A DNA stretch of 35,532 nucleotides from Catalimonadaceae bacterium JC749 (GTDB lineage Bacteria; Bacteroidota; Bacteroidia; Cytophagales; Cyclobacteriaceae), in contig JAJNNC010000025.1 in the NCBI GenBank assembly GCA_021730635.1, positions 1-35,532 of the forward strand, written 5' to 3'. The notes under the pieces are model-generated. The model did no database searches. It was not told the origin of the DNA and worked only from the letters and a program-made list of their open reading frames with translations. Positions 1-35,532 of this stretch are shown here, in pieces (the first letter of the stretch is position 1; each line of letters opens with the position of its first letter). A program made the position numbers and the translations under genes.

Positions 1-344
1 GGTGAAGATGAAAAAATAAAAGCTTGTGTCTAAAAATTATTGTATTCACCAAAAATACGTGAAGATTTTCGCTCTATCCTACAGAACAGGAGTATCTACC
101 TATGAAATTGATAAGAAATACATACAGAATTCGCACTATATTTTCCTTCAACCCATATTTATTTGCCGTCTGGTTTCTTACTAAGGAATATTATTCTTAG
201 AAGTCTTTCATCTCTAGGTGAGAAGCGATAATGTTTATCTGATCCGGACAGTAACTGTAATGGTGTAGGATAGAGGTCTTATAAAGTCAACAGGGTCTGA
301 CTGCACAAGCTAAGAAAAGGGGTAACCCCAAAAAAAATTGGGCG
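1..344. other. Left-edge intergenic stretch, possible end of an upstream gene
   Basis: No gene is supported here. In frame 1 the first ten codons (GEDEKIKACV) run into TAA at 31-33, so the window could begin with the last codons of a plus-strand gene, but ten codons cannot show this. The rest is AT-rich with no open frame of note. It lies beyond the 3' end of the minus-strand hydrolase gene. Confidence 0.3.
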
Positions 345-998
345 TTATATGGTCTTTAAAAACCAATCTCTTGCCCGTATGCCTACCTCTTCCAGGATGC
401 CTGGTTCTTCAGACAAACGGCCTGTTCCTTCTACTACTTTCAGGGCACTTTCTTCTGACAGATATTGCATCAATTCACGATTCAGCTTCAATACCTCCTG
501 ATCCCTACCACCTACCAGCAGTAAGACAGGTACTTTTATCTGGTCTGGCATGGGTTTGCTCAGGTCTGGCCGCCCTTCCAGGGAGACAATGGCACTGATC
601 TTTCCATCTGCTTTGGTAACCGCTTTGAAAGCTGTGGCCACTCCCCTGCTGGCACCAAACAAGCCAATATGTAACCCTTCTGTGCAGGGGTTCTGCTCCA
701 GCCAGTTCCTTACGGCAATGAGTCTGTCGGTGAGTTGATCGATATCAGGAGGGGTGTCCTGTTGTTTTTCTTCATCGGTGAGTAAGTCTACCAGCAGCGT
801 GGCAAACTTCTCCTGCTGGAACAGCTCAGCTACATAATAATTTTGTGTGTTCATACAGTGCCTGCCAGAAAATAGGATAATGGCTTTGCTATCTTTGGGC
901 ACTGTCAGGTGGCCTGTTAATACGACCCCTTGCTGAACTGAGATCATCACTACTTCATCAAAGACCAGAGTTTGGGTAGTTATCATGTCGTTTTTCAT
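345..998 (-). CDS. Dienelactone hydrolase-like alpha/beta hydrolase, catalytic His replaced
   Basis: A 217-residue cytoplasmic protein of the alpha/beta-hydrolase fold. It resembles the small hydrolases found alone or fused to phosphoribosyltransferases in bacteria. The nucleophile elbow is visible as GLFGASRG (Ser117), the acid as VGGRDQEV (Asp166), and the family's EGRPDLSKP and EEPGILEEV segments are present. The histidine that normally lies in a GA-T/G-HLFEEPG motif is Arg194 here (GTGRLSEEPG), and the His-Gly-Ser-Gly oxyanion segment near residue 45 reads FSGRHCMN. Length is full for the family, there is no signal peptide, and the frame is intact, so this is a divergent paralogue rather than a decayed gene. 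The ATG at 998 is the natural start; an ATG four codons in is possible. Enzymatic activity is doubtful; the fold assignment is firm. Confidence 0.8.
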   Translation of the reverse strand: MKNDMITTQTLVFDEVVMISVQQGVVLTGHLTVPKDSKAIILFSGRHCMNTQNYYVAELFQQEKFATLLVDLLTDEEKQQDTPPDIDQLTDRLIAVRNWLEQNPCTEGLHIGLFGASRGVATAFKAVTKADGKISAIVSLEGRPDLSKPMPDQIKVPVLLLVGGRDQEVLKLNRELMQYLSEESALKVVEGTGRLSEEPGILEEVGIRARDWFLKTI

Positions 999-1582
999 GT
1001 ATTAGTTTGGTATAGTTTCTTCCCAACCGCATGGTATTCCATAGAAATGTAGCACCACAACTGCGTCAGGAGTCTGTTGTCAATGTTGTTCTATTGCAGA
1101 AACAAAATATATTTACCTATATCACTAAAATACATAAATATTCTAATAATTTTTACATTATAGGTGTAAATGACTATAAAATTGATAGAATATACATAGT
1201 CTTATAAATTTCCCAATATCCTTCTCTTCAGCGCAATCAACAGACTTCGACGGGGGGAGTATCGGACGCCAACGGAGAAGCCAGAAAGCTGATCTTTAAA
1301 TAATAGCATACAATAGCAATTTATTCATCACTAAATATAATGAGTGACCTGTTGAAGGGTCATTGAAAGCAGGTATTTTTCTCCGAAACCCGACCAATAG
1401 TTTTTTATTCTGAATATAATTATTGACCTTTCATTACTCCTATTTTTCACTTAGGATTATTTTTTGAAACAGGCTATCCCTATCAAAGGATATTTTTTCA
1501 ACTGCTTTTGGCTCAGACCAATATATAGGCTATGTTGGTCTGGGCATACTTTTTTTCATCGATAGATTATAATCATTTTTTT
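999..1582. other. Intergenic region between divergent genes
   Basis: AT-rich spacer of about 580 bases between the divergently oriented hydrolase and DUF892 genes. I see no convincing small gene, RNA or hairpin. A short GC-rich island near 1245-1285 stands out from the surrounding AT-rich DNA without a recognisable function. Promoters for both flanking genes presumably lie here. Confidence 0.4.
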
Positions 1583-2080
1583 ATGTCAGAGGAGCAACTA
1601 CCAAGTATTACAGAGTTATTGCAGGATGAGTTGCTGGATCTTTACAGTGCAGAAATCCAACTGCTGGAAACCCTGTCTGAGCTGTCAAAGGCTACCCGTT
1701 GTCATAGACTAAATGCTATATGGGATACAGAGCTGCAGGAAACCGAAATACGAAAAAACAGGCTGGAGCAAATTGGTCAGTTATTACTGTGCGACATGAA
1801 AGGCAGGCTTTGTCTGCCCATGAAGCAACGCCTTGAGGAAGCAAACGAAGTGATAAAAGGTAGCCTGCAAGCTCAGGAGACTGCTTTTACCGCCATTCTA
1901 CAGGAGATAGCGCATTATACCATTGCAGGATATTGTACGGCGTATCATTTTGCTGAAATATTGGGCTACCCGGAGGTATCTCAACTTTTGTCAGAAACTA
2001 TACAGGAGGTATTACAAATTGATGCTTCAGGCCAAGACATCAATAAAGGAAATATTCGTTCGGAGATGTTGTATGTATAA
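1583..2080 (+). CDS. DUF892 (YciE/YciF-like) ferritin-like protein
   Basis: A 165-residue all-helical protein matching the DUF892/YciE-YciF ferritin-like family. Diagnostic segments are LLQDELLDLYSAEIQLLETL (residues 12-31), LQETEIRKNRLEQIG (51-65), the HYTIAGY helix (111-117) and the FAEILGYPEVSQLLSET helix (123-139). Glu24, the 53-55 acidic cluster, His111 and Glu138 sit where the four-helix bundle would bind a di-metal centre. Family members are linked to stress responses; the biochemical role is not settled. I chose the ATG at 1583 because the domain begins directly after it; an in-frame ATG at 1532 would add 17 residues that do not look like family sequence. The C-terminus (INKGNIRSEMLYV) departs from the usual ending. 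It appears monocistronic. Confidence 0.8.
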   Translation: MSEEQLPSITELLQDELLDLYSAEIQLLETLSELSKATRCHRLNAIWDTELQETEIRKNRLEQIGQLLLCDMKGRLCLPMKQRLEEANEVIKGSLQAQETAFTAILQEIAHYTIAGYCTAYHFAEILGYPEVSQLLSETIQEVLQIDASGQDINKGNIRSEMLYV

Positions 2081-2271
2081 TAAAGTAAGGCTTTTCCAAA
2101 ATGCCGGAACTAGAACCATAGTGATCATAGTGAACTCCATTTTGATCTAAATTAATTGGTGATGTTGAACATACCGGTTTTTGGATTAGCCTTTCTCCTT
2201 ACTGGATCAGCTTATAGGTTTTAGAGCACTTATACACACTTTGTAAAACTGATTGATAATTAAACTACTCA

Positions 2272-2523
2272 ATGATCACAGAATCTACTTTCAATCGATT
2301 TTCTCCCGAACAAAAAGCTACCCTGGTTGACTCCTGTGGAACATATCTTGCCACAAGGTATACCCAATTATATAAGGTAGAATTGTATATTCTAGACGGG
2401 ATATACGTAGAGGTTTGGCGTTCTTTTGCTTTATTTGGCAAATTCAGATCAAAAATCAAACCTGTAGCGGCTTCTATGAAGTTGCTTGAGAAGTATGTGA
2501 AATCTATTGAGCTTGATATTTAG
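2272..2523 (+). CDS. Small conserved-looking hypothetical protein
   Basis: An 83-residue soluble protein that I cannot assign to a named family. It starts at an ATG, has no signal peptide or membrane segment, and its composition is protein-like: an N-terminal helix-like part (FSPEQKATLVDSCGTYLATRY), an alternating hydrophobic stretch (YKVELYILDGIYVEVWR) suggesting beta strands, and a basic helical C-terminus. The layout recalls small uncharacterised Bacteroidota proteins in which a short helix precedes a two-strand 'leucine/tyrosine-rich' hairpin. An opposing ORF at 2265-2459 is less protein-like, so I prefer this strand. It lies about 190 bases after the DUF892 gene on the same strand; co-transcription is possible but not shown. 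Confidence 0.5.
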   Translation: MITESTFNRFSPEQKATLVDSCGTYLATRYTQLYKVELYILDGIYVEVWRSFALFGKFRSKIKPVAASMKLLEKYVKSIELDI

Positions 2524-2659
2524 TGGGTTTTCAGAGATCGAGAATCTCGGCTTATATGCAGGCTTCCGGCTGTCTCCCCGGTTCCTGAAAGTTTACTTTG
2601 CAGAATGACTCATCCTTTTTGGAGACCGGGCCTATGCGGCCCAACCACGTTGGCTGCCG

Positions 2660-2735
2660 GTCTGGGCGACCCCGTCTGGGCGACCCCGTCTGGGCGACCC
2701 CCAGTGGAGCTGCCGGTCTGGGCGACCCCGTCTGG
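2660..2735. repeat. 14-bp GC-rich tandem repeat
   Basis: The unit GTCTGGGCGACCCC occurs at 2660-2673, 2674-2687 and 2688-2701. A 14-base divergent unit follows (CAGTGGAGCTGCCG, 2702-2715), then another exact copy at 2716-2729 and a partial copy at 2730-2735. The larger string CTGCCG plus the repeat recurs exactly 56 bases apart (2654 and 2710), four unit lengths, so the divergent unit keeps the register. The tract is much richer in G+C than its surroundings. A frame running through it (2598-2885) encodes only repeat-derived, low-complexity peptide and is not called as a gene. Confidence 0.85.
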
Positions 2736-2780
2736 AGGATAGCATTTATGACTATTGATTGCTTGTCTTTATGCGATAAA

Positions 2781-2820
2781 ACACCTGAGGACCTGAAAAA
2801 AAGTTCAGGGGTACAGGTGT
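2781..2820. promoter_or_regulatory. Imperfect hairpin upstream of the HU/DUF4469 gene
   Basis: A 40-base inverted repeat with two paired blocks: ACACCTG (2781-2787) with CAGGTGT (2814-2820), and CCTGAA (2791-2796, overlapping the A run) with TTCAGG (2804-2809). An A-rich loop lies between the inner arms. It sits about 95 bases before the ATG of the DNA-binding protein gene. There is no T run, so it is not a convincing terminator; an RNA structure in the leader or an operator is possible. Confidence 0.35.
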
Positions 2821-2915
2821 ACTGTTTTGGGAGTAAAACATTGGCTTCCTTTTTCGTCGCAATCTATTTTGGCGCTGTAAATTGATTGTTAATTCAAAAC
2901 AGCAGTGCAAAGATT

Positions 2916-3605
2916 ATGAACAAGTTGGAATACTATCTCAAAGACAATCCTCTTACACCGGACCCTACAGATTTCTGTGCGGTAGTGCAGCATGGCAAAC
3001 CGGTAGATGACCAGGAACTGGCAGACATGATTCTCTACCGTAGTACAGGGGTGGCTAAATCAGATATCATCCGCATTATAGAAGAGATGAAGATAGCGCT
3101 GAGTCACTTTCTGGTGAATGGCCGTAGCCTGAATACTTCTCTCTTTAATGCCTCCTTTAGCATACAGGGCGTGTTTACCGATGAGGAAGATCGTTTTGAT
3201 CCTGCCCGCCATACCTTAAGTCTCAATGTGAAACCCGGGATAGGACTGAAAGATACCGCAGGTCAGGTCAGCCTGGCGAAAGCCACGCCACCGGTGACGA
3301 ACCCTATTCTCAACAGCTTTACAGATACGGAGAGCGGCACTAAAAACGCACAGATAACACCCGGCGCACCGGGAAAGCTCAATGGCAAAGGCCTTAAATT
3401 TGATCAGGAAGACCCATTACAGGGCGTCTTTTTTATCAACGAGGCTAATAACAGAGAGTACAAGGTAGACAAATTTGTGGAGTGCCATCCTTCCAAGCTG
3501 ATCTTCAAAATACCGACCGGCATGGCGAAGAGTACCTACCGACTGGAAGTGCGCAAAGAAGCGGAAAAATCAGGTCGACTGACAGCCATTTTGCAGGTAG
3601 CGTAA
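2916..3605 (+). CDS. HU-like DNA-binding protein with DUF4469 C-terminal domain
   Basis: A 229-residue protein of the Bacteroidota HU-family 'DNA-binding domain-containing' type. Residues 1 to about 125 form the divergent HU/IHF-like domain. Its signature is NKLEYYLKDNPLTPDPTDF at the N-terminus, then a STGVAKSDIIRIIEE helix and the NTSLFNASFSIQGVF strand pair. Residues about 130-225 match the DUF4469 Ig-like C-terminal domain (NPILNSFTDTES, LNGKGLKFD, GVFFINE, LIFKIPTG). Such proteins are thought to bind DNA, but their role is poorly known. The ATG at 2916 is chosen because family sequence begins exactly there. A strong terminator follows the stop, so it is a single-gene unit. It lies between two unusual repeat arrays. 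Confidence 0.85.
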   Translation: MNKLEYYLKDNPLTPDPTDFCAVVQHGKPVDDQELADMILYRSTGVAKSDIIRIIEEMKIALSHFLVNGRSLNTSLFNASFSIQGVFTDEEDRFDPARHTLSLNVKPGIGLKDTAGQVSLAKATPPVTNPILNSFTDTESGTKNAQITPGAPGKLNGKGLKFDQEDPLQGVFFINEANNREYKVDKFVECHPSKLIFKIPTGMAKSTYRLEVRKEAEKSGRLTAILQVA

Positions 3606-3637
3606 TAAGTTTTGCCAACCAAAACTATGGCGTATAG

Positions 3638-3663
3638 GCTCTCCCCCAGGGAGGGCTTTTTTT
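3638..3663 (+). terminator. Rho-independent terminator of the HU/DUF4469 gene
   Basis: Stem GCTCTCCC (3638-3645) pairs with GGGAGGGC (3649-3656) with one G-T wobble across a CCA loop, followed by seven T at 3657-3663. It lies 33 bases after the stop codon. Confidence 0.8.
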
Positions 3664-3696
3664 GTGAAAACCGGTCTGAATAGCTACCTTATTTTT

Positions 3697-3913
3697 CATT
3701 CTTATGGTTTCCTGTTTTTCATTAGAATGATTTTCCGTTTTTCATTCTAATACTTTTTTGATTTTCATTAGAATGGTTTTCTGATTTTCATTCGAATGCT
3801 TTGCACCAAACCATTCGAATGGCACGCACCCTTTCATTAGAATGGCAACCACCTTCTCATTCTAATGATAACCTCCTTCTCATTGTAATGCTTTGTACTC
3901 TACCCTTTCTAAG
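3697..3913. repeat. Ten-unit 23-bp periodic array with a CATT-NN-AATG palindromic core
   Basis: A 10-base palindrome-like core recurs with an exact 23-base period, starting at 3697, 3720, 3743, 3766, 3789, 3812, 3835, 3858, 3881 and (degenerate) 3904. The cores read CATTCTTATG, CATTAGAATG, CATTCTAATA, CATTAGAATG, CATTCGAATG, CATTCGAATG, CATTAGAATG, CATTCTAATG, CATTGTAATG and CCTTTCTAAG. The CATT and AATG arms are conserved while the central dinucleotide changes. The 13-base inter-core segments drift from T-rich (units 1-4) to A/C-rich (units 5-10), so the cores are better kept than the spacers. The array begins 33 bases after the preceding terminator and lies in a gene-free region. The period of 23 breaks codon frame, which argues against coding. 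Confidence 0.9.
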
Positions 3914-4267
3914 GGCAAACACCTGGTATAGATTGGGTTTATCATTCTGAGAGTTAATACGCTTTACACCAAATTAGTTAAACAGTAGTTTATAACTTAA
4001 TTTTTTTACAAGGCGATTAGTAGCAAATCAAAAACCCTAAAAGAGCCTGTTTTATGATTGTTTTGATACTTTTCCAATCGATGAAAAGTATCCAAAACTC
4101 TTGGAGTTGCACTCCGCGACAAAATATCATTCCTCCCACATACCATTCACACCCTCAACTCCGTTGGGGCCACGATTTTGCCCAGGCTCACGCTTCTTTA
4201 TTCATGCACTTCATAAACCTAAATGGTATTACAAGGGGTGTAAGTTTAGAACAACAAACCCTCTTTG

Positions 4268-4435
4268 ACTGTCATTCCGGCAGTGTAAATACTCTGGGGA
4301 ACTACCCTAGTGGAACTAGAGGCATCTTTGCCATCCCTACCATTGCTTGTTATGGGTAACAGAGCCTCCAAGGATCGATGAAGAATCTACTTTATTGGTT
4401 AGCAATAAGACTGCTCCTTTCGTCGGAATGACAGT
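4268..4435. repeat. 168-bp segment bounded by a 12-bp inverted repeat (MITE-like)
   Basis: ACTGTCATTCCG (4268-4279) is matched exactly in inverse by CGGAATGACAGT (4424-4435). Read on the minus strand the element begins TGTCATTCCGACGAAAGGAG, a type of sequence that I recall as commonly dispersed between genes in Bacteroidota. It encodes no transposase and no target duplication is obvious, so it could be a miniature non-autonomous element or a dispersed intergenic repeat. Copy number cannot be judged here. Confidence 0.45.
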
Positions 4436-4536
4436 ACAAGTGACTATATGATGCCAAACATGCCACACTTGCAACAGTTGCTTCAGATGTTCTCTCTTGG
4501 AATAATAAACAAAGGTAGAAAGTATCCTCCCTAATT

Positions 4537-4975
4537 TTGTCTAAAACTGTGCGTGGGGCCCCCAAAATGCGCGGTCATCCTTGGCTGGTGCGTTTGGAAG
4601 GCCTTGGCACGCGTTGGCTTTGTGCGAAAGTAGCAAGGGATGACTTTTTTGGGCGTCTTTTTCTTTTGTTACTTTTCTTTTGGATGGGCAAAAGAAAAGT
4701 TAGAGCTAGTTTAAAAATTTGGCATTGTACATCCTAGCCAACATGAAATGTTGTTGTTTAATATTGCTTTACTGCTTTGTTCATTTTTTTCTTGATCCGG
4801 CGAGGACCGCAAAAAAACGAACGGCATCGGGAGTCGCCACTCCGGCCGCCGCCAAAAAAGTCAATCGGACCGCCGAAGCGGAAAATTTAAAGCTTCCTTA
4901 CACTTAGCTAACGCACCCTCGCTAAATTTTCGCCCAACGCTCCAAAAAACCTTCATTTTTAACATTTGAACATAC
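4537..4975. repeat. Probable dispersed non-coding repeat with a 12-bp hairpin
   Basis: This stretch is compositionally mixed. A GC-rich part (4545-4630) is followed by a T-rich part with a perfect hairpin: ACTTTTCTTTTG at 4671-4682 and its inverse at 4689-4700, with a 6-base loop. Then come a lysine/alanine-codon-rich part (4795-4880) and a tail rich in GCTAA/GCTCC words. Short open frames across it (4537-4737, 4719-4907) give peptides such as RLFLLLLFFWMGKRK that look like translations of a repeat rather than proteins. I judge it to be a dispersed intergenic sequence; this needs genome-wide copies to confirm. Confidence 0.35.
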
Positions 4976-5189
4976 CCTTGTATGTACACGACTGCTTTAT
5001 TCTAATACCTTTTTACACTGAATGAATAAACGAATCACCCTTCCTGCCTGTAAGAAATCAACCGCATAGGGTAAATTACACGCCTAAAGGAGTAAAGCAC
5101 CGGGTAGGGCAGCACACTGTAAGATGAACAGAATTTCTTCCGGTTCCCCTATCCTTATCAACAGGCCATGCAGGCTCACTCAAAAAATA

Positions 5190-8100
5190 TCAGCTAAGCT
5201 GTTTCAAATGCTCTTCCAGGGAAGCGATCACCTGTTTGATGCTGATGTCCACTTGTTGCCGAACCTCTTCAATCTGTGCTTGCGGGGCTTTTTCCCTGAC
5301 CAAAGCATGACCCTGTTCCAGTAAAGCTTTCAGCTCCTGCAAAGACAGCATATCCAGAAGTACATGGGCTTTATGGATCATATTGCCGAGGGCTTCTTCA
5401 TCCTGCTTAGCCATCGCCGTGGCTACCTCCTGTTGCATGATGTGTAAATCACGGATGCTTTTCTCATAAAATACTTTCAGCCGCTCCTTATCCTTGAAAA
5501 ACTCCACAACTTTGTGAATATCCACAGTAGAAGCAGCAGATACCGCGGCATGGTTATGCGTCGGATTTCCCGCTGGCACCTCAGCCGATGGTTTCTTCTT
5601 TCTTCCGCTGGCATAACGGATCAGCTTTTGCCGTAAATCAGTCGGGTCTACGGGTTTGGTGATTATATCGGTAAAGAGAGTCGCTTCCTGATGTTTCTCT
5701 ACTTCATGCGTTGTGTCGGCGGTCAGGGCGATAATGGGCACCTTTTTGTAGCCTTTTAAAGCTCTGATCTCCTTGGCAGCCTCGTAGCCATCCATGAGAG
5801 GCATACGTACATCCATCAGGATGAGGTCGTAGTTTGTTTGCTGAGCCATAACTACGGCTTGTTTACCATCAGCAGCTTCATCAGGTGTTAATGTCCACCA
5901 TTCTTGCAGGAATTGTTTGACCACCATGCGGTTAATATCCACATCTTCTACTAGCAACAGCCTCAATTGGGGCATGGCCGCTTCATTTTCCTGGTGAGTT
6001 GCCATATCTGCCAAAGAAGTAGCAGTGGCTGAACTCTCTTTTACAGGCAGCGTAAAAAAGAAACGAGTACCTTTCCCTACCTTACTTTCCACGGCTATCT
6101 GGCTGCCCATCAGCTCCAATAATAGCTTGGTAATGGTTAAACCCAATCCGGTACCGCCATATTGCCTCACGGTAGAGAGGTCTGCCTGGGTAAAGGCATC
6201 AAAGATATCAGGTAGTTTATCCTCCGGGATGCCAATGCCTGTATCTGTCACGGAGAAATCTACCCATAGCCTATCTCCTTCCTGGCGGTTGAGGGAGGCT
6301 TCTACCGTGACCTGCCCCTGATGCGTAAACTTCAGGGCATTGCTGATCAGGTTATTCAGCACCTGAGAAAGCCTCAACTGATCGGTACGTATGACAGCAG
6401 GTAGGGCTTCGTCTATATCAAACACAAGTTGATTATCTTTCTCTTTCGCAACAGACTGATAGGTCTTCTGTAGGCTATTCAGGAGCACAGGGAGGTTCAC
6501 TTCCGTTTCTTCTATGCTCACTTTGCCTACCTGTAGCTTACTAAAGTCCAGAATGTCGTTGACCAGCATCATCAGGTTCTGGGAAGAGAACATCAAGGAC
6601 TGCAGGTTTTCCTGCTGGTCGGCTCTGGGGTCTCTTTGCAACAGCAGATGCGATAAGCCGATCACGGCATTGAGAGGCGTACGTATCTCATGGCTCATAT
6701 GGGCCAGGAAATCTTCCTTCGCCTTGGCCGATTGTTCGGCCTGTTCTTTGGCCTGCCTGAGATCCTCTTCCATCTGCACCCTTTCCGTATGATCGCGCAT
6801 GATCTTCAGAAAGCCACGTACATTGCCATCTCGAAGGGGCATGGTAACCCCGCTGCCCCAGAAGCGGCTCCCATCTTTACGCACATGCCACCGCTCATTG
6901 TCGGCACGGCTTTGTTCTTTGGCTTTTTCCATCTCTTTTTCCGGTATCTGCTGTTCCCTGTCTTCCATCGTAAAGAGAATGTCACCGGGCTGTCCGATGA
7001 TTTCTTCTTTCGTATAGCCAAATATTTGTTCTGCCCCTGTGTTCCAGCCAGTGACCTTTCCCTGCATGTCCATGGTGAAGATGGCATAGTCTATGGCACT
7101 TTCCAGGATCAAACGAAGATGCTCTTCATTCTGACGAATGGCTTCCTCTGCCTGCTTCTGTCCGCTAATGTCAAGCACAAACTCAACCATCTCTTCTTCG
7201 CTGATTTTAAGGCCAGCAAACAAACCCCACCAGCGTGAACCGTCTTTGCGGAAATATTGCTTTTCATAGGGGGTGCTTTGACCTTTCTCCTCAAGCTCTG
7301 CCACCGCCTGCTCAGAAGCCTCATGAAATTCTTCCGGGGTCAGTTCCTGCCAGGTTAGTCCCTCTACCTCCTCATGGCTAAACCCTGCCATGTTTAAGAA
7401 TGCCTGGTTCACTTGTCTGATCCTGAAATCAGCGTCCCAGAAGATGACGCCTACCGTTTCAATGCCGAGTGTTCGCCGTAGTCGTTCCTCACTCTGCCGT
7501 AACTCTTCCTCTGCCTGCTTGCGGTCACTGATATCGAGGCAGTACTCTACGAGGGTACCATCGCCCAGGCTGGCACCGGCAAACAGCATCCAGGAGCGGG
7601 AGCCATCTTTGCGTAGATACTCCTTCTCATAGGGACCGATACGCCCTGTTTCCTCCATTTGCCGTAGCTGCTGCTCACTGACCGCTATATATTCCGGGGG
7701 CGTCAACATTCTCCAGGACAATGTGCCGGATTTGATCTCCTCCCGGGTATAGCCAAACATGTGCAGAAAAGTGTTGTTAGCATCCAGGAGTGTGTCAGAT
7801 GCATCAAAGATCAACACGCCTACCCCCTCAATGTTGACCATCTTCTGCAACCGGGCCTCGCTCTTCCGCAACGTCTCTTCCGATTGCTTCTTCTCCGTGA
7901 TATCGCGGATGCCCAGCAGAACAAGCTGAACTTGATCCAGGCGGCGGGCATTCAGCAGCATCACCCGAAAACCTATATCTTCAAAGTTGTGTGTGACCTC
8001 ATAATCATTGAAGACATGGTTTTCCGGCAATACTTCCTCCAGCAGTTTCTTTAAATCCGGTATGTTCCACTGCCCATTGCCCAGATCGTAAATCCTCTGG

Positions 8101-10775
8101 CCCACCGTTTCATTCTTACGTACCTGGAAGTGGTTGTAGAAAGCCTGATTGGCCGACTGTATACGGAGATTCGGCTTCAGCACGAGAAGGGGCTCATGGA
8201 GCGTATCAATAATGCTCTCGGCATAATCTTTTGCCTCACGCATTTTTTCCTCGGCCTGCTTACGCTCGGTAATATCCACAAAAGTGATGACCACCCCCTC
8301 TATTTTGTCCTCTCCACTACGATAGGGCAGCACCCGTGTCAGGTACCAATGGTTTTCTTCATCCTTCACTTCCCGCTCTACGGGTACCAGTTTATCGAGT
8401 ACTTTTTGCGCATCGCTGATGAGTTCATCATAGCCCAGGCGGTGGGTGATGTCAGAGAGGGGGCGGCCCCGGTCTACCACACGGACATTGAAGAGCTCTC
8501 CCAACCTTGGGGTGAACCGCAGGATACGTAAATGCCGGTCCAGAAACAGGGTGGCAATATCCGTGGCTTTCAACAGGTTATTCAGGTCGCTGGAGAGTTG
8601 GGCCAGCTCTTCTACCTTGTGACGGTTTTCCTGGTTAACCGTAGTGAGTTCTTCATTGACACTCTGCAACTCCTCTTTGCTGGTTTCCAGTTCCTCCAGG
8701 GTGGAGCGCAGCTCTTCATTAGCCGACTGCATCTCCTCATTGGAGGCTTTCATCTCTTCCTGGCTGGTTTCATATTCCTCTATAATAGCCTGCAGCCGCT
8801 GTTTGGTCAGCGCCAGTTCGGTTTCCACCTCCCGCAAATTAGTATCTGCTGGTGCGGCCTGTACTTCACCGCTTGCCTTGTTGGAAGACTCCGGTGCCTG
8901 CCACTCCTCAAAGATCACCAGGAAGAAATCCTCATGGTGAGGCAACAGACTGGGATACACTGAAAATATAATGTTATGGTGACCGCCTTCCATCTGAATT
9001 GAGATAGGTTTAGAATGGATGGCAGCGCCATTCTCCCGGGCTGAATGCAACATGCTGCGCAACTCAATACGAAACTCTTCCCGCACCAGCTTGAAGACAC
9101 TGGTAGTAGGCTCACCGCCCGGATGCACCAGGTAACGCCCTACATGCTCAGAGAGGTGTACCACCTGATAATCCGGATTGACCAGCAGGCTGGGCGGTGC
9201 ATAACGCTCTACCATCCGCTGGTGCAATACGCCATAACCCATAGGCTCCCCTCCTGTCATCATTTCTTTTGATTTACCGGGCAACCGGTTACGCATGAGC
9301 GGAAAGACAGGGAGCCGAGGCTCCGGAACAGGCACATTTCGCTTACGGTAGAGGCAATGACCTTTGTCTTCTATGCGGAATAGCTCACTGGTTTCAATGG
9401 TCTCGGAAGTGCCCAGCAAGAGGTATGCTCCTGTATTGAGGGAGTAATGAAACAGGTCTATGATATCTTTCTGTATCTCCCGCTGCAGATAGATCATCAC
9501 ATTGCGGCAGGCAATGAGATCCACTTTAGAAAAGGGAGGATCGCTCATCAGGTTGTGAGGGGTGAAGATCACTGTCTCCCGCACTTCCTTACGCACACGG
9601 AAGCTGCTGTCTTCCTTGACAAAAAAGCGCCTGAGTCGCTCCGGACTTATATCCGTTTCTATGTCGCCCGGGTAGATACCATCTCTGGCTTTCTGCAGGG
9701 AATGCTCATGCAGATCGCTGGCAAAAACCTGGATGGTGGGGGGTGCCTCATGCCTGGCCGCCTCTTCCAGCAGCAGGATGGCCAGGGAGTAAGCTTCTTC
9801 CCCGGTAGCACAACCTACCGACCAAACCCGCACACTATCCCGGGAACCTTTCTCTTTGAAAAGTTCAGGGATGACATGCTGCTCCAGCTTGTGGAATACC
9901 TCAGTATCCCTGAAGAAGCTGGTTACCGTGATGAGAAAGTCATCAGAGAGCGCCTGTACCTCTTCGGGCCTTTCCCGCAGCAGACCAAGATAATCCTCCA
10001 GCTTTTCGATGTGGTTGAGTTGCATTCTGCGCTGCAGACGGCGCATAATGGTAGAGCGTTTATAACGGCTAAAGTCTCTGGCCGTGCGGGCTCGCACCTG
10101 CGTCAGTATTTTCTGCAGCAGATACCGCTCTTCATCCTCTATATCTTTACCCTCCCGGAGTGATGGAATCTGAGGCTCCGTCTGAATAAAGCGCAGGATA
10201 TGGGCAGGCATCTCTTCCAGCGACAGCACCCAATCTACCATCCCGGTGGCGATAGCACTTTGCGGCATGCCATCATATTCTGCTTCCAAAGGATCTTGCA
10301 CAATGATGAGACCTCCTTTGCCTTTGATCTCCTTGATGCCCAGCGTGCCATCAGAACCGGTACCCGTCAGGATAATACCAATAGCACTGCCATCGTGGGT
10401 AGCAGCCAGGGTACGGAAGAAATGGTCGATAGGGGCCCGGTCACGCCTTCGCTCTTCCAGGTCGGAGAGACGCAGGTGGGTATCGATGGTATTAAGGTTT
10501 CGACCCGGTGGTATGACATACACCTGGTTGGGTTCCAGCTTCATGGTCTCGGTCACCTGCTGCACCGGCATACTGACATGGGGTTGCAGCAGATCAGCCA
10601 GGTGGCTCTCATGCTCCGGAGAGAGATGCACCACAATGACAAAGGCCATTCCACTGTCGTCCGGCATATGAGAGAAAAAAGTTTTCAGGGCAGCCAACCC
10701 ACCCGCAGAGGCACCAAGGCCCACGACAGTAACAGGTTTTGCTTCTGATTGAGTTTGGTTGTTGATTTCTTCCAT
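5190..10775 (-). CDS. CheB-CheR-multiPAS-hybrid histidine kinase with REC and Hpt
   Basis: A 1861-residue cytoplasmic fusion with no transmembrane segment. Order: CheB methylesterase (about 14-200; Ser23 in GASAGG, His50, Asp142 in TGSDG); CheR methyltransferase (about 215-480; SAM motif SVGCATGEEAYS at 319-330); a PAS-like linker; a long Glu-rich coiled coil (about 640-750); five PAS domains to about 1340, the third and fourth clearly duplicated; HisKA with His1362 (MSHEIRTP); HATPase_c (NLISNALKF, DTGIGIP, GGTGLGL); receiver with phospho-acceptor Asp1655 (LILMDVRMP); and a C-terminal Hpt-like domain (about 1755-1861) with His1801. Kinase, receiver and Hpt together could run a complete internal phosphorelay. 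CheB and CheR lack any chemoreceptor or flagellar neighbour, so their substrate is unknown. The Hpt motif reads HKAH rather than the common HxxK. It is divergent from the second giant kinase, with about 1 kb between. Confidence 0.92.
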   Translation of the reverse strand: MEEINNQTQSEAKPVTVVGLGASAGGLAALKTFFSHMPDDSGMAFVIVVHLSPEHESHLADLLQPHVSMPVQQVTETMKLEPNQVYVIPPGRNLNTIDTHLRLSDLEERRRDRAPIDHFFRTLAATHDGSAIGIILTGTGSDGTLGIKEIKGKGGLIIVQDPLEAEYDGMPQSAIATGMVDWVLSLEEMPAHILRFIQTEPQIPSLREGKDIEDEERYLLQKILTQVRARTARDFSRYKRSTIMRRLQRRMQLNHIEKLEDYLGLLRERPEEVQALSDDFLITVTSFFRDTEVFHKLEQHVIPELFKEKGSRDSVRVWSVGCATGEEAYSLAILLLEEAARHEAPPTIQVFASDLHEHSLQKARDGIYPGDIETDISPERLRRFFVKEDSSFRVRKEVRETVIFTPHNLMSDPPFSKVDLIACRNVMIYLQREIQKDIIDLFHYSLNTGAYLLLGTSETIETSELFRIEDKGHCLYRKRNVPVPEPRLPVFPLMRNRLPGKSKEMMTGGEPMGYGVLHQRMVERYAPPSLLVNPDYQVVHLSEHVGRYLVHPGGEPTTSVFKLVREEFRIELRSMLHSARENGAAIHSKPISIQMEGGHHNIIFSVYPSLLPHHEDFFLVIFEEWQAPESSNKASGEVQAAPADTNLREVETELALTKQRLQAIIEEYETSQEEMKASNEEMQSANEELRSTLEELETSKEELQSVNEELTTVNQENRHKVEELAQLSSDLNNLLKATDIATLFLDRHLRILRFTPRLGELFNVRVVDRGRPLSDITHRLGYDELISDAQKVLDKLVPVEREVKDEENHWYLTRVLPYRSGEDKIEGVVITFVDITERKQAEEKMREAKDYAESIIDTLHEPLLVLKPNLRIQSANQAFYNHFQVRKNETVGQRIYDLGNGQWNIPDLKKLLEEVLPENHVFNDYEVTHNFEDIGFRVMLLNARRLDQVQLVLLGIRDITEKKQSEETLRKSEARLQKMVNIEGVGVLIFDASDTLLDANNTFLHMFGYTREEIKSGTLSWRMLTPPEYIAVSEQQLRQMEETGRIGPYEKEYLRKDGSRSWMLFAGASLGDGTLVEYCLDISDRKQAEEELRQSEERLRRTLGIETVGVIFWDADFRIRQVNQAFLNMAGFSHEEVEGLTWQELTPEEFHEASEQAVAELEEKGQSTPYEKQYFRKDGSRWWGLFAGLKISEEEMVEFVLDISGQKQAEEAIRQNEEHLRLILESAIDYAIFTMDMQGKVTGWNTGAEQIFGYTKEEIIGQPGDILFTMEDREQQIPEKEMEKAKEQSRADNERWHVRKDGSRFWGSGVTMPLRDGNVRGFLKIMRDHTERVQMEEDLRQAKEQAEQSAKAKEDFLAHMSHEIRTPLNAVIGLSHLLLQRDPRADQQENLQSLMFSSQNLMMLVNDILDFSKLQVGKVSIEETEVNLPVLLNSLQKTYQSVAKEKDNQLVFDIDEALPAVIRTDQLRLSQVLNNLISNALKFTHQGQVTVEASLNRQEGDRLWVDFSVTDTGIGIPEDKLPDIFDAFTQADLSTVRQYGGTGLGLTITKLLLELMGSQIAVESKVGKGTRFFFTLPVKESSATATSLADMATHQENEAAMPQLRLLLVEDVDINRMVVKQFLQEWWTLTPDEAADGKQAVVMAQQTNYDLILMDVRMPLMDGYEAAKEIRALKGYKKVPIIALTADTTHEVEKHQEATLFTDIITKPVDPTDLRQKLIRYASGRKKKPSAEVPAGNPTHNHAAVSAASTVDIHKVVEFFKDKERLKVFYEKSIRDLHIMQQEVATAMAKQDEEALGNMIHKAHVLLDMLSLQELKALLEQGHALVREKAPQAQIEEVRQQVDISIKQVIASLEEHLKQLS

Positions 10776-11788
10776 AAATTCAATACAAACGTTGCATGCT
10801 CTTGCTCAAAAAAACGAACCCGCCTCGGAGAATAATCAAGAAGACATTCAGGATGATGGAGTCAATATAGCTTAAAAAGTTCCCATTCCTAAAGTAACCT
10901 ATAAACTAAATACATTGTTAAGAACTTGCATTTGCACCTGCCTAAATTTTACAATATAAAGCATTCCAAAATTTCTGTTCAGGGCGCATAAAAGTAAGCC
11001 CAGAACAACAAGTACATACCGTCAATTCCTCCAGCGCAGCAGTTACTCAAATGTTTTGATAAACAGCCCGATTTAGTCAGGTAGACAGATAGGCTGAATC
11101 TCAAATGCAATATAATATCATTATTGAATTTAACTTTATCTGGAAAACAAATCTTTTATAAAACATGCTATCCCAATCATGATGCCATCAGAATGCAATA
11201 TTCTATTGCTGCAAAATGTGCATTAATAACAGGCTTTCCTCCACTTTTTTTATAGACTATAGGCCATGGAAGAGGATACATAGGCTGATGCTTCGACTTA
11301 TGTTTAGTCTGTCATAGGCAAAACATATCATTGCAGGCATTTCCTACCAAAGATAGGGTGGCGTATAATACCAAACCCTATTGAACAGGGTGAGCAGGTA
11401 AGGGTATAATACCATGCACTATCGATATTCGACCTAAAACTATACCTATAAGCAATTAATACAGTTTGTAATCTTATTGTATGAGGAATAAAAAGTAATT
11501 TTTAGCTTCTTTGCACCCGGTTTGATAGAAGAGGAATGAGATGGCAATTGCCGGCCATGAAAACTCAACCTTTTTGGTGCCTCAGAGAACCTTAAAAAAA
11601 AGATATAACAGTAAGTGACAACAGCAGGTTTATATGCTGTCGACTTGGTTTTTGATCATGAATATAAATCTCGGTGGGTGCCTATATGTTTCATACGATT
11701 TTATTTACTTCACTTTTTTAAAAGGAACTTATCTCCGCTGTTATTTAATTATGGAGTGAAATAAAGGCTGAGCCTTATACTATAACTT
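10776..11788. other. Long intergenic region between two divergent giant kinase genes
   Basis: About 1 kb of AT-rich DNA with no supported gene. The word GTATAATACCA occurs twice as a direct repeat at 11363-11373 and 11404-11414, 41 bases apart, with a small ACCCT/AGGGT inverted pair between. These could be regulator half-sites but nothing identifies the regulator. The promoters of both kinase genes should lie in this region. Confidence 0.4.
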
Positions 11789-14700
11789 ATGAGCAAATTT
11801 TTTGAGAAAGATGATCGTAATGTAGCTGAATTTAACTTTCTTTCTAGGGGTGGAGAGCTGGGAGAGCGAATCCGATCTTTTGACTGGGGCAGCACCTCAC
11901 TGGGCACTCCGGACCAATGGCCTCATAGTTTGAGAACGATCGTCCGTATCATGCTTACCTCCCAGCAGCCTATCTGGATTGGGTGGGGGCCAGAATTTAT
12001 CAAATTATACAATGACCCTTATAAAGCGATTGTTGGAGGCAAACACCCCTGGGCTTTGGGGCAACCGGCTTCCGTGGTGTGGAAAGATATCTGGGAAGCA
12101 GTAGGACCCAGGCTGGAGAAGGTGATGAAACAAAATGAAGGCACCTATGACGAATCTCTTTTGCTCATCATGGAAAGATACGGCTATCCGGAAGAAACGT
12201 ATTACACTTTCTCCTACAGCCCTGTGCCTGATGATGAAGGAGGCATTGGGGGCATCTTTTGTGCGAATACTGACGATACACAGCGGATCATCGGAGAACG
12301 ACAATTAGCGCTGTTAAGAGATTTGGCCAGCAGAACGGTCAATGCCAAGTCCCTGAAAGAGCTTTATCAGCAGAGTGCAGAAAGCCTGAAAACCAATACC
12401 AAGGATCTGCCCTTCGCCATGATCTATATGGTGGAAGAAGAAGAGCATTGCTTAAAACTGGTGAGTAGCGCAGGTATAGAGGCAGGGCATGAGGCCTCAC
12501 CGGAAAAAGTAGATCTGAGGGAAAAATCCTATTGGCCTTTTCAGCAGGTAATCCATTCCAACCAGTCTGTTGTGATTACCGATATCAACCAAACTTTTAA
12601 AAACCTGCCGACGGGTGCCTGGGATACCCCTCCGCATCAGGCGGTCGTTGTCCCTATTTCACTATCAGGCCACACCGGCAAACCAGGAGTGCTGTTGGTT
12701 GGTTTGAATCCATTCAGGTTGTTTGATGAGGGTTATGAGGGTTTTATCAATCTGTTAGCCGGACAGATCGCCGCCAATGTAGCCGATGTGCAGGCTTATG
12801 AAGAAGAGCGTAAACGGGCGGAAGCCCTGGCGGAGATAGACCGTGCTAAAACTATTTTCTTCAGCAATGTGAGCCATGAATTCAGAACACCCCTGACCCT
12901 GATGCTGAGCCCGCTGGAAGACTTGCTACTGAGTTCGGAGAGCCCTCAGCTATCTACCAGCCGGGAGCAACTGGAAGTGATACAGCGAAACGGATTGCGG
13001 CTGCAAAAACTGGTCAATACGCTGCTCGATTTCTCCCGTATTGAGGCCAGACGGGGCCATGCAACCTTCGAACCTGTTGACCTGGCGCGGTATACCCGTG
13101 AGCTGGCCAGCAACTTTCAATCGGCTACCGACAAAGCAGGATTACAGCTCCATATACAAACGGAAGACCTCACGGAGCCTGTCTATGTAGACAAAGATAT
13201 GTGGGAGAAGATTGTGCTGAACCTCATTTCCAATGCATTTAAATTTACCTTTGAAGGAAAGATTGAGGTAGCCTTAGCCGATGCCCAAAACCATGTGACG
13301 CTGGAGGTCAGAGATACCGGAACGGGTATCAAAGAAGAGGATTTGCCCCTTCTTTTTAAGCGCTTTCACCGGGTGGAAGGTGCCAGATCCAGAACCCATG
13401 AAGGGTCAGGCATCGGGCTTGCCCTGGTGCAGGAGCTGGTGCAGATGCATGGAGGTAATATCAGCGTACAAAGCGAATTTGGTAAGGGAACGACCTTCAC
13501 CGTTTCTGTTCCGAAAGGCCGCGCCCATCTTCCGGCTGAAAAAATCAGCACAGATACCCAGGAAAAGCCAGGCTCAGTGCATGCCCATGCTTTTGTAGAA
13601 GAGGCCTTACGCTGGCTTCCCAATACAGAAGCAGAAAACCCGGTTGTAGACCCGGCACAGAAGGATGAAGCCCCGCTTTCAGACAAACCCCTGGTGTTGC
13701 TGGCCGATGATAACAGAGACATGCGGGAATATGTGACCAGTATTCTGAACCAGCAGTTTCAGGTTAAAGCTGTTGAAAACGGGAGAGTGGCCCTGGATGT
13801 GTTAAAATCAGAAAAGCCGGAGCTGATTCTGACAGACATTATGATGCCGGAGCTGGATGGTTTCGGACTGTTGAAGGCTGTGAAGAACAATCCGGCTACG
13901 GCTCACATTCCTGTGGTAATGCTCTCTGCCCGGGCCGGTGAAGAAGCCAGAGTGGAAGGCTTGCACAAAGGAGTCGACGATTATCTTATTAAACCTTTTT
14001 CTGCCCGGGAGCTGCTGGCAAGGGTGGAAGCCCGGATAGAAATAAGCCATACAAGGCACCAGGCAGAAAGAGAAGCCCAGTTTCAACGCAAACGCCTGTC
14101 TGAATTGCTGAGACAAGCCCCGGCGGCCATGGCTCTGGTAGAGGGTCCCGATCATGTGTATTCGCTGGCGAACTCGCTGTATCAAAAGGTTTTCAATCGT
14201 AATGAAAATGAGTTGCTGGGCCGAACGATCCGGCAGGTATTTCCGGAAGTGGAAGGACAGGGCGTGTATGAGATTTTTGATCAGGTCTATCAGTCGGGAG
14301 AAGCCTTTGTGGCCAACGAATTTCCTGTGACCTTTCTAAGATCAGGCACAGACACACCGGAAGAAGGATTCTTCAGTTTTGTGGCACAGCCTGTCAAAGA
14401 AGATGACGGACATATCAATGCCATTCTGATCCATGCTTTCGAAGTGACGGAACAGGTACAACTACGCAGGCAGATCAAGGAGAGTGAAGAATATTTCCGC
14501 ATGATGGCCGACAATGTGCCTGTGATGATTTGGGTGACCCGACCGGATGCCTATTGTACGTACCTTAACAAACAGTGGTATGAGTACACCGGACAAACGG
14601 AAGAAACAGGATTAGGATACGGGTGGCTGGAGGCGGTGCATCCGGATGATTCAGATTCGTCAGCAGCCATCTTTATGGATGCCAACAGGCAGCACAAGGC

Positions 14701-16336
14701 TTTCAGTCTCTTTTATCGCCTGAGAAGGAAAGATGGTCAGTATCGCTGGTATATCGATTCAGGACTGCCCAAGTTCGACGAGGAGGGCAATTTTCAGGGT
14801 TATGTAGGGGCAGTCATCAATGTACATGAGCAAAAGCTTACAGAAGAAGCTTTGTATGAAGCCCAGAGAAGATTGAAAATTGCTTTATCGGCCGGGTCTA
14901 TCAGTATCTTTTTATGGGATATGACCCGCAATGTGGTGGTCGGCGATGAAAACCTGGCCAAAACTTTTGGCATTGATGCTGACCTGGTAACCCAAAAAGG
15001 ATTACCCCTGGAAGATTTCTTAAAAAAAATTCACCCGGAAGACCTGCCGTATGTCAGAGAGGCCATTACAGCCGCCATCAACAGCAGGAATCCCTTTGAA
15101 GCCGAATACCGCACCTTTAACTACAGTAACCAATATCGATGGATGCTGGCCAGGGGAAGAGTGGAATATGATCAAAGTGGGAAACCTGTCAGTTTCCATG
15201 GGACCCTGCTGGATATTACCGACAGAAAAATAATTGAAGATGCCCTTGAAAAGAGCGAAGAGCGTCACCGGATGGCGATTAACGCCGCTGAGGTTGGCAC
15301 CTGGGATTTTAATCCACAAACCGGAGAACTCATCTGGGACAACCGATGCAAGGAGTGTTTCGGATTACCCCCCGAAGCCCAAATAGATTATGCGGTGTTT
15401 CTGCAGGGACTCCATCCGGATGACAGGGAAAGAACCGATAAAACCGTGCAACGCGCACTGGAACCTTCCGGATCTGGCGAATACAATATTGAATACCGGA
15501 CCATAGGCATACTCGACAGAAAAGAAAGGTGGATCAGGGCTGCTGGCAAAACTTTTTTCAAACATACAGGTGAGCCAGAGAGATTCATAGGAACGGTATT
15601 AGACATCACTGAACAAAAGCAGTACGAAAAGACCCTGAAGGATAAAAATGCCCAGCTGCAAAAAATCAATGCCGACCTGGATAATTTTATTTACACCGCT
15701 TCGCATGATCTGAAAGCCCCCATCAGCAATATAGAAGGGCTGGTCAATATGCTTTCTGCAGACACTGCCATGGCGCATCAAAAGACACAAAAGATTATTA
15801 CCATGATCAATGAGTCTATTGCCCGGTTTAAAATCACCATTCAGGATCTCTCAGAAATTGCCAAACTTCAGTCAGAGACAGAATCCACTAAAGAAATTAT
15901 CTTATTCGAGGAAATTGCAGAGGATGTCAAACTACACATCAAAGCGCTGATCGAGAACAATCAGGCTACCATCCTGGAGGATTATACCCAGGCCCCTCAG
16001 ATTTCGTTCTCCAGAAAAAACCTGCGAAGTATCTTTTATAATATTCTTTCCAATGCCATCAAATACAAGTCGCCAGACCGGGATCCTGTAATCCATGTAA
16101 AAACAGAAGATAAAAAGGAGTTCATTCTGCTATCCATTCAGGACAACGGGCTGGGCATCAAGGAAGAAGACCAACCCAAAGTCTTTTCTATGTTTAAACG
16201 CCTGCACAGCCACGTAGAAGGTTCCGGCGTGGGCATGGCCATTGTGAAAAGAATAGTAGACAATAACGGAGGCAGTATTGAAATAGAAAGCGAAGTGGGT
16301 AAAGGGTCCACCTTTAAGCTTTACCTGAAAAAATAA
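11789..16336 (+). CDS. Dual-core hybrid histidine kinase (PAS-GAF-HK-REC-PASx4-HK)
   Basis: A 1515-residue cytoplasmic signalling protein without membrane segments. Residues about 13-165 form the PAS-like domain typified by GTPDQWPHSLRT and WGPEFIKLYNDPY; a GAF-type domain follows (about 175-335). The first kinase core has His363 (NVSHEFRTP), an N-box (NLISNAFKF) and G boxes (DTGTGI, GSGIGLAL). A receiver follows with Asp683 (LTDIMMPELDG) and a conserved Lys (YLIKPF). Four PAS domains (about 770-1285) precede a second intact core with His1306 (ASHDLKAP), N-box NILSNAIKY, DNGLGI and GSGVGMA, running to the C-terminus. There is no Hpt or DNA-binding output, so phosphate leaving the receiver needs partners elsewhere. 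Start is the first ATG, directly before conserved sequence. Confidence 0.92.
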   Translation: MSKFFEKDDRNVAEFNFLSRGGELGERIRSFDWGSTSLGTPDQWPHSLRTIVRIMLTSQQPIWIGWGPEFIKLYNDPYKAIVGGKHPWALGQPASVVWKDIWEAVGPRLEKVMKQNEGTYDESLLLIMERYGYPEETYYTFSYSPVPDDEGGIGGIFCANTDDTQRIIGERQLALLRDLASRTVNAKSLKELYQQSAESLKTNTKDLPFAMIYMVEEEEHCLKLVSSAGIEAGHEASPEKVDLREKSYWPFQQVIHSNQSVVITDINQTFKNLPTGAWDTPPHQAVVVPISLSGHTGKPGVLLVGLNPFRLFDEGYEGFINLLAGQIAANVADVQAYEEERKRAEALAEIDRAKTIFFSNVSHEFRTPLTLMLSPLEDLLLSSESPQLSTSREQLEVIQRNGLRLQKLVNTLLDFSRIEARRGHATFEPVDLARYTRELASNFQSATDKAGLQLHIQTEDLTEPVYVDKDMWEKIVLNLISNAFKFTFEGKIEVALADAQNHVTLEVRDTGTGIKEEDLPLLFKRFHRVEGARSRTHEGSGIGLALVQELVQMHGGNISVQSEFGKGTTFTVSVPKGRAHLPAEKISTDTQEKPGSVHAHAFVEEALRWLPNTEAENPVVDPAQKDEAPLSDKPLVLLADDNRDMREYVTSILNQQFQVKAVENGRVALDVLKSEKPELILTDIMMPELDGFGLLKAVKNNPATAHIPVVMLSARAGEEARVEGLHKGVDDYLIKPFSARELLARVEARIEISHTRHQAEREAQFQRKRLSELLRQAPAAMALVEGPDHVYSLANSLYQKVFNRNENELLGRTIRQVFPEVEGQGVYEIFDQVYQSGEAFVANEFPVTFLRSGTDTPEEGFFSFVAQPVKEDDGHINAILIHAFEVTEQVQLRRQIKESEEYFRMMADNVPVMIWVTRPDAYCTYLNKQWYEYTGQTEETGLGYGWLEAVHPDDSDSSAAIFMDANRQHKAFSLFYRLRRKDGQYRWYIDSGLPKFDEEGNFQGYVGAVINVHEQKLTEEALYEAQRRLKIALSAGSISIFLWDMTRNVVVGDENLAKTFGIDADLVTQKGLPLEDFLKKIHPEDLPYVREAITAAINSRNPFEAEYRTFNYSNQYRWMLARGRVEYDQSGKPVSFHGTLLDITDRKIIEDALEKSEERHRMAINAAEVGTWDFNPQTGELIWDNRCKECFGLPPEAQIDYAVFLQGLHPDDRERTDKTVQRALEPSGSGEYNIEYRTIGILDRKERWIRAAGKTFFKHTGEPERFIGTVLDITEQKQYEKTLKDKNAQLQKINADLDNFIYTASHDLKAPISNIEGLVNMLSADTAMAHQKTQKIITMINESIARFKITIQDLSEIAKLQSETESTKEIILFEEIAEDVKLHIKALIENNQATILEDYTQAPQISFSRKNLRSIFYNILSNAIKYKSPDRDPVIHVKTEDKKEFILLSIQDNGLGIKEEDQPKVFSMFKRLHSHVEGSGVGMAIVKRIVDNNGGSIEIESEVGKGSTFKLYLKK

Positions 16337-16386
16337 ACAAAGCGGGTTGAATTTGTATAATCTGTTGTGTCTTGCTAATCAACGTA

Positions 16387-17661
16387 TTACTCTTTAATCA
16401 ACAGACGGGTCATATTTTTGGTGCGTGTTTTGACTTTTAGCAGATACAGTCCGCCTGACAAGTTGGCCACATTGAGTTGTAAAGGAGGTTTTTGTCCTGT
16501 TAAAAATAAGGTCTGGATCAAGGGCTGTCCTGTGACAGTATAAAGCGTAATTTCTCCTGCTTCATCAGACAAGGTAGGCCAAGACAGATACAAATCCCTA
16601 CCCACAGGATTTGGAAACAGAGAAAGCGTCTGGTCAGATCGTACTTCATTTTCTTCGCCTGTCACCTGTTGGGGATTGTATTGCAGTATTGTCCCTTGAT
16701 CACCGACGGCACAACCTTGCTCCGCATCCGAAAGGTAAATACTATTCAGATCATGGCTGGTGTTGGAAGTTTGCTCGATCCAGGTCTGTCCACCATCTGA
16801 CGTATGCAACACCAAACCGCCTACACCTGCGGCCCAGCCAGTCTGATCATCCACAAAATGCACTTTTTCCAGGGGTTGTTCTACTCCTAAAGCCTGCTCT
16901 GTCCAATCCAGGCCTCCGTTAGTCGTTTTTAAAATAACACCTTCATAAAATCCTCCCACCAGCCAGCCAGTCAGACTATCTGCAAAATAGATATCTGATA
17001 ACAGAACGCCCCCTAATTGAGCAAGCGATGTCCAGGTTTCTCCACCGTCTATGGTTTGCAGTACTTCCTGGTATCGAGTACTTAATGTCCAACCAGTTTG
17101 CGCATTGATAAAAGACAAAGCAACATAGGTTCCTCTAAAAAATAAAGTGCTATTCCAGGTTTTACCGCCATCGATAGTTTTCAGCACTGAACTATGATCG
17201 TAGGGTTCTCCCGTAGTGATCCAGCCGGTGAGGCTGTCTGCAAAATGGACGGAAAGATACATCATATCGGAGGAAGAGATCAGTGAGTGCCAGGTTTCGC
17301 CACCGTTTTTTGTGCCGAGTAGGGTACCATACCCCGTGATCCAACCTGTAAGACTATCTACAAAATAGACGGCATTGAACCATTGATCAGTAGGGGAAGC
17401 CTGCTGGCTCCAATTCCCTCCTCCATCAACCGTTTTTAATATGGTGCCTTGATCTCCAACGATCCATCCTGTTTCTCTATCGGTGAAAAAAACATCATTC
17501 AGATTGATGGAGGGATCTACAACCGACCCCGAAGCCAAAGGCTCCCAAGACTGCGCGGTGAGCGGATAGCTCACCATGGATAAACCCACAGCGAACAGCA
17601 TCATCATGAGTGAAAATAAAGCACGAATAACATTTGATGATGTCATGCCTTGATGTGCCAT
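16387..17661 (-). CDS. Secreted YCF48-like beta-propeller with T9SS sorting domain
   Basis: A 424-residue exported protein. The N-terminus has a signal peptide (VIRALFSLMMMLFAVGL, then LTAQ cleavage). Seven repeats follow, each of the form x(F)xD-x-TGW-x-VG-x-G-x-ILKT-x-DGG-x-TW, as in the YCF48/HCF136 and BNR-like propeller family; they suggest one seven-bladed propeller. The last about 80 residues form a Por/type IX secretion sorting domain, recognisable by LSLFPNPVGRDLYL, ITLYTVTGQPL, LSGGLYLLKVKT and a basic end. The protein is therefore likely delivered to the cell surface or medium by T9SS. YCF48-like propellers assemble photosystem II in phototrophs; here that role is not implied. The ATG at 17661 was chosen over an in-frame TTG at 17712; the ATG at 17646 is also plausible and gives a shorter n-region. 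It converges with the dual kinase gene. Confidence 0.85.
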   Translation of the reverse strand: MAHQGMTSSNVIRALFSLMMMLFAVGLSMVSYPLTAQSWEPLASGSVVDPSINLNDVFFTDRETGWIVGDQGTILKTVDGGGNWSQQASPTDQWFNAVYFVDSLTGWITGYGTLLGTKNGGETWHSLISSSDMMYLSVHFADSLTGWITTGEPYDHSSVLKTIDGGKTWNSTLFFRGTYVALSFINAQTGWTLSTRYQEVLQTIDGGETWTSLAQLGGVLLSDIYFADSLTGWLVGGFYEGVILKTTNGGLDWTEQALGVEQPLEKVHFVDDQTGWAAGVGGLVLHTSDGGQTWIEQTSNTSHDLNSIYLSDAEQGCAVGDQGTILQYNPQQVTGEENEVRSDQTLSLFPNPVGRDLYLSWPTLSDEAGEITLYTVTGQPLIQTLFLTGQKPPLQLNVANLSGGLYLLKVKTRTKNMTRLLIKE

Positions 17662-17872
17662 AAATCTTAGAGGTAAGAAGCTACAAATGTGTATACCATT
17701 TGTAAATGACAAACAATATTTCGGCCTGATACTGATAGATACTTTGAGGGAAAGTTAGGAAAGAGTTACCATCAATACAACTAAAAGCGGCGACAAGGCA
17801 ATCGTAATCCATATTCCTAAAAGATGGATAACCTGCTACTATATCCGATTAGGGTATTATCATTCTTATTAC

Positions 17873-19030
17873 TTATAACAACAGGCTATCGATCCGGTGA
17901 GCCTGCACCATTTCATGACGAACCGACCAGCTAAAAACCGTAAAACGGCCATCCTGAGAGGCTACCAAAGCCAGGGATTCAGGCTGATCAAAGGTAAACT
18001 GCGCTGCCGACAGGTGACGGGTACCCCCAATCTGAGAAGGATTCGCAACGATGCCCTGACTGTTGGTGATAGGCTCGGTCATCAGGATACGCTCTATGGG
18101 CGTCCTTCCCTGTCGCGACCTTATCTTGGCTCCAAAAGCCAGCAGTTCATACTGGTCGTTGATGACCGTAGCGCCATCAATAGCGGTGAGGCCTGCCATG
18201 CTTTCTACCTTATTGCGTAAAGCACTTTGCCACTCACTCTGGCTACGCTCCTCCTGCTGCTGCCGCATCAGCTCTGCCAGTCCGGCAAAGGCAGGTTTGA
18301 TCGCATACTTCATGGGGCGTAGGATAGACTCGGGCCAGGTCTGAGATTCTGCGGGTACGATCAGCAAAGTGCCCCCATGCTGGTGGCTGCGCATAGACAC
18401 GGCCAGCTGAATGAGCACATTCACTTCATCGGACAGTGATTGTTCCTGGCCGGAAGTGGTGCCGTTAAAGCTAAGCAGGGAGGTTAACAGCGAAGGACGT
18501 TCGGGAAAATTAGCCCTCTGTTCATCCACTATCTTGATCTGGTCACCGATCAGTACGGCTACATTCACAAATTTCCCAAAGCCATGCCGGCGTCTATATT
18601 TGATAACCAGCAGACCAGGTTCTGACACATCCAGCACGAAACAATAATTGGGAACTGTCAGGGTGGTGCCCCACACATAGAGTTCATCTTCCTCATACCA
18701 GACTCCCAGGTGAATGCCGGCCCGTTCCACCCCCGGTGCCAGTTTGGTCAACGTGCTGGCAGTCAAGGCAAGGCGATGTTCTAATAAAAATGACTGTGCA
18801 GCCTGACCAGGCGGTAGAAAAGCCAGTGAAATTTTAGGTGGCCGCCCTTCCTCACGCCGGAGGCTCGCCCAGAAAGCGACATCAATCATCGCTTCAATGA
18901 CCCTGGCAGGGGGAGCGGTTGCCAGATCCTGTTCCCCCCGTTGCTGGGCAGCTTCGATTTTTTGAGCAAAGTGATTTTCTACGGTGGATGCCACAGCGTG
19001 GGCTGCCTGGTAAGTTGCCTGACTGATCAT
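17873..19030 (-). CDS. DACNV-type diadenylate cyclase (c-di-AMP synthase-like)
   Basis: A 385-residue soluble protein with a C-terminal DisA_N/DAC diadenylate cyclase domain (about 200-370). The ATP-binding DGA motif is at 285-287 (AIDGATVI), and the second motif is at 336-340 (GTRHL), followed by SAAQF and ALVASQDG. The residue after RH, usually Arg in the RHR motif, is Leu. The N-terminal about 200 residues match the sensor domain named DACNV in comparative analyses of diadenylate cyclases. The product would be c-di-AMP made from two ATP. The true start is the ATG at 19030; a TTG-initiated frame begins 12 codons earlier without family similarity. There is no membrane segment, unlike CdaA. 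It is divergent from the stand-alone receiver gene and adjacent to large kinases. A catalytic role is likely but the RHL variant should be kept in mind. Confidence 0.8.
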   Translation of the reverse strand: MISQATYQAAHAVASTVENHFAQKIEAAQQRGEQDLATAPPARVIEAMIDVAFWASLRREEGRPPKISLAFLPPGQAAQSFLLEHRLALTASTLTKLAPGVERAGIHLGVWYEEDELYVWGTTLTVPNYCFVLDVSEPGLLVIKYRRRHGFGKFVNVAVLIGDQIKIVDEQRANFPERPSLLTSLLSFNGTTSGQEQSLSDEVNVLIQLAVSMRSHQHGGTLLIVPAESQTWPESILRPMKYAIKPAFAGLAELMRQQQEERSQSEWQSALRNKVESMAGLTAIDGATVINDQYELLAFGAKIRSRQGRTPIERILMTEPITNSQGIVANPSQIGGTRHLSAAQFTFDQPESLALVASQDGRFTVFSWSVRHEMVQAHRIDSLLL

Positions 19031-19366
19031 ATGCCAAATTCTACAAGTAACAGTTAATAGAAACAACTTATTAAGCTACGTGTTTCTTTTGTGTTTAGTT
19101 TTTTTAAAGCAACCTTAAGTCAGCCCATAAATCCTTGTGTTTTACAATAAAATACATTTTCTTGAGGAAAATTTTTTCAGCAAGATGTTCCATTTTTTTT
19201 TGGAGAATTTACCTCAAAGGAGGTATTGCCTTTCCTGCAAAACAAGTGAATATTTGTCCATTCACTTTGCATGGACCTAACGAAAAAGCTGGTATAACGC
19301 ACGAAGAAATGTCAGCGATGATAGAATTATTTTACTTATATTGTACAGCACTATCCCCCAAATACT
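19031..19366. other. Intergenic region between divergent DAC and receiver genes
   Basis: About 335 bases of AT-rich DNA. A frame at 19135-19386 runs into the receiver gene but has no protein-like features. No terminator or clear operator is seen. Confidence 0.35.
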
Positions 19367-19741
19367 ATGACCATATATATCATTGATGATAATGAAATTG
19401 ATCTGATCATTGGCCAGAAACTACTGGAAAGAAGAAGCAGTACTTTTAATATTATCGTATGTCAGAACCCAAATTTGGCACTAAAGCAAATTTTAGAGGA
19501 GACCATTCAGCCCGATGTGATTCTGCTGGATTGGTTTATGCCCACCTTACCCGCTGAGGAATGGCTTACGCAATACAGCCAACAACAGAAAGTAAACATT
19601 CCTATTTATATTCTGACTTCCTCTATCAACCCCAGAGATCAACAGAAAGCGGAAAAATTTAAGGTGGTCAAAGGTTTCTTTTCCAAACCTTTGCAACAAC
19701 ACCACATTGACGAGATACTGGAAAATAGTGCAAAAGGGTAA
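19367..19741 (+). CDS. Stand-alone receiver domain (CheY-like response regulator)
   Basis: A 124-residue single-domain receiver. The acidic pair is at the start (IIDDNE, Asp7-Asp8), the phospho-acceptor is Asp55 (VILLDWFMP), the switch Thr is Thr84 (YILTSS), and the conserved Lys is Lys107 (FFSKPL). No output domain is attached, so it acts by protein contact or as a phosphate shuttle. The hybrid kinases at 5190-10775 and 11789-16336 are the nearest candidate donors, which is inference from location. It begins with an ATG whose product starts MTIYIIDDNE, typical of Bacteroidota single receivers. It is divergent from the diadenylate cyclase gene. Confidence 0.88.
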   Translation: MTIYIIDDNEIDLIIGQKLLERRSSTFNIIVCQNPNLALKQILEETIQPDVILLDWFMPTLPAEEWLTQYSQQQKVNIPIYILTSSINPRDQQKAEKFKVVKGFFSKPLQQHHIDEILENSAKG

Positions 19742-19744
19742 GTG

Positions 19745-19773
19745 TTCAACCTTACTTTTGTACAAAGGTTGAA
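19745..19773 (+). terminator. Hairpin just after the receiver gene
   Basis: TTCAACCTT (19745-19753) pairs perfectly with AAGGTTGAA (19765-19773) across an 11-base loop, 3 bases after the stop codon. No T run follows, so it is a weak terminator candidate; a TACTTTTG word in the loop resembles the Bacteroidota -7 promoter element TAnnTTTG and is an alternative reading. Confidence 0.4.
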
Positions 19774-20093
19774 ACTACAACCACGGGGTTCAATGACTTT
19801 TGACATGCTCCACTTGGGTGATGCATTTAGGGCAGTCAGTAGCTGATGATTATGCTGCAATACTATGATAGTGAAAGTTAGGTTGGTGCACAGGTTTTTC
19901 CTGGTGTCTGGGCATAATAAAAAATGAATAAGTCGAGGAAACCACTTTGTCAAACTATCATAGTCAACAGACGTACTACTACTTATACATTGAGAGCAGC
20001 ATGTTCACAGATATTGAGTAGTAGCTATTGAAAACACACCAAGAATACCAATTGTGCTTGATGCATTTCAGGCAGCTTTTCTGAAGAATACCT
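19774..20093. other. Intergenic region with spaced inverted and direct repeats
   Basis: No gene supported. ACTATGATAG (19862-19871) is inverted exactly at 19955-19964, enclosing about 83 bases. Separately, TGATGCATTT followed by GGCAG occurs at 19819 and again exactly 240 bases on at 20059. These may be remnants of an inserted sequence or chance. Confidence 0.35.
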
Positions 20094-20495
20094 ATGGGAA
20101 TTATTTATAAAGAGGAAATTCCGGATCCTGAAACAATCATCAGCTTTTTTAATGACTCAGATTATTTTCCCATTGAGGATCGTAGCGATGTGGCCCGGAT
20201 TAAGAAAATGTTTGAGAATGCCAATCTGGTTATTACCGCCTGGGATCAGGAAAAGCTTGTTGGGATCGTCAGATCCTTAACGGATTTTTGTTATTGCTGT
20301 TATCTTTCAGATTTGGCAGTCAGGAATGACTACAAGGGGAAAGGAATTGGAAAAAGATTGGTTGAATTAACCAAAGAAAAAGTAGGAGATCAATGTAAGC
20401 TCATCCTTCATTCATCTCCCCATGCCATTGATTTCTATATAAAAATAGGAATGAAAAGAATAGATTCGGCTTTTATCATACAGCGATCTTATTAA
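20094..20495 (+). CDS. GNAT-family N-acetyltransferase
   Basis: A 133-residue protein of the GNAT superfamily. It shows the strand-turn-strand segment LVGIVRSLTDFCYCCYLSDL followed by the acetyl-CoA pyrophosphate-binding loop in YKGKGIGKRLVELTK (motif A, R/Q-x-x-G-x-G form) around residues 83-93. Motif B follows as SSPHAIDFYIKIGMKR (107-122). It would transfer an acetyl group from acetyl-CoA to an amine; the substrate cannot be told. Length is complete for a minimal GNAT. Its stop lies only 13 bases from the convergent stop of the LysR gene. Confidence 0.85.
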   Translation: MGIIYKEEIPDPETIISFFNDSDYFPIEDRSDVARIKKMFENANLVITAWDQEKLVGIVRSLTDFCYCCYLSDLAVRNDYKGKGIGKRLVELTKEKVGDQCKLILHSSPHAIDFYIKIGMKRIDSAFIIQRSY

Positions 20496-20508
20496 ATGGG
20501 AGATATAT

Positions 20509-21405
20509 TTATGTGGATAGTGTCATAAAGGTTTCCTGCAGATTCTGTATAAAATCATGAAAATATTGTTTATGCTGGTCTTCCTGCCTCAACACCAGGT
20601 AGTGCTTTCTTTGTAAACCCTGGCTGCCCAGTCTCTTAAAAACCAGGGAGTCTGGTAGGGTAAAAGAGGCTAAAGCCCATTTTGGAATACACATGATCCC
20701 CATGTTGGCAGCCACCATCTCCAGTGCCACCTCTGTAAGGGGGATGGCTGTCACTTTCAGCGGCTCGATTTGATGCGCTTTCAGGAAATGTTCGTAGACA
20801 GAAACAGTTTCCAGCGGAAAAGAATGGATGATCAGGGGCACATCGCTGAAATCTTCGGCTTCCAACACCGCTTTGTTTTGTAAGGGATGCTCCTGGTGAA
20901 GAACCGCAAAGATTTCATCCTGAAAAAACGGGATCGCCTTCAAAGAGGCATGAACCGGTTTTGTCGTGACGATGGCCAGGTCCAGTTCATTGGAAAGCAA
21001 TTTGGAAACAGGATGGTGGGTGGCTTCTACTGCCAGCTTGATTTGAATATCCGGGTACAACAGGCCCATTTTCTGAATAAACGCCGGTAAGCCATGGTAG
21101 AAAGAATAACATTCGGTGCTGATGCTGATTTTTCCGCTGGAGCCATTCTGAATGTCCTGAATTTTGCTGAGGCTTTTGTCTATCTCCTCCAGTATTCTGA
21201 CGGATAGTTCATAAAGCGCTTTCCCCTCTTCGGTCAGGTTCCATTTGTTTCTGCTCCTCAGAAAAACTTTCAGGCCCAGTCTTTCTTCTATTTCTCTCAG
21301 CTGATGACTCAGGGCCGATTGCGTGAGAAATAATCTTTCAGCAGAATTAGAGATATTTCCCTCCTCTGCGATGGTTTTGATAAGTTTTAAGTACTTGATC
21401 TCCAT
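20509..21405 (-). CDS. LysR-family transcriptional regulator, MetR-like
   Basis: A 298-residue LysR-type regulator. The N-terminal winged helix (residues about 1-60) carries the family signature NISNSAERLFLTQSALSHQLREIEERLG, and the NLTEEGKALY motif follows. Residues about 90-295 are the periplasmic-binding-like effector domain. The opening MEIKYLKLIKTIAEEGN and the ALSHQLREIEERLG helix resemble MetR, whose co-effector in enterobacteria is homocysteine. The gene is divergent from the rhodanese gene, the classic LysR arrangement, and two MetR-type boxes lie in the shared spacer. Target and effector are inferred by analogy. The ATG at 21405 starts precisely at the family N-terminus. Confidence 0.85.
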   Translation of the reverse strand: MEIKYLKLIKTIAEEGNISNSAERLFLTQSALSHQLREIEERLGLKVFLRSRNKWNLTEEGKALYELSVRILEEIDKSLSKIQDIQNGSSGKISISTECYSFYHGLPAFIQKMGLLYPDIQIKLAVEATHHPVSKLLSNELDLAIVTTKPVHASLKAIPFFQDEIFAVLHQEHPLQNKAVLEAEDFSDVPLIIHSFPLETVSVYEHFLKAHQIEPLKVTAIPLTEVALEMVAANMGIMCIPKWALASFTLPDSLVFKRLGSQGLQRKHYLVLRQEDQHKQYFHDFIQNLQETFMTLST

Positions 21406-21439
21406 GCCTCAAAATTAGAAGAATATCAATACGACGGGC

Positions 21440-21473
21440 TGAAATATTTTCAGCCTGGCCTGACAGATTTTCA
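21440..21473. promoter_or_regulatory. Two MetR-type boxes in the LysR-rhodanese divergent spacer
   Basis: TGAAATATTTTCA (21440-21452) matches the enterobacterial MetR consensus TGAA-NN-W-NN-TTCA exactly and extends to an 8-bp inverted repeat (GGCTGAAA/TTTCAGCC with a 3-base centre, 21437-21455). A second site, TGACAGATTTTCA (21461-21473), has one mismatch. Centres are 21 bases apart, two helical turns, so bound dimers would lie on the same face. The pair is 35-70 bases before the LysR ATG and 60-95 before the rhodanese ATG. Confidence 0.65.
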
Positions 21474-21534
21474 ATGATAAACGGATGCTATGCCTATGCG
21501 ATTTTGCATTTTTGTGAGATCAAAATCAAGAAAA

Positions 21535-21930
21535 ATGAATCTAGCACAAATCCAATACTACCAAAATAAGCTGTCATATGAAATGGATCCATCGGATCTT
21601 TTCCAGGCATTAGGCCATCAAGAAAATATCATCGTGATCGACACCCGTCAGGCCCATGGTTTCGAGAAAGAACATATCCCCGGCGCTATGCACTTGCCAC
21701 ACCGGGAGATGAACGAAGCAACGACCCAACATCTGGATCCGTCCAAAACCTATGTTTGTTATTGCGACGGCATAGGATGCAATGCCTCTACCAAAGGAGC
21801 CCTTCAAATGGCCCGACTGGGTTTTACCGTCAGAGAATTGGTGGGAGGCCTGGTATGGTGGAAGCTGGATGGCTATGCCACGGAAGGCAAAGAAGCCAAA
21901 CAGGGCCTTGCCTTTTCCTGTGCCTGCTAG
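21535..21930 (+). CDS. Rhodanese-like domain protein
   Basis: A 131-residue single-domain rhodanese homologue. VIDTRQAHGFEKEHIPGAMHLPH is the typical first half (residues about 33-55), followed by YVCYCDGIGCNASTKGA, the active-site loop region, and LVGGLVWWKLDGYATEG at the C-terminus. Candidate catalytic cysteines are those in CYCDGIGC; in this subgroup the loop is longer in Gly and the persulfide Cys needs alignment to fix. Likely role: sulfur transfer or sensing. An upstream in-frame ATG at 21490 would add 15 residues of basic sequence; I prefer the ATG at 21535 (MNLAQIQYY). It is divergent from the MetR-like regulator, which probably controls it. Confidence 0.82.
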   Translation: MNLAQIQYYQNKLSYEMDPSDLFQALGHQENIIVIDTRQAHGFEKEHIPGAMHLPHREMNEATTQHLDPSKTYVCYCDGIGCNASTKGALQMARLGFTVRELVGGLVWWKLDGYATEGKEAKQGLAFSCAC

Positions 21931-22011
21931 CCCTGCACGCTCAGGCAGTTGGTATCGTCAGTACGGAAGGGCTTCAGCAAGGTGATGCTGTGGTATAAAA
22001 GATTGTAAATC

Positions 22012-22491
22012 TCAGGGGTTCATCATCCTGACAGGCTCACGTTTATAGAAGATATAATCGGAAATGGGTGGTTCCTCGCCTGCCTGTCGCAGCAACAGCG
22101 CGATCTGCCCCCGGTGATAAGCGGCGTGGGCCAGCATATGGAAATAGATTTCCATGATGGTGTTTTCAAAGGTCTCCCCTTGTGTATTCTGGTAGCGAAC
22201 AGGTTTGTTAAAGTGCATACCAAACTTTTCCGACTGCAGATATACTTTGGTCAGGTGAAAGTTCTGCTCATTGATGGGTGCATACTGTTCTCTTTCCAAG
22301 GGCTGCCAGGGTAAGGGAAGAGAAATACCTGCCGGATGGATACGGTGTAACCAGATCTGATGGGCATTGAGCATATGGCTGAAGATCGATGCGGCTTTTT
22401 CCGGCAAGGAGGCCCTGGTATCGATCACCTGTATCAAGGTTTTGTTAGCCGCGTATTGATGGGTAAACCAGTCGAGTAAATAGTCTTTCAT
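22012..22491 (-). CDS. DinB-like putative metalloenzyme
   Basis: A 159-residue four-helix-bundle protein of the DinB/YfiT-like superfamily. The metal-binding histidines fit the family pattern: His39 in SHMLNAHQIWLHRI and the His122-His126 pair in HAAYHRGQI. The C-terminal PPISDYIFYKR segment is typical of Bacteroidota members. Such proteins include thiol-dependent transferases; the substrate here is unknown. The ATG at 22491 (MKDYLLDWFTHQY) is chosen since the domain starts there; a longer frame from 22593 adds 34 residues without similarity. Its 3' end faces the rhodanese gene. Confidence 0.82.
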   Translation of the reverse strand: MKDYLLDWFTHQYAANKTLIQVIDTRASLPEKAASIFSHMLNAHQIWLHRIHPAGISLPLPWQPLEREQYAPINEQNFHLTKVYLQSEKFGMHFNKPVRYQNTQGETFENTIMEIYFHMLAHAAYHRGQIALLLRQAGEEPPISDYIFYKREPVRMMNP

Positions 22492-22639
22492 GTGATGGCT
22501 GATGAATGAGCTTCTTCCATTGTTTGTAGAACAGAGGCAGGCCATGCTTACCCTCATAAGGGTTTTTGTGATGCCCACAGGTTCTGATGACAAAGTTCCT
22601 CAATACCCACGCATTCAGGTGTTGATTTTAGTTCAGAAA

Positions 22640-23509
22640 CTATTTCAAAACAGTCATATTTTCCTTCTGGAATGCCTTGGGGGTTATGCCATAAAATTTT
22701 TTAAAGCTCTGCACAAAACTCGACAAGCTTTCAAAGCCCAACTGATGATAAATCTCGCTGGGGTTTTCTTTGTTTTGCAACAACCTCGCCGCCCTTTCCA
22801 TCTTTTTCCTGAAATACCACTGTCCTGGCGTGGCCTGGTAGACAGCCCTAAATTTTCTTTTAAAAGTGGATACGCTCATATGAGATAAGAAAGCAAGTTC
22901 CTCAATGGTTAATGGGGTGTCACCCTGATGCTCAATGATTTTTCTGAACGCTGCCTCACGGTGTATTTTATCGCTCTGAAACAACAATGAGGTAAGCGAG
23001 ACCGGATGTTTGTCGAGCAGATACAACAGTATTTCCTCCCATTTCAACTGCCTTATTTTTTCAGAAACGCCTCCCTGGCTGAACGCGTGTATTTGCTGCA
23101 GTGAGACCAAAAAATGATGAATAAACTCGTCGCAGTCAATGACCAGCGGAATCTCTTTGCGCTGATCTTCCGGCAACAGGCGGGGGATATAGCGATCATA
23201 CTTTGCTTTGAAGTCAGCCAGTTGCTGATCACTAAAAAACATCAGTATACTGCGATAGCCATACGCCCTGTCCATGATATTTTCACTCATCAGGCAATGG
23301 CCTTTCTGCACCATCACCAACTGCCCAGGTCGGACACAGACATCCTTCTCCTGATAGTAGATTCTCTTTTCTCCGTGGATCAGAAAACTGATGAGGTTTT
23401 CCTGTAGGACCACTTTGTTGTTTTTGGACGCCTGTACCGCCTGATAAGGATATATAAATACCCCTGCGTAAGTCTTACTGAAATTTTCGGGAAGCACATA
23501 GACTGTCAT
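22640..23509 (-). CDS. AraC-family transcriptional regulator
   Basis: A 289-residue regulator with a C-terminal AraC/XylS double helix-turn-helix (residues about 190-285). First helix-turn-helix: LTIEELAFLSHMSVSTFKRKF; second: NPSEIYHQLGFESLSSFVQSFKKFYGITPKAFQKE. The N-terminal half is a cupin-like sensing domain with ISFLIHGEKRIYYQEKDVCVRPGQLVMVQKG. The effector is unknown. The ATG at 23509 is preferred over a TTG frame beginning at 23560. It is followed by the DinB-like gene on the same strand with a gap of about 150 bases, so the two could be co-transcribed. Confidence 0.85.
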   Translation of the reverse strand: MTVYVLPENFSKTYAGVFIYPYQAVQASKNNKVVLQENLISFLIHGEKRIYYQEKDVCVRPGQLVMVQKGHCLMSENIMDRAYGYRSILMFFSDQQLADFKAKYDRYIPRLLPEDQRKEIPLVIDCDEFIHHFLVSLQQIHAFSQGGVSEKIRQLKWEEILLYLLDKHPVSLTSLLFQSDKIHREAAFRKIIEHQGDTPLTIEELAFLSHMSVSTFKRKFRAVYQATPGQWYFRKKMERAARLLQNKENPSEIYHQLGFESLSSFVQSFKKFYGITPKAFQKENMTVLK

Positions 23510-23593
23510 GACACCAAGCGTTGATGGAACTAAGGTGAATAAAATTATTGCCTTGGTCAATTATTTTGTGATACTGAAGAAAATTTCAGGCCG

Positions 23594-24052
23594 TCAGTGG
23601 CGAACATATTGATAAAATATTTTTGTCAGGTGGTCGGACTGATGGTTCAGGAACTGCTCAAAAAACTGCCGGGTATACCCTCCCAGGTCTAATTGGAGAA
23701 TTTCGTGCAGCTTCGTCCAGCGGTAGCTGTCGGCTTCATCGTTGAGTATTACTTCACAAGAGTTTGTTTTGCAAAGAAAGTCAATAAAGATAAAGTGTTT
23801 TTCTTCATGAAAGGAAGCACTGTAAATACTTTCCTGCAAGCTAATCAGCACGATATCATATATCTCTAATCCGGTTTCCTCTCTGACTTCTCTGCGCAAA
23901 GCATCTTCCATCCTTTCCCCTCGTTCGATATGTCCTCCAGGAATGACATACTGGTTATTCCATTTCTCAGATTTGCATAACAGTATTTCCTGGTTGGGAT
24001 TAAAGATGATAGCCCCAACAGTTGGTTCAGGATAGGCTTTTGCATTGCTCAT
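23594..24052 (-). CDS. NUDIX hydrolase
   Basis: A 152-residue protein with a perfect Nudix box: GGHIERGERMEDALRREV continuing into REETGLEI (residues about 38-62), matching GX5EX7REUXEEXGU. The opening PEPTVGAIIFNPNQEILLCKS is the usual first strand pair. It hydrolyses a nucleoside-diphosphate-linked compound, using a divalent metal bound by the REXXEE glutamates; the substrate cannot be predicted. It starts at an ATG at 24052 and has no signal peptide. On the same strand as the AraC gene (84 bases apart). Confidence 0.9.
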   Translation of the reverse strand: MSNAKAYPEPTVGAIIFNPNQEILLCKSEKWNNQYVIPGGHIERGERMEDALRREVREETGLEIYDIVLISLQESIYSASFHEEKHFIFIDFLCKTNSCEVILNDEADSYRWTKLHEILQLDLGGYTRQFFEQFLNHQSDHLTKIFYQYVRH

Positions 24053-24133
24053 AACTCGAAAAAAATAATGCTATCTCTTTAAAAGCGAACAGAAGAACCT
24101 ACCTCATTTCCTTGACTCTTCTTTTTCAAAGTC

Positions 24134-24406
24134 TTACTGATCTTGTCCATGCTGCTTTTCCGGCGTATAACCCTCTTTCAAAAGTTCCTTGCTCAATAAT
24201 ACCTTTTTTATATTGACACAATCAAACCGACGGGTTTTCCCTTCCGCTATCGAGGCGATGATGTCTGTATCCTCCCAGTAGCGTAAAGGCACTCCAGTAA
24301 GGGCAACCACATCGCCAATGCATTTTACCAAGGAGTTCCGAATCATAAACAGGGTCTTTCTTCCTGCTATTCTAAAAAAATGCAGCTTATCTACTTTTAA
24401 AGACAT
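24134..24406 (-). CDS. Hypothetical small protein
   Basis: A 90-residue basic, soluble protein of unknown family, on the strand of the NUDIX gene and 81 bases before it. It has a helix-rich composition, with KLHFFRIAGRKTLFMIRNSLVKCIGDVVALTG at 8-39 and a polar, charged end. No motif, signal peptide or membrane segment is recognised. The opposite strand has no competing frame, and the codon pattern looks protein-like, but coding status is only moderately supported. Confidence 0.45.
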   Translation of the reverse strand: MSLKVDKLHFFRIAGRKTLFMIRNSLVKCIGDVVALTGVPLRYWEDTDIIASIAEGKTRRFDCVNIKKVLLSKELLKEGYTPEKQHGQDQ

Positions 24407-24469
24407 TAATCAACATCACATTTTTTATTTCAACGAAAACGTACAATCATCGTTTAACCCTTTATTGCT

Positions 24470-24886
24470 ATGAAAAACAATGCATCAAAACTCCTGGAGA
24501 ACCCGAATGAATGGCTGACTCCTGAGGACAAACAACAGTTTCTGATTCAATCTGAAACCCTGATTATTCGATCCAGCACTAACCTTAGTAAATACGGCAG
24601 AAAAGGTTCCGGTGCTTTTGCAGGCTTCACCCTTGATATTTATTCGCGTAACCATGGTATAAAAAATCTTTATCCGGTGAGCAATGCCACCCAGGTGTGT
24701 AAAGCGCTAACGCTACGGGAGGACCATGACAAAGGATACCAGCCTGTTTTACCGAACAATGCCTGTTATGTCTTCACCAAAGCCCAACAAGCCTATAGAA
24801 CAACACATATTGTTCATCCTGTTGGCACTCAAATGCCAAGGCATCAGTTTGTTGAAAGGAAACCACGGTTCAACGCAGCAGTATGA
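24470..24886 (+). CDS. Hypothetical protein coupled to a DUF2798-like membrane protein
   Basis: A 138-residue soluble protein that I cannot place. The N-terminal 45 residues are helical and polar (PNEWLTPEDKQQFLIQSETLIIRSS), the middle contains GRKGSGAFAGFTLDIYSR, and the C-terminus is rich in His, Gln and Arg (TTHIVHPVGTQMPRHQFVERK). No signal peptide. Its stop overlaps the start of the next gene by four bases (ATGA), strongly suggesting translational coupling with it. It is divergent from the 90-residue hypothetical gene. Confidence 0.5.
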   Translation: MKNNASKLLENPNEWLTPEDKQQFLIQSETLIIRSSTNLSKYGRKGSGAFAGFTLDIYSRNHGIKNLYPVSNATQVCKALTLREDHDKGYQPVLPNNACYVFTKAQQAYRTTHIVHPVGTQMPRHQFVERKPRFNAAV

Positions 24887-25128
24887 TGAAAAAATATGTA
24901 ATGTTCTTTCTCCCTACCAAACAGCGATTATTGTTTGTATTGCTGGTAGCCGTCCCTTTAGTGGCTATCAGTACTTTGATCCGATTATATTTTATTTCCC
25001 ATGATTTAACGCTGGAAAACTACTTTGAGAACACAGGAATCAACTTTTTAATGATCTATCCCTTGGCATTGATCTTTGTACCGGTAGCCCAGTTTTGTAT
25101 ATCGACAATAGAAAGGAAGAAGCCCTGA
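24883..25128 (+). CDS. Small two-helix membrane protein, DUF2798-like
   Basis: An 81-residue inner-membrane protein with two hydrophobic helices (residues about 15-36 and 53-75) joined by a polar loop (HDLTLENYFENTGIN). The arrangement and the ending YPLALIFVPVAQFCISTI resemble DUF2798 family proteins, whose function is unknown. An ATG at 24886 (one codon later) is an alternative start. The four-base overlap with the preceding gene indicates that the two are made together. It converges with the azurin gene. Confidence 0.6.
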   Translation: MMKKYVMFFLPTKQRLLFVLLVAVPLVAISTLIRLYFISHDLTLENYFENTGINFLMIYPLALIFVPVAQFCISTIERKKP

Positions 25129-25184
25129 ACAACAACAGGTTACCACTGATCACTGCCTTCCGTTGCCAGGGCTTACAGCTTCTG

Positions 25185-25715
25185 CTATTCCACAATAAAC
25201 TTTCCCTTCATGAGGGCGTAATGGCCTGGAAAACTACAGATGAAATCATAGGTTCCTTTTGGCGGGGCGGTAAAGGTAATAGTGTCAGACTCCCCCCCTC
25301 CGATTAACTTGGTATGGACAATAACAGCTTCTTCTCCTTCGGGAATATATTCGTTTTCCCGGGCGTTTAACGCTTCACTGGCAAAAGCAGCAATATCAGT
25401 ACCCGGTTTCAACAGCACAAAGTTATGCCCCATCCCCTCCTTGGGCATCTGACCGGTGTGGTTGAGGGTAAGGGTCACTTCCTGTCCCTCTTTTACTCTT
25501 AATTCTGTTTTGTCAAACTGTAACATATCACCAGCGTTCAATTCCAGCGTTACTTCATCGATAGAGGTTTGCTCAGCTACTAAAGTTTCCTGATTCCGGG
25601 TTGCTACAGTTTCCTCTTCCTGCGTTACTGTATTTTCCGTTTTACCACCACACTGGACAAAAACAAAAGCCAGGGCTACAATGATAATGGTTGTTTGTGC
25701 GTTTCTCAGTTTCAT
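25185..25715 (-). CDS. Lipoprotein azurin (type 1 blue copper protein)
   Basis: A 176-residue exported cupredoxin. The signal peptide ends in a lipobox (VFVQ-C, Cys22), so the mature protein should be lipid-anchored, followed by an acidic Thr/Glu linker of about 30 residues. The azurin domain (about 53-176) has all copper ligands: His97 (MGHNF), Cys160, His165 and Met169 in FICSFPGHYALMKG, with the azurin spacing C-x4-H-x3-M. It carries single electrons in the periplasm or at the outer membrane, for example to a cytochrome oxidase or peroxidase. The gene stands alone; no partner enzyme is beside it. The first ATG gives a proper signal peptide. Confidence 0.92.
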   Translation of the reverse strand: MKLRNAQTTIIIVALAFVFVQCGGKTENTVTQEEETVATRNQETLVAEQTSIDEVTLELNAGDMLQFDKTELRVKEGQEVTLTLNHTGQMPKEGMGHNFVLLKPGTDIAAFASEALNARENEYIPEGEEAVIVHTKLIGGGESDTITFTAPPKGTYDFICSFPGHYALMKGKFIVE

Positions 25716-26437
25716 AATGATTCATTGTTTGTTTACTGTTTATTAAATAAGACCGGGGGCAGAATTGACCACATGAATTTATTTGTTCTGCTCCTGTCTT
25801 AGGTTATAGTTTGTTTTGAGTGTAAAGTCCAGACCTTTGACTGGCACATTACTATTATGGGACAATAGGGTCATTTCACAATGGTACTTTGTTAATACAA
25901 AGGGTGTAGCGATTAATATTAGAATTTTATGCCTATAAATAAAGCTTATTTTCCCTATTCTTGTTAGAAATCTAACTCATCGAAGTAGTAAATTAATTTA
26001 ATACTAATGAAATCAGTCATCATCTGGCAATAGACAGCCTTCAAAAGCTTTACATGAAGCGTAACAGAACGGAGGTGATCAGGAAGACTTTGGAATGAAA
26101 AGATGAGTTTACCATGTATATGGGCTGTCATTACTTATGTACCAATCAGACTGAAACACTCAAACAAAAAATTATATCCGAGTGCATTCTTGCCAGGGAG
26201 GATTGTTTCTCAGCACCTACGGCTTTTCACAGGAGTACCCATATCATCCCACTACCAGTTACCTATTTTGCGCAGGTACTGCTACCTAAGCAAACCGTCA
26301 ACCTACAGGCAAATACTGGCATGAAAAGGATCTCTACCCTGCCGGATCAGCCCTGGAAAATCAGTTGAATCCCTGGCGGATTGTTTGTATATTGTATACT
26401 ACCCGGCGAAACGCTACGAATCCAGGACCCTTCCGCC
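25716..26437. other. Long intergenic region between divergent azurin and regulator genes
   Basis: About 720 bases. Short overlapping frames (26103-26324, 26114-26368) have peptide sequence without family or export features, and the TTG-led extension of the next gene from 26381 has no similarity. No repeat or hairpin stands out. Confidence 0.4.
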
Positions 26438-28396
26438 ATGAAACATGCGAATGCACTTAGCCAGGATGAAGCCTTACTTCAACAACTTAACCAGACCGTG
26501 CTGGATAACCTGGACAACGAACAGTTTGGAGTGGAAGCTTTATGCGAACAGGTGTGCATCAGCCGCTCCCATTTGCACCGCAAGCTGAAACTGCTTAAGG
26601 GGCAGTCCATCAGTCAGTTCATCCGGGCAATCAGGCTGGAAGAGGCTATGAAACTGCTCAGACAGGATGTCGCTACCGCTTCAGAAATTGCCTACCGGGT
26701 AGGTTTTGGCAGCCCTACCTATTTTCACCGGTGTTTTCGTAGACACTATGGATATTCACCCGGCGATGTCAAAAAGAGAATGGAAGATGGGTCAGAGACC
26801 GAGACCGTTCCTGTTGAGGAAAATAAAACAACCGCAGCGGGTGTACCCAATTGGCAGGAGGAAACCCAAACGACGACCTTACCCACCCCTCTTCGTTCCC
26901 GGAAAACCTTAAACAAGGTGTTAGTGCTGATGGTATTTTCCTTCGGTATTTTTTTAGCAGGATATTATTTTTACCCCCGCCAGCCTGCCCTCAGATCCAT
27001 CGCTGTACTTCCCCTTCACAATTATACGGGCGACCCCGAACAGGATTATTTTGTCAATGGCTTTCATGATGCCCTCATTGGTGCCTTGGGTCAGGTTTCA
27101 GCCCTGAGGGTCATATCTCGCACGTCTACCCTGCGATACCAATCCCATGATCTGCCCTCCTTACAGGAGATTGCCCGTGAATTGGGGGTAGAGGTCATCC
27201 TGGAAGGCTCTGTCGCAGGCTCTGGTGATCATGTACGTATTCAATTACAGTTGATCGAGGCATTTCCTGAAGAGAGACACCTATGGGCGCAGGAGTACCA
27301 GCAGGACCTGCGCAATATCCTCGTCTTACAAAGTGATGTAGTGCAGACTATTGCCCGGGAAATTCATGTGAGCCTGACACCCCAGGAAGAAACCCTGCTG
27401 GCCGCCACCCACCAGGTGAATCCGGAGGCGTACAAGGCCTACCTCAAGGGCGTATTTTACTGGGACAAACTCACAAAAAACGATCTCAACACCGCTATGG
27501 GGTACTTTGAGCTGGCCCGGCAACTAGATCCGAGTTATGCGCTGGCCCATGCAGGTATTGCCTTGGTCTGGATAGGTCGTTTGCAGCAGGGCTTCGCTTC
27601 CCACCTGGCAGGGGTTACCCCCCTAAGAACAGCGGCTATGAAAGCACTGGCATTGGACAGCACGCTTTCTGAAGTGCACTATACCTTGGGGCTGTCCGGT
27701 TGCTGGGTCGAGTGGAACTATGCCACAGCAGAAAAAGAACTACGGAAAGCCATTGCGCTGAACCCGAACAATTCTGCCGCCCGCGCCTACCTATCTCACG
27801 TTTTGAATATCCGGCACCAGCCGGAAGAATCCATGGAGCAGATAGAGTTGGCACTAGCGTTAGACCCCTTCAATCCCTTATACCAGGCCCTGTACGGGAT
27901 GAATCTGAATTTCAGCCGACAGTTTGATAAAGCCATTGATTTATTTGGCAACGCATTAAAAACGGATGCTAACCACGCTGTGGCCCTGTCTACGCTCCGG
28001 ACCACCTACCACATGAAGGGCATGTATGAAGAAGCCTTAGAGATCTGGAAAACCTCGTACGTCGCCAAACAAGACTTCCTGGCCGTGGAGGCGTTGGAGC
28101 GGGGTGCCCGGCAGGGAGGCTATCCGAACGCTTTGGAAGCCTTAGCCCGGTTGTTAATTGACCGGTCCGATACTGCCTATGTGACGCCCTGGCAAATAGG
28201 AACCCTCTTTACTCGAGCCGGAAAAAAGGAGGAAGCCATCACCTGGCTGGAGAAAGCTTATGAGGCTCACGACTCCAATATGCCCTATATCGGGGTAGAT
28301 CCGATCTTTGATAGCCTGCGAGATGACCCCCGCTTTCAGGGTTTGCTGAAGCGTATGGGGTTGACACTCCCGGAACATCCCCTGTACGCCCTTTAA
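26438..28396 (+). CDS. Membrane-tethered AraC-HTH regulator with TolB-like and TPR domains
   Basis: A 652-residue protein. Residues about 12-112 form an AraC-type double helix-turn-helix (EALCEQVCISRSHLHRKLKL and ASEIAYRVGFGSPTYFHRCF), placed at the N-terminus rather than the C-terminus. A polar linker leads to a single transmembrane helix (160-178). The extracytoplasmic part starts with a TolB-N/FlgO-like domain (about 185-295: RSIAVLPLHNYTGDPEQDYF, LGVEVILEGSV), then tetratricopeptide repeats (about 325-640). The plan parallels CadC/ToxR-type regulators, with an AraC HTH instead of a winged helix: the signal is sensed outside and the DNA bound from the membrane. The ATG at 26438 is chosen over an upstream TTG. 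The small lipoprotein downstream is a possible target; that is inference. Confidence 0.85.
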   Translation: MKHANALSQDEALLQQLNQTVLDNLDNEQFGVEALCEQVCISRSHLHRKLKLLKGQSISQFIRAIRLEEAMKLLRQDVATASEIAYRVGFGSPTYFHRCFRRHYGYSPGDVKKRMEDGSETETVPVEENKTTAAGVPNWQEETQTTTLPTPLRSRKTLNKVLVLMVFSFGIFLAGYYFYPRQPALRSIAVLPLHNYTGDPEQDYFVNGFHDALIGALGQVSALRVISRTSTLRYQSHDLPSLQEIARELGVEVILEGSVAGSGDHVRIQLQLIEAFPEERHLWAQEYQQDLRNILVLQSDVVQTIAREIHVSLTPQEETLLAATHQVNPEAYKAYLKGVFYWDKLTKNDLNTAMGYFELARQLDPSYALAHAGIALVWIGRLQQGFASHLAGVTPLRTAAMKALALDSTLSEVHYTLGLSGCWVEWNYATAEKELRKAIALNPNNSAARAYLSHVLNIRHQPEESMEQIELALALDPFNPLYQALYGMNLNFSRQFDKAIDLFGNALKTDANHAVALSTLRTTYHMKGMYEEALEIWKTSYVAKQDFLAVEALERGARQGGYPNALEALARLLIDRSDTAYVTPWQIGTLFTRAGKKEEAITWLEKAYEAHDSNMPYIGVDPIFDSLRDDPRFQGLLKRMGLTLPEHPLYAL

Positions 28397-28472
28397 CCAG
28401 ACTTAACTGATAAAAAGCATGCTCATCGCTGTTGAAGCCTACGCTGCTACGAAAAAGTAGGTTGCTGCAACA

Positions 28473-28511
28473 TAGGTACGCAAAAAAGTATACTTTTTTG
28501 CAACATACCTA
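28473..28511. terminator. Near-perfect extended palindrome after the TPR regulator
   Basis: GCAAAAAAGTA (28480-28490) is followed immediately by its reverse complement (28491-28501), forming a perfect 22-base palindrome. An outer stem TAGGTA (28473-28478) pairs with TACCTA (28506-28511) across a small internal loop. The T6 run lies inside the stem instead of after it, so it could be a two-way terminator or an operator. It is 75-115 bases after the regulator stop codon. Confidence 0.5.
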
Positions 28512-28633
28512 CTAAGCTTTCCCTGCCTGTTTATTCCACCTTTGTACAAAGCTTTTCACATTGTCAGTGGCCACGGCATACTTGTAATCCATGTGCAACA
28601 GGGGTTGTAGGAACCCGATAAATTAATACGATC

Positions 28634-29188
28634 ATGAAAAATTTAACATTCAGTATGATGGTTATGATGGCAATCGTTTTACTTTCTTTTGCATGCGATG
28701 ATGAGGAAAGTCCAAGCGCGGTTGAAATTCCTTTTGAAGCCGAATTCTTTACTGAACCCGGAGAAAACAGATTTACGGAAACCTGTCAACCTCCAGCCAG
28801 TGAAACCGATTTCTGGGGAAAAGACCATCAGGTAGGAAACGGGACTGCCACTGAAATAGGTAGTTTCACTACCGATATTACCTTTTGCGTTCACGTTGTT
28901 TTAAATGAGAATGGCGCACCAAATTTCACAGGTGGCTTTGGTAAATACACAGATGGGGAAGGATATATGGAAGCGGACAATGGAGACCGGATTTTTATAT
29001 CCATTCCGGAAGGACTTGTCAAACCAACAGAAAAACCCGGATATATATTTGAGTTTCAGGACATCATTTACATCAATGGAGGAAGTGGGCGCTTTGAAGG
29101 TGCCACAGGGAAATTACTAACAGATAGTTATGTGGGAACAGATCGGACGGACCATATATGGTCTGGCACCTTGATTTTACCAAATTGA
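28634..29188 (+). CDS. Small lipoprotein of unknown function
   Basis: A 184-residue exported protein. The N-terminus is a lipoprotein signal peptide (MMVMMAIVLLSFA-C, Cys21), followed by an acidic DDEES stretch typical of surface-destined Bacteroidota lipoproteins. The mature domain is rich in beta strands, with FTTDITFCVHVVLNENG, a GFGKYTDGEGYM strand-turn and GGSGRFEGATGKL near residue 150. The last motif occurs in secreted beta-barrel proteins of bacteria and resembles lipocalin or allene-oxide-cyclase-like folds, but no family is claimed. It follows the TPR regulator on the same strand after about 237 bases and has its own terminator. Confidence 0.7.
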   Translation: MKNLTFSMMVMMAIVLLSFACDDEESPSAVEIPFEAEFFTEPGENRFTETCQPPASETDFWGKDHQVGNGTATEIGSFTTDITFCVHVVLNENGAPNFTGGFGKYTDGEGYMEADNGDRIFISIPEGLVKPTEKPGYIFEFQDIIYINGGSGRFEGATGKLLTDSYVGTDRTDHIWSGTLILPN

Positions 29189-29203
29189 TACTGTCTCACT
29201 TTA

Positions 29204-29246
29204 AAACCATTGACACGCTTACTATAAAGTAGGGTGTCAATGGTTT
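29204..29246. terminator. Bidirectional-looking terminator after the lipoprotein gene
   Basis: AAACCATTGACAC (29204-29216) pairs perfectly over 13 bases with GTGTCAATGGTTT (29234-29246) around a 17-base loop. A and T runs at the outer ends would serve either strand. It lies just after the plus-strand lipoprotein gene and before the convergent AraC gene. Confidence 0.7.
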
Positions 29247-29382
29247 GCATTTTCCCAATGCTTTTCACAAGCCAGTAGCTAATGTTACCTTTGTCTATAT
29301 TGATCTATCGATGAATTGTGTGTTGGCTATAGCTGCTTCAAAAACTAACAATAGATGGATGCTTGTCAGCCTTCTTGGGCTA

Positions 29383-30363
29383 TTATTTTTTCAACTCACT
29401 GGGCAGGATATGATAATATTTCTTGAAAGCTGCTGTAAAATGCTGGGGATTTTGGTAACCCACCTCATAGGCGGTTTCGCTAACACTTTTGTTTTTTTCT
29501 GTCAATAGGTGTCGGGCCTGTTGCATCTTCAACTGGTGAACATATCCGAAAATGGTAGTGCCAAAGGTTGCTTTGAATCGTCTCTTCAGGTGAGATTCAT
29601 TCATCCCCACCAGTTTAGACAATTTATGAATGGTGGGAGGCTTTATCATATTCTCTTCTAATATTCTTTTGGCTTCTGTGAGCAACAGCAGGTCGTTGGC
29701 TTTTAGCGTGTCCTCTCCCTTCTGCCTTTCTTCCTGTTCTATCTGTTCTGTTTGAAGCATGAGTAATTCTAAAACTTTAGCCTCCAGAAAAATTCTCTTC
29801 ACCATAGCTTTCTTCTGGCAGTGTTTTATTTCTTCTATGACTAAATGCATGGCAGGGGTAATGGCGAAGTTCTGAGCACGCATAAATCCATAATCATTAT
29901 GTGTAATCTTATGGATAAACTGCTGTTGAAGCATGTTGCTCTGATGAAGGAGCCGCAGATAGTACGCTTTTGACAAATGAATAGCTACCAGTTCTAACTT
30001 GCCGTCAGTCGCTTGTAACTCTATAGCATCATCACAGCCATAATACAGGTTATGCTGTTTTTCACTGAAAGTATGTTGCTCTATATTGTTGCGTGTTACA
30101 ATGCTCTTTCCTTTCAGGACAAACAACATTTCTATCCCCTCTCCTTCTATCTCTCGCTGCAAACGGACTGGCTCATGAATCTCAATCTTTGCGCAGGAAA
30201 TCAAAATCTCATCAAAAGCAAACTGTATGGAGTGGCACTTGCCACTGTGAGGCGATGCCACCAAGTATTTTTTTTTAACCGCAGGAGCCTGTATAGAAAA
30301 ACTCGCTGGAAACTCATGCTCAAAAGTCCATTCGTGGAATGTGATTTCCTGTAAAGTTCCCAT
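29383..30363 (-). CDS. AraC-family regulator, PchR-like
   Basis: A 326-residue regulator with a C-terminal AraC double helix-turn-helix (about 225-326): TIHKLSKLVGMNESHLKRRFKATFGTTIFGYV and SVSETAYEVGYQNPQHFTAAFKKYYHILPSELKK. The pattern GMNESHLKRRFK and the GT-x-FGYV segment are typical of PchR-like activators, which respond to ferric siderophores. The N-terminal domain (about 60-190) contains IEMLFVLKGKSIV and fits the effector domain of this group. It is divergent from a TonB siderophore receptor with about 120 bases between, the usual genomic partner, so control of that unit is likely. The siderophore is not identified. The ATG at 30363 is the family-typical start. Confidence 0.85.
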   Translation of the reverse strand: MGTLQEITFHEWTFEHEFPASFSIQAPAVKKKYLVASPHSGKCHSIQFAFDEILISCAKIEIHEPVRLQREIEGEGIEMLFVLKGKSIVTRNNIEQHTFSEKQHNLYYGCDDAIELQATDGKLELVAIHLSKAYYLRLLHQSNMLQQQFIHKITHNDYGFMRAQNFAITPAMHLVIEEIKHCQKKAMVKRIFLEAKVLELLMLQTEQIEQEERQKGEDTLKANDLLLLTEAKRILEENMIKPPTIHKLSKLVGMNESHLKRRFKATFGTTIFGYVHQLKMQQARHLLTEKNKSVSETAYEVGYQNPQHFTAAFKKYYHILPSELKK

Positions 30364-30484
30364 GTAATTTTTCGTTTTGCGTTAGCTGAAATCCCGATTG
30401 CGTTAGCATGTTTTATAGCCAGACACCATTTTTGCAACAATTTACTACCTATTTATAATTAATCTAAATAAACTCACGATAAAC

Positions 30485-32971
30485 ATGAGAAAAATTTTTA
30501 CACTATCCAGTTTGATTTTTTTGTTACAACAGCTTCTATGGGCTCAGGATGGGACATCAATGCTGACAGGAAGAGTCAAGGGAGAAGAAAAGGCTCCTTT
30601 GTCTTCAGCCAGTATCCTGCTGGAAGGTACTGCCTGGGGCACCTCCACCGATACTTCCGGAAACTTTTTAATCAGGGGAATAGAAGCCGGTAGCTATCAG
30701 GTGAGTGTCTCCATGGTAGGCTATGACACCCAAACCAAAGCTGTTACCCTCAGTGAGGGACAAACTATGGAATTGATTTTTCAATTGAACCCTTCTCATC
30801 AGGTGCTTCAGGAAGTGGAAGTCTTTGGTCAGCCCGATAAGCAACCTGAGAAACTGGCAACCATTACCCGTTTGCCGCTGAAGCCCAGCGATCAGATACA
30901 GAGTATTTCGGTCATTTCAGACCGGCTGATAGAATTGCAGGGCAATCTGACGATTTCAGAAGCCGCCAGAAATGTACCGGGCATCTATACTTTTGCCACC
31001 TATGGCAACCAGCGGGAAAGCATGTCGGCCAGAGGTTACCGCGGTATCCCCCTGCTGAAGAATGGGGTACGGGTGAACTCTGATTTTCGGGGCATAGGCA
31101 TTCTGGCAGATATGCAGGGGGTAGAAAGCATTCAGGTGCTGAAAGGGGCTGCCGCCATTACCCAGGGCCTTGCCACTGACATAGGTAGTCCTGGCGGGGT
31201 CATCAACATTGTGACCAAGACCCCAAAATTTGAAAACACAGGCGCTGCTTCTTTACGAATCGGGAGTTGGGGGCAGGTGCGTCCTACCTTCGATGTACAG
31301 GGTGTTATCAACGAAGCGCAGACCCTGGCCTTTCGTATCAACGGTGCCTATGAGCGTGCCGATAGTTACCGGACAGGCGTCTCCCTGGAGAAATTCTACG
31401 TGAACCCTTCCCTGGAATGGCGTCCGGATGATAAAACTACCCTTACCCTGGAAATGGATTTTCTGGACGATAGCCGCACCCCGGATCCCGGAACCATCAA
31501 CCTGGGTACCAACGATGAAAACGCCATTTATGATCTGCCTTCTGAGCGGTTTTTAGGATTTTCTTCCAACCGTGCTATTACTCGAAATACTACCTATGCC
31601 GCCCGTTTTACCAGAAAATTGAATGAGCTGTGGAATCTGAGAGCCGCTTATATCTATTCCAGACTGGATATCAACTCCATTACCTCCAGCGTTTCTTCAG
31701 GAGGTGGTGGACTGCCCAGGTTAGAAGCATTTAACCAACGCTACCGAACCATAGGCGCTTCTACCCGTGTGGACAATAATTCAGTGCTACAGCTCGATCT
31801 GATCGGTCAGTCAGTTAACACAGGAACGGTGGGCCACTTACTCCAGATAGGGGTCGACTTCAGAACCAATTATCTTGAAACCGGTGGCAGCGAGCAGGCA
31901 GATTTGCATTATGTGGATATTATTGATGTATTTCAACCCATCAGCAACACTTTACCGGCAGAGGGATTCGTCTACATACCGCCCGTCAGAGATGAAGCCG
32001 GCAACATAGTAGAACCCGGACGGACAGAAACCGCTGCGATTCATCTGCTGGGAAGAGATCCCGTCACTTCCAGAAGCACTGAATATGGTCTGATGGCACA
32101 GGATGTTATCTCCCTGACAGACTGGGCACAGGTATTTCTGGGTATCCGATACAGTTCACAGGAAAGTACAGGCTCTGCCACAGACACTGAAGTCTCCAGA
32201 GGCCATGCCATGAACCCCCAGTTGGGTGTGATGCTGACGCCCAGAGATGGATTGAACCTATTTGCTTCTTACACTTCCAGCACCAGTTTAAGAGGAGCTG
32301 CCAATGTTGATGTAAATGGGAATGAACTGGGCAACCAGCGTATTGATCAGCTGGAAGCGGGGATTAAATCGGATTGGTACAACGATCGACTCCGTTTCAA
32401 TCTGACCTTGTTTAAAATTAACAATACGAATATGCCGCTTCCTGTGTATGATGCCAACTGGAATGATACTGGCTACTATCAAAAGGGGGGCAATGACGAA
32501 CGGAAAGGTGTGGAAGTAGAACTGATCGGACGAATCCTGCCCAACCTGGAAGTGGTGGCGGGCTATGCGCACATCGATGCGCAATACAAAGAGCATACCT
32601 CCTATTTTGAAGGCTCTGCCCCTTTGAATACCCCTCGCCATACAGCCAACGGCTGGGTTAATTATATTGTTAACCAGGGTGCTTTGCAAGGACTGAATAT
32701 AGGAGCCGGAGCCTATTATATCAGCGACCGTCCGATCAACGACTGGGCAACGACTGTCACCCATGAAGGGATTGTCCCTAATCAGAAACCCTTCGAGGTT
32801 GAAGCCTACACAGTAGTCAATGGCTATGTAGGCTACTATGTGGACAACTATGGCATCAGACTGTTATTCAACAATATATTTGATCAGATCGGTTATAACG
32901 CCTACAGAACCAGTTTTATTAACCAGATTGATCCCAGAAGCTTTGCAGCAGTCATAACGTACAGATTTTAG
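30485..32971 (+). CDS. TonB-dependent siderophore receptor
   Basis: An 828-residue outer-membrane receptor. Signal peptide at 1-20 (FTLSSLIFLLQQLLWA-Q). Residues about 25-105 form a carboxypeptidase-regulatory-like beta-sandwich (LTGRVKGEEKAPLSSASILL). The plug (about 125-245) has ARNVPGIYTFATYGNQRES, the FhuA/FecA-type SARGYRGIPLLKNGVR and IQVLKGAAAITQG motifs, and SPGGVINIVTK. The rest is the 22-strand barrel, ending in an aromatic residue (VITYRF). The receptor group handles ferric siderophores of the FhuA/ferrichrome type; exact ligand unknown. A PchR-like regulator lies upstream on the other strand, and a lipoprotein and a PepSY protein lie downstream. No siderophore biosynthesis genes are in the window, suggesting import of siderophores made by others. 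Confidence 0.9.
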   Translation: MRKIFTLSSLIFLLQQLLWAQDGTSMLTGRVKGEEKAPLSSASILLEGTAWGTSTDTSGNFLIRGIEAGSYQVSVSMVGYDTQTKAVTLSEGQTMELIFQLNPSHQVLQEVEVFGQPDKQPEKLATITRLPLKPSDQIQSISVISDRLIELQGNLTISEAARNVPGIYTFATYGNQRESMSARGYRGIPLLKNGVRVNSDFRGIGILADMQGVESIQVLKGAAAITQGLATDIGSPGGVINIVTKTPKFENTGAASLRIGSWGQVRPTFDVQGVINEAQTLAFRINGAYERADSYRTGVSLEKFYVNPSLEWRPDDKTTLTLEMDFLDDSRTPDPGTINLGTNDENAIYDLPSERFLGFSSNRAITRNTTYAARFTRKLNELWNLRAAYIYSRLDINSITSSVSSGGGGLPRLEAFNQRYRTIGASTRVDNNSVLQLDLIGQSVNTGTVGHLLQIGVDFRTNYLETGGSEQADLHYVDIIDVFQPISNTLPAEGFVYIPPVRDEAGNIVEPGRTETAAIHLLGRDPVTSRSTEYGLMAQDVISLTDWAQVFLGIRYSSQESTGSATDTEVSRGHAMNPQLGVMLTPRDGLNLFASYTSSTSLRGAANVDVNGNELGNQRIDQLEAGIKSDWYNDRLRFNLTLFKINNTNMPLPVYDANWNDTGYYQKGGNDERKGVEVELIGRILPNLEVVAGYAHIDAQYKEHTSYFEGSAPLNTPRHTANGWVNYIVNQGALQGLNIGAGAYYISDRPINDWATTVTHEGIVPNQKPFEVEAYTVVNGYVGYYVDNYGIRLLFNNIFDQIGYNAYRTSFINQIDPRSFAAVITYRF

Positions 32972-32993
32972 AATAACTTACCATAGTACTGGC

Positions 32994-33023
32994 AAACGGC
33001 TACGAGTCTCTCGTAGTCGTTTT
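32994..33023 (+). terminator. Hairpin between receptor and lipoprotein genes
   Basis: AAACGGCTACGAG (32994-33006) pairs with CTCGTAGTCGTTT (33010-33022) across a 3-base loop, with one G-T wobble, followed by a T-rich end. It lies 23 bases after the receptor stop. The short T tract makes it a partial terminator candidate, which would lower expression of the downstream genes relative to the receptor. Confidence 0.6.
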
Positions 33024-33056
33024 CTGTCTATTGAACGAACCGTAACCAATCACATC

Positions 33057-33485
33057 ATGAACACTAGATATTGTCTCATACTCTTCGTAATACTGGCGGC
33101 AGGCATGAGTAGCTGTGAAAAAGAGACACCCAACAATACACTTCAGTTTGAAATGAGCCGGGCTACCCTTTCCACTGATGTGCCAGCGCTTACCATCAGG
33201 CTAACCTTGGAGAGACCGGCAGAAGATAATATTCCCATAACCGTTGACATGCAAACTCTGGGAATCACACACAAAAATCAGTTTGTAGTGTCGCCTGAAT
33301 CGGTAGAGGTAAACGGAACCCTATTCCTGGCTTTTCCCAAAGGTGCTACAGAAACATCTTTTACCATCACCAAGTTGGGTAATCCGGTACTCTCCGGAGG
33401 AGAAACCATTGTATTTTCAATTGTTTCAGCGACAAATCCGGTAATCATGGGACAACCCTCCACCATGGAAATTCATTTTCAATAA
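33057..33485 (+). CDS. Small lipoprotein with Calx-beta-like fold
   Basis: A 142-residue lipoprotein: signal peptide with lipobox MSS-C (Cys20), then a beta-sandwich domain whose pattern (FEMSRATLSTDVPALTIRLTLERP, IPITVDMQT, LAFPKGATETSFTITKLGN, ETIVFSIVSATN) resembles a Calx-beta or related Ig-like domain. No enzymatic motif. It lies between a TonB receptor and a PepSY membrane protein on the same strand, so it probably serves the same uptake system, perhaps as a periplasmic or surface partner; that is inference. Its stop is about 70 bases from the next start. Confidence 0.7.
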   Translation: MNTRYCLILFVILAAGMSSCEKETPNNTLQFEMSRATLSTDVPALTIRLTLERPAEDNIPITVDMQTLGITHKNQFVVSPESVEVNGTLFLAFPKGATETSFTITKLGNPVLSGGETIVFSIVSATNPVIMGQPSTMEIHFQ

Positions 33486-33554
33486 TTTGCCGGTTCAATG
33501 CATATAAAATATCACACAATCATTCTATCTTTCAAACATTCACTCTTTCGATCT

Positions 33555-34751
33555 ATGATTAATAAGAAAAAACATTTCAGCTGGAGAAAACTCTTTAATG
33601 ATATTCATCTATGGTTAGGGATCGGCAGTGGGCTGATTCTTTTTTTGGTTTGCCTGAGCGGTACCCTGTATACTTTCAGAGCAGAGGTGGAAGCCCTGCT
33701 GGAACCTTCCAAATACTATGTGGATGCGGATGAGCAGACTCAACGACTTCCTCCTGAAACGATTATTGAAAAAATGAGGGAGAGTACGGGAGGCAAAGTA
33801 ACCTCCATAGAAATTCCCCATGACAGAAACAGTGTGTATAAGGTTAGTATTAAAATGTCGGAAGAAGAGCGGAGAGGAACCACATATTATGTAGACCCTT
33901 TCACAGCCACGATCAAAGGAACCGATGAAAGTCCCGCTTCAGGGTTTTTTATGTTTATGTTCAGAATGCATCGTTGGCTGCTGCTTGATACGGAAATTGG
34001 AAGACCTATCGTGGGCACAGCCACTTTAATTTTTGCTTTCATCGTATTGACAGGTTTGGTGTTGTGGTGGCCCAAAAAGTTAAAAAACTGGAAACAGGGT
34101 TTTAAGATCAAGACAGATGCGCATTGGAAAAGAATTAACCATGATCTGCACAATACGCTTGGCTTTTATACTTTTCTGCTTTTGCTCATTATGTCACTCA
34201 CGGGGCTGTGCTGGTCGTTCGAATGGTACCGTGAAGGGCTAAGCCATGTACTAGGCGCAGAAGTGTTTGGAGGCAGAGGAGAAAAACCGTTGGTTTCCGG
34301 AGCAGCCACACAGGATACCAGGCCTTTATCCGTTACAGACTATCTGAGAATGGCCGATCAACAACTGCCTTACGCGGGCGACTATCGCCTTTCCCTACCG
34401 GACAATGCTGAATCGGCAATAGTTATTAATAAGTATAGAACCGGTTTTTTTGCCTTGTCAGCCCCTGATAAACTTCAACTCGATCAGCATACCGGTCAAA
34501 CTTTATCATTAGAAAAGTTTGCAGACAAACCCTTCCATAAAAAGATTGCATCATCCATAAAACCATTGCATACGGGAGAGATATTGGGTACTTTCTCTAA
34601 AATATTGTACGCTCTCGCCTGTCTGATCGCTACCAGTTTACCTGTTACAGGGACGATCATCTGGATCAATAAATTAAAGAAAAAAGCAAAGAAGAAATCA
34701 AAAACGACCTCACAGAAAAGAAGCTATCAACCAGCAGGTGATGCTGAGTAA
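33555..34751 (+). CDS. PepSY-associated membrane protein (PiuB/FoxB-like)
   Basis: A 398-residue inner-membrane protein with four transmembrane segments (about 21-40, 151-172, 201-223, 347-371) and a large extracytoplasmic PepSY-containing loop between the first and second. Conserved histidines are visible: His18 (DIHLW), His139 (RMHRW), His196 and His199 (NHDLHN) and His339 (PLHTGE), placed to bind heme or iron at the membrane. Family members such as FoxB are implicated in ferric-siderophore reduction or transport. Location after a TonB siderophore receptor supports that role. The ATG at 33555 starts directly before the family motif KLFNDIHLW; the frame from 33498 adds 19 residues. The C-terminus is a Lys-rich cytoplasmic tail. 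Confidence 0.88.
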   Translation: MINKKKHFSWRKLFNDIHLWLGIGSGLILFLVCLSGTLYTFRAEVEALLEPSKYYVDADEQTQRLPPETIIEKMRESTGGKVTSIEIPHDRNSVYKVSIKMSEEERRGTTYYVDPFTATIKGTDESPASGFFMFMFRMHRWLLLDTEIGRPIVGTATLIFAFIVLTGLVLWWPKKLKNWKQGFKIKTDAHWKRINHDLHNTLGFYTFLLLLIMSLTGLCWSFEWYREGLSHVLGAEVFGGRGEKPLVSGAATQDTRPLSVTDYLRMADQQLPYAGDYRLSLPDNAESAIVINKYRTGFFALSAPDKLQLDQHTGQTLSLEKFADKPFHKKIASSIKPLHTGEILGTFSKILYALACLIATSLPVTGTIIWINKLKKKAKKKSKTTSQKRSYQPAGDAE

Positions 34752-35313
34752 AGACACAGTTATTATCATTTTTAGAAGCCTCTATTAAACTTTACTGCCA
34801 TTGGAAGCTATATAATTTTATTAATTCTTGTGATGGGCAGTATTAATTAACATAATTTTAGTTATCATACTTTTTAATTTCAAACCTGAATTCATGCTTA
34901 TAGCCTGAAACTTATCTGCTCCCATCGGCTTTGCCATGCTTTTTTTTACGCTGAGGGTAAGTACCTAATATTACATTATTTTTCACGCTGTAAGAAACCT
35001 ATGACATTTCGACCTGCAAGGAAATTCTTTATTTCTGTTTGGTACAAAAACGCAATGCTAACGGAAACCGACAGCCTCTTCACTCTTAAAAATATATTTT
35101 TCTTGACTATCAAGTCTGACTGGTTAAGTGAAGCCTGTCGATCTTATCTCAGGTGAAAACCATAGTATCTACCACAAAACTTACCTGCTGAAACTCCTCT
35201 GTGGGGTCGCCTCTCCCGCTGTTTATTTCATCTCTTACCAGAAATAAAATAGTTTTAAACCCATTTTTTGATAGTCCTGTATTTCTCAAACAATCAGAAA
35301 AATTAATATCCAT
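34752..35313. other. Intergenic region after the PepSY gene
   Basis: About 560 AT-rich bases. No clear terminator, small gene or repeat. A minus-strand frame (35149-35406) overlaps the start of the next gene in the opposite sense and has no recognisable domain. Confidence 0.4.
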
Positions 35314-35532
35314 ATGAACAAATCTATACACTCTTTTCTGCTGATACTGGGAATAATGATGCTTACTGTCCCTCCCTTGTGTGCTCAATTTGCCTTTCAA
35401 TGGCAAACAGGCAGCTTAGGCGCTGGTGATGGTGAGTTTGACGCCCCCTATGGTATAGCTGTTGATAGCAATGGTGACGTCTATATAGCCGATTCAGGTA
35501 ATGGACGTATTCAAAAGTTAACAACGGATGGT
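35314..35532 (+). CDS. Secreted NHL-repeat protein, 5' part only
   Basis: The gene starts at the ATG at 35314 and runs off the window end. Its 73 visible residues begin with a signal peptide (FLLILGIMMLTVPPLCA-Q, cleavage near residue 24-25), then FQWQTGSLGAGDGEFDAPYG, IAVDSNGDVYIADSGNGRIQKL, which is a textbook NHL repeat (xPxGIAVDxxGxVYVADxxNxRIQK). More NHL repeats, forming a beta-propeller, would follow. In Bacteroidota such proteins often end in a T9SS tail, which is not visible here. Exported; function unknown. Confidence 0.85.
   Translation, partial: MNKSIHSFLLILGIMMLTVPPLCAQFAFQWQTGSLGAGDGEFDAPYGIAVDSNGDVYIADSGNGRIQKLTTDG

Follow-up and report, generated by a model that had tools for sequence, protein, structure and literature searches.

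Bacterial minisatellites are usually regarded as neutral, and the centromeres and iteron arrays of plasmids, of which sopC is an example, are tandem sites bound by a dimeric protein. The BrickBuilt elements of Porphyromonas gingivalis are, according to the portion of their description available to us (PMC4596501), 23-nt intergenic tandem direct repeats in whose unit some sites are conserved and others not; they vary in unit number, are predicted to form long stem-loops and lie at several loci. Strain ATCC 33277 has 19 such loci, and many of these carry leader/tail segments as well as IS5-like terminal inverted repeats of 12 bp. The same portion cites the 464/PgRS elements of this species, which are 41-nt repeats, and also 22-nt repeats. 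Short intergenic palindromes, sometimes reiterated in tandem, are described for the REP/BIME elements and their REP-associated transposases (RAYT) in the accessible part of PMC3733652.

We analysed a window of 35,532 nucleotides (the whole stretch of DNA under study) from the genome of Catalimonadaceae bacterium JC749, hereafter the own genome (G000; an 8.0 Mb assembly in 86 contigs). It contains an intergenic tandem array of short cores, and a second array lies on contig C78 of the same genome. The features needed here are:

2916–3605, forward strand: gene with HU-DNA_bdg (PF14848) and DUF4469 (PF14734) domain matches, adjacent to the array
3636–3665, forward strand: predicted intrinsic terminator (stem 3636–3658 plus a T run), between the HU/DUF4469 gene and the array
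3697–3903, no strand: tandem array of nine 23-bp units, each a 10-bp core of the CATTNNAATG type and a 13-bp spacer
3697–3788, no strand: T-rich sub-block, units W1–W4; the edge preceding it, TTATTTTT, is common to both arrays, and C78 has one such unit
3789–3903, no strand: A/C-rich sub-block, units W5–W9, collinear with units of the C78 array
3904–3913, no strand: doubtful tenth core, CCTTTCTAAG, with three arm mismatches
5190–10775, opposite strand to the HU/DUF4469 gene: large CheB/CheR/PAS histidine kinase gene, the far flank of the intergenic zone

The array comprises seven exact CATTNNAATG cores (starting at 3720, 3766, 3789, 3812, 3835, 3858 and 3881) and two with one arm change. All exact cores of the window fall inside it, and their number was reached in 1 of 100 shuffles (mean 1.37). 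Throughout 3606–5189, nine cores deviate from the motif by no more than one arm base, and every one of them sits in a 23-bp register counted from 3697. A preliminary description had seen ten units of exact 23-bp period; nine indeed follow each other without slip, but the tenth core, CCTTTCTAAG, carries three arm mismatches and is not convincing, and the array is therefore best counted as nine units. TRF reported 3692–3802 with period 23 (score 124) and also period 46 (score 152), and three of its 14 merged rows in 1.64 Mb of the own genome represent the two CATT..AATG arrays. When the TRF consensus units were tested alone (arms of 4–5 bp), neither array scored as palindromic at p ≤ 0.02 (0.155 and 0.025 for the window, 0.25 for C78). 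The central dinucleotides run CT, AG, CT, AG, CG, CG, AG, CT, GT, and are thus as varied as the preliminary description had it, though without the strict alternation it proposed. All spacers are 13 bases long, T-rich in units 1–4 and A/C-rich thereafter; the divergence and shift in composition noted earlier are real, yet the spacers are not free, since 63 of 78 aligned positions are the same, in the same order, in the C78 array.

The zone had correctly been described as gene-free and adjacent to an HU/DUF4469 gene, with the addition that a predicted terminator separates gene and array. Both this gene and the histidine kinase gene face the zone, i.e. they are convergent. Three other repeats were seen nearby: upstream of the HU/DUF4469 gene, 5.4 copies of a 14-bp tandem repeat, GTCTGGGCGACCCC (2660–2735); immediately after the array, on its downstream side (3957–4232), a repeat of some 270 bp that is dispersed, with 17 other matching pieces in the own genome (E ≤ 1e-4, 69–86% identity), some being parts of one copy, and none seen beside the C78 array; and, by eye, a MITE-like stretch at 4270–4433 between TGTCATTCCG and its inverse CGGAATGACA.

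The search for spaced cores that the preliminary description had proposed was productive within the own genome, where it revealed a single further array, inverted, with cores spanning G000:C78:81979-82126, whereas the sampled relatives yielded no true counterpart. Allowing up to two mismatches, 20 forward pair matches were obtained in this genome; the 14 with none or one all lie within the two arrays, and six two-mismatch pairs lie outside them, against three for the control. The C78 array is likewise placed between convergent genes, here a DUF418 gene (without a match in the same-genus genome) and a MauE-like gene. In both cases the array is 3′ of a gene, with its T-rich edge nearer that gene, and the distance from stop codon to first core is 91 bp in the window and 58 bp on C78. 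Another tandem repeat of the own genome, with a 41-bp period and AAAACCGACCGTTTT-like units, was seen at L284:16918-17016 (contig C12).

Window positions 3762–3890 are 88% identical to C78 across 129 bp, and the units pair as W4-V0, W5-V1, W6-V2, W7-V4, W8-V5 and W9-V6 (the last weakly). In these pairs the spacers correspond one to one and their order is kept, the observed score being reached by only 4 of 5000 unit-order shuffles; the array was therefore copied as a block. Outside the repeats, the flanks of the two arrays showed no similarity of note. Unit turnover since the copy was almost nil in the collinear part (one unit difference), and the T-rich units number four in the window against one on C78.

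This block duplication provides an internal control, since after copying the arms stayed and the spacers changed. Across the aligned units, 1 of 48 arm positions, 3 of 12 centre positions and 15 of 78 spacer positions differ (arms versus spacers, Fisher p 0.003), a comparison that draws on a single duplication and on six pairs of units, of which the last is weakly aligned; for the five pairs in which both cores are intact, the counts are 0 of 40 for arms and 9 of 65 for spacers (p 0.011). Within arrays, mean differences per position are 0.056 (window) and 0 (C78) for arms, 0.545 and 0.523 for spacers, and 0.597 and 0.533 for centres. When the 15 units of both arrays are stacked into 23 columns, variability is lowest in the eight columns of the arms (entropy 0–0.35 versus at least 0.57 elsewhere), and spacer length is constant in all units despite the divergence of its letters. 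The earlier statement that arms and spacing are held while the rest drifts is therefore borne out.

In neither array is a change in one arm compensated in the other, and 13 of 16 centres in the two arrays are not self-complementary; it is thus the letters of the arms which are held and not their foldback symmetry. The opposite behaviour was found in an array of a Parabacteroides-like genome (L200:17171-17446), where the two sides of the palindrome co-vary (12 cells; the covariation of 0.370 was matched by 0 of 500 shuffles). If binding is confirmed, the contrast with that array would distinguish two modes by which palindromic repeats are conserved.

Fixed arms and diverged spacers, without symmetry compensation, favour a putative sequence-specific and probably dimeric reader. 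The reading that we prefer, at somewhat less than even confidence, is that a minisatellite has turned into, or has been from the outset, a series of sites read by a putative dimeric sequence-specific DNA-binding protein. On this account the minisatellite, intergenic and private to the lineage, would have a sequence-specific palindromic site in every unit; it would have grown by tandem duplication of the 23-bp unit, and a single block copy would have founded the second locus; the CATT..AATG arms would still be constrained, whereas spacers and central dinucleotide would drift. The constraint would most likely be binding by a symmetric (dimeric) protein on regularly spaced neighbouring sites, and the fixed 23-bp step would presumably matter. 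Against this, a site consisting of 4-bp arms about a centre of two free positions is small, the palindrome test on the consensus units was negative for these arrays, and arm conservation could have another source if duplication were restricted to units with intact cores.

That last possibility is central to the competing view, in which a BrickBuilt-like minisatellite in decay, or a repeat that was once mobile, has no current function and the core survives because duplication uses intact cores. We consider it possible but less probable than the binding array. It has a documented precedent in the 23-nt intergenic minisatellites of P. gingivalis with their conserved and variable parts (PMC4596501, available portion), it agrees with an array private to the own genome among the sampled relatives, and similar arrays in other genomes span everything from complete homogeneity to strong divergence, as repeats of different age would. 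Decay does not by itself account for fixed arms beside diverging spacers, however: the arms stayed fixed after the block copy while spacers changed and unit turnover was almost nil, and the two arrays lack common flanks, as the surroundings of the window array lack BrickBuilt-type ends.

When transcribed, cores of different units might also pair into hairpins that stabilize or end transcripts. The window array (both strands) and the C78 array (one strand folded) do form more stable folds than any of 200 shuffles (z −5.4, −5.3 and −4.2), strong folding that is nevertheless expected of any palindromic repeats. The position of both arrays 3′ of a gene, T-rich edge on that gene's side, would suit such an element, but a predicted terminator already precedes the window array and no Rfam match was found within 2000–5300. 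Neighbouring centres are complementary in five of eight steps in the window array (permutation p 0.027), an excess that the C78 array does not share (3 of 6, p 0.80), and arm changes are never compensated. Such an RNA-level element is accordingly judged unlikely, below both the binding array and the decaying minisatellite.

As one candidate reader, the preliminary description had named the adjacent HU/DUF4469 protein, for which adjacency is the argument; this we find scarcely credible, since the C78 array, flanked by the DUF418 and MauE-like genes, has no such neighbour, and the own genome contains five HU/DUF4469-like matches for two arrays while the same-genus genome G001 contains eleven and no array. 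Cores with centres AG, CT or CG number 14 in 1.64 Mb of the own genome, 12 of them within the two arrays; because such cores are so rare outside (2 of 14), a regulon is unlikely. An ori/ter-type organizing site was rejected for the C78 array, which lies inside a 400-kb stretch with negative GC skew throughout, away from any skew switch; the broader suggestion of a chromosome-organizing site is weakened by this and by there being only two loci, but may still apply.

Within its genus, the array was found in the own genome only, of two genomes, G001 having no exact-core pair at 21–25 bp. The order search covered 390 genomes and gave a nucleotide match (E ≤ 0.001) in 14, with arrays only at the two places in G000; the weak matches in the 13 others were all inspected and none has periodic cores. 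Three cores occurred in 1 of 395 genomes of the phylum, again the own genome (control 0). Among 295 genomes of the family, a CATT pair was present in 18 and the reversed palindrome GTAANNTTAC, used as control, in 31, the own genome belonging to both sets; of the 17 others with a CATT pair, G139 has a nearly homogeneous 24-bp minisatellite and the rest one exact pair only. The array thus appears to be lineage-private among the sampled relatives. The preliminary description would have been undermined by absence from close relatives combined with random core changes; the absence is found, both in the same-genus genome and in the sampled relatives, and the random core changes are not.

Two observations were made in passing on these genomes. 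A Flammeovirgaceae MAG of the window's family (L055, L079 and L126; G139 by matching coordinates) has 24-bp arrays, with a GGTCGGTGACAACACCGACC palindrome adjoining that of L126, and at L060 (G061:C20:481407-481440) two CATT cores 24 bp apart stand just 5′ of a frame that looks ParA-like by eye.

Triple cores are uncommon elsewhere: in genome_contigs, which spans 84,980 species, a scan whose pattern required three of them at a 21–25 bp step gave 58 stretches, 42 of them Bacteroidota by title. Arrays within one genome often have a common centre and step (G295, G300; exceptions G296, G298 and G301), whereas centres, steps and spacers differ from genome to genome, spacer divergence ranging from 0 to 0.83; gene orientation at 59 loci was mixed and followed no rule. 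Of the surveyed arrays in which four or more exact cores keep a constant step, none has spacers as divergent as those of the window array (0.55). Arrays elsewhere were picked by their exact cores and are therefore silent on arm constraint. The kind of array thus recurs without its core being a common recognition site. CATTNNAATG as a phylum-wide recognition site was rejected, the GTAANNTTAC control being at least as common in the family and three cores occurring, among the 395 phylum genomes, in the own genome alone.

Several of the surveyed sequences have repeats of their own interest. In G295, a Parabacteroides-like MAG (L194–L213, 395 kb), we counted 54 merged tandem arrays, or 137 per Mb versus 8.6 per Mb in the own-genome sample; 34 of the 54 have period 41–42 and ten have period 21–24, units look different between loci by eye, 18 of the 54 consensus units score as palindromic (p ≤ 0.02), and the arms co-vary in the one array tested. 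Arrays embedded in longer dispersed repeats (about 550–720 bp aligned) were seen in G296 (L082, L089, L121, L132) and G297 (L088, L106). Thirteen IMG/VR viral contigs (L135–L147) carry 23–24-bp or similar CATTNNAATG arrays; ten of these contigs appear to form a single group of relatives whose flanks are AT-rich.

Spread of REP-like palindromes by a RAYT was also weighed. One 24-bp array (L055) directly follows a frame with a sub-threshold Y1_Tnp match (22.4 versus 23 bits), and G000 has two weak Y1_Tnp matches. Such a match was found in only 7 of 12 array-bearing genomes tested, however, and the own genome has only two loci and few single cores, so that we regard this origin as very improbable. 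As a general source of the arrays, RAYT/REP was rejected on the five genomes without a Y1_Tnp match.

A wider form of the preferred binding-array reading is that the two arrays are landing strips for a putative dimeric protein that binds adjacent 10-bp sites at a fixed 23-bp step (a lineage-private chromosomal site for organizing, tethering or silencing), and that Bacteroidota repeatedly evolve such strips from minisatellites, each lineage with its own core. This we hold to be doubtful. Binding, if confirmed, would illustrate a route from tandem repeats to arrays on which proteins dock.

Among the matches listed, the open-licence literature does not name such an array, nor does any listed title among the papers with one of six core strings concern a bacterial repeat; the available parts of PMC8040213, PMC13155455 and PMC5771137 do not describe such arrays.

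Compared with known systems, the locus differs from sopC-type arrays in that a replication or partition gene stands directly beside neither array and no similar plasmid or phage record was found; the earlier idea of a plasmid-iteron-like array consequently finds no support. It has in common with REP/BIME elements, as described in the accessible part of PMC3733652, short intergenic palindromes in tandem, and is set apart by two arrays in place of dispersed copies, a strict 23-bp step and no constant RAYT dependence. The 464/PgRS and 22-nt repeats, to judge from their citation in the available portion of PMC4596501, are likewise fixed-step tandem intergenic repeats of Bacteroidota, but their units of 41 nt and 22 nt distinguish them by description. 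Matches in the window to 12-bp terminal inverted repeats of the BrickBuilt type (GAGACCTTTGCA, two mismatches allowed) numbered three (3.5 would be expected), and all of them lie more than 5 kb from the array; given this and the lack of common flanks, membership of BrickBuilt is not claimed. The BrickBuilt minisatellite/MITE is nonetheless, by its description in that same portion, the nearest described system: both consist of tandem 23-nt direct repeats in intergenic DNA, whereas the present arrays occupy two loci, share repeats only, with no common leader or tail, and have strongly diverged spacers about a fixed palindromic core. The array is thus best placed as a variant of the Bacteroidota minisatellite, with a plausible but unproven function as a binding array.
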